A stretch of DNA of 59,694 nucleotides from Ruminococcus sp. (GTDB lineage: Bacteria; Bacillota; Clostridia; Oscillospirales; Ruminococcaceae), in assembly GCA_017525915.1 (NCBI GenBank), contig JAFXSC010000009.1:1-59694 (forward strand). Reading direction: 5' to 3'. The first letter of the stretch is position 1. The number at the start of each line of letters is the position of its first letter. Shown here piece after piece: positions 1 to 59,694 of the stretch. The notes under the pieces were generated by a model that worked only from the letters and a program-made list of their open reading frames with translations, did no database searches and was not told the origin of the DNA. A program made the translations under genes and the position numbers.

Positions 1-55
1 TGCCGGACCATCTATCTCAAAGCATAATTATCAGCAGATTTTCACAGAATTATCA

Positions 56-84
56 TTGACAGTTCCGGTATAGTATGATATACT
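56..84 (+). promoter_or_regulatory. Sigma-A type promoter for the first transcript
   Basis: TTGACA at 56-61 and TATACT at 79-84 are separated by 17 bases. Transcription would begin near position 91, leaving an unusually long leader of about 280 bases before the first good start codon at 374. That leader contains the two folded RNA elements listed separately. Confidence 0.7.
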
Positions 85-113
85 ATGAGTAATCTAAGAT
101 GAAAGGTGGCGAA

Positions 114-242
114 TGTTTGAAGGGCAATGGTAAGTGTAAGCTCGCTTAATGCAGGGCACGGTCAATTACACTTACTGCTATATCGATGCCTGCAAAGCTG
201 AAAATGCTTTGTAGCGTGATTGTTGCGTCTGCCCTTCAAACA
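114..242 (+). ncRNA. Candidate three-way-junction structured RNA
   Basis: Three nested helices can be drawn by eye. An outer stem pairs 114-126 with 230-242 (13 perfect base pairs). One inner stem pairs 130-139 with 166-175 (10 perfect pairs). A second inner stem pairs 190-198 with 206-214 (9 pairs, one G-U). A T-rich run (248-252) follows the outer stem shortly downstream, so the element could end as a terminator or be a stand-alone small RNA. It lies directly downstream of a good promoter and no convincing ORF covers it. I do not recognise the family: it does not match purine, c-di-GMP-I, SRP or 6S patterns as I know them. Confidence 0.5.
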
Positions 243-288
243 GGCGCTTTTTGTATATTCGGAAATATTCCGCTCATACCGAAATAAT

Positions 289-358
289 GAGGGTGCCTGA
301 TAGAAGTTGTCAAGGGACGTGAGTCCCGACCGTATCAGCACCCTCACTGTTTTGAGGG
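289..358 (+). promoter_or_regulatory. Folded leader element with mutually exclusive pairing
   Basis: 289-302 pairs with 333-345 (13 pairs, bulge at 296). Inside it, 314-318 pairs with 323-327 and closes a GTGA tetraloop of the GNRA class. The 3' strand at 341-346 can instead pair with 353-358, just upstream of the ribosome binding region of the gene at 374. Two alternative folds next to a start site suggest a riboswitch-like or attenuator role, but this is inference. Confidence 0.4.
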
Positions 359-373
359 AGAAACGGAGTTATT

Positions 374-883
374 ATGAATAAAGAACCGACCAAAACCGGC
401 AGAGACATCATTGTCAGCAAAATACAGTTCATACCTTATGATCCCATACAGTGGTGGGCTGAACAGGACGAGCTATGCATCGCACAGATCACCATTGACC
501 GCATCAATAAGACTGCGACTTTCGAGCATTTGTCCGGCGCAGAGCCGATTCTGGACGTCGTTATTGATGTTCTCGCCGCAAACAAGCACTGGCTGAAAAT
601 CGTTGATGAGTCGTATGAGGAGATTGAGAATTCGGGCAAGTTCCTTTTATGTAATCCATTAGGAGTCGACTTCTTTGTGGCGCATATGGAAGGTGACATA
701 CCGGTAGTAGAAAAGCCATTGACCGATTCCCCAGAATTCAATTTAAGCAAGGAGACTTTTACTCCTTTAAAGTTCCACCTGATAGCCGAGAGCTGGTTCC
801 TGCCGACTGCACGCAAAACTTGGAGATACAACGATCATCGGCGCTATATCAGAAAAGAACTGCTTTTCAAGTACATCCGCTGA
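374..883 (+). CDS. Hypothetical protein, 169 residues
   Basis: I do not recognise this protein. It has no signal peptide, membrane segment or familiar catalytic motif. The N-terminal half is acidic and rich in Trp/Ile, with a WW pair near residue 28. The C-terminus is basic and aromatic, with several Arg, Tyr and Trp residues in the last 35 positions. The ATG at 374 follows GGAG at 365-368 with 5 bases between. It sits at the end of a 280-base folded leader and is followed 40 bases later by a small membrane protein, so the two are probably co-transcribed. A perfect 7-bp inverted repeat lies between them. Confidence 0.65.
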   Translation: MNKEPTKTGRDIIVSKIQFIPYDPIQWWAEQDELCIAQITIDRINKTATFEHLSGAEPILDVVIDVLAANKHWLKIVDESYEEIENSGKFLLCNPLGVDFFVAHMEGDIPVVEKPLTDSPEFNLSKETFTPLKFHLIAESWFLPTARKTWRYNDHRRYIRKELLFKYIR

Positions 884-885
884 GC

Positions 886-902
886 GTTCACATAATGTGA
901 AC
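886..902 (+). repeat. Short perfect inverted repeat
   Basis: GTTCACA and TGTGAAC are separated by three bases in the gap between the first two genes. It could be a small RNA hairpin affecting mRNA stability or a protein-binding palindrome. There is no T run, so it is not a standard terminator. Confidence 0.35.
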
Positions 903-922
903 ACGACCGAAAGGAGAAAGCT

Positions 923-1210
923 ATGTTAGGAGACATTTTAGCTGAAATCATTGGTGAGATTATAGGAGAGATAATCTACAATATTATCATAAAACCGATA
1001 GGCTTACTGCTGTTCTACATTTTCAAATCCTTATTCATATTTGCTTGTTGGAGCGGCAGGCACATATCAGCCGCTGCCGTATTTGTTTTCGCTCCGGCAA
1101 TAAGACTGTTCAAAAAGGCAGACAGAATTGAAGACGGTAAATCGCCTTATTACGGAAACGGCTACTATGAAAGCTATTACGTTAATTCATCATCAGATCT
1201 CAATGACTAA
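923..1210 (+). CDS. Small membrane protein of unknown function, 95 residues
   Basis: The protein starts with an Ile/Gly/Glu-rich amphipathic stretch (residues 1-25). Two hydrophobic segments follow (about 24-44 and 45-66), then a basic patch and a Tyr/Asn/Ser-rich tail. A membrane location is likely; the function is unknown. The ATG has a strong AAAGGAG site 5 bases upstream. It ends just before a clear terminator and probably shares the transcript of the preceding gene. Confidence 0.65.
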   Translation: MLGDILAEIIGEIIGEIIYNIIIKPIGLLLFYIFKSLFIFACWSGRHISAAAVFVFAPAIRLFKKADRIEDGKSPYYGNGYYESYYVNSSSDLND

Positions 1211-1221
1211 ACTACGCAGAC

Positions 1222-1250
1222 CAGCCCTCCGAAAAATCGGAGGGCTGTTG
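1222..1250 (+). terminator. Rho-independent terminator
   Basis: An 11-bp perfect stem pairs 1222-1232 with 1237-1247 around an AAAA loop, followed by a weak T-rich tail. It closes the first two-gene transcript before the convergent gene at 1307. Confidence 0.75.
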
Positions 1251-1306
1251 TCATTTATAGGTCTATTTTGAACCTGAAATAGCCGCAGCTGCCGTGTTGA
1301 TACACA

Positions 1307-1735
1307 CTATACTATCAGCTCGTTCAGAGCCTTCTCAAAGTCCTTGTTCTGCTGAGCGGTACGTTTGGGCATACCCTTTGTACGTCTGCCGCTTCTGCGA
1401 ATTTTTGCTGAAACTGCGCGGAATTCAAGCAATCCTGAGATATTCTCCTCAGTGTACCGCTTTCCGTCCTGGTTGAGAACAACCGCGCATTTGCTAAGAC
1501 ACATTGCAGCAAGCCCGTAGTCCTGAGTAATGACGATATCGCCGGAGCTTACAAGGTTCACAAGGCGGAAGTCCGCACTGTCCGCGCCCTTGTCAACGAT
1601 AATAGTGTCTGCGCCTTCACGCTGTATAGAGTGCGCTGTATCGCATATTATCGTACATTCAAGTCCGTATCGCTTTGCCGCTCTGACCGCAATATCAACA
1701 ACCGGACAGCCATCCGCATCTATAAGTATCTTCAT
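1307..1735 (-). CDS. YaiI/YqxD family protein (UPF0178)
   Basis: At 142 residues it matches the UPF0178 (YaiI/YqxD, DUF188) family, a PIN-like fold whose substrate is not firmly known. Visible hallmarks are the N-terminal IDADGCPV motif, the acidic DKGADSAD stretch, the ITQDYGLA motif and the basic C-terminal RRTKGMPKRT segment. Three or more conserved Asp residues would form the metal site of a PIN-like nuclease, but activity is an inference. Its ATG overlaps the stop codon of the upstream SulP gene (ATGA), so the two are translationally coupled. Confidence 0.85.
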   Translation of the reverse strand: MKILIDADGCPVVDIAVRAAKRYGLECTIICDTAHSIQREGADTIIVDKGADSADFRLVNLVSSGDIVITQDYGLAAMCLSKCAVVLNQDGKRYTEENISGLLEFRAVSAKIRRSGRRTKGMPKRTAQQNKDFEKALNELIV

Positions 1736-3915
1736 ACGCCCTCCCCGTTTCCGTAGAGCTTTTCTATCATTCCGGCAAGCTCGGGCTCAGAGTTCCGCAG
1801 GCGTTCAACAGCCTGGCTGCGGTGCTCCATAAGATTATTGTATAGCAGCGGATCATCAGTCTTAAGGGAATTCTCAAATTCGGCAAAATGCTCCTTTATC
1901 CTGCGGAATGCCGCACTGTCGCGCTGCTCGATAAGCTTCGCTATCTGGAGTTTCCTTCGCTCGATCTCCTCCTCTACCTGTATCTCTGGGATACCGAGTT
2001 TTTCCGCTATCTCGGTCAGGTGGAGCTGGAGATGTTCGAGCAGTTCCTCGCTGTCGAGCTCACTGACTCCGCTCCAGGAACCTCGTGCCCTGATAACATC
2101 ACGGAGCTGCTGAGACCGACTGCCTGACCCTATATCAGCAAGCAATTTTTCAGTATACCTTTCCATCTGCTCATCGGAATCCTTCCCGAACGCCCACTCG
2201 AATTCCAGTCTGTCGGCATTTCCGTAAGGCATAGTCCTGCTCTCTGCCTGACCTGTTACAAGCTCATATGGCGGTATGAAGCCGGCAGCATCAAGCGCCG
2301 AGGGTATCGTCCGGCGGCAACGCCCTTCCTCAACGAATGAGCCTATCCCAAGCTGACGGAAACGGTCGTTGAGCTGTCCGATATGTGATGCAAAATACAG
2401 AGTTATCCCCTGGCTTTTCAGTGCTTTGTCAAGAGCAGTTATACGGTCGGCTGCTGTGATGTCAATGCCGCAGACCGCACCGGAGTCAACGATCACACAG
2501 GTAGTCCCCTCTTTGACTGCACCCTCTATATCAGCGATGAACAGCCTTATATTTGCAAAGTAGAGATTGCCGGAAAAGCGGTAAATAACTGCATTTTTCA
2601 GTGGTACGGAATAGGTGTTGCGTTCAAGGCTGTGGAAGCCCTCATGTCCCGGGATAACGCCGAGGAACGAACGCTTCGGGTTGGTGGTATTGATTATAAC
2701 ATCAGCGAACGAAAGCACCATTCCTATGAGAACGCCGTAGACGGTTCCGAAGAAAAGCACGCCTGCGAAAGCTCCGAGGAATATAAGCAGCTCGCGTTTG
2801 TCCTGCCTGAAAAGCCGCTTTGCAAGGTGAAATTCCACTGCTCCGAGAAGTGCCGAAATGACTATTGCAGTCAGCACAGGCACAGGCAGGTACTTTATCG
2901 CACCGGTGAAAAACATCAGTATCACTGCCATGACAACGGATGCGGTCAGCGACATCACCTGCGATGCTCCGCCGTACTGCTCACCCATTGAACTCCTCGA
3001 AACAGAGCCGTTGACCGGACAGCAGCCGGTCGCAGCGGATGCGAGGTTGCCAAGACCGTAGACAAGTATCTCGCGGTTCTCATTGAGCTTGTAGCCGTTC
3101 TTCAGGGCAAGGTTATTTGATGCAAGGAGAGTTTCCGCCATAATAACTATTGCGACCGTCATGCTCAGCGGAATTATGTCCGAAAGCAGACCTCTGTCGA
3201 AATGCGGAAGGCTCCATGAAGGCAGTCCCGGGTCCACGGCGGAAAGCTTTGCGATGCCATGTTTGTCCGCGAAGCCGTAATACCCGAGCAAAGCTCCCCC
3301 GACCATAACGAACAGGGACATCGGCAGCTTAGGCATTAGTTTTTTTGAAGCTATAAGAATCAGCAGCGACACGCCGCCGACCAGAAGTGACATTGAGTTG
3401 AAGCTATCACGGCAGGTCTTTACGATATGGGATATCAGCTCGACTATCTCCCCTGCCCCGCTCTGACCGCCGAGCAGTTTTGGTATCTGCATAAAGATGA
3501 TAGTTGTGGAGATGCCGCTGATGAATCCCCCCATTACAGGCGTGGATATGTAGTTGACAAGTTTTCCTGCTTTCAGGAAAAAGAACAGCAGCAGCCATAT
3601 ACTCACGCAAAGTGTTATCAGCGGAACTGTCCGGACCGCTTCGTCCGAGCCGGAAGCTATCCCCTTTTCTGCAAGAAATGCTCCGACAAGTGCTGCCGGG
3701 GCTGCGTCAACTCCGAATATGAACTGCCGGGAAGTTGAAAGCAGTCCGAAAATAAGTATAGGGGAAACCGAGCCGTAAAGACCGTACACAGGCGGAAGTC
3801 CGGCTACCTGAGCGTAGCCCATTGATATCGGTATCGAAACAAGCGCAATGATTATGCCGGTGAAAATGTCCTTAGGCAGAGTTTTCAGTGAAAATCCACG
3901 GATAATAAATATCAC
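1732..3915 (-). CDS. SulP family anion transporter with STAS domain
   Basis: This is a SLC26/SulP-type anion transporter, a family that moves sulfate, bicarbonate or similar anions. A membrane domain of 10-14 hydrophobic segments fills about residues 10-420, including the family-typical PVYGLYGS and CCPVNGSVSRS motifs. A STAS domain follows at about 445-550. About 170 further residues, highly charged and probably helical, extend beyond the usual end of the family. The start is uncertain: the GTG at 3915 overlaps the best Shine-Dalgarno (GAGGAG), and no ATG follows before the first membrane segment. The gene is divergent from the one at 4052 and overlaps yaiI by 4 bases. Confidence 0.88.
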   Translation of the reverse strand: MIFIIRGFSLKTLPKDIFTGIIIALVSIPISMGYAQVAGLPPVYGLYGSVSPILIFGLLSTSRQFIFGVDAAPAALVGAFLAEKGIASGSDEAVRTVPLITLCVSIWLLLFFFLKAGKLVNYISTPVMGGFISGISTTIIFMQIPKLLGGQSGAGEIVELISHIVKTCRDSFNSMSLLVGGVSLLILIASKKLMPKLPMSLFVMVGGALLGYYGFADKHGIAKLSAVDPGLPSWSLPHFDRGLLSDIIPLSMTVAIVIMAETLLASNNLALKNGYKLNENREILVYGLGNLASAATGCCPVNGSVSRSSMGEQYGGASQVMSLTASVVMAVILMFFTGAIKYLPVPVLTAIVISALLGAVEFHLAKRLFRQDKRELLIFLGAFAGVLFFGTVYGVLIGMVLSFADVIINTTNPKRSFLGVIPGHEGFHSLERNTYSVPLKNAVIYRFSGNLYFANIRLFIADIEGAVKEGTTCVIVDSGAVCGIDITAADRITALDKALKSQGITLYFASHIGQLNDRFRQLGIGSFVEEGRCRRTIPSALDAAGFIPPYELVTGQAESRTMPYGNADRLEFEWAFGKDSDEQMERYTEKLLADIGSGSRSQQLRDVIRARGSWSGVSELDSEELLEHLQLHLTEIAEKLGIPEIQVEEEIERRKLQIAKLIEQRDSAAFRRIKEHFAEFENSLKTDDPLLYNNLMEHRSQAVERLRNSEPELAGMIEKLYGNGEGV

Positions 3916-3941
3916 TCCTCAGTTTGCTATATGCTATTAAT

Positions 3942-3970
3942 ATTATAACATATAGGGAAAGCATTTACAA
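3942..3970 (-). promoter_or_regulatory. Promoter for the SulP-YaiI operon
   Basis: On the minus strand, TTGTAA (3970-3965) and TATAAT (3947-3942) are 17 bases apart. Its -35 box overlaps the -35 box of the divergent plus-strand promoter, so the two transcripts may compete for polymerase. Confidence 0.55.
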
Positions 3971-3992
3971 TACGCTGGAAAAATGTTATAAT
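3964..3992 (+). promoter_or_regulatory. Promoter for the membrane protein gene at 4052
   Basis: TTTACA at 3964-3969 and TATAAT at 3987-3992 with a 17-base spacer, 60 bases before the ATG. It is face to face with the divergent SulP promoter. Confidence 0.65.
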
Positions 3993-4051
3993 AGCTGATG
4001 TGAGCTGAAGCCGCACTGGATTCTGACAGATAACTATGAACGGAGAATATC

Positions 4052-4714
4052 ATGCAGGTAAAATACACGAATGAAAACCTGAAAAAGCAGGTCAAAGAGA
4101 ATATGTTCGGAATGAAGTTCCTGGTAATAATGGAACTTTTCGGCGTATTTCTTTGTTTCCTGAGTTTCTACAACGCCTATAAGGATTTGCCGAGCGAAAA
4201 AAGCTATATGTACTTACTTACGAACGAGCACCCGCTTGGACTGGTATTTGGTATAACCATACTGATCGTCAACAGCCTATGTATTCACTGGGCTGGAACT
4301 GTGAATGTTATAAAGCACCTTCGCCCTGCCTGCGGAAGTGTCAGATTAACCCCTGAGGAAATTGACGAACAGGCAAATCATCCCGAATCTGTCTGGTATG
4401 ACAATGCAAAGATATATATAACTCCCAAAACAATAATCGGAACGCAGAAAGGAATGTCCGCTGCCGAGTTTACTGATATAGAAAAAGCCTATATGCGAGC
4501 AAGGTGGCATACGCAGCGCTCAACTCCGTATTATACGCCGAGAAGCAAACAGCGTTACGAAGATTACTATAAATATCAGCTTGTGATAAGGACAAAGAAT
4601 CATAAAAAGCTGATAATGAGCAACTCCCAACATTTTGAAAAAGAAATTATAGAAACAATAAAGGAGAAGTGCGGTCCGGATGTATGGATCGATAAAAAGC
4701 TTCCAGAGAATTGA
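4052..4714 (+). CDS. Membrane protein, possibly YcxB-like, 220 residues
   Basis: Two transmembrane segments (about residues 24-41 and 66-88) are followed by a soluble region (95-220). That region alternates beta-type stretches with charged residues, ending in a helix near EKEIIETIKEKCG. The layout, a TM hairpin followed by a pleckstrin-like beta domain, resembles YcxB-like proteins, but similarity is too weak to be sure. The ATG has CGGAG 8 bases upstream and its own promoter. No partner gene is apparent; the next gene begins almost 600 bases downstream. Confidence 0.6.
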   Translation: MQVKYTNENLKKQVKENMFGMKFLVIMELFGVFLCFLSFYNAYKDLPSEKSYMYLLTNEHPLGLVFGITILIVNSLCIHWAGTVNVIKHLRPACGSVRLTPEEIDEQANHPESVWYDNAKIYITPKTIIGTQKGMSAAEFTDIEKAYMRARWHTQRSTPYYTPRSKQRYEDYYKYQLVIRTKNHKKLIMSNSQHFEKEIIETIKEKCGPDVWIDKKLPEN

Positions 4715-5011
4715 TATCACATACTACAATTAGCAACAATAATACTGTTATTGCATGGCAGCCAATCAGGCTGCCATTATTATTTGAAGGATGTTGATAC
4801 AGCTTGAAAGAGTGAATAGGTACTTTGGATCCTTGTCAGATATGGGAATAAAACCATAGCTAAAACAGATCTGACAGTGTTGATATATACGCATCGTATT
4901 TTATACATGAGATAATACAATTTATATATTCCCATAAAAAATTTATATATAATGAATCTGTGGTCACATATTTGAAATTTGTGTATATCAAACAAAGTTG
5001 ATATATGCTAA

Positions 5012-5040
5012 TTGACATATACGACAAATACTGATATAAT
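5012..5040 (+). promoter_or_regulatory. Consensus promoter for the surface-glycan locus
   Basis: A perfect TTGACA (5012-5017) and perfect TATAAT (5035-5040) with a 17-base spacer lie 262 bases before the first glycan gene. The 300 bases before it (4715-5011) are AT-rich and show no credible ORF. Confidence 0.8.
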
Positions 5041-5301
5041 TGTAGTCACAAAGTTTTTTGTTATGCTTATATTTCCAGGTTTTTTATCCTTTAAGATAAA
5101 TGATTCTGGTGATGAGTGACTATTTGAGTTGACAGAAATGACAGTAATTTTTATATATGTAAGTTATGCTCTATGACGTTTGGTACATATAATGAAGCTC
5201 AGTTGTTAGTGAGTACGTGATGACGTGGAGCTGGTTCAATTGATTATTCAAGAATCCAGATACCGGTTTCAATATTAGCAAATTAGCTGAAAGGATTTAC
5301 G
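5041..5301 (+). promoter_or_regulatory. Long AT-rich leader of the glycan operon
   Basis: About 255 untranslated bases lie between the consensus promoter and the first ORF. A second, weaker promoter is possible inside (TTGACA 5129-5134, TATATA 5152-5157, 17-base spacer). No strong intrinsic terminator is visible. Long leaders before polysaccharide operons often carry antitermination or phase-control signals in other bacteria; none is identified here, and no NusG-like gene is in the window. Confidence 0.35.
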
Positions 5302-5793
5302 ATGCCAAAACTTCTTATCTTAGGCGCTGGACAGTACGGCATGGTAGCAAAGGAAATTGCCGAGTCCATGAACAGATTTGAGAAAATCGACTTTCTTGAT
5401 GATAACAATCCGATTGCAGTCGGCAAGCTCAATGAATATGAAAAGTTCAAGTCTGAATATGACAGCGCCGCTGTTGCAATCGGTAACTCCGAGCTGCGTT
5501 TGGATTACATTGAAAAGCTTAAAGCTGCCGGATATATATTGCCTGCACTGATACATGATAGAGCCTATGTATCGCATACGGCAAGTATTTCAGAAGGATG
5601 CTTCATTGAGGCTATGACAGTTATAAATACAGAAGCGAATATCGGAACAGGCTGCATTATTTCCGCAGGCGCAATTGTTAATCATAACGCAGTTGTTGAA
5701 ATAGGATGTCATCTGGACTGCGGAACAATTGTGAAGGCAAGAGTGAATATACCGGCAAATACAAAAACTGATTACGGTCAGATCATAGGATAA
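5302..5793 (+). CDS. NeuD/PglD-like sugar O- or N-acyltransferase
   Basis: The N-terminal part (1-75) is a small Rossmann-like sugar-nucleotide binding domain starting ILGAGQYG. The C-terminal part (80-163) is a left-handed beta helix of hexapeptide repeats such as ASISEG, ANIGTG and AVVEIG, with the family His in IVNHNA. Such enzymes acetylate UDP-amino sugars (PglD) or sialic acid (NeuD). At 163 residues it is 30-50 shorter than usual: the helix stops early and lacks the usual GNPAK end. It is the first gene of the glycan locus, 22 bases before the initiating transferase. The PglD-PglC order suggests that it modifies the first sugar. Confidence 0.75.
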   Translation: MPKLLILGAGQYGMVAKEIAESMNRFEKIDFLDDNNPIAVGKLNEYEKFKSEYDSAAVAIGNSELRLDYIEKLKAAGYILPALIHDRAYVSHTASISEGCFIEAMTVINTEANIGTGCIISAGAIVNHNAVVEIGCHLDCGTIVKARVNIPANTKTDYGQIIG

Positions 5794-5815
5794 GATACAA
5801 GGCGAGGGATAGAGA

Positions 5816-6745
5816 TTGGATAAGAATACAGCAAAAAAGTTAAAAACTGCGGCAGCAATTGCAGGTCTTGCAGTTGGAGCTACATATGTTGTGATGAGGC
5901 ATATTGCTAAGAAGCAGTATCCGAGATCAGTATATGCAGACCAGCCGGAGGAGCAGAACCCGATGGCAGGAAAACAGGTTGTTTTTGTAGAGAATGAAAG
6001 CGAACCAGAAAACGCTGATGGAATGTGCGGACATCTGGAAGCCGTCGGAGAATCTGAACATATACCGACAGTCTATGAAAAGTATCTAAAGCGAGGAATG
6101 GACATAGTTCTTTCTTTCGGCGGCTTACTTGTTCTCTCTCCGATATATGCTGTAACTGCAATTGCAATCAAAGTCGATGATCCTGGTCCGGTAATTTTCA
6201 AACAGAAGAGAGTGGGACAGGGAAAAGAATATTTTCAACTTATGAAGTTCCGGAGCATGAGCGTAAACACACCAAAGGACGTCCCCACGCATATGCTTCA
6301 GAATGGCGGCATTACCAAGGTTGGTGCATTTATAAGAAAGGCTTCTATCGACGAACTGCCTCAGCTTTGGAATATATTCAGAGGAAATATGAGTGTTATC
6401 GGTCCTCGCCCGGCTCTTTGGAATCAGGACTTTCTTACTGCTGAGAGGGACAAGTACGGAGCAAATGATGTTAAGCCCGGCTTAACCGGGCTCGCTCAGA
6501 TAAGTGGAAGAGATGAACTTGAGATTCCTGATAAGGCAAAGCTTGACGGAGATTACGCTAAGGCTCTCAAGAAAAGCAGCTTAAGCGGTTTCATTATGGA
6601 CTTGAAGGTGTTCTTTGGTTCTGTATTCTCTGTACTCAGAAGTGACGGAGTTGTTGAAGGCGGAACTGGAGCGATTGCTAAAGAGACAGAAGAAGCAAAT
6701 ATTATAGATACGGATGATATTAAGGATAGTACGGTAGGAATATGA
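5816..6745 (+). CDS. Initiating sugar-phosphate transferase (PglC/CapM type)
   Basis: This is a monotopic phosphoglycosyl transferase (bacterial sugar transferase family). It would move a sugar-1-phosphate from a UDP-sugar to undecaprenyl phosphate and so start each repeat unit. A hydrophobic helix lies at about 10-28, then an acidic, poorly conserved linker. The catalytic domain (about 88-290) has a re-entrant helix (DIVLSFGGLLVLSP), KRVGQ, KFRSM, the DELPQLWNIF stretch and IGPRP. The N-terminal helix plus linker is extra compared with minimal PglC. The start is TTG at 5816 with a purine-rich GGCGAGGG upstream. Its stop overlaps the next gene (ATGA). The sugar may be D-FucNAc or a related UDP-HexNAc derivative, by analogy with CapM. 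Confidence 0.85.
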   Translation: MDKNTAKKLKTAAAIAGLAVGATYVVMRHIAKKQYPRSVYADQPEEQNPMAGKQVVFVENESEPENADGMCGHLEAVGESEHIPTVYEKYLKRGMDIVLSFGGLLVLSPIYAVTAIAIKVDDPGPVIFKQKRVGQGKEYFQLMKFRSMSVNTPKDVPTHMLQNGGITKVGAFIRKASIDELPQLWNIFRGNMSVIGPRPALWNQDFLTAERDKYGANDVKPGLTGLAQISGRDELEIPDKAKLDGDYAKALKKSSLSGFIMDLKVFFGSVFSVLRSDGVVEGGTGAIAKETEEANIIDTDDIKDSTVGI

Positions 6746-7614
6746 AGAAGATACTAATAACTGGTGCAGGTTCGTACATAGGCACCTCGTTTGAAGAATA
6801 TATGAAACAGTGGCCTGATAAATATCAGGTTGACACGCTTGATATGATCGGCGATGAGTGGAAAAAATATGACTTCTCAGGTTATGACTGCGTTTATCAT
6901 GTTGCCGGCATCGCGCACTCCGATAACGGTAAGATCAGTAAAGAGAAGGCAAAGCTGTACTATGAAGTCAACACTAAGCTGACTGTTCTTACTGCGATGA
7001 AAGCTAAAAAAGCCGGAGTTAAGCAGTTCATTTTCATGAGCAGCGCGATAGTCTATGGTGATAGCGCTCCTATCGGCAAAATGAAAATGATAACTAAGGA
7101 CACGCCGGTCAAGCCGGCGAACTGTTATGGCGATAGCAAGGTGAAGGCTGAAAAAGGTTTGAAAAAACTTGAAGATGAGAACTTCAAGGTTGTTATACTT
7201 CGCCCCCCGATGATTTATGGCAAGGGCAGCAAAGGTAATTACCCGCTCATGTCAAAACTTGCTCAGAAGCTTCCAGTGTTCCCGTATGTCAAGAACTGTC
7301 GCTCAATGCTCTATATCGATAATCTCATGGAATTTGTGAGGTTGATGATTGAGAATGAGGAACACGGCACTTTCTGGCCGCAGAATGCTGAGTTCAGCAA
7401 TACAAGTGAACTTGTGAAGATGATAGGGAAAGCTCATGGTAAGAACGTTCACCTTATCAAAGGTTTTACCTGGACTTTGATGTTGCTGAGTTATTTCACG
7501 GGGCTTGTCAACAAGGCTTTTGGAAATCTGGCTTATGATCAGAAGATGAGTGAGTATAAGGAAGAGTATAGGAAGTATTCCCTCAAAGGTAGTATTGAAA
7601 AAACCGAAAGATGA
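6742..7614 (+). CDS. NAD-dependent epimerase/reductase (CapN-like SDR)
   Basis: This extended short-chain dehydrogenase of 290 residues has the N-terminal nucleotide-binding GAGSYIG motif. Its active site is a Ser region (FMSSAIVYGD) plus a Tyr/Lys pair in CYGDSKVKAE. Its closest functional analogues in such loci are CapN/WbpV-type 4-keto reductases or GalE-type epimerases that prepare the sugar loaded by the initiating transferase. It overlaps the transferase by 4 bases, supporting a shared step. No CapD-type dehydratase is seen in this window, so the exact UDP-sugar is open. Confidence 0.78.
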   Translation: MKKILITGAGSYIGTSFEEYMKQWPDKYQVDTLDMIGDEWKKYDFSGYDCVYHVAGIAHSDNGKISKEKAKLYYEVNTKLTVLTAMKAKKAGVKQFIFMSSAIVYGDSAPIGKMKMITKDTPVKPANCYGDSKVKAEKGLKKLEDENFKVVILRPPMIYGKGSKGNYPLMSKLAQKLPVFPYVKNCRSMLYIDNLMEFVRLMIENEEHGTFWPQNAEFSNTSELVKMIGKAHGKNVHLIKGFTWTLMLLSYFTGLVNKAFGNLAYDQKMSEYKEEYRKYSLKGSIEKTER

Positions 7615-7631
7615 TTTGCACGGAGGTATAT

Positions 7632-8501
7632 ATGGAAGATGTAACTTTTATAATTTTGACTAAAAATGAAGAGATCAATTTGCCTCAGTGCATTAAGTCA
7701 ATAAAAGGATTTGCTAAGCGAGTTGTCGTTGTGGATAGCGGCAGTACAGATAATACTTGTGCAATAGCAAAAAAAATGGGTGCCGATGTATATGTACATG
7801 AGTTTGAGAACTATGCAAGACAGTTTAATTGGGGCATTGATAATACTAATATTGCCACAAAATGGACTTTTAGGCTTGACGCCGATGAAAGATTGACACC
7901 TGCGTTATGCAAAGAATTGTCTCAAATTATGAAGCAGCATGTTGATGACGATGTCAATGGTGTTACTATGGAAGCATGGTTGTATTTTATGGGGCGAAAG
8001 ATTAAGCATGGGTGTCATAATAAGAGAAAGTTGATGCTTTTTAAGACTGGAATAGGTCGTATAGAGGACCGAAAAATGGACGAGCACACCATTCTTTCCA
8101 AGGGAAGATCTGTATCTTGTAAAGAACGTTTTATTCACTATGATTTTAAAGACATGACTCACTGGGTGAATAAAATGAATTGGTATGCTACAAGAGAAAT
8201 GCAGGATTATATTGAATTTATTACTTCGGCGAATCAGACTGATATAAATAAGAAGAATGATAAGGGCATATCCTCTCAGCGTGCTAAAAAGTTTGGGATT
8301 TATTATAAGTTTCCCATGTTCAGTAGAAGCTGGCTGTTGTTCATTTATTATTATATCTTCAAATTAGGTTTCTTAGACGGAAAAGAAGGATTTGTTTTTC
8401 ATTGGATGTATCACAGGTGGTACAGAGCATTAGTTGACGCGAAAATTCTTGAACAGCAAAAATATAATCGACCATTTGAAAAGACAGGGGACTTAAAATG
8501 A
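7632..8501 (+). CDS. Family 2 glycosyltransferase
   Basis: This GT-A fold enzyme resembles WaaE/KdtX-type transferases. Visible motifs are the N-terminal TKNEEINL, the DSGSTDNT nucleotide loop, the DADER metal-binding motif and a late Trp/Tyr-rich hydrophobic region (about 235-260) that may touch the membrane. I place the start at ATG 7632 because GGAGG precedes it by 5 bases; an in-frame ATG at 7611 overlaps the upstream stop but has a poorer site. It should add the second or third sugar to the lipid-linked unit. From here to 15.4 kb the DNA is markedly AT-rich. Confidence 0.85.
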   Translation: MEDVTFIILTKNEEINLPQCIKSIKGFAKRVVVVDSGSTDNTCAIAKKMGADVYVHEFENYARQFNWGIDNTNIATKWTFRLDADERLTPALCKELSQIMKQHVDDDVNGVTMEAWLYFMGRKIKHGCHNKRKLMLFKTGIGRIEDRKMDEHTILSKGRSVSCKERFIHYDFKDMTHWVNKMNWYATREMQDYIEFITSANQTDINKKNDKGISSQRAKKFGIYYKFPMFSRSWLLFIYYYIFKLGFLDGKEGFVFHWMYHRWYRALVDAKILEQQKYNRPFEKTGDLK

Positions 8502-8587
8502 GATAATTATCAAGATTCTATATTTGCTTTTAATCACTTAAACTCGTATTGAGTTTTATTCAATTTATTTTATTGAAAGAGGTATAT

Positions 8588-9424
8588 ATGAACATTATCA
8601 ATCTTACTCCTGATGAATTAAAACAGATACAAAAGTTAGAACTTGAAGCATTGCTTGAAATTGATAGGATTTGTAGAAAGCATAGTATTAAATATTCATT
8701 GGCATGTGGTAGCCTTTTGGGTGCTTTAAGACATGGTGGCTTTATTCCTTGGGATGATGATTTAGACATTATTATGACACGCAATGAATACGAACGATTT
8801 CACAAAATTTGTAATGAAGAGCTTTCTAGTAGTTATTATTTGCAAAGCAAAGAGACAGATTCAGAGTATTTTCGCTTATATAGCAAATTAAGAGTGAATG
8901 GAACCGTATTTAAAGAACCTGCTCATTCTTGTTATAAAATACATCATGGTGTATATGTGGATATTTTTCCATTGGATAATACTCCTAGTTCTGGTTTGGC
9001 ACGATATTGGCATATTCTTTCATTTTCTTTTTTTAGTTTTATACTGTCAGCTAAATATATTAATATTGCTTCGCGGCATGGGTATAAAAAAATGATGGCA
9101 ATTGTTCTTGATTGCATTTTTGCTCCGTTTTCAAAAGAATACCTTTACAAAAAAGCCACTTCAATTGCAGCAAAGTATAAGGATTCATCAAAGAAATGTG
9201 ATTTAATAAGTTTTAGTGGCGCATATTATAAATATGGATCCTTTAATTCACGTATATTTAAATACTTTAAAAATTGTTCTTTTGAAGGTAAAAGAATTAT
9301 GATAATTAGTAACGCAGATAAATATCTTAGAATTCTTTATGGAGATTATTGGAAATTACCTCCTATGGAACAAAGAAAATGCAAACACGAACTATGTGAG
9401 TTAGAATTGCCAAGTATTGATTAA
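8588..9424 (+). CDS. LicD family phospho/phosphono-transferase (copy 1)
   Basis: This 278-residue LicD protein has the family core CGSLLGALRHGG followed by PWDDDLDI, whose Asp residues hold the metal in this nucleotidyltransferase-like fold. LicD enzymes classically move phosphocholine from CDP-choline to a glycan. No lic choline genes are in the window, but a complete AEP synthesis set lies downstream, so the natural donor may be CMP-AEP (inference). I chose ATG 8588, with GAAAGAGG 6 bases before it; the longer frame to 8549 has no ribosome binding site. A hydrophobic patch around residues 128-147 may be a membrane contact. Confidence 0.87.
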   Translation: MNIINLTPDELKQIQKLELEALLEIDRICRKHSIKYSLACGSLLGALRHGGFIPWDDDLDIIMTRNEYERFHKICNEELSSSYYLQSKETDSEYFRLYSKLRVNGTVFKEPAHSCYKIHHGVYVDIFPLDNTPSSGLARYWHILSFSFFSFILSAKYINIASRHGYKKMMAIVLDCIFAPFSKEYLYKKATSIAAKYKDSSKKCDLISFSGAYYKYGSFNSRIFKYFKNCSFEGKRIMIISNADKYLRILYGDYWKLPPMEQRKCKHELCELELPSID

Positions 9425-9623
9425 TGTAATTTTTTTCCAATGTTCTTATTTTTACCTATCTGAAATCAATTTATTGGATATTGACATTTAACTTTTGTTT
9501 TAGTAACTACCTAGAAAATAGTTAAAGTTTAAGAGAAATATGGAAAAATAGAAATGAGTAAGTGATTTGTTGTATAGTTTTTTATTCAATCTTTATTTTG
9601 GGCATTATTATTGAGGAGTAATT

Positions 9624-10805
9624 ATGAAAAAAATATTAATCATCTTAAAATCAATATCAACTCACAATCGTCAAAATGCTCTATGCGTAGAGAAAGTTGC
9701 TAATTATATTAACTCGTCAGAATACTTGATAGATTATCTTAGTTGGGAATTAAAAACTCCTATTGAGAAAACAAGTAATACTTATGTGGTTGTTGAGAAA
9801 GAAGCAACAGATGGAATTGCAAATTTAATACGAATTAGTTCAAAAGTACTTCGTACTCCTATAGGAAACTATCAGCTTGTAAAAAAAATGCGAAATAAAA
9901 TTGTTGAATTATATAAAATAAACAAGTATGATGCAATAATATCTGTTATAAATCCGGTTGAAGGAGCAGAAGCCTTATATTTGGCTAAAGAAGAAATTCC
10001 TCAGATAAATGCAATTTTGTATGAAATTGATCCTAATTCAAACCGATATAAAATATGCAGAACCATCAAAGAAAAAATATGGCAATATAGAAGTATTAAA
10101 TGGGAAACAAAAATATATCGCTCATTTGATCATATTATACATATGGCTTCTCATAGAAGGCATTATTCGGCAGATTGTTTTTCAGAGTTCAAAGGAAAAT
10201 CAATATATTTGGATATTCCCAATTTTGAGTCTATGAATAGCATGACAACTGGTAGTATTCATGTGCCTTTACGGCTACTTTACTGTGGTGCTTTTTATCC
10301 TGGGATGCGAGAACCATACTATATGTTCAACTTGTTTAAGGAAATATCCAAATCTGTTCAACTTGTACTTGATATATATACTGGTAATTCAATGAGAAGT
10401 GAATTAGAAGAACAATCCGCAAAACTAGGGTATATTAAATTGCATAATGAAATACCACAAGAACAATTGAATAAAGTCATAGATGAGGCGGATATCCTTA
10501 TTAGTGTTGGAAATAAAGATTCGGATTTTCTTCCTTCAAAGACTTTGATGTATATGGGAACTTCAAAACCGATTATCCACTTCTATTTTGATAAAGATGA
10601 TGTTTCAATGAGGTATTTTAGTTGCTATCCTGCAGTTTTGAACGTAATGCAAGAGAAAGAAACAACGTCAGAAGTAAAAAAACGAATCGTTGAGTTTATT
10701 TCAAAGGTACAAAAGGGGATAGCTGTTGATCAAAAGGCTCTAAAAGAACGATTATATCGAAATACCCCGGAATACTCAGCTAATCAGATATGTGGGTTGA
10801 TATAA
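9624..10805 (+). CDS. Probable GT-B glycosyltransferase
   Basis: The 393-residue sequence has the two-domain GT-B layout. An N-terminal half begins KKILIILKSIS, and a C-terminal half has a Rossmann-like start (LLYCGAFYPG). An acidic loop (EADILISVGN) is followed by FLPSKTLMYMGTSKPII, a region where GT4 enzymes bind the nucleotide. Similarity to named families is weak. It follows a 199-base AT-rich gap (9425-9623) with a lone TTGACA at 9481 but no good -10 box. Its stop overlaps the polymerase start by one base (TAATG). Confidence 0.7.
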   Translation: MKKILIILKSISTHNRQNALCVEKVANYINSSEYLIDYLSWELKTPIEKTSNTYVVVEKEATDGIANLIRISSKVLRTPIGNYQLVKKMRNKIVELYKINKYDAIISVINPVEGAEALYLAKEEIPQINAILYEIDPNSNRYKICRTIKEKIWQYRSIKWETKIYRSFDHIIHMASHRRHYSADCFSEFKGKSIYLDIPNFESMNSMTTGSIHVPLRLLYCGAFYPGMREPYYMFNLFKEISKSVQLVLDIYTGNSMRSELEEQSAKLGYIKLHNEIPQEQLNKVIDEADILISVGNKDSDFLPSKTLMYMGTSKPIIHFYFDKDDVSMRYFSCYPAVLNVMQEKETTSEVKKRIVEFISKVQKGIAVDQKALKERLYRNTPEYSANQICGLI

Positions 10806-12067
10806 TGATAAAGAGTGAAAGAATAGACAAAATAGTAAGTGCCTTAATTATTGTTTTTTTGTTCACATCTGTTGATACGCTTCTATTTGGCACAAATAAA
10901 AATCAACTATTCTTGTATATACCAAGGATTATCGCAGTACTAGGAATATTTGGCTTGCCAATTCTTTTTCATGGATCATTAGGAAAAGTTAAGATAAACT
11001 TTCGTGAACTTGCCACATTATTGTTGTTTCTCTTTTTAATGACGATTTCGAGTATAATTAATCACGAAAATACATTAACGTTCATTTCAAGAAGTTTAGC
11101 AATTATACTTGGATATTCCATATGTAGAAATGTAAGAAAAGAAGTTTTCTTTAAGGCTTTTGATAAGGCAATGATTATTATTTCTATTGGTGCATTAATA
11201 ATGGAACTAATAGCATACTTAATTCCTTCATTATTATTACATTTGCCTAAGGTATATAATACTGCTGATAAGTTGCATTATACATTTTATTTGAGTTCAG
11301 TGTATGATAGAAATAATTTAGGGACAACGTTAATTCGAACAAGTGGTATTTTTTGGGAACCTGGTGCATTTGCAATATATTTGGTTTTGGCTATCTTTGT
11401 TCAACTGTTTATTTTGGATTCTCCCAGAATTAAAACTATCATTTTGTATTTGATAGCGCTTTTGTTCACATTTTCTACAACGGGATATATTTCGGCATCT
11501 GCACTACTACTAACATATATATTCTCTGAAAGAAGTTCGGGTGTGTCAAAACGTCTCAAAAGATTGTTTATAGCAATTATTGTTGTTGTTTTGATTATCA
11601 GTATTGGAGCTGAAAACAGTGAATTGTATTCAAAAGTGTTTGGTAAGCTTACTAGTGGAACAAGTTCTGCAACTACTCGATATTCATCTATCTTTAATGG
11701 AATTAAGGTGGTTCTTGATCATCCTATATTTGGAGTCGGGAGTCAGTCTCAAGATTATATGGCTTTTTATGTAGACTCTGTAGGCAATCAATATTCGAAT
11801 GGTGGTTATATAATCACTAACACAGTTGTTGGCTATACTGTAAATTATGGAGTGCTTTTTGGAGTGCTATTTGTAATAGGAACACTTAAATTTGTGAAGA
11901 TTTACGCTTCCTCGAAACTAGAAGAAATAATGTTGTTTATTGTTTTTTTGATGGCATATTCTGGAGAACGTTTCTTTTCTTTTTTACCATTTGTCTTTGT
12001 TTTTTATGGCTTAAAGTACAAGGAGATCGATTATAATGAAAATTCTAGCAATAAATTCAGTTCCTAA
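10805..12067 (+). CDS. wzy: O-antigen/capsule polymerase-like protein (Wzy)
   Basis: The protein has 420 residues and about 10-12 hydrophobic segments, with one larger hydrophilic loop (about 265-335) between late helices. That loop contains SGTSSATTRY and HPIFGVGSQSQ, typical of Wzy/WaaL-type enzymes. Such enzymes polymerise lipid-linked repeat units on the outer face of the membrane. Sequence similarity within the family is always low, so the call rests on topology and on position between glycosyltransferases and the flippase. I use ATG 10805, coupled to the upstream stop, and not the in-frame GTG/TTG further upstream. The end overlaps the next gene by 32 bases. Confidence 0.75.
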   Translation: MIKSERIDKIVSALIIVFLFTSVDTLLFGTNKNQLFLYIPRIIAVLGIFGLPILFHGSLGKVKINFRELATLLLFLFLMTISSIINHENTLTFISRSLAIILGYSICRNVRKEVFFKAFDKAMIIISIGALIMELIAYLIPSLLLHLPKVYNTADKLHYTFYLSSVYDRNNLGTTLIRTSGIFWEPGAFAIYLVLAIFVQLFILDSPRIKTIILYLIALLFTFSTTGYISASALLLTYIFSERSSGVSKRLKRLFIAIIVVVLIISIGAENSELYSKVFGKLTSGTSSATTRYSSIFNGIKVVLDHPIFGVGSQSQDYMAFYVDSVGNQYSNGGYIITNTVVGYTVNYGVLFGVLFVIGTLKFVKIYASSKLEEIMLFIVFLMAYSGERFFSFLPFVFVFYGLKYKEIDYNENSSNKFSS

Positions 12068-13232
12068 TGGAAGTACAGGAACGATAATGAGAGAAATATT
12101 GAATTATGCGTCAAATAAAACGAACGCAAAAATTGCTTCCTATTACGGAAATTGGAATGATTGTCAATTAGTATTCTTGGGAAGTAAGAGATATGGATTT
12201 AAGGTAGATAACTATATTAATGCTACGTTATCAAAGATTACAGGGATTCATAATGTTCTTTCTATTTCTAGTACGCTTGATTTGATAAAAAAGATCGACA
12301 ATTTTGGACCGGATATTATTCATTTGCACAATTTGCATCTTTGGACGATATCTTTACCTTTGTTGTTCAAATATATTAAGAAACATAACATAAAAACAGT
12401 TTGGACACTGCATGATTGTTGGGCGTTTACAGGTCAATGTCCTTACTTTAGCATGAAAAAGTGTAGCAAATGGAAAACAGGTTGCCATCATTGTGGTCAA
12501 ATAAATGTTTATCCATCAGCTATGGTAGATATGACTAGTCTTATGTGGAGGTTGAAGAAAAAATGGTTTACTGGCGTTAAGAACATGATTATTGTAACTC
12601 CTTCACATTGGCTTGCTGATAGTGTTAAGCAATCATATCTGAAAGAGTATTCTGTGAAAGTAATAAATAATGGCATCGATCTTTCTATTTTTAAGCCAAC
12701 TTATAGTGACTTTCGCATTAATTATGGTTTAGAAAACAAATATCTCCTTCTTGGTGTTGCATTTGATTGGGGAAAAAGAAAAGGATTGGATACATTTATT
12801 AAGCTTTCTCAAAGACTTGATGAGAATTATAAGATTGTACTTGTAGGTACTAATGATGAAGTAGATAAAAAATTGCCTAAAAATATTATTTCAATTCATA
12901 GGACAAATAACCAAAGGGAACTTGCTGGAATATATACTGCAGCTGATTTATTTGTTAATCCTACACGAGAAGAGGTACTAGGAATGGTAAATATTGAGTC
13001 CCTTGCTTGTGGTACTCCAGTATTAACTTATAACACTGGTGGTTGTCCTGAAGTTGTAGATGAAAACACAGGTTGCGTTGTAAATGTAGATGATATTGAT
13101 GAATTAGAACGACAGATAATATATATTTGTACTCATAAGCCATATAGTATTGATAATTGTTTGCGACGAGCAAAGCTGTTTGATAAAAATGTTAAGTATG
13201 ATGACTACATCAAGCTTTATAAGGAAATATAG
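12036..13232 (+). CDS. Family 4 glycosyltransferase (WcaC-like)
   Basis: This GT-B enzyme of 398 residues has very typical GT4 features. The acceptor half contains HLHNLHLW and HDCWAFTGQCPY, with a Cys-rich patch (KCSKW, GCHHCG) as in colanic-acid type WcaC relatives. The donor half has NNGIDLSIF, GVAFDWGKRKG and the final EEVLGMVNIESLACGTPV motif with the catalytic Glu. The ATG overlaps the polymerase gene by 32 bases and has AAGGAG about 10 bases upstream. Confidence 0.88.
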   Translation: MKILAINSVPNGSTGTIMREILNYASNKTNAKIASYYGNWNDCQLVFLGSKRYGFKVDNYINATLSKITGIHNVLSISSTLDLIKKIDNFGPDIIHLHNLHLWTISLPLLFKYIKKHNIKTVWTLHDCWAFTGQCPYFSMKKCSKWKTGCHHCGQINVYPSAMVDMTSLMWRLKKKWFTGVKNMIIVTPSHWLADSVKQSYLKEYSVKVINNGIDLSIFKPTYSDFRINYGLENKYLLLGVAFDWGKRKGLDTFIKLSQRLDENYKIVLVGTNDEVDKKLPKNIISIHRTNNQRELAGIYTAADLFVNPTREEVLGMVNIESLACGTPVLTYNTGGCPEVVDENTGCVVNVDDIDELERQIIYICTHKPYSIDNCLRRAKLFDKNVKYDDYIKLYKEI

Positions 13233-13243
13233 AAGGTGGATAA

Positions 13244-14539
13244 TTGAATAATTCTTTTTTTAATAATAAAATTATTAAGAATGCCTCTTGGATTGTAATT
13301 GGTAAGGTATTTCAATCATTACTTGGATTGATTGTCAATATGCTTACTGCAAGGTATTTAGGTCCCTCCAATTACGGAATAATTAATTATGCTGCATCGC
13401 TTGTTGCATTTGTTGCACCGATTATGAATCTTGGTTTTAGTAATGTTCTTGTTCAGGAAATAATTCTAGATAAAAAGAAAGAAGGCGTTGTATTAGGTTC
13501 ATCTATTCTTCTAAGTTTGCTGTCAGCTGTTGCGTGTATTATCGGGGTTATTATTACTGCATATTTTTTGAATTCTGGTGAAAAAGAGACAATTATTGTG
13601 TGTTCGTTATATAGTATTTTACTGATATTTCAGGCGGCCGATCTTATACAATACTGGTTTCAGGCTAATTATTTATCTAAGTATTCTTCAATTGTGAGCT
13701 TAATAGCTTATGCATTTGTGGCTGTTTATAAGGTTATTTTGCTTTTATCTAAGAGAAATATCTATTGGTTTGCAATCTCCAATACTTTGGACTATATGCT
13801 TATTTCAGTATTCTTAATTATCTTGTATTATAAATTGGGCGGCTGCAATTTGTCATTTTCTTGGGAAACTGCAAAAAGTCTGTTTTCAAAGAGTAAGCAT
13901 TATATAGTTTCAAGTTTGATGGTTACTATATTTGCTCAAACCGACAAGATAATGTTGAAACTTATGATTAGTGACGCTGCAACAGGGCACTATGCTGCAG
14001 CTGTTTCATGTGCAAGTGTCACTTCATTCGTGTTTTCTGCAATAATAGATTCTTTTCGACCAGCTATTTTTGAAAGTAAAAAAGAATCGGAAGAAAAGTT
14101 TAATAGAAATATGTCTAGATTATATTGCGTTATTTTCTATTTATCATTGTTTCAATGTATTGGAATTACTATTCTAGCTGAAATAATTATAAGGATCCTT
14201 TATGGTAATGCCTACATACAATCGGTCAATGCATTGAGAGTAATTGTTTGGTATACTACTTATGCATATTTTGGAAGCGTAAGAAATATCTGGATTCTTG
14301 CTGAAAACAAACAAAAGTATCTATGGATTATTAATCTCTCTGGAGCAATTTTAAATATATTGTTGAATTTGTCATTAATTCCGATTTGTGGAATAGTTGG
14401 CGCTGCAATAGCTTCGTTGATTACGCAGTTCTTTACCAATGTTATTGTAAACTATTTGATTAAACCTATTAGATATAATAATGTATTAATGCTTAATGGT
14501 TTAAAACCGCGCTTAGTATTAGATTTGCTAAAAAAATAG
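13244..14539 (+). CDS. wzx: Repeat-unit flippase (Wzx, MOP superfamily)
   Basis: This membrane protein has 431 residues and about 12 predicted helices. It opens with NASWIVIGKVFQSLLG and LTARYLGPSNYG, the standard signature of polysaccharide flippases. It should turn lipid-linked repeat units to the outer leaflet for the Wzy-like protein encoded two genes upstream. The start is TTG at 13244 with AAGGTGG about 6 bases upstream; no closer ATG exists. It is part of the AT-rich block. Confidence 0.9.
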   Translation: MNNSFFNNKIIKNASWIVIGKVFQSLLGLIVNMLTARYLGPSNYGIINYAASLVAFVAPIMNLGFSNVLVQEIILDKKKEGVVLGSSILLSLLSAVACIIGVIITAYFLNSGEKETIIVCSLYSILLIFQAADLIQYWFQANYLSKYSSIVSLIAYAFVAVYKVILLLSKRNIYWFAISNTLDYMLISVFLIILYYKLGGCNLSFSWETAKSLFSKSKHYIVSSLMVTIFAQTDKIMLKLMISDAATGHYAAAVSCASVTSFVFSAIIDSFRPAIFESKKESEEKFNRNMSRLYCVIFYLSLFQCIGITILAEIIIRILYGNAYIQSVNALRVIVWYTTYAYFGSVRNIWILAENKQKYLWIINLSGAILNILLNLSLIPICGIVGAAIASLITQFFTNVIVNYLIKPIRYNNVLMLNGLKPRLVLDLLKK

Positions 14540-14560
14540 CGCGTTTTTGAGGTGAATAAT

Positions 14561-15376
14561 ATGGAGCGTAAAAAAATAAGTCAATCTGAACTTAAAAGAA
14601 TACAGTTGCAAATCCTTGATAATGTTGTTGAGTATTGTGAAAAAAACGATATTCATTATTGGCTTGATAGTGGAACACTATTAGGAGCGATTCGTCATAA
14701 GGGGTATATTCCTTGGGATGATGATATTGACATTGGTATGCTTCGAATAGATTACGATAAATTCATTAATGGATATAACCAAGAAAAATCAAACTATTGT
14801 GTTCATTGTTTAGAGAATGACTCGGATTTTTATCTTCCATTTGCTAAAGTATATGACAGTACTACAGAACTGTACGAACCAGATGAAAAAGGATTTAAAC
14901 TGTGCATTAATATAGATATTTTTGTTTTTGATAATGCTCCAGACGATGATTTAATGGTAGAGAAAATGTTTAATAAACGTGATTTATTGAGAAAGCGTTT
15001 TATGCTTTATTCTTCCAATCATAGACCCAGTGGCGTTTGGATAATTCGGATAATTAAATATATGTGTAGGTATATATATAGGTTGTTTCCAGACAATTCC
15101 ATTAGAAAAATGATTGATAATTCGAAAAAGTATTCAGATACTGAAACAAAGCGAGTTGGAAATTTTATTGGATATTCAAAAATGGTTTGTAATAAACGTG
15201 TTTTTGATAGTTATATAGATGTAGAATTTGAAGGAAAGCAGTATAAAGCTCCCGTTGGTTATGACGAATGGCTAAGGGCTTTATATGGTGATTATATGAG
15301 ATTACCGCCAGTTGAAGAAAGAGTATCACATCATAAATTTATTGCATATAGAAATAGTGAGGACTGTGCTAGGTAA
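14561..15376 (+). CDS. LicD family phospho/phosphono-transferase (copy 2)
   Basis: This second LicD protein has 271 residues. It has DSGTLLGAIRHKG followed by PWDDDIDIGM, the same metal-binding core as copy 1, and the common C-terminal LYGDYMRLPPVEER ending. The two copies differ along most of their length, so this is not a recent duplication and they may modify different sugars. I place the start at ATG 14561 with GAGGTG 6 bases upstream; a GTG at 14552 lies inside that site. The following 264 bases (15377-15640) hold no convincing gene. Confidence 0.87.
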   Translation: MERKKISQSELKRIQLQILDNVVEYCEKNDIHYWLDSGTLLGAIRHKGYIPWDDDIDIGMLRIDYDKFINGYNQEKSNYCVHCLENDSDFYLPFAKVYDSTTELYEPDEKGFKLCINIDIFVFDNAPDDDLMVEKMFNKRDLLRKRFMLYSSNHRPSGVWIIRIIKYMCRYIYRLFPDNSIRKMIDNSKKYSDTETKRVGNFIGYSKMVCNKRVFDSYIDVEFEGKQYKAPVGYDEWLRALYGDYMRLPPVEERVSHHKFIAYRNSEDCAR

Positions 15377-15640
15377 TGATTGATAAATAGAGAATTCTAC
15401 ATTAAGAGCAATAAAAAACAATGTGGGAATCTAATGAACTTTATCCGATTGGTATTTCTTTTCCTAAGTGCTTTATAATGAAACTGTTACAACCAATGGT
15501 TTGTTTTATTACTAATAATAGTTTGAAAATTAAATTTTATATTCTAATGAGTAAAAATGCTAAATTAATTATGTTTTGGTTTGATGTACATTCATTAACT
15601 AAGCTTAGCTGATTATATAAATAACAGGAGGTAGATTAAA

Positions 15641-16687
15641 ATGTCTTTATTTAAGGATGCATCCCTTATGATTACAGGCGGAACAGGCAGCTTCGGCAAT
15701 GCTGTTCTCAACCGTTTTCTTAAAACTGATATCGGCGAAATTAGAATTTTCAGCCGTGATGAAAAGAAACAGGATGATATGCGTCATCACTTCCAGGCTA
15801 CTATGCCAGAGGTAGCTGATAAGATCAAGTTCTATATCGGCGATGTTCGTAGCTTAGAGTCTGTAAGAGGCGCTATGGTCGGTGTCGATTACATATTCCA
15901 TGCCGCTGCACTCAAGCAGGTTCCTTCCTGCGAGTTTTTCCCTATGGAAGCAGTTAGGACAAATGTTATCGGTACTGATAACGTGCTGACTGCCGCTATT
16001 GAAGCCGGTGTTAAGAGCGTTATCTGCCTTTCGACCGATAAGGCTGCTTATCCGATTAACGCAATGGGGATTTCCAAGTCGCTTGAAGAAAAGGTCGCTA
16101 TTGCAAAGTCGAGAACTTCCGGAAACACTAAGATTTGCTGTACACGTTATGGCAACGTTATGTGCAGTCGTGGTTCGGTTATTCCACTTTGGATTGACCA
16201 GATTCAGAATGGACAGCCTATCACACTGACCGAGCCTAAAATGACACGTTTCATTATGTCACTTGAAGAGGCTGTTGATCTCGTTCTTTTTGCTTTTGAG
16301 AATGGCGAAAACGGAGATCTTCTTATCCAGAAGGCTCCTGCCTGCACAATCCAGACACAGGCTGAGGCGGTTTGCGAACTGTTCGGCGGTAAAAAGGAAG
16401 ACATCAAGGTCATCGGTATACGTCATGGTGAGAAGATGTATGAAACCCTGCTCACCAATGAAGAATGTGCTAAGGCTATTGACATGGGTAACTTTTATCG
16501 CGTGCCTGCCGACAATCGTGGACTTAACTATGATAAGTACTTCAAAGAAGGCGACGAAAAGCGAGTTACTCTTTCCGAGTTCAATTCAAACAACACAAGA
16601 ATTCTTAATGTTGAGGAAACTAAGGCAAAGATAGCCTCCCTTTCATACATACAGGAACGTCTTGCAGAAATGAGAGGTGACAAGTAA
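15641..16687 (+). CDS. capE: UDP-GlcNAc 4,6-dehydratase/5-epimerase (CapE/FnlA)
   Basis: This SDR-type enzyme begins the UDP-L-FucNAc pathway by converting UDP-GlcNAc to a 4-keto-6-deoxy L-sugar. It has 348 residues, GGTGSFG for NAD, STDKAAYPINAMGISK with the Met/Lys catalytic pair typical of CapE/FlaA1 enzymes in place of Tyr/Lys, and RHGEKMYE near the C-terminus. A strong AGGAGG precedes the ATG. The next two genes (2-epimerase and CapF) complete the same pathway, and all three are coupled by 1- and 4-base overlaps. Base composition returns toward the host average here. Confidence 0.93.
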   Translation: MSLFKDASLMITGGTGSFGNAVLNRFLKTDIGEIRIFSRDEKKQDDMRHHFQATMPEVADKIKFYIGDVRSLESVRGAMVGVDYIFHAAALKQVPSCEFFPMEAVRTNVIGTDNVLTAAIEAGVKSVICLSTDKAAYPINAMGISKSLEEKVAIAKSRTSGNTKICCTRYGNVMCSRGSVIPLWIDQIQNGQPITLTEPKMTRFIMSLEEAVDLVLFAFENGENGDLLIQKAPACTIQTQAEAVCELFGGKKEDIKVIGIRHGEKMYETLLTNEECAKAIDMGNFYRVPADNRGLNYDKYFKEGDEKRVTLSEFNSNNTRILNVEETKAKIASLSYIQERLAEMRGDK

Positions 16688-17856
16688 TGGCACAGTGGAA
16701 AGAAAACGGAAAACTTAAATTGATGATAATAGTAGGTACAAGACCTGAGATAATTCGTCTTGCAGCAGTCATCAAAAAGTGCCGCAAATACTTTGATACA
16801 CTCCTTGTTCACACCGGACAGAATTATGACTACAACCTGAATGGCGTGTTCTTCAAGGACCTAGGTCTTGTTGATCCTGAACTTTATCTCGATGCTGTTG
16901 GTAATGATCTCGGTGAGACAATGGGAAACATTATCTCTGCAAGTTACAAGGCAATGGCAGAACTGAAGCCTGATGCTGTTCTTGTTCTCGGTGATACAAA
17001 CTCATGCCTTTCTGTTATCGGTGCAAAGCGTCTGCATATCCCGATTTTTCACATGGAAGCCGGAAACCGCTGCAAAGACGAGTGTCTGCCGGAAGAGACT
17101 AATCGTAGAATCGTAGACATTATTTCCGATGTTAACATGGCTTATTCAGAACACGCAAGAAGATATCTTGCTGACTGCGGACTGCCGAAGGAGCGCACCT
17201 ATGTAACTGGTTCTCCTATGGCGGAGGTGCTGACTGAAAATCTTGATGCTATCAAGGCTTCAGATGTTCATTCCCGACTTGGACTTGAAAAAGGAAAATA
17301 TATCCTTCTCTCGGCTCACCGTGAGGAAAACATCGACACTGAGAAGAATTTCACAAGCCTGTTTACTGCGATAAACCAGATGGCTGAGAAGTATGATATG
17401 CCGATACTCTACAGCTGCCATCCACGTTCAAAAAAGCGTCTTGAAGCATCTGGCTTTAAGCTCGACAGCCGTGTCATACAGCATGAACCACTCGGCTTCC
17501 ATGATTATAACTGCTTACAGATGAATGCCTTTGCAGTTGTTTCTGATTCTGGAACGCTTCCGGAAGAAAGCAGTTTCTTTACGTCTATAGGACACCCTAT
17601 CCCTGCAATTTGTATAAGAACATCGACTGAGCGCCCTGAGGCGCTCGATAAGGCTTGTTTTATTCTTTCTGGCATTGATACTAAAGGGCTGCTCCAGGCT
17701 GTAGATACTGCTGTTGAAATGGTAAAGGAAGAAAAGAACGGCGGAGCAATTCCCGTTCCTGACTATACAGATATCAATGTGTCTGATAAGGTCGTAAAGA
17801 TCATTCAGAGCTATGTTGGCGTAGTAAACAAAATGGTTTGGAGAAAAGATATATGA
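16687..17856 (+). CDS. capG: UDP-N-acetyl sugar 2-epimerase (CapG/FnlC)
   Basis: This non-hydrolysing 2-epimerase of 389 residues has GTRPEIIRL at the N-terminus and HTGQNYD. The catalytic acidic/His region includes GDTNS, HMEAGNRC and EETNRRIVD. LSAHREEN and DSGTLPEESS complete the UDP site. Placed between capE and capF, it should do the last step to UDP-L-FucNAc and not a ManNAc reaction (inference from neighbours). The start ATG shares one base with the capE stop, and the end overlaps capF by 4 bases. Confidence 0.92.
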   Translation: MAQWKENGKLKLMIIVGTRPEIIRLAAVIKKCRKYFDTLLVHTGQNYDYNLNGVFFKDLGLVDPELYLDAVGNDLGETMGNIISASYKAMAELKPDAVLVLGDTNSCLSVIGAKRLHIPIFHMEAGNRCKDECLPEETNRRIVDIISDVNMAYSEHARRYLADCGLPKERTYVTGSPMAEVLTENLDAIKASDVHSRLGLEKGKYILLSAHREENIDTEKNFTSLFTAINQMAEKYDMPILYSCHPRSKKRLEASGFKLDSRVIQHEPLGFHDYNCLQMNAFAVVSDSGTLPEESSFFTSIGHPIPAICIRTSTERPEALDKACFILSGIDTKGLLQAVDTAVEMVKEEKNGGAIPVPDYTDINVSDKVVKIIQSYVGVVNKMVWRKDI

Positions 17857-19055
17857 ATATTCTTGTAACAGGAGCAAAAGGTTTCGCAGGCAGAAATCTT
17901 GTCGAGAATCTGAAAAATATCCGTGACGGTAAGAATAAGACAAGACCAAATATCACAATTGAAGAGATATACGAGTACGATATAGACTCTACGCCTGAGG
18001 AACTCGATAAATTCTGCTCAAAGGCTGATTTTGTTTTCAATCTTGCAGGTGTGAACCGCCCTACCGATCCTGCTGATTTCAAAAAGGGAAACCGTGACTT
18101 TGCTGAGACACTGCTTGAAACATTAAAGAAGCATAACAGCAAAGCACCTGTAATGGTTTCGTCTTCTATACAGGCTACTCTTGCTGGACGTTTCGGTACT
18201 TCAGAGTACGGACTTTCAAAGCGTGCTGGTGAAGAACTCTTCTTTCAGTATGGTGAAGAAACCGGAAACCGTGTCATGGTATATAGGTTCCCGAATCTAG
18301 TCGGAAAGTGGGTACGCCCTAATTACAATTCTGCTGTTGGCACATTCTGCAATAACATAGCCAACGATCTGCCAATCACAGTGAATGACCCGAGCGTTGA
18401 ACTTGAGATGCTTTTCATTGATGATCTTGTTGAGGAAATGTTCGATGCTATTGAGGGCAAGGAGCATCACTGCGAATTTGACGGTGTAAATGCAGTTTTG
18501 CGTGATGACGGAAGATACTGCTATGCACCTGTGACACATAAGGCTACACTTGGTCGTATCGTGGAGCTTCTCAATATCTTCCATGATCAGCCTAAGACAC
18601 TTGTTATGCCTGAGATTCCCGATGGCAGCTTTGAGAAGAAACTGTATTCGATGTATCTTTCCTATCTTCCCAAAGAGAAGACTATCTTTGATTTAAAGAT
18701 GAACTGTGATGACAGAGGTAGCTTCACTGAACTTCTTAAAACTGCTAACTGTGGTCAGTTCTCTGTAAATATCAGCAAACCTGGTATTACTAAGGGACAG
18801 CATTGGCATAACAGCAAGTGGGAGTTCTTCATTGTGGTTTCCGGTCACGGACTGATTCAGGAGCGCAAGATCGGAACTGATGAAGTTATTGAGTTTGAAG
18901 TGAGCGGAGACAAGATCCAGGCAGTTCATATGCTTCCTGGCTATACTCACAACATCATCAACTTGTCCGAGACAGAGAATTTGGTAACTGTCATGTGGGC
19001 AAACGAGCAATTTGACCCTAATCATCCGGATACTTTCTTTGAAGCGGTCAAGTAG
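17853..19055 (+). CDS. capF: Bifunctional epimerase/reductase CapF (FnlB)
   Basis: This 400-residue protein makes UDP-L-talosamine-type intermediates on the way to UDP-L-FucNAc. The N-terminal SDR domain (1-270) opens NILVTGAKGFAG and has SSIQATLAG with the Tyr/Lys pair near EYGLSKRAGE. The C-terminal cupin (about 280-395) carries metal ligands in GQHWHNSKWEFF and a later His in GYTHNII, as in S. aureus CapF. The start ATG 17853 overlaps the capG stop; a TTG at 17838 is less likely. It is slightly longer than S. aureus CapF. Confidence 0.93.
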   Translation: MNILVTGAKGFAGRNLVENLKNIRDGKNKTRPNITIEEIYEYDIDSTPEELDKFCSKADFVFNLAGVNRPTDPADFKKGNRDFAETLLETLKKHNSKAPVMVSSSIQATLAGRFGTSEYGLSKRAGEELFFQYGEETGNRVMVYRFPNLVGKWVRPNYNSAVGTFCNNIANDLPITVNDPSVELEMLFIDDLVEEMFDAIEGKEHHCEFDGVNAVLRDDGRYCYAPVTHKATLGRIVELLNIFHDQPKTLVMPEIPDGSFEKKLYSMYLSYLPKEKTIFDLKMNCDDRGSFTELLKTANCGQFSVNISKPGITKGQHWHNSKWEFFIVVSGHGLIQERKIGTDEVIEFEVSGDKIQAVHMLPGYTHNIINLSETENLVTVMWANEQFDPNHPDTFFEAVK

Positions 19056-19275
19056 TCTATTGCTAAGCGATTACATATTATGTTTGGGATAACAAAAAGC
19101 TGTTGATTATGGATATAGTGGCTATATTATGTCATTTGAGAGTGCCGAATGAATGACTCAATAAGGATTAAATAGTGATAGCTTTAATTATTCAATGACG
19201 CGAAATTATTTGTGAATATGTAGTTAATAGCTAAGTTCGATTGGTTTATTTCATCGTATGAAAAGGAGAACACAA

Positions 19276-20370
19276 GTGAGTATAGAAAAGAAAGCTATAA
19301 AAATCACAGTTATTGGCGGTGGCAATATTGGCACACAGTTTGCGTGTATGTGTGCTGCTAAGGGGTATAATGTCAACGTTTTTTGTTCAAAAGCCAAACA
19401 ATTTAGTGATGAGATTGAAATTGTAAACGAGTTTGAAGAGATAACGTGTGGAAAGATTAGTCTTGTTACTTCTAATCTTAAAGAAGCAATTAATGGATGT
19501 CAGATTGTTTTAGTTACATATCCTGCTTTCAAATTAGCTGAAATTGCAGATAAGATGTTTCCTTTTATAGAAAATGGAATGTGTATTTGTGTTATTCCTG
19601 GTACAGGCGGGGCTGAATTTACATTTAGAAAATGTATACAGGCTGGTGCAACTTTGCTTGGTTTACAGAGAGTTCCTTCTGTTGCAAGACTTGAACAATA
19701 TGGAAAGCGTGTAAGATGTGAAGGACTACGAAAAGAACTCTTTATTGCATCTGTTCCATCTGTAAATGCAGAACAGTATTGTTCTTTTTTTGAAAGTTTA
19801 TGGGATATTCCATGCAAGCCATTACCTAATTATCTGAACGTCACTCTTACTCCAAGTAACCCGATCCTTCATACAACAAGACTAAAAACACTATTTGAAG
19901 ATTACAAAACGGGAGTATTTTATGAGAATAATCCTTTGTTTTATGGTGATTGGAGTGACAAGTCATCTGAGTTGCTGCTTACTTGTGATGATGAACTTCA
20001 AAAAATTTGTCATAAACTTGATAAAATGGATTTAACTTATGTGCGTTCTTTGAAAATTCATTATGAAAGCGAAACTGTACAAGCCATGACACAGAAAATC
20101 AGCACTATAAAAAGTTTGCATGATCTTTGTTCGCCAATGATAAAAACTGATAAAGGATGGTTACCAGATTTCAGTTCTCGATACTTTACTGCCGATTTCC
20201 CATTTGGTCTAGCGATAATTGAGGAATTTGCCAATATAGTAGGTATTGACGTTCCTAATATTCATGAAACATTTGAGTGGTATAAACGAGTCTCAGGTGA
20301 TTATCATTATCTTAAACTATCGGAATTTGGCTTGAATACACTTGATGATATTTATACCTTATATAGTTGA
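19276..20370 (+). CDS. Octopine/nopaline dehydrogenase family protein
   Basis: This 364-residue protein shows a Rossmann N-terminus (ITVIGGGNIGTQFAC) and the C-terminal opine dehydrogenase domain. The domain is marked by LTPSNPILHTTRL, with the catalytic-type His, and by FTADFPFGLAIIEEFA. The family joins an amino acid to an alpha-keto acid reductively, using NAD(P)H. Inside a glycan locus it may make an opine-like substituent (for example a carboxyethyl amino acid) for the polymer, but the substrate is unknown. I prefer GTG 19276, with AAGGAG 7 bases upstream, over the ATG at 19258, which sits before that site. AT-rich, unlike both neighbours. The gap 19056-19257 shows no gene. Confidence 0.8.
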   Translation: MSIEKKAIKITVIGGGNIGTQFACMCAAKGYNVNVFCSKAKQFSDEIEIVNEFEEITCGKISLVTSNLKEAINGCQIVLVTYPAFKLAEIADKMFPFIENGMCICVIPGTGGAEFTFRKCIQAGATLLGLQRVPSVARLEQYGKRVRCEGLRKELFIASVPSVNAEQYCSFFESLWDIPCKPLPNYLNVTLTPSNPILHTTRLKTLFEDYKTGVFYENNPLFYGDWSDKSSELLLTCDDELQKICHKLDKMDLTYVRSLKIHYESETVQAMTQKISTIKSLHDLCSPMIKTDKGWLPDFSSRYFTADFPFGLAIIEEFANIVGIDVPNIHETFEWYKRVSGDYHYLKLSEFGLNTLDDIYTLYS

Positions 20371-20420
20371 ATGTTTGAAGCCCTAAGCAATTAATGTATA
20401 TTATAGAAAAGAGGATAATT

Positions 20421-21554
20421 ATGGATTCGATTAAAAGAAATGTTTTGCTTAATCCCGGTCCCTCGACCACTACTGATACCGTAAAATATGCTCAGGTAGT
20501 CCCCGATATCTGTCCGCGTGAGAAGGACTTCGGCGGACTTATGAAGGGGCTGCGCGAGGATCTCGTAAAGATCGTTCATGGTGACCTTGACAAGTACACT
20601 TCCGTGCTTTTCTGCGGAAGCGGCACGATAAACATTGACGTCTGCATCAACTCGCTTCTGCCCGAGGGCAAGAAGATACTCGTTGTGGATAACGGAGCTT
20701 ACAGCACAAGAGCCGTTGAGGTCTGCCAGTTTTACGGACTTCCCCACATCGACCTGAAATTCCCCGTTGACGAGCGTCCCGACCTCGCAGTCGTTGAGAA
20801 AACTCTCAAGGAGAATCCGGATATTGCCCTCGTTCACACTACCCACAACGAGACCGGTACCGGTATCCTCAATCCTATCCGCGAGATAGGCGCACTCGCT
20901 CACAAGTACGGCGCTGTGTTCACGGTCGATACGACTTCGACATACGCTATGCGTCCTATCGACATCGAGAAGGACAACATCGACTTCTGTATGGCTTCTG
21001 CTCAGAAGGGTCTCATGGCTTTTACGGGACTTTCCTTTGTGGTCGGCAACAGGGCTATAATCGAGAAGTCAAAGGACTACCCCAAGCGTTCCTACTACTG
21101 CAATCTCTGGCTCCAGTACGACTTCTTCGAGCGCACCGGCGAGATGCACTTCACTCCACCTGTACAGACTATCTATTCCACAATTCAGGCTCTCAAGGAA
21201 TACTGGGCTGAGGGCGAGCAGGCTAAATGGGCACGTCATACCCGCGTTTTCAACGCTATCAACAAGGGGCTGGACGAGCTCGGCTTCCGTCAGGTGATAA
21301 AGCCTGAGTGGAGGACAGGTCTTGTATCGTCCGCTATTTACCCCGATGACCCTAACTGGAGCTTCGAGGTTGTTCACGACTACTGCTACGACCGTGGATT
21401 CACTATCTATCCCGGCAAGATTTCCACTACAAATACATTCAGACTTTGCGCTCTCGGAGCTATCGACGAGGCAGATATCGTGGACTTCTTCAAGGTCTTC
21501 CGCGAGGCTCTTGAAACAACAGGCGTACAGATACCCGTAAAATACAACGACTGA
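20421..21554 (+). CDS. phnW: 2-aminoethylphosphonate-pyruvate transaminase (AepZ/PhnW type)
   Basis: This PLP-dependent class V aminotransferase has 377 residues. It begins LLNPGPSTTTD and has the cofactor region THNETGTG (about 141-148). The PLP lysine is Lys196 in ASAQKGLMAF. PhnW often acts in AEP breakdown, but next to PEP mutase and phosphonopyruvate decarboxylase it should run toward synthesis, turning phosphonoacetaldehyde into AEP. Bacteroides fragilis aepXYZ of the polysaccharide B locus is the known parallel. ATG 20421 follows GAGGA by 6 bases. The gene is GC-richer than the preceding one. Confidence 0.92.
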   Translation: MDSIKRNVLLNPGPSTTTDTVKYAQVVPDICPREKDFGGLMKGLREDLVKIVHGDLDKYTSVLFCGSGTINIDVCINSLLPEGKKILVVDNGAYSTRAVEVCQFYGLPHIDLKFPVDERPDLAVVEKTLKENPDIALVHTTHNETGTGILNPIREIGALAHKYGAVFTVDTTSTYAMRPIDIEKDNIDFCMASAQKGLMAFTGLSFVVGNRAIIEKSKDYPKRSYYCNLWLQYDFFERTGEMHFTPPVQTIYSTIQALKEYWAEGEQAKWARHTRVFNAINKGLDELGFRQVIKPEWRTGLVSSAIYPDDPNWSFEVVHDYCYDRGFTIYPGKISTTNTFRLCALGAIDEADIVDFFKVFREALETTGVQIPVKYND

Positions 21555-21578
21555 AAACACTTCAAGGAGAATTGAAAA

Positions 21579-22874
21579 ATGAAGACTGTATACACCTGCT
21601 TCTGCACTGATATCATACACGAGGGACACCTCAACATCATCAAAAACGCAAGAAAATATGGAAAGGTCGTTGTCGGCGCTCTCTGCGACAAGGAGCTCAT
21701 ACGCTTCAACAAGTTCCCGACGATACCGCTTGAGGACAGGATAAAGCTCTATCTCGGCCTCGAGGGAGTTGACGAGGTCATCGTCCAGAACGACGCTATG
21801 TACAACGATATCATCGACGACCTCCGTCCGGACTACATCGTCCACGGTGACAACTGGAAAGAGGGTGCTGAATCATCTATCCGCGCAAACGTCATCAAGC
21901 GCCTTTCCGAGTACGGCGGCGAGGTCGTTGACGTCCCCTACACCTACAATCCTGCCGTAAAGAAGATAGACCGTCAGCTCAAGGAAAAACTTGCAATGCC
22001 GGAATACCGCCGCAAGCGTCTCCGCCAGCTTATAGACATCTGCCCTATCGTAAAAACTATCGAGGCTCACAGCGGTCTCACCGGTCTCATCGCTGAAAAG
22101 ACAGTCGTTGAGCATGAGGGCAAGCTCGACCAGTTCGACGCAATGTGGGTAAGCTCCCTCTGTGATTCGACCGCAAAGGGCAAGCCCGATATCGAGCTCG
22201 TCGACATGACGAGCCGTTTCCGCACAATTGACGATATCATGGAAGTCACCACGAAGCCGATCATCTTTGACGGTGATACAGGCGGACTTACCGAGCACTT
22301 TGTATATACCGTCCGCTCCCTCGAAAGAATGGGCGTAAGCGCTATAATCATCGAAGACAAGAAGGGTCTGAAGAAGAACTCACTGTTCGGAACTGAAGTC
22401 AAGCAGACACAGGCTACTATCGAGGAGATGAGTGCGAAGATCGCTGCCGGAAAGGAAGCTCAGCTCACCGATGACTTCATGATAATCGCCCGTATCGAGA
22501 GCCTTATCCTCGAACAGGGCATGGAAGATGCTCTCGCAAGAGCCTTCGCATTCGTTGAAGCCGGTGCGGACGGTATAATGATACACAGCCGCAAGAAGGA
22601 TCCTGCCGAGATAGTTGAATTCTGTGACAAATTCCGCGAAAAGGACAAGACTACACCTATCGTAGTTGTTCCCTCTTCGTTCAACACCATCACCGAGGAC
22701 GAACTTGCTGCTCACGGCGTAAACATCGTCATCTACGCAAATCAGCTCACACGAAGCGCCTTCCCGGCAATGCAGAAGACCGCTGAGGATATCCTCCGCT
22801 ACCACCGCGCAAAGGAAGTTGACGACAGGCTCATGCCTATCAAGGAGATAATCACGCTCATTGACGAGCTTTAA
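21579..22874 (+). CDS. aepX: Nucleotidyltransferase-phosphoenolpyruvate mutase fusion
   Basis: Two enzymes are joined in 431 residues. Residues 1-135 are a cytidylyltransferase-like domain with the HEGH motif (14-17). Residues 150-431 are PEP mutase, with DGDTGG (231-236) and the mutase signature EDKKGLKKNS (259-268) that separates it from isocitrate-lyase relatives. PEP mutase makes phosphonopyruvate, the entry point to C-P compounds. The N-terminal domain probably activates the product AEP as CMP-AEP, the reaction known for PntC-type CTP:AEP cytidylyltransferases. An AAGGAG site precedes the ATG, and the decarboxylase gene follows directly. Confidence 0.93.
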   Translation: MKTVYTCFCTDIIHEGHLNIIKNARKYGKVVVGALCDKELIRFNKFPTIPLEDRIKLYLGLEGVDEVIVQNDAMYNDIIDDLRPDYIVHGDNWKEGAESSIRANVIKRLSEYGGEVVDVPYTYNPAVKKIDRQLKEKLAMPEYRRKRLRQLIDICPIVKTIEAHSGLTGLIAEKTVVEHEGKLDQFDAMWVSSLCDSTAKGKPDIELVDMTSRFRTIDDIMEVTTKPIIFDGDTGGLTEHFVYTVRSLERMGVSAIIIEDKKGLKKNSLFGTEVKQTQATIEEMSAKIAAGKEAQLTDDFMIIARIESLILEQGMEDALARAFAFVEAGADGIMIHSRKKDPAEIVEFCDKFREKDKTTPIVVVPSSFNTITEDELAAHGVNIVIYANQLTRSAFPAMQKTAEDILRYHRAKEVDDRLMPIKEIITLIDEL

Positions 22875-22884
22875 GGAGATAAAT

Positions 22885-24006
22885 ATGAAAGTCGAAAAAT
22901 TAGTTGAACTCATCGGTGCGGACTTCTTCACGGGAGTGCCGGATTCACAGCTCAAGGCCCTCTGCAACTACCTGATAAACACCTACGGAATTGACAAAAA
23001 ACATCATATCATCGCTGCTAACGAGGGCAACTGCACCGCTCTTGCCGCCGGCTATCACCTCGCTACCGGAAAAGTACCGGTAGTGTATATGCAGAATTCC
23101 GGCGAGGGAAATATCATCAATCCTGTTGCCTCACTGCTCAACGACAAGGTCTACGCTATCCCGATGCTTTTCATCGTCGGCTGGCGAGGCGAACCCGGTA
23201 TCCACGATGAACCGCAGCATATCTATCAGGGCGAGGTCACTGTGACTCTCCTTGCCGATATGGACATCGAGGTATTCATCATCAGCAAGGACACGACCGA
23301 TGATGAAGTTGCCGAAGCTATGTCAAAGTTCCGCAAGGCATTCGCGCAGGGCAAGCAGGCTGCTTTTGTTATCCGCAAGGGCGCTCTCACCTACGATGAA
23401 AAGGTCGTATACAAAAACGATAATACAATGGTGCGCGAGGAGATAATCCAGCACATCGCCATTGCTGCCGGAGAGGACCCGATAGTTTCCACGACAGGCA
23501 AGGCAAGCCGTGAGCTTTTCGAGACAAGAACTGCAAAGGGACAGTCCCACAAGTATGACTTCCTCACGGTCGGCTCTATGGGTCACAGCTCATCTATCGC
23601 CCTCGGTATCGCCATCAACAAGCCTCAGCAGAGGATATGGTGCGTTGACGGTGACGGCGCTGTTCTCATGCACATGGGCAGTATGGCAGTTCTCGGCGCA
23701 AACGCTCCGGAGAATTTGATCCACATCGTCATAAACAACGGCGCACACGAGACAGTCGGCGGTATGCCCACCGTTGCGGCAAAAACTGACCTTGTTGCAG
23801 TAGCCAAGGCCTGCGGCTACCCGAATGCGGTCTGCGCTGACAGCTTCGAAGCGCTCGACAGGGAGCTTGAAGCGGCAAAGAACAGACACGAGCTCAGCTT
23901 CATCGAGGTCAAGTGCTCCATAGGCGCACGCGATGACCTCGGACGTCCTACAACTACCGCCCTCGAAAACAAACAGAACTTCATGAACTACCTGAATACA
24001 CTGTAA
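22885..24006 (+). CDS. aepY: Phosphonopyruvate decarboxylase
   Basis: This thiamine-diphosphate enzyme of 373 residues turns phosphonopyruvate into phosphonoacetaldehyde, making the thermodynamically unfavourable PEP mutase step productive. The conserved Glu47 lies in ANEGNCTALAAG. The QNSGEGN motif follows near residue 70, and the TPP/Mg site is GDGAVLMHMG with a following NNGAHET. I chose ATG 22885 with AAGGAG 5 bases upstream; the frame remains open further back into the previous gene. It is the last gene of the glycan locus and is followed at once by a terminator. Confidence 0.94.
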   Translation: MKVEKLVELIGADFFTGVPDSQLKALCNYLINTYGIDKKHHIIAANEGNCTALAAGYHLATGKVPVVYMQNSGEGNIINPVASLLNDKVYAIPMLFIVGWRGEPGIHDEPQHIYQGEVTVTLLADMDIEVFIISKDTTDDEVAEAMSKFRKAFAQGKQAAFVIRKGALTYDEKVVYKNDNTMVREEIIQHIAIAAGEDPIVSTTGKASRELFETRTAKGQSHKYDFLTVGSMGHSSSIALGIAINKPQQRIWCVDGDGAVLMHMGSMAVLGANAPENLIHIVINNGAHETVGGMPTVAAKTDLVAVAKACGYPNAVCADSFEALDRELEAAKNRHELSFIEVKCSIGARDDLGRPTTTALENKQNFMNYLNTL

Positions 24007-24008
24007 TA

Positions 24009-24036
24009 AAAAGCTCCCCTTATGGGGAGCTTTTTT
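24009..24036 (+). terminator. Terminator of the glycan/phosphonate locus
   Basis: AAGCTCCCC (24011-24019) pairs with GGGGAGCTT (24024-24032), and six T residues follow. The A-rich left flank makes it work on both strands, serving the convergent mreB-like gene too. The same stem core recurs at 27779-27800 and 53735-53759. Confidence 0.9.
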
Positions 24037-25054
24037 ACCTGTACTTGTAGACTGTTGCGGACTCGAAGCCATCGAGGAGGGTAGTCATTCTTCCGAACGC
24101 CATACCTGTGCCCTTTGCGACGCAGTTGATAGAATCCTTTGCGATATTGCAGTTGATGCCAAGGGTACGCTTTATGAGCTGCGGAAGTCCTCCGAGCAGA
24201 GCGCCGCCGCCGGTCATGAGCAGACCGTTGTCGTAGATATCGCCGACGAGCTCCGGAGGTGCGTCCTCAAGCACCTTCCTGACAGCCTCCATGATAGCGA
24301 AGGTATCATCCTCGATAGCCTCGAAAAGCTCGGTCTCACTGAGAAGCACCTGTGCAGGAAGTCCTTTCAGCAGGCTCCTTCCCTTTACCATGTAGGTCAT
24401 CTCTTCGCTCGGGTCGTAGAGGTTACAGAGCTCCATCTTCACTCTTTCGGCAGTACGCTCGCCGATGAGGAGCTTGAACTTGTTCTGCATATACTTCATT
24501 ATCGAGCGGTCAATGGCATTTCCGGCAGTCTTGATAGTATGCGATGTGACAACGCCGTTCATCGAAACTATCGCAACATCGGTCGTACCGCCGCCGATAT
24601 CGACTATCATATGTCCCTTCGCCTTGGTGATATTCACGCCTGCTCCTATCATCGCCGCGATTGGCTCCTGAATGAGGTAGACCTGCCGTGAACCGGCGCT
24701 CTTTGCGGCATCGACCACCGCACGGCTCTCGATGTCGGTGATGAATGATGGAACGCATATAACGATGCGCGGCTTAAGCAGCTGATGCCCTGTGACTTTG
24801 AGTATGAATTCGCGTATCATGCTGTGCGCGAGATCATCGTCGGAGATGACGCCCTCGCTTATGGGGCGGACTACCGCGATATAGTCGGGGTTCTTGCCTA
24901 TCATGTCGTAGGCTTCCTTGCCGACCGCAAGCACGCGCTCCGTCCTTATATTGTAGGCAATGACCGACGGCTCACTGAGCACGACGCCTTTATTGCCCAT
25001 AGTCATTACTATATTCGAGGTACCGAGGTCGATACCGATATCTGTATTAGCCAT
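24035..25054 (-). CDS. mreB: Rod shape-determining protein MreB/Mbl
   Basis: This bacterial actin of 339 residues polymerises under the membrane and guides cell-wall synthesis. It has the phosphate-1 motif DLGTSN, phosphate-2 DIGGGTTDVAI and the adenosine motif TGGGALLGGL. There is no mreC/mreD beside it, so it is more likely a second MreB/Mbl-type copy (inference). Its ATG lies inside the last codons of the upstream helicase gene (8-base overlap) with AAAGGA in front, so it is translationally coupled to a DNA helicase, which is an odd pairing. Confidence 0.93.
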   Translation of the reverse strand: MANTDIGIDLGTSNIVMTMGNKGVVLSEPSVIAYNIRTERVLAVGKEAYDMIGKNPDYIAVVRPISEGVISDDDLAHSMIREFILKVTGHQLLKPRIVICVPSFITDIESRAVVDAAKSAGSRQVYLIQEPIAAMIGAGVNITKAKGHMIVDIGGGTTDVAIVSMNGVVTSHTIKTAGNAIDRSIMKYMQNKFKLLIGERTAERVKMELCNLYDPSEEMTYMVKGRSLLKGLPAQVLLSETELFEAIEDDTFAIMEAVRKVLEDAPPELVGDIYDNGLLMTGGGALLGGLPQLIKRTLGINCNIAKDSINCVAKGTGMAFGRMTTLLDGFESATVYKYR

Positions 25055-27326
25055 TATTGTTTTCCTTTCTTTCTATCATTCCGAGCACTTCAAGTATACC
25101 GGGATTATCAGTCTGGGGAGGCTTCATCTCCGGGCTGCCGGTCAGCATATTCCTCAGGCAGGTATAACGCTTGGTGCGCTTGTTATTGTCCACCATTGAG
25201 TTTATCTTCTCCTCCGAGCCGATGAGTATAAGCAGCTTCTTAGCTCTCGTCACTGCCGTATAGAGCAGATTGCGGTAGGAAAGCTTCTCGAAGCCTTCCA
25301 TGAGCGGTATTATCACAGCCTCGAACTCGCAGCCCTGGCTTTTGTGTACCGTTATCGCATAGGCAAGCTCTATCTGCGACAGGAGGTCGAACGGATAGCT
25401 CGCTATTCTTCCGTCAAAGTCAATGACCGCAGTCATCGCACCTGGAGTTATCTTCCGGATAATGCCGATATCACCGTTGTATATGCCTGTCCCCTGTTCA
25501 TGCGAACGGCTCCAGACGATATCGTAGTTGTTACGTGTCTGCATGACCTTGTCACCCTCGCGGAAGGTGAAGATATGGCTCTTGTACTCAGCCTTTCCGG
25601 GCGCCGGAGGGTTTATCTCCTGCTGGAGGACCTTGTTGAGCTCTATCGAGCCGAGCGTACCCTTTCTCGAGGGCGTGAGCACCTGTATATCTTCCGTCGG
25701 GGAATAGCCGTAAGCCTTGGGAAGCCTTGTCCTGACGAGGTCTGCAACGAGCCGGAGCGACTTCTCCGGGTCATCACGCTTAAAGAAGAAGAAATCGTTG
25801 TTTTTCTGCGTAAGGTCGGGATATTCTCCGGATACTATCCTGTGAGCGTTGGTGATTATGCAGCTCTGACGCGCCTGACGGAATATCTCCTTCAGCATTA
25901 TCGTCGGAACTATGCCGCTCGCTATGAGGTCGCTGAGAAGGTTTCCTGCTCCTACCGAGGGAAGCTGGTCGCTGTCCCCGACAAGTATGAGCTTGCAGCC
26001 GAGTCTTACCGCACGGAGAAGCTTCTCAAAAAGCAGGACATCGACCATTGACATCTCGTCCACGACAAGCACGTCGCAGTCAAGCGGATTGGTCTCGTTA
26101 TGTGCAAAAACTGTTCGTCCGCCGGCATCATAGACAACTTCGAGAAGGCGGTGTATGGTCTTGGCATCATTGCCCGTGAGGTCGGACATACGCTTCGCCG
26201 CACGTCCTGTCGGAGCGGTAAGAAGCACACGGCTTCCGCGCTTCTCGAACAGCGAGATTATCGCATTGAGAGTGGTGGTCTTACCTGTACCGGGACCGCC
26301 GGTGAGTATCATCAGTCCGCGCGAAACGGCAGTCGTTATCGCCTGACGCTGGAGCGCCTCATAGCGGATATTGTGTTCTTCCTCCTCAATGTCGATGAGT
26401 GCGTCGTAGTCAAAATTCTCCGGCGAGGAAAAGTCCTTGAGAATATGTATCCTGTCCGCGATGAACTGCTCCGCGTAGAAGTAGTCCGGAAGATAGACAT
26501 ACTCGCGGTCATTCTTGATATACTCAAACAGCTCATTGTCATCAAGGGCAAGGTTATAGGATTCGTAGAAATCGTGCTCGCTCACGCCGAGGGCATTCGT
26601 TGCCTTGGCTGAAAGCGTTTCAAGCGGCAGACAGGAATGTCCGAGCGAGGTGTTTGCCCTGAGGATATACTGCATTCCTGCGATAACACGGCGGCTGTCG
26701 ATGCGGCTCATGCGGAGGTCGGAGGCTATCTCGTCAGCCTTGCGGAAATCGAGTTCAACCGCCTCACTGCACATGATATAGGGGTTCATCTTAATGAGCT
26801 CCATAGAATCGCTGCCGTATTTACGGTAAACACGCATTGCAAACTGCGACCTTATCTCATACTGCGAGAGGAATGAAAGGATACAGCGGAGCGTAAAGAG
26901 CTTACGGGCTTCATCGGCTATCTCAGCGCATTTTGCGGTGGAAATGCCCTTTATCTCACTCAGGCGCATAGGGTCATGCTCCATGACGTCGAGGGTCTGT
27001 GCTCCGAATACCGCGACTATTTTCCTTGCAAGTCCGGGACCTATTCCCTTTATCGCGCCGGAAGCAAGATATTTCTCGATATTCACTACCGTGTCCGGGA
27101 GCTTTCGCTCACAGTATTCAGCCCGGAACTGAGTGCCGAACCTGCGGTGGGTAACGTAGCTGCCCTCGAGGATAAGACCCTCGCCCTCCTCTATCTCGCC
27201 GAGCTCGCCGACAACGGTGATAAGCTCTCCGCCGGCATCAAGGTCAAGTACGGTATAGCCGTTCTCTGCGTTCCTGAAAAGCACGTTCTCGACCGTACCC
27301 TCAATGTGCAGCAGCTCATTTTCCAA
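25047..27326 (-). CDS. recD2: RecD2-like ATP-dependent DNA helicase
   Basis: This SF1B helicase has 759 residues from TTG 27326. The N-terminal OB-like domain (about 1-75) starts HIEGTVENVLF. Helix-hairpin-helix repeats follow (80-190; GIGPGLARKI, EIKGISTAKC). The motor has Walker A GGPGTGKTTTL (about 342), DEMSMVD (about 420), GDSDQLPSVGAGNLL, and the C-terminal AYAITVHKSQGCEF. I use TTG 27326 because GAGGTG lies 6 bases upstream and the longer frame to 27428 would overlap a real upstream gene. RecD2 acts without RecBC in DNA repair. It is the second gene of a three-gene transcript from the promoter at 27740-27768. Confidence 0.9.
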   Translation of the reverse strand: MENELLHIEGTVENVLFRNAENGYTVLDLDAGGELITVVGELGEIEEGEGLILEGSYVTHRRFGTQFRAEYCERKLPDTVVNIEKYLASGAIKGIGPGLARKIVAVFGAQTLDVMEHDPMRLSEIKGISTAKCAEIADEARKLFTLRCILSFLSQYEIRSQFAMRVYRKYGSDSMELIKMNPYIMCSEAVELDFRKADEIASDLRMSRIDSRRVIAGMQYILRANTSLGHSCLPLETLSAKATNALGVSEHDFYESYNLALDDNELFEYIKNDREYVYLPDYFYAEQFIADRIHILKDFSSPENFDYDALIDIEEEEHNIRYEALQRQAITTAVSRGLMILTGGPGTGKTTTLNAIISLFEKRGSRVLLTAPTGRAAKRMSDLTGNDAKTIHRLLEVVYDAGGRTVFAHNETNPLDCDVLVVDEMSMVDVLLFEKLLRAVRLGCKLILVGDSDQLPSVGAGNLLSDLIASGIVPTIMLKEIFRQARQSCIITNAHRIVSGEYPDLTQKNNDFFFFKRDDPEKSLRLVADLVRTRLPKAYGYSPTEDIQVLTPSRKGTLGSIELNKVLQQEINPPAPGKAEYKSHIFTFREGDKVMQTRNNYDIVWSRSHEQGTGIYNGDIGIIRKITPGAMTAVIDFDGRIASYPFDLLSQIELAYAITVHKSQGCEFEAVIIPLMEGFEKLSYRNLLYTAVTRAKKLLILIGSEEKINSMVDNNKRTKRYTCLRNMLTGSPEMKPPQTDNPGILEVLGMIERKENNNG

Positions 27327-27366
27327 GCGTTTCACCTCTGTATGCAATACTTCACATTTTATTATA

Positions 27367-27717
27367 CTACTTTTCCGGGACAAATGCAAATATTTCGGAC
27401 AAAAAATTTTCAAGGTCTTCCGGAGCAACTACAACCGCTTCTCCGAGGTCGCGGCAGAATTCGCTGCAAAGCTCCCTCTCTGCTTCACCGCCGCCGTAGT
27501 CGAGAAGTATGATATGTCCGACCGGACAGCTGCCGCAGAGTATGAGCGTCCGGAGACGGTCAAGAGCCGGTCCGAGTTCCTGAAAGTCCGGGAATACCGG
27601 TATTATCGCTGCCACCGGAGCTTTATGCGAAGGGCTTTTCCATACGAACAGACAGACTATTTCTGTTCCGGCAATAACTGCGAGAACTGCAAGGGATATA
27701 AGTATCGGCGCATCCAT
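27367..27717 (-). CDS. Small single-span membrane protein, 116 residues
   Basis: One hydrophobic helix (about residues 5-27) is followed by a soluble Leu/Glu-rich domain with a CGSCPVGH stretch and LLDYGGGEAERE. I do not recognise a family. The ATG at 27717 follows AAGGAG by 9 bases; a TTG two codons earlier is too close to it. A consensus promoter lies just upstream and recD2 begins 40 bases downstream, so it heads that operon. Confidence 0.7.
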   Translation of the reverse strand: MDAPILISLAVLAVIAGTEIVCLFVWKSPSHKAPVAAIIPVFPDFQELGPALDRLRTLILCGSCPVGHIILLDYGGGEAERELCSEFCRDLGEAVVVAPEDLENFLSEIFAFVPEK

Positions 27718-27739
27718 TTCCAACAGCTCCTTTCACAGT

Positions 27740-27768
27740 ATTATATGCAGTAAAAGGAATATTGTCAA
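27740..27768 (-). promoter_or_regulatory. Promoter for the small membrane protein, recD2 and mreB genes
   Basis: On the minus strand TTGACA (27768-27763) and TATAAT (27745-27740) are 17 bases apart, both perfect matches, 23 bases before the ATG at 27717. Confidence 0.8.
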
Positions 27769-27776
27769 AGAGCAGG

Positions 27777-27803
27777 AAAAAGCTCCCCGCAGGGAGCTTT
27801 GTT
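27777..27803 (-). terminator. Terminator downstream of mrp
   Basis: AAAGCTCCC (27779-27787) pairs with GGGAGCTTT (27792-27800) around CGCA. Read on the minus strand, the stem ends in a T run after the mrp stop at 27816. Confidence 0.8.
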
Positions 27804-27815
27804 TCAGGTATCGTG

Positions 27816-28637
27816 TTATTCGGCTATCTTTTCAGCAGCCTCAGTCAGCCATTCGCCCTCAAAGAGTTCGATAGTACCCTGATCGCAGTGCTTTGCAAGA
27901 TCAGTGCAGATCGGGAGCTTTGCAAGTACAGGTATGCCGTACTGTGCAGCTATCTCGTCTATGTGGCTCTCGCCGTAGATGTTGTGGCGCTTTCCGCAGT
28001 CCGGACACTCATAATAGCTCATATTCTCAACGATTCCGAGTATCGGTATATTCATGAGCTTTGCCATTTTCACAGCCTTCTCGACTATCATGGAAACGAG
28101 TTCCTGCGGGGATGTTACGATTACTATTCCGTTCACGGGGAGAGACTGGAAAACAGTCAGCGGAACGTCACCTGTTCCCGGAGGCATATCAACTACGAGG
28201 CAGTCGATGTCCTTCCAGATAACATCGGTCCAGAACTGCTTTACAACTCCGGCGATGACAGGACCTCTCCATACAACAGGGTCACTCTCGTTTTCGAGGA
28301 GAAGGTTCACCGACATTACGTCTATGCCCATCTTGCTCTTTACGGGAATGATACCGAACTCGCAGGCGTCAGCCTTAGTGTGGATACCAAAGGCCTTCGG
28401 CACTGAAGGACCGGTTATATCTGCATCGAGGATACCGACGCTCTTTCCGGCTCTCTGGAGAGAGACCGCAAGCATAGAGGATACGAGGGTCTTTCCGACG
28501 CCGCCCTTTCCGCTTACAACACCGATAACTCTGCCGATGCTGCTCATCTTGTTAGGCTCTTCAAGAAGGCTCTGCGGCTCTTTTCTGCTTGCACAATCGC
28601 TTCCGCAGCTTGAACAGTCATGTGTACATTCACTCAT
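27816..28637 (-). CDS. mrp: Mrp/NBP35 family Fe-S cluster carrier ATPase
   Basis: This P-loop protein of 273 residues binds and hands over Fe-S clusters. A short Cys-rich head (CTHDCSSCGSDC) precedes the deviant Walker A GKGGVGKT (about 43-50). It continues with DADITGPS, DMPPGTGD and a CPDC pair near residue 212 that bridges the cluster in dimers. The head resembles the N-terminal Cys cluster of Nbp35. ATG 28637 has AAGGAG about 8 bases upstream; the frame is open to 28790 but that part overlaps the promoter. It forms its own transcription unit. Confidence 0.93.
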   Translation of the reverse strand: MSECTHDCSSCGSDCASRKEPQSLLEEPNKMSSIGRVIGVVSGKGGVGKTLVSSMLAVSLQRAGKSVGILDADITGPSVPKAFGIHTKADACEFGIIPVKSKMGIDVMSVNLLLENESDPVVWRGPVIAGVVKQFWTDVIWKDIDCLVVDMPPGTGDVPLTVFQSLPVNGIVIVTSPQELVSMIVEKAVKMAKLMNIPILGIVENMSYYECPDCGKRHNIYGESHIDEIAAQYGIPVLAKLPICTDLAKHCDQGTIELFEGEWLTEAAEKIAE

Positions 28638-28670
28638 TTGATTACACTCCTTAAAGCTTAGAATAGTATT

Positions 28671-28699
28671 ATTATACCCCATATTTCCGGAATAGTCAA
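28671..28699 (-). promoter_or_regulatory. Promoter for mrp
   Basis: On the minus strand TTGACT (28699-28694) and TATAAT (28676-28671) with a 17-base spacer, 34 bases before the ATG. Confidence 0.75.
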
Positions 28700-28745
28700 G
28701 AGGCAGAAAAGATAATACACAATCAGTGCCAAGTAAGAGAACTGA

Positions 28746-28774
28746 TTGACAAAGCCCGAACATTGTGATATAAT
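28746..28774 (+). promoter_or_regulatory. Promoter for gltX and the MetRS-like gene
   Basis: Perfect TTGACA (28746-28751) and TATAAT (28769-28774), spacer 17. It is divergent from the mrp promoter and lies 82 bases before the gltX start. Confidence 0.8.
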
Positions 28775-28855
28775 TAATAATAGCATTCATTTTGATCTGC
28801 CTGTCATTCAGCAGCTCACTATGAACAGAATAACCGTTTACAAAGGTGTGTGTTT

Positions 28856-30496
28856 ATGGACAATAATAAACTTGCAGATATTCTTTTCCCCGATGTTGCC
28901 GGAACTCCCGAGGATATGGAGAAACGCTTCCCGGAACGCGATCTTCCCGAAAGTGCCTGCGTTACCCGTATAGGTCCCAGCCCGACAGGCTTCGTTCACC
29001 TCGGAAACCTCTATAATGCGCTGATAGGCGAGCGTATCGCTCATCAGTCCGGCGGCGTTTTCTACCTCCGTATCGAGGATACCGACAACAAGCGCGAGGT
29101 CGAGGGGGCAGTCGATACTGTCATCAATGCCATGAACTATTTCGGCGTTCATTTTGACGAGGGAGCAGTTTCCGACGGCGACAACGGTGCTTACGGTCCC
29201 TACCGCCAGAGACAGCGCCGCGATATCTACCACGTTTTCGCAAAGCACCTCGTTCAACGCGGACTTGCTTACCCATGCTTCATGACCGCTGAGGAGATAG
29301 ATGCTCTCCGCGAACAGCAGACTGCCGCCAAGGAGAACCCAGGCATCTACGGAAAATACGCTAAATACCGCGATATCACACCGGAGGAAACTCAGGCTCT
29401 CATCGCTGAGGGCAAGGAGTGGGTGCTCCGCTACAAAGGCGTTGAGACCGGCGAATACATCTCCGTTGAGGACGCTATCCGCGGAAAGGTAGAGATGCCG
29501 CGAAACAACATGGACTTCGTTCTCCTCAAGAGCGACGGTATTCCCACATACCACTTCGCCCATGTCGTTGACGACCACCTCATGCGTTCAACACACGTTA
29601 TCCGCGGTGAGGAATGGCTCTCATCCCTGCCGATGCACGTTGAGCTTTTCAATGCACTCGGCTGGAAGCAGCCCATATACTGCCATACCGCTACCCTCAT
29701 GAAGATAGACCCCGAGACCGGCGGAAAGCGCAAGCTCTCCAAGAGAAAGGACCCCGAGCTCGCACTCTCCTACTACCAGCAGGAGGGCATTACTCCCGAT
29801 GCTATCTGGGAATTCCTCCTCACCGTGCTCAACTCCAACTATGAGGAATGGCGTCTTGCAGACCCCGATGCAGATTACAGGGAATTCCCCTATTCCCTCT
29901 CGAAAATGTCGATATCCGGCGCTCTCGTTGACCTTGACAAGCTCCGCGATATTTCCAAGAACGTTATCGGCAGAATGCCTGCCGACAAGATATACAGCGA
30001 ATGGCTCGCATGGTGCGATGAATACAGACCGGATTTTGCCGAGCTCATAAGAAAGTACCCCGAGCGCACGGTCGCAGCTCTCAATGTCGGAAGGAATGCC
30101 GCAAAGCCGCGTAAGGACCTCGAAACATGGAAGCAGGCGTGCGATTTCATGAGCTTCTACTACGGTGAGACCTTCAGGGTGTCAGACGAGATGCCGGCAG
30201 AATGTGACGCTGATACGGTGAAGGAGTTTTTTGCTAAGTATATCGCTTCCTACGACCACAGTGACGACAGCGCTGCATGGTTCGACAAGGTCAAGTCTAT
30301 AACCGAGGAAATGGGCTTTGCTGTCAAGCCGAAGGATTACAAGAAAAATCCCGACCAGTTCAAGGGAAGCATCGTCCACATAACCAATATGCTCCGCATT
30401 GCCCTTACCGGTCACTCAAACGCTCCCGATATCCATGAGGTGAGTCATGTTCTCGGCGAGGATATCGTAATGGCAAGACTTCAGAAATGGGCTTGA
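28856..30496 (+). CDS. gltX: Glutamate-tRNA ligase
   Basis: This class I synthetase of 546 residues has the HIGH-type motif as GPSPTGFVHLGN (about 42-53), RIEDTDNKR, and the KMSKS motif as KLSKRKDPE. It charges tRNA-Glu and, where GlnRS is missing, usually tRNA-Gln for the amidotransferase route; which applies here cannot be told from the window. The ATG at 28856 is preferred to the GTG two codons upstream because AAAGGTG lies at the right distance. The MetRS-like gene follows after 33 bases on the same transcript. Confidence 0.93.
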   Translation: MDNNKLADILFPDVAGTPEDMEKRFPERDLPESACVTRIGPSPTGFVHLGNLYNALIGERIAHQSGGVFYLRIEDTDNKREVEGAVDTVINAMNYFGVHFDEGAVSDGDNGAYGPYRQRQRRDIYHVFAKHLVQRGLAYPCFMTAEEIDALREQQTAAKENPGIYGKYAKYRDITPEETQALIAEGKEWVLRYKGVETGEYISVEDAIRGKVEMPRNNMDFVLLKSDGIPTYHFAHVVDDHLMRSTHVIRGEEWLSSLPMHVELFNALGWKQPIYCHTATLMKIDPETGGKRKLSKRKDPELALSYYQQEGITPDAIWEFLLTVLNSNYEEWRLADPDADYREFPYSLSKMSISGALVDLDKLRDISKNVIGRMPADKIYSEWLAWCDEYRPDFAELIRKYPERTVAALNVGRNAAKPRKDLETWKQACDFMSFYYGETFRVSDEMPAECDADTVKEFFAKYIASYDHSDDSAAWFDKVKSITEEMGFAVKPKDYKKNPDQFKGSIVHITNMLRIALTGHSNAPDIHEVSHVLGEDIVMARLQKWA

Positions 30497-30529
30497 ACCC
30501 ACAAAAACAACTATAAAGAAGGTCATACA

Positions 30530-32551
30530 ATGTCTAAGAATAATGAAAACAATAACGGCAGACCGTTCGAGATACCGCGTCCTGTATTTCCAAAAAGAGC
30601 AGTTATAACCGGCGGTATGCCCTACGGCAACAAGGAACTCCACTTCGGCCATGTGGGCGGTATGTTCGTTTTCGCTGATACCTTCGCAAGATTCATGCGT
30701 GACCGTATCGGCAAGGAAAATGTTATATTCGTCGGCGGTACGGACTGCTACGGCTCCCCTATCGCCGAGGGCTGGAGATTAAAGGTCGAGAGGGGCGAAT
30801 TTGAAGGCTCCCTCACAGACTTCGTTCAGCGCAACCATGACAAACAGCAGGCTACCCTTGACGCTTACGGTATCTCACCCAATATATTCGCAGCCTCCGG
30901 TCTCGGACGTTCAAAGGAGATCCACGCTGAGGTAACAGACTGGTTCATCAGCTCCCTCTACAAAAAGGGTCAGCTCAGCAAGATCTCCACAATGCAGTTC
31001 TTTGACGAAAAAGCCGGAGTATTCCTCAACGGCAGACAGGTAGTCGGAAAATGTCCCGTTGAAGGCTGCACATCCGAAAAGGGCTACGCTGACGAGTGCG
31101 ACCTCGGTCATCAGTATATGCCGGAAAACCTCATAAATCCGGTCAGCACCCTCACAGGTGAGACTCCCTCAATGAAGCCGGTAACGAACTGGTACTTCAA
31201 ACTCCGCGATTACGAAGAGCTCATGAAGCAGTGGATAGAGGAGCTCAAAAAGCGCAAGGACATCCGTCCTGTTGTATGGAAGACCATTGACGAATTTCTC
31301 AAGCCGCCGGTAATCTACGTCAAGCGCGAATTTGAGGAAAAGTATATGTCCCTGAAGGGCACCATGCCCGCTCATGAATACATTGAGGAGCCCAAGAAGC
31401 CCTCGTTCACGATAGAGTTCAGCAAGCTCTCCGACTGCGATGAAGCCTGCCGTATACTCACTCAGAACGGCATACGCTACCGTACCGGAAAGACACTCGT
31501 TCCCTTCCGTCTCACCGGAAACATCGAATGGGGCGTTCCTGCGCCGGTTATGGACGGTGAGGAAGGACTTACCGTATGGGTATGGCCGGAATCACTCTGG
31601 GCTCCTATCTCATTCACTCAGACCTACCTCGAAAAAGTCGGCAGGAACAGGGACGAATGGAAGGATTACTGGTGCAGCAAGGAATCAGGTGTATATCAGT
31701 TCATCGGTCAGGACAATATCTATTTCTACGGCATCGCTGAACCTGCTATGTGGATGGCACAGCAGCAGTCCGAGGTGAAGACCGCAGAGCCGCCCGAGGG
31801 TGAGCTCCAGATGCCTGTCATCGTTGCAAATCACCACATACTCTTCCTCGACAAGAAGGCTTCAAGCTCCGGCGCAGTCAAGCCGCCTATGGCTGACGAC
31901 CTCCTCGACCACTACACACCCGAGCAGCTCCGTATGCACTGGCTCGGTCTCGGTCTCGGACAGCGTTCCGTAAGCTTCATGCCCAAGCCATATAATCCGG
32001 ACGCCAAGCCCGATGATGCCGACCCCGTTGTTAAGGATGGTCTCCTGCTCTCGAACGTTTACAACCGTATGATACGCACGGCTTTCTATACCGCTCAGAA
32101 GGAGCTTGACGGCATAATGCCTGACAATGCACCCGAGGAGCAGTTCCTTGCGGACGCAAAGAAGGCTGTTCTCGAATACGAGAGACATATGTCCAAGTTT
32201 GCGTTCCACCAGTGTACCTACGTTCTCGACAGCTATATCCGCAACGGAAGCAAGTACATGGCTAAGAACCTCACCGGCGAATATCCCGACAAGGAAGCAC
32301 TGAAGCAGGCTCTTGCCAACCTGTTCTATATGATAAGGATAGCAGGTGTGCTCCTTCACCCGATGGCTCCCTTCGGCACTGAAAAGCTCCGTGAGTACCT
32401 CGATGCCGATGAGCGTATATGGTCCTGGGATACTATCCTCGAACCTATCAACTACTTCACCGGCAGGGATCATAAACTCAAGTTCCTGCCCCCGAGAACG
32501 GATTTCTTCACCCGTCACGAAAGCCAGTTCTCCACAGAAGAAGCTGAATAA
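30530..32551 (+). CDS. MetRS-like class I aminoacyl-tRNA synthetase
   Basis: This 673-residue protein matches the MetRS catalytic core. PYGNKELHFGHVGG carries the HIGH motif as HFGH, GGTDCYGSPI follows, and a zinc-knuckle region has CPVEGC, CDLGH and LINPVSTLTGETP. The expected KMSKS loop reads KKASSS (31853-31870), so Met and the second Lys are replaced. About 60 unusual residues sit before GNIEWGVPAP, where MetRS normally has a different linker. A tRNA-binding helix bundle fills the C-terminal third; the EMAP/Trbp111-like tail is absent. It may be the cell's MetRS or a paralogue with changed function. An AAGAAGG site precedes the ATG. Confidence 0.8.
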   Translation: MSKNNENNNGRPFEIPRPVFPKRAVITGGMPYGNKELHFGHVGGMFVFADTFARFMRDRIGKENVIFVGGTDCYGSPIAEGWRLKVERGEFEGSLTDFVQRNHDKQQATLDAYGISPNIFAASGLGRSKEIHAEVTDWFISSLYKKGQLSKISTMQFFDEKAGVFLNGRQVVGKCPVEGCTSEKGYADECDLGHQYMPENLINPVSTLTGETPSMKPVTNWYFKLRDYEELMKQWIEELKKRKDIRPVVWKTIDEFLKPPVIYVKREFEEKYMSLKGTMPAHEYIEEPKKPSFTIEFSKLSDCDEACRILTQNGIRYRTGKTLVPFRLTGNIEWGVPAPVMDGEEGLTVWVWPESLWAPISFTQTYLEKVGRNRDEWKDYWCSKESGVYQFIGQDNIYFYGIAEPAMWMAQQQSEVKTAEPPEGELQMPVIVANHHILFLDKKASSSGAVKPPMADDLLDHYTPEQLRMHWLGLGLGQRSVSFMPKPYNPDAKPDDADPVVKDGLLLSNVYNRMIRTAFYTAQKELDGIMPDNAPEEQFLADAKKAVLEYERHMSKFAFHQCTYVLDSYIRNGSKYMAKNLTGEYPDKEALKQALANLFYMIRIAGVLLHPMAPFGTEKLREYLDADERIWSWDTILEPINYFTGRDHKLKFLPPRTDFFTRHESQFSTEEAE

Positions 32552-32556
32552 TAACG

Positions 32557-32585
32557 AGCCGGTCAGAAATGACCGGCTTTTGGTT
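32557..32585 (+). terminator. Terminator of the gltX transcript
   Basis: AGCCGGTCA (32557-32565) pairs with TGACCGGCT (32570-32578) around GAAA, followed by a T-rich tail. Confidence 0.85.
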
Positions 32586-32679
32586 TAACTCCGCAAGATT
32601 TTACTTGCTTTTTCAGTTCCGGTATGGTAAACTATTCTTCGTCCGGAGAAAAACTTCCCGGACGGAAAGCTGTGAAATA

Positions 32680-34044
32680 ATGTACGATAAGAAAAAGATA
32701 TACCGCGAACTGTTTTCCATTGTAATGCCCATTGCGCTGCAATACCTCATGGCTTCGCTCGTCACAGCGAGTGACGCCTTCATGCTCGGATTCCTCGATC
32801 AGGACTCCCTTGCAGCTTCATCGCTTGCCGGACAGGTCGCTTTTGTTTTCAGCCTTTTCTATGGCGCATTCGTATTCGGCTGCAACGTCCTCGCAGCGCA
32901 GTACTGGGGGAAACGCGACCAGCGTTCAGTCGAGGAAGTGCTTGCCGTGACCATGCGATATTCCCTCCTTGTGGGAACATTCTTCACCCTCTCGTCGCTG
33001 CTGTTCCCGGAGCAGATAATGCGTATTTTTACCTCTGACGGCAAGCTGATATCTGCCGGAGCGGACTATCTCCGGACCGTCGCGTTCTCCTACGTCCTTA
33101 CCGGCTTCACGCAGGCTTATTTCGGCATCATGAAGATATGCGGAAGGGCAGGACTAAGCTCGTTCATCGGTTCGTCCTCGGTTATTCTCAACATCATACT
33201 GAACTACTTCCTGATATTCGGTGCAGGTCCTTTCCCGAAAATGGGCATAACCGGAGCAGCCCTTGCCACCGTGATATCAAGAGTATTCGAGATGTTAATG
33301 GTCATCTCTGCTATGATACGGCGGAAATGTCCCATGCTCCATGTAAATATGCTTCTCCACGGCAGCCGTCTTCTGCACAGGGACTACTGGAAGTATGCCC
33401 TGCCGATACTGATAAACCAGATAGGCTGGGGATTCGGAGTTGCCATGTATTCCGTAATTATGGGACATCTCGGCAGCGATGCAACAGCTGCAAACTCAAT
33501 AGCGAGCATTGTCCGCAGCATGATTGCAAGTCTCTGCTGGGGCATTGCCTCCGGTGTCGGCATTGTTGTCGGAGGTATGCTCGGCAGGAATGAGACTGAA
33601 AAAGCTCGCAAGGCAGGCGGAAGCTTTGTCCGGTTCTCGATACTCGTCGGCGCCCTTTCCGGACTTGTCATAATCGCTGTGACACCGCTCGTCCTCAACG
33701 TCGTAAAGCTGAACGGTCAGGCACACCATTACCTGAAATATATGATGTTCCTTGCATCATATTATATCATCGGAAACTCGCTCAATTCAACGGTGATCGT
33801 CGGCATTTTTCCTGCCGGAGGCGACACCCGCTTCGGAATGATATGCGATGTAATCACGCTGTGGGGAGTGGTAGTCCCCCTCGGACTTGTCGGTGCATTC
33901 GTGCTGAAGCTTCCTGTCATAGCCGTAGCGGCGATACTCACGCTTGATGAGTTCGTAAAGCTCCCTGCGGTCTACCGGCATTATATGAAATTCAGGTGGC
34001 TGCGTAACATAACCCGTGAGGAGCGCGAAAAGGCTTCTGCGTAA
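32680..34044 (+). CDS. MATE family efflux transporter
   Basis: This membrane protein has 454 residues and 12 predicted helices in two similar halves, beginning ELFSIVMPIALQYL. Family marks are LAASSLAGQVAF in the first half and ANSIASIVRSMIA in the second. MATE proteins export drugs, metabolites or cations using Na+ or H+ gradients; the substrate is not predictable. ATG 32680 is the sensible start since the longer frame runs through the previous terminator. A weak promoter (TTGCTT 32605-32610, TAAACT 32628-32633) lies upstream. Confidence 0.9.
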   Translation: MYDKKKIYRELFSIVMPIALQYLMASLVTASDAFMLGFLDQDSLAASSLAGQVAFVFSLFYGAFVFGCNVLAAQYWGKRDQRSVEEVLAVTMRYSLLVGTFFTLSSLLFPEQIMRIFTSDGKLISAGADYLRTVAFSYVLTGFTQAYFGIMKICGRAGLSSFIGSSSVILNIILNYFLIFGAGPFPKMGITGAALATVISRVFEMLMVISAMIRRKCPMLHVNMLLHGSRLLHRDYWKYALPILINQIGWGFGVAMYSVIMGHLGSDATAANSIASIVRSMIASLCWGIASGVGIVVGGMLGRNETEKARKAGGSFVRFSILVGALSGLVIIAVTPLVLNVVKLNGQAHHYLKYMMFLASYYIIGNSLNSTVIVGIFPAGGDTRFGMICDVITLWGVVVPLGLVGAFVLKLPVIAVAAILTLDEFVKLPAVYRHYMKFRWLRNITREEREKASA

Positions 34045-34061
34045 AAATGTACAAAATGCGG

Positions 34062-34090
34062 TTGACAATGTTCTAAATATGTGGTATAAT
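34062..34090 (+). promoter_or_regulatory. Consensus promoter for the alarmone synthetase
   Basis: Perfect TTGACA (34062-34067), 17-base spacer and perfect TATAAT (34085-34090), 61 bases before the ATG. Confidence 0.85.
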
Positions 34091-34151
34091 AACAATACTC
34101 GTTCTGCGTAGAAATCTGCAGAACATTTGATATAAAGGATCGGATCTAATA

Positions 34152-34856
34152 ATGAATGATATTACTATAAAACATGAGCAGCAGCTTTCAAACGAGGTGA
34201 AAGCGTTTTCTCATCCGGAGATGTCAGAGAGCGAGTTCTTAGAAGCTATGGACAAGAACTTCATGTCGCTCCAGCACTTCATTATGTACTATAAATGTGC
34301 AATAATGGAGATCGAGACTAAGTTCAAGGTGCTCAACGAGCAGTTCTCCCTCAAAGGTGAAAGCAACCCCATTGAATTCATACAGTCAAGGATAAAGTCA
34401 TTTGGCAGCCTTTACAAGAAAATAGAGGCGAAGGGTATCCCCCATACACTTGAAGCAATAGAGGAGAATATCAGCGATATCGCAGGCGTGAGAGTCGTTT
34501 GCTCTTTCATACAGGACATCTATCACCTTGCAGACTGCTTCCTCGCTCAGGACGATATCAGGCTCATTGCCAAGAAGGACTATATCCGCGAACCCAAGCC
34601 GAACGGCTACCGCAGCCTTCATCTGATCGTCGAGGTACCTATATTCCTTGAACATGAAAAACGTCCGATAAAGGTCGAGGTACAGCTCAGGACTATTGCT
34701 ATGGACTTCTGGGCAAGTCTTGAACATAAGCTCCGCTACAAGAAGGACCTTTCAGCAGCACAGCTGAGATTTCTTTCCGGCGAGATGAAAGTGTGTGCCG
34801 ACCAGAGTGCAGCATGGGACAAGCGTATGCAGAATATCAGGAACATCATAAGATAA
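34152..34856 (+). CDS. Small alarmone synthetase (RelQ/YjbM-like)
   Basis: This single RelA/SpoT synthetase domain of 234 residues makes (p)ppGpp from GTP/GDP and ATP. It lacks the HD hydrolase and the C-terminal TGS/ACT regulation of long RSH proteins. Key marks are DIAGVRVVCSF (about 110-120), the G-loop region REPKPNGYRSLHLIV and EVQLRTIAMDFWASLEHKL. The leading 70 residues are helical. It stands alone between its own strong promoter and a terminator, as small alarmone synthetases often do. Confidence 0.92.
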   Translation: MNDITIKHEQQLSNEVKAFSHPEMSESEFLEAMDKNFMSLQHFIMYYKCAIMEIETKFKVLNEQFSLKGESNPIEFIQSRIKSFGSLYKKIEAKGIPHTLEAIEENISDIAGVRVVCSFIQDIYHLADCFLAQDDIRLIAKKDYIREPKPNGYRSLHLIVEVPIFLEHEKRPIKVEVQLRTIAMDFWASLEHKLRYKKDLSAAQLRFLSGEMKVCADQSAAWDKRMQNIRNIIR

Positions 34857-34868
34857 CAGAGCTATCAG

Positions 34869-34890
34869 CCGCCCTCCGGGGCGGTTTTTT
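34869..34890 (+). terminator. Terminator of the alarmone synthetase gene
   Basis: CCGCCC (34869-34874) and GGGCGG (34879-34884) form a tight GC stem followed by six T residues. Confidence 0.9.
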
Positions 34891-34957
34891 GCGCGGTCAA
34901 AAGGTACAAAAAGAGTCAGAACGCTTTATGCAAACAGTCAAAGTTCACAAAACTCCA

Positions 34958-34986
34958 TTGACATCGCACAATAAATGTGTTAAAAT
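34958..34986 (+). promoter_or_regulatory. Promoter for the PAS-GGDEF-EAL gene
   Basis: TTGACA (34958-34963), 17-base spacer and TAAAAT (34981-34986), 49 bases before the ATG. Confidence 0.8.
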
Positions 34987-35034
34987 GTTAATAAGTATAG
35001 TCCGGTCATAACGATAAACCAGGGAGGGATAGCT

Positions 35035-36690
35035 ATGAATGATGCCAATAAAGCCCGACTTGACAGTTATTTTGACGCTTTAACCGTTCTCTCAGACGGA
35101 AACTATGTATTTCTCTGCGACCTTGAATCCAAGTGCTCGCGCTGGTCGGAATCGGCAGTCGATTTCTTCGGACTTCCCGGCGTTTATATGGATAATGCCT
35201 CTGCTGCCTGGACTGAGCGTATCCACCCGGACGACCTCAGTATTTTTACAGACAGTATCAATGAAATTGCTGACGGAATAGCCGAATCCCACAACATCCA
35301 GTACCGCGTCCGCGCACGCAACGGCAACTACGTTGTCTGTACCTGCAAGGGTGTCATCATGAAGAATGATGAAGGCGAACCTGAATTCTTCGGCGGTTCC
35401 ATAAAGAACCACGGTCAGCTCAGCTACACGGACGGCGTTACCGGACTGAGAAGTATGTACGGTTTCATAGACGACCTGAAGATAACCTGCTGGAAAAAGC
35501 AGAAGAGCTGCGTTTTGTATATAGGCTCAAACGGCTTCTCGGAGATAAACGATATGTACGGTTACAGCTTCGGAAACGCCGTACTGCGCGAACTTTCAAG
35601 CGTGATCACCGAGATATTCGGTGAAAAGTGCATGGTGTACAAAATAGACGGTCCGAAATTTGCCATTATCTCCACTGAGCTTTCGCAGGAGGAGGTCGAG
35701 AAGCGTTACTACAAGCTGAAGCAGATGGTAACGCAGAGCTTCTATGTTGAGGGCGAGAAAATAGTCCTTACAGTCAGCGGTGGCATGGTCATAGTTGATA
35801 ATTTCAGCCTTTCGACAGATACGATAGTTTCCTGCCTCAAATACGCCTACCATGAGTCGCGTGAGCGGAAGCTCGGCGAACTGTTCCTTTTCCAGAACAA
35901 CATGAACGACGCAAGCAGGCAGTATATCGAGAAGATAAATACTATCCGCAACGCTGTAACTGAAGGCTGCCGCGGTTTCTTCCTCTGCTACCAGCCTATC
36001 ATCAAGGCTGAGAACGAACAGCTCCGCGGAATGGAAGCGCTCCTGCGCTGGAAAAACGACGAATACGGCGTTGTTCCGCCGAATGAGTTCATCTCAGTCC
36101 TCGAACAGGACGCTGTTTTCCCAAAGCTCGGCAACTGGATACTCCATCAGGCAATGGTGGACGGAAAGAAGATAATCGAGAAATACCCCGATTTTATAGT
36201 TAACGTCAATATTTCATACGCACAGATACAGCATAAAAGCTTCCTGCCGACACTGTTTGAAATGATAGAGAAAACGGGATTCCCAGCTGAAAACCTATGC
36301 CTCGAACTGACCGAGCGCTGCCGTCTGCTCGATATCGACCTGCTGAAATCCATGTTCACGATGATAAAGGACAACGGAATAAAGATAGCCCTCGATGACT
36401 TCGGCACGGGCTTCTCCTCAATCGGTGTGCTGCGTGTGCTGAATGTCGATACGATTAAGGTGGACCGTGAATACGTCAAGGACATTACAAACAGCACGGT
36501 CGATCAGAAGACCGTTATGTGCATTTCCAACCTCGCAGGCGCTTTCTCAGCTGATATCTGCGCGGAAGGCGTTGAAACGATCGAGATGAGAGATATTCTC
36601 AAAGACTATAACGTCGGCAGCTATCAGGGCTATTACTATTCAAAGCCCCTGGTATTTGAAGACTTCATGCAGAAATATGTCAACGAATAA
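35035..36690 (+). CDS. PAS-GGDEF-EAL protein, probable c-di-GMP phosphodiesterase
   Basis: In 551 residues, a PAS-type sensor (about 20-130; ERIHPDDL and the PAC end) is followed by a GGDEF domain (about 135-285) and an EAL domain (about 300-550). The GGDEF signature has decayed to IDGPKFAII, so cyclase activity is unlikely. The EAL part keeps EALLRW, NVNIS, LELTER, DDFGTGFSS, KVDREYV, AEGVE and QGYYYSKP, hence an active phosphodiesterase is expected. It has no membrane segment, so it should sense a cytoplasmic cue. The glycan locus could be one of its targets, but nothing in the sequence proves that. It is monocistronic. Confidence 0.9.
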   Translation: MNDANKARLDSYFDALTVLSDGNYVFLCDLESKCSRWSESAVDFFGLPGVYMDNASAAWTERIHPDDLSIFTDSINEIADGIAESHNIQYRVRARNGNYVVCTCKGVIMKNDEGEPEFFGGSIKNHGQLSYTDGVTGLRSMYGFIDDLKITCWKKQKSCVLYIGSNGFSEINDMYGYSFGNAVLRELSSVITEIFGEKCMVYKIDGPKFAIISTELSQEEVEKRYYKLKQMVTQSFYVEGEKIVLTVSGGMVIVDNFSLSTDTIVSCLKYAYHESRERKLGELFLFQNNMNDASRQYIEKINTIRNAVTEGCRGFFLCYQPIIKAENEQLRGMEALLRWKNDEYGVVPPNEFISVLEQDAVFPKLGNWILHQAMVDGKKIIEKYPDFIVNVNISYAQIQHKSFLPTLFEMIEKTGFPAENLCLELTERCRLLDIDLLKSMFTMIKDNGIKIALDDFGTGFSSIGVLRVLNVDTIKVDREYVKDITNSTVDQKTVMCISNLAGAFSADICAEGVETIEMRDILKDYNVGSYQGYYYSKPLVFEDFMQKYVNE

Positions 36691-36695
36691 GAATA

Positions 36696-36725
36696 AGAGC
36701 CGCTTTTAAAGCGGCTCTGTGTTTG
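36696..36725 (+). terminator. Terminator after the EAL gene
   Basis: AGAGCCGC (36696-36703) pairs with GCGGCTCT (36711-36718), followed by a T-rich GTGTTTG stretch. Confidence 0.8.
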
Positions 36726-36773
36726 TATTGCAGGCATCAGTTCAAGCTGTGGTTTCTGACTTTCGGTGTATGA

Positions 36774-37499
36774 TTACTTTCTGAACATACCTAAAAATCC
36801 GGATCTGCCGTTCTTATTGCCGGTATTGTCCTTCTGCTTATCCGGTGTGCTGCCGGAAGAACGTCTCATATTATCCTCCTGCACTTCCTCGCACCAGTTG
36901 CTCTCTACACAGCCCTTTTTCCTTACGCTTCCAACTGCGCGCGCTACCGAGCAGAACACTGCTCCCGTACCTGCGCGGTCGGAGTGGTACTCCACTGCAT
37001 TGTCTGCGCGAATGCCCATAGAACCGGCAGTTTCAGCCGCGTCTATATTTGCTCCGAGGAAAATGAACTCCCAGCCGTATTCCTCCTGCTCACGGGTTAT
37101 CATGCGCTTGATCTCCTTCACATCATACTTCCGGCTCGCATTCTCCATGCCGTCAGTCGTAATAACGAACAGTGTCTTTTCGGGTCTGTCCTCATCGCGT
37201 GCGTACTTGTGGATATCAGCGATGTGGCGGATAGTCTCGCCTACTGCGTCAAGAAGTGCGGTGCAGCCAGAGGGAACGTAATCCTTCCTTGTGAGCTCGG
37301 GAACGCTTTCAACGGATATCCTGTCATGCACAGTCTTGGCATCGCTGTTAAAGAAGACTGTTGTAACAAATGCTTCACCTTCCTCGTCCTTCTGCTTATT
37401 GATGAGTGAATTGAAGCCGCCGATAGTATCATCGGTAAGACCTGCCATAGAGCCGCTTTCGTCGAGTATGAATACCAGTTCAGTTAAATTCTTTTTCAT
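36774..37499 (-). CDS. VWA domain protein (YegL/TerY-like)
   Basis: This cytoplasmic von Willebrand A protein has 241 residues. The MIDAS metal site starts DESGSM (about 13-18), followed by a conserved Thr in SGCTALLDAVGE and Asp in TTDGMENAS. The tail after residue 200 is charged and disordered and ends in FLGMFRK. A similar GLF(R)K-like motif closes the middle linker of the macro protein upstream (SGLFRKN), which may mark a common partner (inference). ATG 37499 has GGAGGT 6 bases upstream. It lies 115 bases after the macro-domain gene. Confidence 0.87.
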   Translation of the reverse strand: MKKNLTELVFILDESGSMAGLTDDTIGGFNSLINKQKDEEGEAFVTTVFFNSDAKTVHDRISVESVPELTRKDYVPSGCTALLDAVGETIRHIADIHKYARDEDRPEKTLFVITTDGMENASRKYDVKEIKRMITREQEEYGWEFIFLGANIDAAETAGSMGIRADNAVEYHSDRAGTGAVFCSVARAVGSVRKKGCVESNWCEEVQEDNMRRSSGSTPDKQKDNTGNKNGRSGFLGMFRK

Positions 37500-37553
37500 A
37501 ATAATACCTCCGTTTAAGTTATCGTGTTTTCCGGAACCGCTCTGCGTTTCCTT

Positions 37554-37569
37554 TACTGTAATTACAGTA
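37554..37569. promoter_or_regulatory. 16-bp perfect palindrome upstream of the VWA gene
   Basis: TACTGTAATTACAGTA is an uninterrupted palindrome between the macro and VWA genes, 55 bases before the VWA start. It overlaps a possible minus-strand -10 box (TATACT, 37571-37566) and looks like an operator for a dimeric regulator. No matching -35 box is visible. Confidence 0.45.
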
Positions 37570-37614
37570 TACACCATTCCGGAGGTGAACTGGTCGCTTA
37601 AAAAGCGACAATTT

Positions 37615-38721
37615 TCATGCGCCGATGAGGGTCTGGTCAAAGGCAAAAAGCGTCTCGTTTATCTCAAATATGTCGTAGTTGCGGTGCTCGATGAAATACC
37701 GCACTATAAGGTCAAATTTAATGCTTCCGGACAGCGCATACCCTGCCCTTTCAAGAAGCTCTTCAGTCTCACTGAGGTCAAGTTCAAGCGCTATCGCAAA
37801 TGCGAGCGCGGTCTGTTTTTTCGGCTTGTAGCCGTTATCACTCCTTATCTTGGAAAAAAGCTTGCGGTCGATGTTTGCCTTCTTGTAGGTCTCAACATCG
37901 GTCATTCCCCTCTCGTCGATAAGCCTGAGAAGTGCCTGCGAGAACGACTCGTCCCTGCCGCGGAGAAAATCCTCGATACTCTCCTCACGCTCGTCATAGA
38001 GTGCTTCCTCCTTCATAAGCATAGGTGCGCTTGCAGCGCTTCCCTCGCTGTTCTCCTTGGCATTTTTCCTGAACAATCCAGATATCAGACCCTTGGGCTT
38101 GCTTTTGGAAGCTTCGGCAGCCTGAGACATCGCCATACCGGACATCGGCATCGCTCCATAGACCATATGCCGACGGTCGCTTTCCTCGTGGGACTTCGCA
38201 TAGGCATCGCTGATGTACTGGCGGATATTCTTCACAATGCCGGAGCTCGTCTCGAAGCTGTCCCTATCGAAAATTACAAGGGTGATATCCATATCATTCT
38301 CAGAGAGGAAAGCCTTGAATTCCGCCATTGCAGCGTCAAGAGCAAGTGCCTTCGGATAGCCGTAGACACCGGAGGATATCAGCGGAAACGCTATGCTCTC
38401 GCAGCGGTTCTCCTTTGCAAGGACAAGCGAACGCCTGTAACATGAGCGCAGGAGCTCCTCCTCGCCGTGGGTGCCGCCCTTCCAGACAGGACCGACGGTA
38501 TGGATTATGTACCGGCAGTTCAAATTGTACCCCTTGGTCAGCTTGGCATCACCTGTCTGGCAGCCGCCGAGCGTCCGGCATTCTTCAAGAAGTTCCGGTC
38601 CTGCTGCATGATGTATAGCACCGTCAACGCCTCCACCGCCGAGGAGTGATGAGTTCGCAGCGTTGACGATCGCGTCCGCACTGACCTTTGTTATATCGTT
38701 CCTGATAATATTGAATGGCAT
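37615..38721 (-). CDS. Macro domain protein with C-terminal HTH-like domain
   Basis: A macro domain (1-175) has [18 protein letters not shown] and [10 protein letters not shown], the ADP-ribose binding loops of the O-acetyl-ADP-ribose deacetylase/YmdB group. A low-complexity linker (about 175-245) follows. The last 120 residues are helical, with [23 protein letters not shown]-like spacing of an XRE-type helix-turn-helix. Macro domains remove or read ADP-ribose; the C-terminal part may bind nucleic acid or a partner. It has its own consensus promoter and is followed by the VWA gene. Confidence 0.87.
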
Positions 38722-38752
38722 AATAGCACCCCGTTTCTGTAATGATACCATT

Positions 38753-38781
38753 ATTATATAACATTTTACACTTTACGTCAA
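38753..38781 (-). promoter_or_regulatory. Promoter for the macro-VWA pair
   Basis: On the minus strand TTGACG (38781-38776) and TATAAT (38758-38753), spacer 17, 32 bases before the ATG. Confidence 0.75.
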
Positions 38782-38786
38782 GCAAA

Positions 38787-38810
38787 AGGGGCGTGCTTAA
38801 GCACGCCCCT
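38787..38810 (-). terminator. Terminator of the VWA/zinc-ribbon array
   Basis: A 24-base perfect palindrome (AGGGGCGTGCTT and its complement) ends on the minus strand in TTTTGCTT, 6 bases after the stop at 38816. Confidence 0.85.
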
Positions 38811-38815
38811 CTGTA

Positions 38816-41800
38816 TTAGAAGTTGAAGTTGTAGAAATTCTCTGATGTGGGCTCGGGAACAGGATCCTTCTTGGAACGCTTCTCGATCTTGATGCCCTGC
38901 TTTTCAAGGTAATCCTTTGCAAGGTCTGAAGCTGCGCCCATATCCATTTCAAAGACTGTTGTATAGATAGAATTTGCAGCACTGTCAGAGAAATCTCCTG
39001 CCTCACGTTTTTCCTCGACCTGCTTGATGTACCTCTTTGTCAGCATGGACAGGTACTTCTTCTGCATACCCGAGTCCTCAACGCTGCTGTCATAAAGCAT
39101 CTGCGCCGAAACAAGCTCCTGGTCGCATATCTGATCGAATACCGTCGTAGCTGCCGAGCGGTAGATAGTAACAACATTCAACGTCATGAGGAGGCATATG
39201 CCCATTGTAACGAGCTTTGCGGTAATGACTGTCGGGGACTGCTTCTCTCGCGGCGCTCTTTCGGGCAGCCATACGGGAATGCGGTGCTTCTCCTCTCCGC
39301 AGACACGGCAGAACCTCATCTCAGGAGACAGCGGCGCTCCGCACTTGCTGCACGCCTTGTTCTTCATGCTGCGTCTGCGTGCAAAACAAAGCTCAGCGAT
39401 AAGAAGTCCGGTGAAGATGACTGCTGCAAGTATCCATAAAACTATTTTCAGGGTCTTGCCCTTTTCCTTGCCGACGCCGTTCTTGCCGGAGATATATGTC
39501 TTGTCGAACTTTCCGTCACCGTCTGAATCGACCTTCAGTTCAGTCTTTGAAGATGACTTTGTGTTAGTTGCAATGACAGTATCTGAGCTTATCGGTATGC
39601 TCTTGAATGTGCGGACATCGGAATACTCGCCCTCTTCATCGGCAAAGCTTATGCTGTAATCCATCTCGCCTTCGCCAGTACCGTTGATACAAAGCTCATA
39701 GTTCGTGTCATCGTTGAGCCTGAGCACCTTTATCTCGTCATTGTCGCCCTCGAAGGAAAGCGAACCGAACGATGTCCTTGTGCTGAGGTTATCAGGGTCT
39801 GAGGAGAGAGTCTCTCCGCCGCATTTAACTGTAACATTGACCGGACAAGCTATCCTTACTACAATGCTGTAACTTCCGCCGACGCTGTCAGCAAGCTCAT
39901 CAAATACGAATGCCAGATCGTTTGTGTCCTTGATATTGTATGCACAGCCCGGTGAAGCTATATCGTTCATGAGCTTCTGAGCTTCAGAAACAGATGTCTC
40001 AGCACCGCTGTAATCATGGAAATAGCCGAGCGAGTAAATGATAGTGCCCTTGTCCTTGACCTCGTTAGCCTTCTTGATTATCGCGGTAGAATAAGAGCCG
40101 TCATTGCCGGTAGGTCCGGCATTCGGGAAACCGTCGCTCATTACGAACATGAGCTTCCTTGGATTCTGACTGCTTTCAAGCGCTGTGTCACCAAATGCGA
40201 TACCGTCGTACATATCAGTTCTGCCGTAAGCAGACATACGCTGTATAGCATTTACAAGCTCGTCCCTGTTGCTGCTCGACAGGATATTCTGGCTTGCACT
40301 GCTTGAGTAAGTGATGAGGCTGATATCAATGCTCGGATTCTCAGTGAGAACATAGTCAACGAACTTCACAGCCGCATTTTTGGTCTCTCTCATAGGAGTA
40401 CCGTCCATACTTCCGGAAACATCGAGGACAAGAGATATCGAACGCTGGAGAGCGCCGAACTTTGTGATTATCCTGTCTGTTGACCTGTAATCGCCCGTGC
40501 TGCTGTCACTTACAAGTATATCATCTGAGGTATACCTGATGCTCTTGTTCTTGTTATCGGTAACGATTATCCTGTAAATACCGGGTGCGATGCCTTCAAG
40601 TGTGAACGAGGACGAAGTGCAGTCCTTGTCAATAACAGCGGTTCCGTCCGATACCCTGATAACAGTGAGGTGATAGTCGGAATACGGCGAATAAGCATGG
40701 TCATATACTGTGAACTCAGCATTGTTGGAATATGCCTTTTCAAATATACGGCAGGTGCCTGCACCGCTTATGCCAGCCTCGTCAAAGGCTGCAATAACAT
40801 TCATGAGCTGGCTGTCTGAAAGTTTGGTACTGCTGCCTGAAGCCCTGTTGAGCTCGATAGCTGCCGTAACAATGGTGTCCCTGAACTGCTCATAGTTCAT
40901 ACCATAGGGCATAAGTCCGAGGGAATTGTAGTAGAGATAAGCGAGCTGCTCGGTAGTAAGCGCTTCGAAATTGCCTATACCCTGTGTCATACGGTAAGCA
41001 GTGTGGGAGATAAGCGTGCTGTCGCGGTACTGCTCCTCGGCAGAAAGCCCGCAGGTTGAACCGGCTGCTTCATCAAGGGTGCGAGTATTGCCGGTGGAGG
41101 CAGGGTCGCTTATGCTCCTTGTTGCGCCTTTTGAATCGGGAGCTGATACCCAGTCACAGGAATTGTTGAACCCGCCGTTGGAATAATCCTCGATAAGCTC
41201 GGCAAAAAGGTCAGAAAGTCCGATATAGAATACCGAATCGTCATTAATGGTGAACGGAAGTATAGCCTTGGCATACTCCTTGCTCACGCCGTTGAGCGTA
41301 ATATTATCGGAAATAGCGGCAGTCGAGGCATATTCCGCAAAACCGTCATTATCCTGGTCGTTATAGCGCGCTGTAAGCTCATCCGGAACGAGTTCGCCTC
41401 GGAGATAACCGCGCTGACGGTCAGAGGCGCTGTAAAGCGTGATATAGTATTCTGTAAGACGCTTCGTGTAATTGTCGTCGAAGAAGTCGAACGCCTTTAC
41501 TGCATAGTCAAGGAGTTTCTTAGCGCCTGCGTTTTCCTTTGCGGCAGGGCTGTAACCGTCCTTGTCCGAGTAATTGTCATAGATGAATATACTGCGGATA
41601 TCATCATATAAGTAATCCTTTGCCCTGCTGTAACGCGAAAAACTCGTGCTGAAACTTGGGCGCTGGTATCTGTTCTCGTTCACACGGTCGATGATCTTTC
41701 CGTTTTCGGCATCAACATAAATGGTGTAGAGCAGATTGTTTGTATTGGGATCAAAGATATTGAATGTGTAAGCTACACGGGGATCGCCGTTTTCATCAAC

Positions 41801-42454
41801 GACGATGACTTTTCCTGCCGAACGCATAGTGTAGTCGTCAGGGTCAGCCTGAAGCTCGGACTTCATACGCTTTTCACCGTAATTCTTGGCTTCACTCTCA
41901 GAAAGGCGGTTTGAAGTGCCGAAGTTTTCGGGAAGCTGAAGGTGTCGTCCGACGATACCTACGAGCTCTCCCCTCTTGTTAGCTGTGAGCTTGAGATTAT
42001 AGCCTGTTATATACAGACCGTCCCTGGTCTGCTGGAGGGTGTACTCGTCAAATACGTCACCGTCATTGACCTCGGTAACGGTATATTCCAGTGACGGAGA
42101 TACCAGACCGATCTCCGTGGAAACGCTTTCAAGAGCATCAACTGCATCGGACTTTCCGGTGATTACTATATCAGAAGTGCCCTCAACACCGCCGCTGCGG
42201 TAGGAGATAATGCCCTTTTCCATAATGGACTTTGCTTTCAGGCTCTCCTCCTTGACCTCATCGGATATCTCCCTCTGCTCATCGCTGATGTTATCGGCTG
42301 CGAGAACATCAGACGGCTTTTTGCTGAAAAGCTTGTATATACAGAAGACGTCGATAAAGGTAGTAACGGTGATAACGCCTATCATGATCCATGTCAGGAG
42401 CCGCAGTCCTCCGCGCTTAGGAGATTTTTCCGCAGCCTTCTTTGTTTTGCTCAT
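38816..42454 (-). CDS. Giant membrane protein: thermolysin-like pseudoprotease, VWA and zinc ribbon
   Basis: This is a 1212-residue membrane protein: TM (19-43), FTP propeptide-like domain (about 105-175; YTLQQTRDGLYITGY), PepSY-like (180-260), M4 thermolysin-like region (about 270-565), beta domain (575-650), VWA (671-855; MIDAS DVSGS 678-682), TM (1003-1025), zinc ribbon (Cys 1035, 1038, 1049, 1052), TM (1077-1098) and an outer tail. The M4 part aligns by eye through ATRSISDPASTG, LSDLFAELIEDYSN and TAYRMTQG, but the HEXXH site reads KEYAK (392-396). The third ligand is Ile411 and the catalytic His is Tyr476. So it is probably an inactive scaffold that displays the VWA domain outside the cell. 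It is the last gene of the array, behind a hairpin. Confidence 0.85.
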   Translation of the reverse strand: MSKTKKAAEKSPKRGGLRLLTWIMIGVITVTTFIDVFCIYKLFSKKPSDVLAADNISDEQREISDEVKEESLKAKSIMEKGIISYRSGGVEGTSDIVITGKSDAVDALESVSTEIGLVSPSLEYTVTEVNDGDVFDEYTLQQTRDGLYITGYNLKLTANKRGELVGIVGRHLQLPENFGTSNRLSESEAKNYGEKRMKSELQADPDDYTMRSAGKVIVVDENGDPRVAYTFNIFDPNTNNLLYTIYVDAENGKIIDRVNENRYQRPSFSTSFSRYSRAKDYLYDDIRSIFIYDNYSDKDGYSPAAKENAGAKKLLDYAVKAFDFFDDNYTKRLTEYYITLYSASDRQRGYLRGELVPDELTARYNDQDNDGFAEYASTAAISDNITLNGVSKEYAKAILPFTINDDSVFYIGLSDLFAELIEDYSNGGFNNSCDWVSAPDSKGATRSISDPASTGNTRTLDEAAGSTCGLSAEEQYRDSTLISHTAYRMTQGIGNFEALTTEQLAYLYYNSLGLMPYGMNYEQFRDTIVTAAIELNRASGSSTKLSDSQLMNVIAAFDEAGISGAGTCRIFEKAYSNNAEFTVYDHAYSPYSDYHLTVIRVSDGTAVIDKDCTSSSFTLEGIAPGIYRIIVTDNKNKSIRYTSDDILVSDSSTGDYRSTDRIITKFGALQRSISLVLDVSGSMDGTPMRETKNAAVKFVDYVLTENPSIDISLITYSSSASQNILSSSNRDELVNAIQRMSAYGRTDMYDGIAFGDTALESSQNPRKLMFVMSDGFPNAGPTGNDGSYSTAIIKKANEVKDKGTIIYSLGYFHDYSGAETSVSEAQKLMNDIASPGCAYNIKDTNDLAFVFDELADSVGGSYSIVVRIACPVNVTVKCGGETLSSDPDNLSTRTSFGSLSFEGDNDEIKVLRLNDDTNYELCINGTGEGEMDYSISFADEEGEYSDVRTFKSIPISSDTVIATNTKSSSKTELKVDSDGDGKFDKTYISGKNGVGKEKGKTLKIVLWILAAVIFTGLLIAELCFARRRSMKNKACSKCGAPLSPEMRFCRVCGEEKHRIPVWLPERAPREKQSPTVITAKLVTMGICLLMTLNVVTIYRSAATTVFDQICDQELVSAQMLYDSSVEDSGMQKKYLSMLTKRYIKQVEEKREAGDFSDSAANSIYTTVFEMDMGAASDLAKDYLEKQGIKIEKRSKKDPVPEPTSENFYNFNF

Positions 42455-42484
42455 AATGTATCACCTTTCGGGTTAAATTTAAGG

Positions 42485-42520
42485 AAAACGGGCAGCTGCC
42501 GTTATCAACAGAGCTGCCCG
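42485..42520 (-). terminator. Hairpin before the giant VWA gene
   Basis: CGGGCAGCT (42489-42497) pairs with AGCTGCCCG (42512-42520); on the minus strand TTTTCCTT follows. It should end most transcripts from the zinc-ribbon genes. The VWA gene 30 bases further on has no clear promoter of its own, so read-through seems needed. Confidence 0.7.
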
Positions 42521-42543
42521 AAAATTGACATTCGGCTTTATAA

Positions 42544-43044
42544 TTATGTCCGGTTAACATTCTTTTTCGTCAGCACGGCGATTATCAGAACACCGGCAAG
42601 TATACAGTGCGGAGCAAGAAGCACATTGCACTTAATCAGCTCCGAAGCAATACCTCCGCCAAGCTTCTCAATAGCGTCCTTGCAGTCGCCCTTGAGCTTG
42701 TAGGCATTAATGATAAGAAGGAGATATGCTATACCCTGCGAACAGGCTGCATAGAATACAGTCGCTCCTGCCTTTGTATCGTCAGCCTCAGTGAGAGCTT
42801 CGATAACGCAGAGCACTGTAACTGCTGCTGCTATATAGCCGATAATACGCGTGAACTTTGAAAAACCTGTTGATACGAGCTTTTCGCCGTCATACTCGAA
42901 GTCTGAATTCTTGCATATATCTTTTATGTCATATGTCTCATTAATACCGAGAACCTTTAACTGCAGGAAATCCACTCTGAAAAAGGCAAAAGCTGCAAAT
43001 ATCAGGAACGCCGACATAATTATTATCTTAGGTGAAAACTTCAT
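42544..43044 (-). CDS. Four-helix membrane protein, array member without zinc ribbon
   Basis: This 166-residue protein has hydrophobic helices at about 7-23, 66-84, 93-112 and 143-159. An outer loop (24-65) contains FLQLKVLGI and acidic clusters. This matches the topology of the neighbouring zinc-ribbon proteins but lacks their N-terminal CxxC pairs and Pro/Gln linker. It probably derives from them or from their membrane part (inference). GAGG precedes the ATG, and the upstream zinc-ribbon gene ends 20 bases before it. Confidence 0.7.
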   Translation of the reverse strand: MKFSPKIIIMSAFLIFAAFAFFRVDFLQLKVLGINETYDIKDICKNSDFEYDGEKLVSTGFSKFTRIIGYIAAAVTVLCVIEALTEADDTKAGATVFYAACSQGIAYLLLIINAYKLKGDCKDAIEKLGGGIASELIKCNVLLAPHCILAGVLIIAVLTKKNVNRT

Positions 43045-43063
43045 TACTCCACCTCAAATCAGG

Positions 43064-43942
43064 TCACTGACCGGGATTCTGAGTATTGTTAAAGTTCTGA
43101 GGTGCGTTGGGGTTCTGAGGAGCACCGAAGCCCTGCTGAGGAGCACCAAAGCCCTGCTGGGGAGCACCGAAGCCCTGCTGGGGAGCACCGAAGTTCTGAG
43201 GAGCGCCGAAATTCTGCTGAGGCATACCGTAGCCGCCGTTGAACTTGGGCTTGTTGCCGACCTTGATGATCTTGGAAGCAAAGAGCCAGTATACTACAAG
43301 ACCCATTGTGAAGATCATAAGGAGAATGATGGATACTGTAACGCCGCCCTTGGTCTTAGCGTCCTTCATACCGTCCTTAACTTCGCCCATTACATGGAGA
43401 CCGTAGAAAAGGAGGAACATATACATAACGCACATGGAGATAACGGAGATGCCGAGGAACTTTATTGCCTTGAGGTTATCCTTGTTGAGATAAAGGAGAG
43501 CAACGATAATGCCGCCGAGTGCGCCGATCTCTGTGAGTAAGCCGAAGAACTTCATGAATGAGTTGAAGCCTGTGTCAAGACCTTCGAGGCAGGCATCATA
43601 GCCAGCCTTCTGTCTGTCCATGCTTGTGCCCTTGTACTTCCAGTTTACGATATCAAGGCTGTGAGCGCCTACCATGAGTGCGATAAGGATACCGATAAGG
43701 ATAATCGGAATGAAGCGGTTAACAGATACATCATAGAGCATCTTGAAGTTGAATGACTTGCGCGGACCGTATGCAGCAGCAGGCGGTGCATAAACATTAG
43801 GAGCGGGAGCGCCCATAGGAGCTGCCTGCGGTGCAGGAGCTGCTGCCTGGGGTGCTGCCGGAACTGCACCGGTAGCTACGCCGCAGTTAGGGCAGTTCAC
43901 TGAATTGTCGGGAATTGTTTTTCCACAGTTGGTACAAAACAT
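43064..43942 (-). CDS. Zinc-ribbon membrane protein with Gln/Phe/Gly repeat tail
   Basis: The N-terminus MFCTNCGKTIPDNSVNCPNCG-like ribbon has two CxxC pairs (3/6, 18/21). An Ala/Pro/Gln linker (22-62) and four hydrophobic helices (about 75-95, 133-153, 160-182, 203-225) follow. The tail (240-292) contains repeats of the heptad APQQGFG. The ribbon should be cytoplasmic; the loop between the first two helices faces outward. Function is unknown. It is one of five tandem paralogues. The tail repeats are encoded by a 21-bp minisatellite that could change length. Confidence 0.75.
   Translation of the reverse strand: MFCTNCGKTIPDNSVNCPNCGVATGAVPAAPQAAAPAPQAAPMGAPAPNVYAPPAAAYGPRKSFNFKMLYDVSVNRFIPIILIGILIALMVGAHSLDIVNWKYKGTSMDRQKAGYDACLEGLDTGFNSFMKFFGLLTEIGALGGIIVALLYLNKDNLKAIKFLGISVISMCVMYMFLLFYGLHVMGEVKDGMKDAKTKGGVTVSIILLMIFTMGLVVYWLFASKIIKVGNKPKFNGGYGMPQQNFGAPQNFGAPQQGFGAPQQGFGAPQQGFGAPQNPNAPQNFNNTQNPGQ
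43117..43220 (-). repeat. 21-bp coding minisatellite
   Basis: About five imperfect 21-base units (GGAGCACCGAAGCCCTGCTG plus one base) run head to tail. Each encodes seven residues of the Pro/Gln/Gly/Phe tail. The units differ by only one to four bases, which suggests recent expansion by slippage. Confidence 0.75.
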
Positions 43943-44073
43943 ATTCTATTACCTCTCTTTTTATATTTTTGAACGCCGCAGCGCTCATATTATCATCAGC
44001 TTACCAATTCACCGGAAAACCGGCGAATTCAGAAGGAACAGCAAGTAAATCTGCTGATAATTGAAATTCACCA

Positions 44074-44886
44074 TCATTTAACTGATCTTCCGGATTTCGG
44101 CACTTTATGCTGTATGTAATAACAGCCGTAGGCTATACCGGACATAAGCAGCAGCAAGATATAAACAGTTACCGTAGGACCGCCGCTTACTTTGACACTG
44201 CTTGATATTTCATCCTTGTACTTGCTTTTTATGTAGTAGCCGTTGAAAAAGACAAGCAGATATCCCCATGACATTATTGAGGCTGAGATCCTGAGCGCGA
44301 AGAGAGCCCGATCGATCTCGTTCCTGTATGTCATATACAGGCACCGCAGAATAAACGCAGAAGCAGCGATAATCACGACTATATTGAAGTATTTCAGAAT
44401 AACTGAAAACGGAAGATCGTCAAACATATCACTGTCTATATCGGAGAGCGAGAACTCCTCCGTCCGCGTAACAGTTTCGTGGTAAGCCTTGACCTTGTAC
44501 TTGAGCTTTGCCGTATCGAAGCTGTTAAGTCCTACCATGCCTATAATAAGGATCAATATCATAATTGCTGGGGCAATTGAAGCCAGAGTTATCCTTACCG
44601 TTCTGCCGCCGACGACTATTGTCGGAGCCGTTCCGGGAGCGCGGTATGCACCGCCGCCATACGGATATCCGGTACTGCCTGACGGCGCACCGGGATAGCC
44701 TGTCGGTGTAGCGGTGTAACCTGCCGGTGCACCGGGATTACCTGTCGAAGCAGCGGGAGCATCTGCCTGCGTAACGTTACTTACCGGCGTGCTCACAGGG
44801 ACAGCCGGAGCATTCACTTTATTGCCGCACTTGGCACAGAATGCTGCGGTGTCCGGGAGCTGTGTTCCGCAAAATCTGCAAAACAT
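44074..44886 (-). CDS. Zinc-ribbon four-helix membrane protein (array member)
   Basis: The 270-residue protein begins with a ribbon (CRFCG at 3-7, CAKCG at 18-22). A Pro/Gly/Thr-rich linker with GYPGAPSG-like repeats (40-85) is followed by GGRTVRITLASIAPAIM leading into helix 1 (about 100-125). The outer loop contains the acidic LSDIDSDMFDDL motif; three more helices follow. Helix 1 and the loop are very close to those of the next gene (44914-45639), so the two look like a recent duplication. Function is unknown. AAAGAGGTGA precedes the ATG. Confidence 0.73.
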   Translation of the reverse strand: MFCRFCGTQLPDTAAFCAKCGNKVNAPAVPVSTPVSNVTQADAPAASTGNPGAPAGYTATPTGYPGAPSGSTGYPYGGGAYRAPGTAPTIVVGGRTVRITLASIAPAIMILILIIGMVGLNSFDTAKLKYKVKAYHETVTRTEEFSLSDIDSDMFDDLPFSVILKYFNIVVIIAASAFILRCLYMTYRNEIDRALFALRISASIMSWGYLLVFFNGYYIKSKYKDEISSSVKVSGGPTVTVYILLLLMSGIAYGCYYIQHKVPKSGRSVK

Positions 44887-44913
44887 AGTGTCACCTCTTT
44901 AAGAAGTCAGAAA

Positions 44914-45639
44914 TCAAACCTTAGCTTCCTGCTCCTTCTTTACCTTGTTGGAGATTGTGTAGCATCCGAAAGCGATAGCAGCCATGATAAGGAACCAGAA
45001 GTATGCACCGAATGTTGCACCGCCGCTGATCTTCAGGCCGTCGCCGCCGAGCTTGGAGTTTGTTTTGCCCTTGAGATAGAAAGCGTTGATTATGTCAAGG
45101 AGATATGCCAGAGCCAGGATAGCTCCGGAAAGACCAACTGCAAGAACTGCCTTGACAGTTTCATTCTTGTAGGTCATATATCCGCAGAGACCGAGAGCGC
45201 CGATAGAAGCGATAATGCAGATAACATTGAGGACCTTGATGACCTTTGTGAGACCTGCGTCAAGAACGTCGATAGAATCGCTGTCAACATCAGAAAGAGA
45301 TGATTTTTCTGTATCAGATACGGATACACCGTAGCCGGAGTACTTGCTCTTGATCTTGATTGTGTTGAAGCTGAATACGCCGATCATACCTATGATAAGG
45401 AAGAGGATCATGAGAGCAGGAGCAAGTGAAGCAACACTGAGCTTAACAGTTCTGCCGGCAATATTTATTGTCGGGAGGTTGCTGTCGATCTTGCTTACGC
45501 CGCCGTTTACTGCGTTTCCAAAGTTTCTTGCTGCGTTCTGGGCTGCATTCTGTGCAGGAGCTGCATTCTGGGGTGCGCCGCACTCAGGACAGTTTGCTGA
45601 TCCGTCGGGGATGTTTTTGCCACAATTCTTACATAACAT
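44914..45639 (-). CDS. Zinc-ribbon four-helix membrane protein (array member)
   Basis: This 241-residue protein has the ribbon CKNCG / CPECG (3-22), an Ala/Gln/Asn linker, then AGRTVKLSVASLAPALM into helix 1 (about 65-88). The outer loop has SSLSDVDSDSIDVL, and helices 2-4 end in a Lys/Glu-rich cytoplasmic tail. It shares the GRTV-ASxAPA entry and the LSDxDSD loop with its downstream neighbour. The acidic loop looks like a possible Ca or cation site (inference). Function is unknown. Confidence 0.73.
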   Translation of the reverse strand: MLCKNCGKNIPDGSANCPECGAPQNAAPAQNAAQNAARNFGNAVNGGVSKIDSNLPTINIAGRTVKLSVASLAPALMILFLIIGMIGVFSFNTIKIKSKYSGYGVSVSDTEKSSLSDVDSDSIDVLDAGLTKVIKVLNVICIIASIGALGLCGYMTYKNETVKAVLAVGLSGAILALAYLLDIINAFYLKGKTNSKLGGDGLKISGGATFGAYFWFLIMAAIAFGCYTISNKVKKEQEAKV

Positions 45640-45760
45640 AGTCTTTTCCTCACTTTTCCTTGAGCTGTCTCTGACAGTCTCAATAATAATTTAGGGTTTG
45701 CTTTTCCGGCTTGTTGCCTGCCGGAACCGGCTATAATACAGCCTTGCGGCTGCAACAGGG

Positions 45761-46399
45761 TTAATTGTTCGCCTCACGTTTTGCGAGACTTGCGGCATAG
45801 AACGAGAGCACTGCCGCCGCCATGCATACAGCTATCATGACGAGCGGAGCGATCGCAAGATCGAGCTCGCCGTCAGCATGATCATCACCGTTGATATGGA
45901 GATAAAGTGCAAAATCAGCGATATATGCAGCCGCATCAACTATAAGAGCCAAAGCACTCAGCCTCAGAGCCGCAGGAGCTTTCCTGCTGCCGGTAAATAT
46001 GAAGCTGATGACCGCAAGAACAACTGAAATACCGATAACTGAAAATCCGGCTATCAGCATCGTCTTAATAAACTTGCAGCCAATATCGCCGCCCTTAAGG
46101 AAATATGTGAAATAGCTGTTAAGAACAATATTATCTCTGTGCTCGTACTTCGATACCGGCATGATGATAACACCTATTGCTGAAAGAACGGAGAGTATCA
46201 CCATGAATACCGCTGTGAAATCAAGCGGACCGCCGAATCGGGCTGCCTTTGTGCTGCCATAGGCTGCCGGCGGCGGATAATAAGCCTGCTGAGACTGACC
46301 GCCATAGCCCTGCGGCTGCTGATAAGAGAGTCCTGCTCCGCATTGCGGGCAATTCACTGCGCCGTCAGGTACATTCGTACCGCATCTGCTGCATATCAT
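45761..46399 (-). CDS. Zinc-ribbon four-helix membrane protein (array member)
   Basis: A ribbon (CSRCG / CPQCG), a Gln/Tyr/Gly linker with QQPQGYGGQSQQ and four hydrophobic helices (about 60-80, 108-130, 140-160, 182-205) make up 212 residues. The outer loop after helix 1 is shorter than in its neighbours and basic-aromatic, so the array members differ mostly in that loop. The ATG lies 4 bases after the preceding stop and its GGAGGTGA site covers that stop. Confidence 0.72.
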   Translation of the reverse strand: MICSRCGTNVPDGAVNCPQCGAGLSYQQPQGYGGQSQQAYYPPPAAYGSTKAARFGGPLDFTAVFMVILSVLSAIGVIIMPVSKYEHRDNIVLNSYFTYFLKGGDIGCKFIKTMLIAGFSVIGISVVLAVISFIFTGSRKAPAALRLSALALIVDAAAYIADFALYLHINGDDHADGELDLAIAPLVMIAVCMAAAVLSFYAASLAKREANN

Positions 46400-46403
46400 A
46401 CCG

Positions 46404-47204
46404 TCACCTCCATGCCTTCTCAGCCGGAGCTGATGCTGTATTCTTCATCGACTTAGCCGCTGCGATACAGAATGCGCCGATAAGCACTCCTGCCGCTATC
46501 ATGCCGACAGGCATTATCGAAAGCTTGACGTTCTCATATTCATCCTTTGACTGTAAGAACAGACACAGAACCAAGTACATTCCGTGCGGTATCGCTGAGA
46601 TGAAGGCTGCTATACCTGCGGTCTTTCCGGCACTTGAATGCTTTCCGATAACGGCAAGTATTGCAGATATGAGCACGAGAACTGCCATCGCTGCGGCTGC
46701 TGTAAGGGCAACATAGGTCGTTGTGCTCTCCATGCCCTTTTCTTCGAGGTATTCGTCAAAATCGCCGAAGCCATCGTACTTTATTGCAGCAAAGTAGTAA
46801 TTATCCATTGTGATAGGCTCGACATATTTCTTTAGCTCGCCGTCCCGACCGCCGCCTTTATAGAAGCCACGCTCAACGTTGAAGATCGTTCCCTTGAAAA
46901 TGCAGGCAATGAGCATGCCTACCGCCATAAGGATAGCAATCATAAGGATGAGCTTCGCGGCGTTCTGAGCATTCCCGGCAGGTCTGGCAGCGTACTGCGT
47001 CTGCTGATGCCCCTGCGGTGCGCTGTACTGCGGCTGGGGGGCGCTGTACTGCGGCTGTGGCGGCATACCGTACCCCGGCTGCTGATGGCCCTGAGGCGGA
47101 CCATAGTTAGGCTGAGCCTGCGGTACTGCCGGCTGAGGAGCGCCGCAATTCTTGCAGAACTTTGTTCCGTCCGGCAGCTGTGTACCGCACTTGTTGCAAA
47201 ACAT
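46404..47204 (-). CDS. Zinc-ribbon four-helix membrane protein (array member)
   Basis: The first array gene encodes 266 residues. A ribbon (CNKCG / CKNCG) is followed by a Pro/Gln/Tyr-rich linker with YSAPQPQYSAPQ-like repeats (25-75), helix 1 (about 82-105) and a long outer loop (106-160) with many Tyr, Gly and acidic residues. Three further helices end in a small cytoplasmic tail. ATG 47204 is chosen because GGAGG lies 7 bases upstream, whereas the ATG at 47222 has none. It begins 48 bases after the dockerin-esterase gene with no terminator between, so the two are probably co-transcribed. Confidence 0.73.
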   Translation of the reverse strand: MFCNKCGTQLPDGTKFCKNCGAPQPAVPQAQPNYGPPQGHQQPGYGMPPQPQYSAPQPQYSAPQGHQQTQYAARPAGNAQNAAKLILMIAILMAVGMLIACIFKGTIFNVERGFYKGGGRDGELKKYVEPITMDNYYFAAIKYDGFGDFDEYLEEKGMESTTTYVALTAAAAMAVLVLISAILAVIGKHSSAGKTAGIAAFISAIPHGMYLVLCLFLQSKDEYENVKLSIMPVGMIAAGVLIGAFCIAAAKSMKNTASAPAEKAWR

Positions 47205-47252
47205 TTCAATTCCTCCGATCATTGCTCATTTCAGCGTCAGCGGCCATGAGCA

Positions 47253-48557
47253 TTAATTTGCTGGAACATAATTCAGACCGAGCACTGTGCGTATCTTATC
47301 TGCCAGTATCTCGGCATTTATCTTATGGGTCGCCTCAGAAGGGTGCCAGTCCGCTCCGTAGCCGTCGCTGTAACTCTGGGTGGGCGAAAGATAGCACATT
47401 ATGCTGTTGTCACCGGTCTTTGCACGGTAATTCTCAACAGCCTTCTCTATCATCTGATATTCAGAAGTACAGCCCATGATACCGAGCGTACAGATAATGT
47501 ATGCGTGCGGGTTGTTATCCCTGATCACGCCGAGGAAATCCTCATAGGCGCTGATGAACTCCGCGCCGCGGCTGTCAGGGTCCCTGTCTATATATGTAGA
47601 ATCGTTCGTGCCGAGATTGAGCACGATGACATCGCACGGCTTTGCGCTGAAATCCCACGGTGAGGAATAAGCCTTCAATGAGCCGACGAGCTGATAATAA
47701 GGCGGCACTGTTCTTCCTGCTACCTTTGAGCCGTCAGCAGAATATCCGGAAATAATACCGTGTCCGCTGTAACATACCGCACTGTAATCCGCGCCGAGTT
47801 CTTCCGCCGTAAGATAAGCATACGACTTCATAAAATTCTCGGTGGTAGTCTTGAAATGTTCATCCTGCGAAGCCGCCTCAACTCCGTAGGCACAGGTTAT
47901 CGAATCACCGATGAACTCGATGCGGAGCTCCTTTTCCTTTGCAGGAACTACCGGCTCTGCGGCACTGCTTTCCGTCGTAACAGCGGAAATACCCACCGCA
48001 CCGTTATCTGCCTCGGAGAGGTGTATCACCTTGACGGAGGCTATACGTTCGGTGTTGCCGCTGAAAAGCTCAACGGTCTCGCTTGTGCTGCTCATAACGT
48101 CATCGCGGATGATAACGCCGTCAACTATCACGGCATACCTTGACCGGAAATCCTTAGCCGATGAAATACTTGCATCGCCCCGGAGAGTGACGCTTGCCGA
48201 GCTTGCGCTGACCGTGAATTCAACAGCCGAGCCGCTCTGCACGAGCCACGCAGTACCGTCCTTATACAGGACTCTGCCGGTATATCTGACGTATTCCTCG
48301 GTCACAGGACTTACCTTTTCGGAATGAGCGGCAGCTGAAACTACTGCCCTCCTCATCCTTATCATATCGAAAACATCAACATGACCGTCATTATTGATAT
48401 CCTGTCCCTCTGCAACCGGTGCTTCGCCAAGAAGTGAATCCCTCATGTCCTTAAGGTCCTTCTCAGTGTATTTGCGGCTGGCCGAATATACCGCCGCTGC
48501 CAGAGCCGCTGACGATACAGCGGCAGCCGCCAGAAAGGCAGCAATACGCTTTTTCAT
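47253..48557 (-). CDS. Secreted SGNH esterase with single dockerin-type repeat (CE2-like)
   Basis: This exported protein has 434 residues. A signal peptide (1-25) precedes one dockerin-type Ca-binding repeat, DINNDGHVDVFDMIRMRR (53-70). A beta-rich domain (85-200) and an SGNH hydrolase domain (210-430) follow. Catalytic marks are Ser219 in GDSITCAYG, Asn318 in LGTND and the Asp403-His405 pair in DWHPS. The beta domain plus SGNH arrangement fits CE2-type acetyl-polysaccharide esterases. A normal type I dockerin has two repeats; only one is seen, so binding to a cohesin is doubtful. ATG 48557 follows a GGGGGG stretch. Confidence 0.87.
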   Translation of the reverse strand: MKKRIAAFLAAAAVSSAALAAAVYSASRKYTEKDLKDMRDSLLGEAPVAEGQDINNDGHVDVFDMIRMRRAVVSAAAHSEKVSPVTEEYVRYTGRVLYKDGTAWLVQSGSAVEFTVSASSASVTLRGDASISSAKDFRSRYAVIVDGVIIRDDVMSSTSETVELFSGNTERIASVKVIHLSEADNGAVGISAVTTESSAAEPVVPAKEKELRIEFIGDSITCAYGVEAASQDEHFKTTTENFMKSYAYLTAEELGADYSAVCYSGHGIISGYSADGSKVAGRTVPPYYQLVGSLKAYSSPWDFSAKPCDVIVLNLGTNDSTYIDRDPDSRGAEFISAYEDFLGVIRDNNPHAYIICTLGIMGCTSEYQMIEKAVENYRAKTGDNSIMCYLSPTQSYSDGYGADWHPSEATHKINAEILADKIRTVLGLNYVPAN

Positions 48558-48593
48558 ACTCAATGTCCCCCCAAGGACACAAATATTTACTTT

Positions 48594-48622
48594 ATTATAT
48601 ATTATTTCATCACTGATGTCAA
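48594..48622 (-). promoter_or_regulatory. Promoter for the esterase and zinc-ribbon array
   Basis: On the minus strand TTGACA (48622-48617) and TATAAT (48599-48594), spacer 17, both perfect, 37 bases before the esterase start. Confidence 0.8.
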
Positions 48623-48691
48623 TAGATTAGCCCAAAAAATTCAGTTTTTTTATTTGCATACGAAAACAGCAACTATTAAACGGCTCACAAG

Positions 48692-48725
48692 CACAAAAGC
48701 CATAGGGCGTATCCTCCCTATGGCT
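48692..48725 (-). terminator. Terminator of the peptidoglycan-binding operon
   Basis: AGCCATAGGG (48698-48707) pairs with CCCTATGGCT (48716-48725); TTTTGTG follows on the minus strand, just after the stop at 48732. Confidence 0.85.
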
Positions 48726-48731
48726 CTGATT

Positions 48732-49253
48732 CTACCTTGGAACAGTCCTGTCGGCGTGTTCACAGCATCGGACGAGCATATTCCATGTCGCACTGTCCAC
48801 CTTGCCGGTCACGGGCAGCCCAGCCCTCCTCTGGAACGCCATGACCGCCTCCTCTGTCGTGGCATCGTAGTTTCCGCACACATCCACGCACGGAGCATTG
48901 TCATAACGGTCGCCAATGTCGTTGAGCATCGCCTGTATGATGTAAATTAGCTGTCCCTTGTCACCGTTTCCGGCAACATAGACCGCTGACGGGAATACAT
49001 TGTAGGGTGCAGGCGCAGCGCCGATATAACTGCGGTACACCCTCACTATCCTGTTCCATGTGGCAGGGTCGGTATTGCCGGTCTCGGGAAGACCGTATTC
49101 ACGCTGAAAAGCCCTCACCGCAAGGGCAGTCTCCGCGCCGTAGCTGCCGTCAGGCACTACCTCCGGTATCCTGTCATTGAACAGGGATATGGCGTAGAGA
49201 TACCTCTGTATCTCCATGATATGCTGCCTGCGCTGAGCATCTGTATAAGCCAT
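48732..49253 (-). CDS. Protein with two peptidoglycan-binding domains
   Basis: This 173-residue protein has two PG_binding_1 modules, about 10-80 and 90-170. Each shows the ETALAVRAFQREYGLPETG-type core, here EEAVMAFQRRAGLPVTG in the second, and closes in TWN. No signal peptide or catalytic domain is seen. ATG 49253 has AGGAGGAG 4 bases upstream; the longer frame starts GTG inside the upstream stop. It is the third gene of a tightly packed trio that may act at the spore or forespore surface (inference from the SpoIID-like partner). Confidence 0.82.
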   Translation of the reverse strand: MAYTDAQRRQHIMEIQRYLYAISLFNDRIPEVVPDGSYGAETALAVRAFQREYGLPETGNTDPATWNRIVRVYRSYIGAAPAPYNVFPSAVYVAGNGDKGQLIYIIQAMLNDIGDRYDNAPCVDVCGNYDATTEEAVMAFQRRAGLPVTGKVDSATWNMLVRCCEHADRTVPR

Positions 49254-49264
49254 AGTCTCCTCCT

Positions 49265-50662
49265 TCACTGTGCTGTAATAGTGTATCCCGGCGACTGGTA
49301 GGGTCTTTTGTCAAATCCGTATTTCAGATCCGAGTAAACACCGGCTATCTTATCCCACGTAACTGCCCCGACAAGCCCGGTCGGGTCTATGCCGAACTGC
49401 TTCTGGAAAGCCGTCACAGACTGCTTTGTCACGGGTCCGAAATACCCTGTATTGTTAACGGCAGGGATATTGCTGTAAGTACCGTTTATCAGCGTCAGAT
49501 ACTCCTGTATTATCTTCACGGACTCGCCGCGGTCGCCCTCGCGCAGAACAGTTCCCGGATACAGCGCGACTGCGGTGTACTCAGGCGGCACCGACTCGGC
49601 TATTCCCTGATATGCACGGTAAAGGTCGTTGCGCGTTGCACGGTCTACCTCCCCGGTCTGCGGAAGACCGAACACTCTCTGGAAGGACTTGACCGAGCGC
49701 TCGGTCTTTTCCCCGAAATATCCTGTTATCTCGACCGGCTCGACCGCCTCGTAGTAAGCACCGATGACCGCAAGGTAATATTGCAGCATACTGACCTCGA
49801 TGCTCTGCATACCTATCTTCAAGTCCTCCGTGAAGCGCTCCTCTATCTCGTCGTACCTCACGCCCTCGGAATTCAGCTCTGCTATGCGCTTTACGCTCGT
49901 ATAGATATAGGCAATCCTGTACCAGACTGCGCTGTCCACAACACCCGTGACCTCCATACCGAATACATCCTGAAATTTTCTGACCGCCTCCTCGGTAGCC
50001 GCATCGAAGATACCGTCCGCAGCCGGTATCTTGGGTATCGCCGGATAGCTGCGCGATATACGGTTGAGGTATATCTGCAAGGACCTCACGTCATTGCCGG
50101 CTGAACCGAATTTCAGTTCTATACCGGGATATGACGGCATTGCCGACCTGACCGCGGCGTTTTTTACGATGTCGATATCGTCCCCGTAGTAGTATTGCAG
50201 TATCTCATAGGGTGTGAACCCTTCGTTGGCAAGTGAGACAGTTCCCCACTGCGACAAGCCCTCGCAGGTCACGCTCGTACCGTTGCAGAATGCCGTGAAA
50301 AGCGGCTCGACCACTCCCCTTCTGCTCACATAATCGTTGTAAAGCTCATCAACAAGATAGCCTATGTTCTGGAAGTATTCCCTGCCGTTAATAAATTTCT
50401 GGTCGAACTGCGTGGTGGAGGTAATGTCGAAGTCGTACCCTCTCGCCCTGTACCACTCTGTGTATATGCGGTTGAGTGCAAAGCTCGTTATCGCGTAGAT
50501 ATTAGCACGCAGAGCGCTTTCCGGCCATGTCGGGTATATCTCGCTCGATGCAACGTTCTTGATGTATGACGCAAAGTCAACGGTAACGTTCGGCGCATCG
50601 GAATCCGGAGATCCGAGGTGAACGGTAATAGTCTCGGGTATGAATGGAGCTCCGCTAAGCAT
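49265..50662 (-). CDS. SpoIID-like domain with three peptidoglycan-binding modules
   Basis: The N-terminal 170 residues resemble the SpoIID/LytB lytic-transglycosylase-related domain (YIKNVASSEIYPTWPESALRAN, then FALNRIY). Three PG_binding_1 modules follow at about 185-260, 285-360 and 380-455, each with a KSFQRVFGLPQTG-like core. There is no signal peptide. The typical N-terminal export signal of SpoIID is absent, as is any membrane anchor, so how it reaches the wall is unclear. Its ATG follows the previous stop by one base and its end abuts the next gene. Confidence 0.82.
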   Translation of the reverse strand: MLSGAPFIPETITVHLGSPDSDAPNVTVDFASYIKNVASSEIYPTWPESALRANIYAITSFALNRIYTEWYRARGYDFDITSTTQFDQKFINGREYFQNIGYLVDELYNDYVSRRGVVEPLFTAFCNGTSVTCEGLSQWGTVSLANEGFTPYEILQYYYGDDIDIVKNAAVRSAMPSYPGIELKFGSAGNDVRSLQIYLNRISRSYPAIPKIPAADGIFDAATEEAVRKFQDVFGMEVTGVVDSAVWYRIAYIYTSVKRIAELNSEGVRYDEIEERFTEDLKIGMQSIEVSMLQYYLAVIGAYYEAVEPVEITGYFGEKTERSVKSFQRVFGLPQTGEVDRATRNDLYRAYQGIAESVPPEYTAVALYPGTVLREGDRGESVKIIQEYLTLINGTYSNIPAVNNTGYFGPVTKQSVTAFQKQFGIDPTGLVGAVTWDKIAGVYSDLKYGFDKRPYQSPGYTITAQ

Positions 50663-50663
50663 A

Positions 50664-51416
50664 TCAGCCTCCCTCCTTGTCTGTGATGTCGAAATCCGGT
50701 TCCTGATTGAAGTAGGTAACTGTCTCGTCAGAACCGGACATGAAGACCGGCACCGGTATCATATTGAAGTTCTGCACCGACGTTATCCCCGAAAATACGG
50801 GAACATCGACGCTCCGCGCATTGAAGTAGCCCTTTGCGGTTACGCTCACGTCAAACAGGTTGTATGGACGCTTATCCGGCGAGGGGTACTGCGAAAGTCC
50901 CGGTGCAGGCACAGGCACCTCGAATTTCTCAGTAGTGCCGCTGATATTGGTCAGTCCCGAAGCTATGAGCATACGTTTTCCGTCAACCGTTGCAGTTACG
51001 GAAACAGTTGCACCCTCTATCGCGGAGGATTCGTCGCCGGCCCGCACATTCACGAGAATATAGCCCTTTGAATCCCCGAGGCTCTCCTCGGAAACATATT
51101 CCGGCGGCTGTGAATCATTGTCATCAACTGTGCCGTCGTCGGTATTGAGGTCCGAAAGGTCAGGGTCGGGATATCGGCTGTTGTAGTCCTCTGCAATGCC
51201 TGCATCTTCTGCATCGTTCTCCGGATGCGGAGCCCACGCAGTATCATCTTGAGCTTCCGGCTCTGACTGTACCGGCTCTTCCGGCATCGGCTGCACAGTC
51301 TCATCCACCGGCGGCGCTTTCTGCGGCACTTCACCTCTCGAAGTGCTCCTGCCGTAAAGCCGCATCATCTCGTTCATGTATTTTTCTGCCTGTATCTCCA
51401 TCTCACTTCTGTCCAT
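50664..51416 (-). CDS. Hypothetical protein with C-terminal carboxypeptidase-regulatory-like domain
   Basis: The first 115 residues are very acidic, rich in Pro, Glu, Asp and Ser, and probably disordered. From about residue 118 a beta-sandwich of the carboxypeptidase regulatory type is seen, with GYILVNVRAGDESSAIEGATVSV, then a SRYPSPDKRPYNLFDVSVTAKGY-like core. The last 30 residues end in PDFDITDKEGG. Unknown function; it heads the trio with the SpoIID-like and peptidoglycan-binding genes. The -10 box upstream (TATAAT, 51465-51460 on the minus strand) lacks a sigma-A -35, so another sigma factor may read it (inference). Confidence 0.7.
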   Translation of the reverse strand: MDRSEMEIQAEKYMNEMMRLYGRSTSRGEVPQKAPPVDETVQPMPEEPVQSEPEAQDDTAWAPHPENDAEDAGIAEDYNSRYPDPDLSDLNTDDGTVDDNDSQPPEYVSEESLGDSKGYILVNVRAGDESSAIEGATVSVTATVDGKRMLIASGLTNISGTTEKFEVPVPAPGLSQYPSPDKRPYNLFDVSVTAKGYFNARSVDVPVFSGITSVQNFNMIPVPVFMSGSDETVTYFNQEPDFDITDKEGG

Positions 51417-51523
51417 ATGTATTCGCCTCCTTGGTCTATTCTATTCGTGAAGCTTCTTTATTATACCGGAATGCCACGGCAGGCGGCTGTCTTCAGGGAA
51501 CTGATCCTATCTCTCAAAAATCC

Positions 51524-51552
51524 TTGACATTTTCTGAGAAATATATTATAAT
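51524..51552 (+). promoter_or_regulatory. Consensus promoter for greA-lysS
   Basis: Perfect TTGACA (51524-51529), 17-base spacer, perfect TATAAT (51547-51552), 73 bases before the ATG. Confidence 0.85.
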
Positions 51553-51624
51553 GATATGTAATGTCCTATCGCTTCCAGCATATTGTGCCCGGAAGCTTCA
51601 ATATCTACCAGAAGGAGTGTTATT

Positions 51625-52095
51625 ATGGCAGCCAAGAAAATGTCCAGAGACAGCTACGACAAGCTCGTAGCCGAGCTTGACGATCTCAAGATCAATAAAC
51701 GTAAAGAGGTGGCTGAAAGGCTGAAAGTTGCCCGTTCATACGGAGACCTTTCCGAAAACGCTGAGTACGATGAAGCTAAAAACGAACAGGCTATCCTCGA
51801 AGCACATATCAAGGAACTCCAGTTCACTATCGACAACGCTGAAATCGTTGACGATTCCAATATCTCGGTCGATGAAGTCGGCATGAGCTCAAAGATCACC
51901 ATTAAGCGCCTCGATACAGGCAAGATCGAGACCTTCACCATCGTCGGAACTAACCATGCTAATGTCAGAGAGGGCAAGATCTCAGATGAGTCCCCTATCG
52001 GCAAGGCTTCCATGAAGAAGAAGGTCGGCGATATATTCATCGTTGATGCTCCCGCAGGCGAGCTCCGCTTCGAGATAATCGAAATATCCAAGTAA
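51625..52095 (+). CDS. greA: Transcription elongation factor GreA
   Basis: At 156 residues it has the standard GreA length. The N-terminal coiled coil (about 1-75) carries YGDLSENAEYDEAK, whose acidic tip enters the polymerase secondary channel and triggers cleavage of backtracked RNA. The C-terminal FKBP-like domain (80-156) ends PIGKASMKKKVGD. ATG 51625 has GAAGGAG 7 bases upstream, and the gene leads lysS by 21 bases, a common pairing in Clostridia. Confidence 0.95.
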   Translation: MAAKKMSRDSYDKLVAELDDLKINKRKEVAERLKVARSYGDLSENAEYDEAKNEQAILEAHIKELQFTIDNAEIVDDSNISVDEVGMSSKITIKRLDTGKIETFTIVGTNHANVREGKISDESPIGKASMKKKVGDIFIVDAPAGELRFEIIEISK

Positions 52096-52116
52096 TTCCC
52101 GAAAGGACGTATATAA

Positions 52117-53730
52117 ATGAGCGAAAACCAGTTAGATACCGCACAGGCTCCTGAGCAGTCAGAGCAGGATATAAACATACTGAAGAAGGACAGGCTCGAT
52201 AAGCTCGCCGCTCTGCGCGAGAACGGCTGTGACCCCTTCGAGGTGACAAAGTACGACGTTACCGGCAGAGCTGCACAGCTCAAGGCTGAGTATGAGGCTA
52301 AAGAAGCCGCTATTCTTGCTGAATGCGGCGATGACGAGGAAAAGAAGGCAGCCGCTCTCGAAGCTCTCAACGGCAATATCATCCGCATTGCCGGACGTAT
52401 TATGAGCTGGAGAGATATGGGCAAGGCAAACTTCATCGACGTCCGCGATGCAAGCGACCGTATTCAGGTGTATGTCCGCTCCAATGACGTCGGCGCAGAC
52501 GTATTCAAGGAGTTCAAGAAGAAGTGGGATATCGGCGATATCATCGGCGTTGAAGGCTTTGTTTTCAGAACAAAAAAGGGCGAGATATCTGTTCACGCCC
52601 ACAAGATACAGCTCCTCTCGAAGTCTCTCCTTCCTCTCCCTGAAAAGTGGCACGGTCTGAAGGACACTGATACAAGATACCGTCAGAGATATGTTGACCT
52701 CATCATCAATCCCGAGGTCAAGGATACATTCGTGAAGCGCTCAAAGATAATCGCTTCAATCAGACGCTACCTCGATGACCACGGCTTCATGGAGGTCGAG
52801 ACACCGATGCTCGTTTCCAATGCCGGCGGCGCTGCTGCAAGACCGTTCGAGACGCACTACAATGCTCTTGACGAGGACGTAAAGCTCCGCATCAGCCTTG
52901 AGCTCTACCTCAAGCGCCTCATCGTCGGCGGTCTTGAAAGAGTTTACGAGATCGGCAGAGTTTTCCGCAACGAGGGCGTTGACACCCGTCACAACCCCGA
53001 ATTCACCCTCATGGAGCTCTATCAGGCTTATACCGACTACCACGGCATGATGGACCTCACTGAGAATATGTTCCGCCATGTTGCTCAGGAAGTCTGCGGT
53101 ACGACCTGTGTTCCCTACGGTGAGCATATGATCGACCTCGGAAAGCCCTTCGAGAGACTTACCATGATCGAAGCTGTAAAGAGATACTCAGGTGTTGATT
53201 TCAGCACCATCACTACCCTTGAAGAAGCACGCGCTGCCGCCAAGGAGCACAATGTTGAATTCGAGGACCGTCACAAGCGCGGCGATATCCTCAACCTGTT
53301 CTTCGAGGCATTTGTTGAGGAACACCTCATTCAGCCGACCTTCATCATGGATCACCCCGTTGAGATTTCTCCCCTCACAAAGAAGAAGCCCGATGCTCCG
53401 GACTATGTTGAGCGCTTCGAACTGTTCATCACAGGCAGAGAGATGTGCAACGCCTACTCCGAGCTCAACGATCCTATCGACCAGCGCGAGCGCTTCAAGG
53501 CTCAGGAAGAAGCCCTCAGTCAGGGTGATGAGGAAGCTAACCGCACGGACGAGGATTTCCTCCGCGCTCTCGAAATAGGTATGCCTCCTACGGGCGGCAT
53601 CGGCTACGGCATCGACCGTCTTGTAATGCTTCTCACCAACAGCCCTTCTATCAGAGACGTACTGCTCTTCCCGACTATGAAGAGCCTCCCTGCAAACAGC
53701 GGACGTCCTGCAAAGGAAGACGAAGAATAA
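52117..53730 (+). CDS. lysS: Lysine-tRNA ligase, class II
   Basis: At 537 residues it has an N-terminal OB-fold anticodon domain (about 85-200; AGRIMSWRDMGKANF) and the class II core. Motif 1 lies near VETPMLVSNAGGAAARPF, motif 2 is FRNEGVDTRHNPEFT, and motif 3 is GIGYGIDRLVM at about 500. Residues 1-70 are charged and helical. It is co-transcribed with greA and ends before a strong terminator. Confidence 0.95.
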   Translation: MSENQLDTAQAPEQSEQDINILKKDRLDKLAALRENGCDPFEVTKYDVTGRAAQLKAEYEAKEAAILAECGDDEEKKAAALEALNGNIIRIAGRIMSWRDMGKANFIDVRDASDRIQVYVRSNDVGADVFKEFKKKWDIGDIIGVEGFVFRTKKGEISVHAHKIQLLSKSLLPLPEKWHGLKDTDTRYRQRYVDLIINPEVKDTFVKRSKIIASIRRYLDDHGFMEVETPMLVSNAGGAAARPFETHYNALDEDVKLRISLELYLKRLIVGGLERVYEIGRVFRNEGVDTRHNPEFTLMELYQAYTDYHGMMDLTENMFRHVAQEVCGTTCVPYGEHMIDLGKPFERLTMIEAVKRYSGVDFSTITTLEEARAAAKEHNVEFEDRHKRGDILNLFFEAFVEEHLIQPTFIMDHPVEISPLTKKKPDAPDYVERFELFITGREMCNAYSELNDPIDQRERFKAQEEALSQGDEEANRTDEDFLRALEIGMPPTGGIGYGIDRLVMLLTNSPSIRDVLLFPTMKSLPANSGRPAKEDEE

Positions 53731-53734
53731 TAAT

Positions 53735-53760
53735 AAAGCTCCCCTTTCCGGGGAGCTTTC
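53735..53760 (+). terminator. Terminator of greA-lysS
   Basis: AAAGCTCCCC (53735-53744) pairs with GGGGAGCTTT (53750-53759). It is the same stem core as at 24009 and 27777, and can serve the convergent flavodoxin gene as well. Confidence 0.88.
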
Positions 53761-53768
53761 ATTGTATT

Positions 53769-54242
53769 TCAGGAAATAACGTCAAGTATTGACTTGATAT
53801 CGCCGGCGGAGAAACTGCCGTTGAGCATTTTGCCCTCAGTTATCTCTGCACCGGGAGCGCTTGCCCTGAGGTTTTCGGCGGTCTTTCCGAAACCACTTCC
53901 GCCGGACGTAGCAAACAGAACTATCTTCTTGCCGGAGAGGTCAAGACTCTCAAGGAACGTATTTATAATAGTCGGTGCAACATACCACCATATCGGGAAG
54001 CAGAGCAGTATCGAGTCATATGCGGATATATCCCCAACGGTACCGGCGATGGCAGGACGTGAGGAAAGGTCGCGCATCTCAACACTGCTCCGGCTCGTTT
54101 TGTCCTGCCAGTTCAGATCGGCAGAGGTGTAGGATACGGCAGGCTTTATCTCGTATATTTCAGCTCCGGCAGCTGCGGCAAGCTTTTCTGCCGCTGCGGC
54201 AGTTGTACCGGTCGCAGAAAAATAAGCAACTAACGCCTTCAT
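53769..54242 (-). CDS. Flavodoxin-family protein
   Basis: This FMN-binding electron carrier or quinone-reductase-like protein has 157 residues. It opens VAYFSATGTTAAAAE, the phosphate loop for FMN. CFPIWWYVAPTIINTFLE and LFATSGGSGFG form the rest of the flavin site. It resembles the flavodoxin_4 group, usually monocistronic. An AGGAGGAAA site precedes the ATG and a promoter lies at 54286-54314. Confidence 0.9.
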   Translation of the reverse strand: MKALVAYFSATGTTAAAAEKLAAAAGAEIYEIKPAVSYTSADLNWQDKTSRSSVEMRDLSSRPAIAGTVGDISAYDSILLCFPIWWYVAPTIINTFLESLDLSGKKIVLFATSGGSGFGKTAENLRASAPGAEITEGKMLNGSFSAGDIKSILDVIS

Positions 54243-54285
54243 AGATTTCCTCCTGTATCAGAATTCGCGGAAGCTCCGCAGTTTG

Positions 54286-54314
54286 ATTATACCATGCTTT
54301 GCCGTCAATGGCAA
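54286..54314 (-). promoter_or_regulatory. Promoter for the flavodoxin gene
   Basis: On the minus strand TTGCCA (54314-54309) and TATAAT (54291-54286), spacer 17, 44 bases before the ATG. Confidence 0.7.
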
Positions 54315-54386
54315 TATTATCCGCTTATTTTCAGCAAACAGCACAACATCGGGCTATCAGGTTTGTTCAATGACACGAAGAAAGGT

Positions 54387-54415
54387 TTGACAATCTCCTC
54401 ACAAAGTGGTATAAT
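54387..54415 (+). promoter_or_regulatory. Consensus promoter for the HAD phosphatase gene
   Basis: Perfect TTGACA (54387-54392) and TATAAT (54410-54415) with a 17-base spacer, 26 bases before the ATG. Confidence 0.85.
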
Positions 54416-54440
54416 ATCCACATACCAAAGGAGTGTTTTT

Positions 54441-55229
54441 ATGCCTGCAATTATTTTTTTCGACATTGACGGTACTCTCATAACTGAGGACGCGAGAAGG
54501 TTTATCCCCGAAAGTACACGTTCAGCTGTCGCCGAGACACGCCGGCGCGGAAATCTTGCCTTCATCAATTCCGGGAGGACTGCCTTCAACATAAGCAGCG
54601 AAGTCCGTGAGCTCGGATTTGACGGCATCATCTGCGGCTGCGGTACATATATCGAATGCGGCAGCGAGCTCATTTTCCGCCATACTCTAAAACAGGATTT
54701 CTGCCGCGATATCGCGGAGCTGATGCGAAAGTGCAATGTCACGCCGGTCTACGAGCATACGGACGGATATTTCTTCGATGACAAGGCGCCTGTGACCGAT
54801 GACCTCAGAGATTTTCTGGAGAATTTTGTAGAGAGCGGCATAGATATTTCGCGCCGTGTTGAGGACGAAGATTTCATTTTCGACAAGTTCGTTATCTGGG
54901 TTAACGAAAACTCTGACTTTGAGCTTTTCAGGCGCGAGGTCGGCAAGCATTTCTCAATAATCGACCGCGGAAACGGCTTCTACGAGAACGTTCCGCTCGG
55001 CTGCACAAAGGCGACTGCTATCGACACCGTGCTGAAAAGGTACGGTATACCGCGTGAAAACGCCTACGCTATCGGCGACAGTATGAACGACCTGCCGATG
55101 CTGGAGGCTGTACCGAACAGCATCGCAATGGGCGGCGCGGAATGCCTTTATCCCTATGTTGCATATGTCACCACACCTATCGAGGAGGACGGCATCTACA
55201 ACGCGCTTTCACATTACGGTCTGATATAA
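54441..55229 (+). CDS. HAD hydrolase, Cof subfamily
   Basis: This 262-residue phosphatase of the Cof/IIB type has motif I DIDGTL with the nucleophile Asp near residue 9 and motif II NSGRT. A cap domain fills about 85-190. Lys is in GCTKATAID, and the metal motif is GDSMNDLPML. Substrates are usually sugar phosphates or cofactor phosphates; none can be assigned. ATG 54441 has AAAGGAG 8 bases upstream; the frame further up includes the promoter and is not translated. Confidence 0.92.
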   Translation: MPAIIFFDIDGTLITEDARRFIPESTRSAVAETRRRGNLAFINSGRTAFNISSEVRELGFDGIICGCGTYIECGSELIFRHTLKQDFCRDIAELMRKCNVTPVYEHTDGYFFDDKAPVTDDLRDFLENFVESGIDISRRVEDEDFIFDKFVIWVNENSDFELFRREVGKHFSIIDRGNGFYENVPLGCTKATAIDTVLKRYGIPRENAYAIGDSMNDLPMLEAVPNSIAMGGAECLYPYVAYVTTPIEEDGIYNALSHYGLI

Positions 55230-55258
55230 AAAAACCGGAGGGATTACCTCCGGTTTTT
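55230..55258. terminator. Bidirectional terminator between the HAD and glnN genes
   Basis: AAAACCGGAGG pairs with CCTCCGGTTTT around a GATTA loop. A run on one side and T run on the other allow it to end transcription from both the plus-strand HAD gene and the minus-strand glutamine synthetase gene. Confidence 0.88.
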
Positions 55259-55261
55259 GCA

Positions 55262-57367
<2,106 letters not shown>

Positions 57368-57387
57368 ATAGAAATTCCTCCTGATAT

Positions 57388-57479
57388 TCTCCCCTCAGGG
57401 AGACAGATAAAGCGCTCCGACTGCACGGCAAAAAGCGCAGGGGCATAAAGCCCTGCTGCCGGAAATACAATCGGAACGC
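57388..57479 (-). promoter_or_regulatory. Folded leader RNA of glnN
   Basis: On the minus strand, 57479-57468 pairs with 57423-57412 (12 pairs, two G-U). An inner stem pairs 57461-57457 with 57430-57426, and a terminal hairpin pairs 57456-57450 with 57444-57437 (one bulge) around a five-base loop. A further hairpin, 57403-57398 with 57393-57388, sits just upstream of the ribosome binding site. The nested helices fit a riboswitch or protein-binding leader. I could not match it to the known glutamine riboswitch. Confidence 0.5.
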
Positions 57480-57510
57480 CATTGTTCCAATAATATTCAG
57501 TTATATATTA

Positions 57511-57539
57511 ATATTATACCCATGCGGCAGATTTGTCAA
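57511..57539 (-). promoter_or_regulatory. Probable promoter for glnN
   Basis: On the minus strand a perfect TTGACA (57539-57534) is followed by TAATAT at 17 bases (57516-57511) or TATAAT at 15 bases (57518-57513). Either way the transcript starts about 30 bases before the folded leader. Confidence 0.6.
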
Positions 57540-57647
57540 GGAGTTTTGCGAATTTTGTACCTCTTGGCAGATTTTTGCTGCAAACAGGAAAATACTTGTG
57601 ATTTGTCACAAGCAAGGAGCAGCGGTCAGTGCTCAGACAGCTTAGAG

Positions 57648-58487
57648 TTATTCAGAAAGATAAGTGATCAGCTTTCCGAGGCAGCTCTCGAAGCAGGTAC
57701 CGTACCATGTCTGGTCAAAAACAGGGATAGTCGCTTCGATACAGTCATGAGTGAACTGAACTGAGATATCAAGCGCACGGCTGAGAGACTTCCCGAGGGC
57801 AATCGCTCCGGTGAAAACGCTTGCGAAAATATCACCGGTACCGTGAACTGTCCTGTCAAAATTAGTGCCGAAGGAATAGCAGAAGGTATCGCTTGCGGAG
57901 TTGTAAGCTGCTGCGCCCTGCGACTTGTCATCAAAATGCACACCTGTCAGAAGCGGTGTCGGACATCCGAGGTCGGCAAGGCGGCGGAGGATATCCTCAA
58001 CGTAAGCACGATCGTAATCCTCGGTGTACGGTATGCCGAGAAGGAACGAAGCCTCGGTCATATTCGGTATTATATAGTCAGCCTTGCGGCAGAGCCTTCT
58101 CATCTGGCGGACAAAATTCTGTGTAAAGCCGGCGTAGAGCTTTCCGGCATCGCCGAGAACAGGGTCTACCACCCTGAAATTGCTGTCGGTCGAAAAGGTG
58201 TCAAACAGGTCGGAAACGATCTGCACCTGCTCGATAGAGCCGAGATAGCCCGTATACATTGCGTCGAACTTCAGTCCGAGGGACTGCCAGTGGCGGGATA
58301 TATCGGGTATGTCACTCGTCAGGTCGCGGAAGGTATAGCCTGTAAATCCGCTTCCTGTATGCGTTGAAAGCACCGCTGTCGGTATGACGGCAGTTTCGAT
58401 GCCCATTGCGGATATTATCGGCAGCGCAACGGTAAGTGAACACTTTCCGAAGCACGATATATCCTGTATCGTCACAACCCTTTTCAT
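57648..58487 (-). CDS. Pyridoxal/pyridoxamine kinase (PdxY/PdxK-like)
   Basis: This ribokinase-fold enzyme of 279 residues phosphorylates vitamin B6 in the salvage route. It opens VVTIQDISCFGKCSLTVALP, the PdxK/PdxY substrate strand. DPVLGDAGKLY is the phosphate/metal region, PNMTEASFLLG follows, and HGTGDIFAS carries the catalytic Asp near residue 222. ATG 58487 follows GAGGA by 8 bases, 4 bases after the AraC-type gene, so both are on one transcript. The AraC protein may control it directly. Confidence 0.92.
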   Translation of the reverse strand: MKRVVTIQDISCFGKCSLTVALPIISAMGIETAVIPTAVLSTHTGSGFTGYTFRDLTSDIPDISRHWQSLGLKFDAMYTGYLGSIEQVQIVSDLFDTFSTDSNFRVVDPVLGDAGKLYAGFTQNFVRQMRRLCRKADYIIPNMTEASFLLGIPYTEDYDRAYVEDILRRLADLGCPTPLLTGVHFDDKSQGAAAYNSASDTFCYSFGTNFDRTVHGTGDIFASVFTGAIALGKSLSRALDISVQFTHDCIEATIPVFDQTWYGTCFESCLGKLITYLSE

Positions 58488-58491
58488 CAGA

Positions 58492-59280
58492 TCATTCCTC
58501 TCTTTCGGGAGCATTGCGGTATTCGCTCGGCGTACAGCCCTTGTGCTGCTTGAACTGCCGCATAAAGTATGATTCACTCTCATATCCGCACTGCTCTGCA
58601 ACAGCTCCTACGGACATTCCGGTATTTCTCAGCAGCTCGGAAGCGCGTATAAGTCTGCTCTCGATGACGTCCTGACGGCAGGTAACACCGAAAGCTTCAA
58701 GGTATATCCTGTGGAAGTACACACGGCTGATCCCCATATCCTCGGCAAGTATCTCCGAGCTCCACTCCCCTGCCGGGTCCTCATATATAGCCTCGCGTAT
58801 CGCTTTGAGCTCGGCATAGCGCGGCACAAGTCTGCCGCCGAAGGTCTGCTCGCCCGATATACATCCGCTCAGCGAGAGAAGTATCAGCCTGAAAGCGAGC
58901 TCCATGAACTCGGCATTGTTTTTCATATTGCTTATGGACTGCGACCTCATGCACCTCAGTATGCCGGAGATGACATAGTCGTCGGTCACGGGTATAAGCC
59001 TGCCGAATGGTATCCCCAGAGATGATACATACTGTTTCTCGGCAGCGTTCATTCGGAAGGTAATGCAGTCATATTTCAGGGACGAACGTTCAGCCGGACG
59101 GAACTCATGGTGTGTCCCTCCGGGAAGGACTATTGCAGCTCCCCCGTCAGAAGACTCATCAGTGCCGTTTCCGGAAGACAATACCGGAGAACGGAAGTAA
59201 TACATTGAGCACACCGAGCCGAGTTCAGCCGGAAATGGCTTGTCACGGCGGCAGTTCAGTCTTATGCGGTCGATCCTCAT
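58492..59280 (-). CDS. AraC family transcriptional regulator
   Basis: At 262 residues it has an N-terminal cupin-like sensing part (1-135; IVLPGGTHHEFRP) and a C-terminal double helix-turn-helix (about 160-258). The latter shows LAEDMGISRVYFHRIY, GMSVGAVAEQCGYESESYFMRQFKQHKGCTPSEY-type spacing with the AraC signature. It precedes and is likely co-transcribed with the pyridoxal kinase gene. Ligand is unknown. AGGAGGT precedes the ATG by 6 bases. Confidence 0.93.
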   Translation of the reverse strand: MRIDRIRLNCRRDKPFPAELGSVCSMYYFRSPVLSSGNGTDESSDGGAAIVLPGGTHHEFRPAERSSLKYDCITFRMNAAEKQYVSSLGIPFGRLIPVTDDYVISGILRCMRSQSISNMKNNAEFMELAFRLILLSLSGCISGEQTFGGRLVPRYAELKAIREAIYEDPAGEWSSEILAEDMGISRVYFHRIYLEAFGVTCRQDVIESRLIRASELLRNTGMSVGAVAEQCGYESESYFMRQFKQHKGCTPSEYRNAPEREE

Positions 59281-59369
59281 ATCTAACCTCCTGCGGTCGT
59301 TTCCGGAAAGAAAAAAGAGACCGCAGCAGCAGTCCCGGCATATACCCTAAACAGCAGAGTATAAATATA

Positions 59370-59390
59370 GCCCCGCATTTAATGCAGGGC
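59370..59390 (-). terminator. Terminator of the tRNA array
   Basis: GCCCCGCATT (59370-59379) and AATGCAGGGC (59381-59390) form a stem with one wobble pair. On the minus strand it follows the last tRNA and is trailed by TATATTTAT. Confidence 0.7.
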
Positions 59391-59396
59391 ATATGG

Positions 59397-59467
59397 AGGC
59401 GCCACCCAGATTTGAACTGGGGATCAGGGTGTTGCAGACCCACGCCTTACCACTTGGCTATAGCGCC
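59397..59467 (-). tRNA. tRNA-Cys (GCA)
   Basis: The full cloverleaf is visible: acceptor GGCGCTA with TGGCGCC (one G-U), anticodon loop with GCA, and T arm GTTCAAATC. CCA is encoded in the gene (59396-59394). It is the last of four tRNA genes on the minus strand. Confidence 0.92.
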
Positions 59468-59475
59468 GATTCTGG

Positions 59476-59548
59476 AGCGGATTACGAGGCTCGAACTCGC
59501 TACCTCCACCTTGGCAAGGTGGCGCTCTACCAGATGAGCTAAATCCGC
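59476..59548 (-). tRNA. tRNA-Gly (GCC)
   Basis: The cloverleaf has acceptor GCGGATT, D arm TAGCTCATCTGGTAGAGC, anticodon loop TTGCCAA, T arm GTTCGAGCC and an encoded CCA at 59475-59473. Confidence 0.94.
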
Positions 59549-59556
59549 ATAACTGG

Positions 59557-59630
59557 CGACCCCGAACAGATTCGAACTGTCGACCTCCTGCGTGACAGGC
59601 AGGCGTTCTAACCAACTGAACTACGAGGCC
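59557..59630 (-). tRNA. tRNA-Asp (GTC)
   Basis: The acceptor GGCCTCG pairs with CGGGGTC. The anticodon loop reads CTGTCAC (GTC), the T arm is GTTCGAATC, and CCA is encoded at 59556-59554. Confidence 0.94.
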
Positions 59631-59640
59631 AAAGAATTGG

Positions 59641-59694
59641 TGGGGACTATAGGGCTCGAACCTATGACCCTCTGCTTGTAAGGCAGATGCTCTC
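59641..59694 (-). tRNA. tRNA-Val (TAC), 5' part cut by the window edge
   Basis: The anticodon arm (loop CTTACAA), variable loop, T arm GTTCGAGCC and 3' acceptor GTCCCCA with encoded CCA (59640-59638) are present. The 5' acceptor strand and D arm start lie beyond position 59694. Confidence 0.88.

Follow-up and report, generated by a model that had tools for sequence, protein, structure and literature searches.

The window, that is, the whole stretch of 59,694 nucleotides of a Ruminococcus sp. that was analysed, carries on its minus strand a single open reading frame (38816-42454) encoding a protein of 1212 residues, hereafter the window protein. All features located below lie on the same strand. 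The whole gene reads as a transmembrane segment (TM1), an FTP-PepSY-type prodomain, a thermolysin-fold pseudoprotease head, a VWA domain, a post-VWA beta domain, a second transmembrane segment (TM2), a zinc ribbon, a third transmembrane segment (TM3) and an outer tail. The prodomain-like region (residues 90-262; 41669-42187) was recognized by Pfam PepSY at residues 185-256 (25.9 bits against a cut-off of 24.0) and by phmmer, which matched the window protein to the thermolysin precursor 5a3y (E 3e-6 for the whole sequence) through residues 130-268 (0.0011 alone) and, more weakly, residues 403-557 (0.56 alone). Of the FTP and PepSY domains named in a preliminary description of this DNA, the second was recovered; the FTP model gave no match in the window protein up to E 1 and is above cut-off in the relatives L012, L035 and L037.

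The head (residues 262-565; 40760-41671), with its substituted catalytic site, was defined by Pfam Peptidase_M4_C (413-561), by the predicted structure and by individual residues. It is joined by a region that is mostly beta in the model's secondary structure (residues 566-664; 40463-40759) to the VWA domain (residues 673-849; 39908-40438), in which the MIDAS comprises D678-S680-S682, T746 and D774. Peptidase_M4_C, PepSY and VWA (673-849) are the Pfam models above their cut-offs. The post-VWA domain (residues 849-993; 39476-39910) is all-beta, has no Pfam match and ends in a DxDGDGxxD loop. The zinc ribbon (residues 1033-1054; 39293-39358), with the pattern CSKC...CRVC, is presumed to be cytosolic; zinc-ribbon Pfam matches between residues 1021 and 1054 are below cut-offs. 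The C-terminal domain (residues 1101-1212; 38819-39154) is presumed to lie outside and is kept across the M4-headed family.

Hydropathy placed TM1 at residues 15-44 (42323-42412), TM2 at 999-1027 (39374-39460) and TM3 at 1073-1100 (39155-39238). Lys and Arg residues flank TM1 on its N-terminal side and TM2 on its C-terminal side. By the positive-inside rule, these flanks suggest an N-terminus and a ribbon on the inner side of the membrane, with the head, the VWA domain and the last 110 residues on the outer side.

Six small membrane genes lie just upstream (42544-47222). The products of five of them carry a zinc ribbon at the N-terminus, ahead of hydrophobic segments, and one (42544-43044) has no ribbon. 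They are preceded by a CE2/GDSL esterase gene (47253-48563) with a sub-threshold dockerin match, the first gene of the presumed transcript, and by a perfect sigma-70 consensus, TTGACA-17-TATAAT (48594-48622). As they share one strand, the membrane genes and the M4-VWA gene possibly belong to the same transcript. A second, near-perfect promoter (38781-38753) precedes the downstream macro-domain gene; the promoter scan returned 30 promoter-like sites against 16.0 expected. Seven of the 13 window proteins that were scanned with Pfam were also compared with the PADLOC anti-phage models and gave no match at E 0.01.

The substituted catalytic site and the M4-headed relatives

At the HExxH position, the head carries K392-E393-Y-A-K396 (41267-41281). 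I411 (41222-41224) occupies the position of the zinc ligand Glu166 and Y476 (41027-41029) that of His231, while R446 (41117-41119), the equivalent of thermolysin Arg203, is kept. These assignments are those of the preliminary description, and its inactive M4 fold is borne out by Pfam M4_C, the predicted structure and the substituted residues. HExxH is absent from the whole protein (KEYAK at 392-396), the head has neither the downstream Glu ligand nor the catalytic His231, and it contains a single His. Homology to thermolysin is apparent both from the sequence and from the predicted structure, although the model was built on an alignment that includes intact M4 relatives and is not independent of them. 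Sequence and model together show what we read as a catalytically dead M4 head, whose zinc site has been lost in the lineage of the window protein.

In the window's own genome, the sole M4_C match is the window protein itself, Peptidase_M4 has no match, and no second match to the whole window protein was obtained; these M4_C absences are limited by the model, which also missed intact-site relatives in genus g113. The result bears on the idea that the pseudo-head serves an active M4 protease as its decoy or regulator, competing for the substrates or inhibitors of a sibling enzyme. Section 6 of PMC3650047 describes the roles of inactive zincins as not well understood and suggests decoy or accessory roles for them generally, and further M4_C proteins do occur in two other genomes (five in G319, one in G393). 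Since no such sibling is matched beside the window protein, we regard this explanation as very improbable.

A draw of 297 genomes from the family yielded M4-headed relatives, alike in length and domain order, in 5 further genomes; the genus yielded 6 further among 125, and two other genera gave matches in 6 of 7 and 4 of 16 genomes, which partly overlap the family draw. Sixteen M4-headed proteins, spread over three genera, were usable. Left out were G1174, a body fragment of 97 positions; L090, the N-terminal contig of G1171, which was kept apart from L089; and matches to the VWA or the M4 part alone. Among 394 genomes of the order and 311 of the class, the prodomain, M4 head and VWA were jointly matched only in the window protein; as no more than two candidates per genome were scored, absences in these draws are lower bounds. 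For the whole L035 protein, M4_C was not listed by Pfam at E 0.1, yet the region scored 40 bits in the genome search.

HExxH is present in nine of the sixteen proteins, each with the whole thermolysin set (E411, D415, R446 and H476 in window numbering, and N353-A354). The architecture is thus not intrinsically that of a pseudoprotease, as had been supposed, and its body also carries other enzymes. The seven proteins without HExxH are the four of the window clade and three of g71. At the positions of H142, E143, H146, E166, D170, R203 and H231, the window clade (n = 4) reads K/R, E, K, I/Q, D, R and Y/N/L, and the inactive g71 proteins read E/S/K, A, Q/N, K/V/E, E, G and N/T/S. The K/R...K pattern of the window clade follows a rule given in PMC3650047, namely that in inactive zincins Arg or Lys takes the place of both HExxH His residues at a higher frequency than expected.

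All four proteins of the window clade keep K/R392, E393, K396, D415 and R446, and up to 17 residues between both former ligand helices are gone. The substrate edge of thermolysin, N112-A113 (N353-A354), is lost in this clade, which counts against a simple retention of peptide binding and suggests that any new ligand would not be held like a thermolysin substrate. On the scaffold tree, two changes of the site are needed, on well-supported branches; the head-only tree favours two changes, which are not forced by its starred branches, and a single change is found in 2 % of bootstrap trees. The placements of L039, on a long branch, and of L092 are unsure. If these changes are read as losses, the family has apparently given up its catalytic site on at least two occasions.

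The body behaves differently from the site. The MIDAS (DxSxS...T...D) and the four ribbon Cys are complete in 16 of 16 proteins, in agreement with the intact MIDAS and internal ribbon of the preliminary description, whose membrane tether is likewise supported. Mean pairwise identity is 29.0 % in the prodomain (105 pairs) and, over 120 pairs, 29.8 % in the head, 31.4 % in residues 566-664, 51.7 % in the VWA domain, 60.4 % in the beta domain, which is the best-conserved part, 39.5 % in TM2-ribbon-TM3 and 40.0 % in the C-terminal domain. The variability spans the whole outer N-terminal part, the prodomain and residues 566-664 diverging like the head, and the ribbon part is not highly conserved.

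Apparent exchange of heads and the VWA-beta-TM body

Two pairs of sister scaffolds were found to be mosaics of head and body. L037 and L038, both with intact sites, share 87-100 % identity per 150-nt window across the gene and its flanks (2.5 kb downstream, 0.7 kb upstream); the exception is nucleotides 601-1650 of the gene, where identity drops to 42-82 %. The M4 domain of this pair has a dS of 1.50, the remaining domains have values of 0.11-0.34, and the N-terminal TM part is identical. L035 and L036, both inactive, show the opposite pattern: identity reaches 95-100 % over nucleotides 601-1950 and is 76-92 % in the rest of the gene, leaving aside a final window that overlaps a gapped stretch. 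Their heads have a dS of 0.022, against 0.53-1.43 outside the head. The standard deviation between 300-nt windows is 0.9-4.7 points in eight neighbour genes, and 16.6 and 7.5 points in the M4-VWA gene of the same pairs.

A block test placed the edges at window residues 226-490 (L037/L038) and 204-563 (L035/L036), with 0 of 200 permutations as extreme. It also beat all 200 permutations for two pairs with mild contrasts, the window protein and L034 (0.697/0.532 over 51-674) and L010/L012 (0.700/0.530 over 119-407), the latter having no clear dS contrast (1.39 vs 1.19). The test alone is therefore not specific, and we place the weight on effect size and dS. For the window protein and L034, head dS is 1.93 (interval 1.32 to unbounded) against 1.06 (interval 0.86-1.33), which only hints at a head swap in the window's own lineage. 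The four mosaic genomes are drafts, and chimeric assembly could mimic mosaics, but the deviation concerns one and the same domain in both pairs and runs in opposite directions. No donor heads were found. The sequences of both pairs show head/body mosaics, in which the head would move as a cassette, and the near-identical inactive head of L035 and L036 points to its recent spread.

Two further observations were made at these loci. In L035/L036, identity reaches 99 % in one more 150-nt window, some 0.9 kb upstream of the gene and beside the point where the gene content of the two loci diverges. In G1171, the gene is split over two contigs near profile position 225, near the left edge of the blocks, which is a hint only.

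The head might instead be a relic, a decaying and functionless protease domain retained because the VWA-ribbon body is useful. Its low identity, the apparently repeated loss of the site and the residues missing between the ligand helices throughout the window clade would fit such decay. Nevertheless, the frame is open and the predicted fold kept, the five residues listed above are retained in all four proteins, and dN/dS of the head is 0.128 between the window protein and L034, a rough ratio given a head dS of 1.9. The recent spread of one inactive head would also be odd for a useless domain, and we consider a relic unlikely.

The body is not restricted to M4 heads. Thirteen further proteins combine the VWA and post-VWA domains with other heads: subtilases (L074, L100), SGNH/GDSL hydrolases (L099, L101, L102, L103 and L104, three above the Pfam cut-off and two just below) and heads of no assigned type (L072, L078). 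In L073, L079, L105 and L106, the heads, which lack Pfam support, show a His-Gly...Cys pattern and are presumably clan-CD cysteine-protease-like. A presumed inner module is present in nine of the thirteen, namely an FHA domain in L074 and a zinc ribbon in L072, L078, L079, L099, L100, L104, L105 and L106, the ribbon being above the Pfam cut-off in L072, L099, L100 and L106 and recognized in the others by paired CxxC and weaker scores. Neither module was seen in L073, L101, L102 and L103. These carriers came from the order (3 of 394 genomes, besides the window), phylum (1 of 398) and class draws (8 of 311) and from a contig of Oscillospiraceae bacterium SIG598, a member of a family in the class Clostridia. 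Including the window's, the carriers represent at least ten families. The comparison shows a constant part, VWA-beta-TM, often with an inner ribbon, under an outer head that varies.

These carriers may belong to a mainly clostridial surface system with interchangeable heads, in which one MIDAS-VWA/beta/TM body displays unrelated hydrolases (M4, subtilase, SGNH, cysteine-protease-like) or dead versions of them, the heads being swapped by homologous recombination while the body and its inner adaptor, ribbon or FHA, stay fixed. We put this forward tentatively, as a generalization that is rather doubtful at present. If true, it would suit recognition of, or antagonism to, changing neighbours, viruses or host polymers, and dead heads would be pure binding modules.

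Upstream membrane genes and the proposed scaffold

The genes upstream of the window protein allow a different interpretation, in which the protein is an accessory subunit of a membrane complex, resembling CLCA. Its VWA/MIDAS would engage the outer loops of multi-pass membrane proteins, the ribbon-bearing ones encoded upstream, and the protease fold would serve only folding or maturation. The five ribbon-bearing genes and the related one stand between the esterase and the M4-VWA gene on one strand, and L034 repeats this order with six ribbon-bearing genes plus one that lacks the ribbon; L035 has one ribbon gene and L036 has two. Strong members of the ribbon-membrane family (>150 bits) occur in 6 of 125 genomes of the genus, including all four window-clade genomes and none of the three with an intact M4 head, although the profile was built from those same four genomes, whose strong matches arise by construction. 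In PMC8480199, CLCA1 combines a self-cleaving zincin domain with a VWA domain for which MIDAS engagement of the channel ANO1 is speculated, and a fragment without enzymatic activity still stimulates channels. On the other hand, the G299 locus has the esterase and a ribbon gene without the M4-VWA gene, the contig of G392 ends after the same two genes in a genome that gave no M4-VWA match, the M4-VWA gene of L037 (intact site) adjoins the esterase without an array, and such neighbours are missing from the stretches examined around relatives in other genera. From these loci, the array is linked in place to the inactive clade yet separable from it, and we consider the accessory subunit possible but not probable.

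Sequence and model show the domain order, the intact MIDAS and ribbon, and the relatives with an intact site. On this basis, we propose that the window protein is a cell-surface scaffold on a fixed VWA/beta/TM2/ribbon body rather than a protease, and we give this proposal, with the roles of its parts, an even chance. The anchored body, comprising the MIDAS VWA, the beta domain, TM2 and the inner ribbon, would hold the VWA domain and the thermolysin-fold head outside. The high conservation of the VWA and beta domains suggests that the body docks through its MIDAS on a conserved partner of its own cell, whereas the divergence and exchange of the head suggest that it meets a variable target outside. 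The ribbon would link the protein to a partner in the cytosol or the membrane, for which the upstream genes for ribbon-bearing membrane proteins offer candidates, and signalling from the outer part to the ribbon, as suggested in the preliminary description, may occur. Relatives whose site is intact would use the head to cut a target held beside the VWA domain; in the window's lineage, the head may hold or recognize the target without cutting.

The M4-VWA family offers a natural experiment on inactive zincins, in which the same body carries intact or dead thermolysin heads, with two apparent losses of differing residue patterns and apparently recent head swaps. Head exchange between closely related scaffolds makes the question of what inactive zincins do testable. 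The post-VWA beta domain, in turn, provides a marker of a surface-hydrolase family.

Comparison with known systems

The window protein resembles thermolysin-type M4 proteases in its predicted fold, in the order of its prodomain and in the equivalents of R203 and D170, and its relatives in the same genus keep HExxH...E...H. It differs in being membrane-tethered and fused to a VWA domain, a beta domain and a ribbon, and its head has replaced zinc ligands and catalytic His, a shortened inter-helix loop and a single His. To our knowledge, VWA pilus-tip adhesins (Mfa5, SpaC) have neither an M4 head nor a ribbon, and CLCA proteins have neither FTP-PepSY nor an inner zinc ribbon.

PMC7159879 describes VWA-centred conflict systems, the vWA-MoxR ternary systems, which share with the present family a VWA component with variable effector domains; one of their VWA proteins has TM helices and an outside VWA domain. 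They differ in that no MoxR was found among 13 window proteins scanned with Pfam and in that the VWA domain of the window protein is presumed to be outside. The preliminary description had taken the M4-VWA-ribbon architecture to be undescribed, and no description was found among open-licence PMC papers; the zincin-VWA layout itself, however, has a parallel. CLCA proteins, as described in PMC3650047 and PMC8480199, have a zincin domain followed by a VWA domain with a MIDAS, and many members have substituted active sites, like the window head. The head is M4, and CLCA_N gave no Pfam match in the window protein up to E 1. In these sources, CLCA sets the published precedent for joining a zincin with substituted sites to a VWA domain, and the likeness to the window protein is one of layout rather than of demonstrated common descent.

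Genes flanking the M4-VWA gene

Upstream of the M4-VWA gene, six small membrane proteins are encoded in a tandem array (42544-47222, minus strand), five of which possess an N-terminal zinc ribbon. A profile search found strong relatives of this array family (>150 bits) in 6 of 125 genomes of the genus, the profile itself having been built from four of these six. The esterase gene adjoins a group (48732-51416, minus strand) that encodes a SpoIID-like protein bearing peptidoglycan-binding repeats, together with two smaller partner proteins. This group is kept beside the esterase in the window, at the loci of the inactive relatives L035 and L036, and at L093 and L094, and partly at L037, whose M4 site is intact.

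Downstream, a macro-domain protein gene (37615-38751, minus strand) overlaps a VWA gene (36774-37646, minus strand). The macro-domain protein scores above the NCBIfam cut-off for an O-acetyl-ADP-ribose deacetylase model, and the Pfam table of the VWA protein contains no TM-helix signal. A near-consensus promoter lies before the macro-domain gene, at 38781-38753.

VWA proteins with other catalytic domains

Three proteins of the genus (L041, L042 and L045; approximately 900-1100 aa) exhibit an N-terminal VWA. Pfam places a lipase-type domain C-terminal of it, Lipase_3 in L041 and LCAT in L045, the latter protein additionally matching the window protein in the region that follows its VWA. In five genomes of the class, the VWA-beta-TM body carries SGNH/GDSL hydrolases (L099, L101-L104). 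A Subtilase-Big_2-VWA-beta-TM-FHA protein (L074:7435-10899, minus strand) has FHA in the position of the zinc ribbon.

Further M4 proteins

One genome, G319, encodes five additional M4_C proteins besides an inactive M4-VWA protein. Another ribbon-M4 combination is a zinc ribbon-TM-FTP-PepSY-M4 protein (L075:6478-8883, plus strand), which lacks a VWA and has an intact HEFTH motif.
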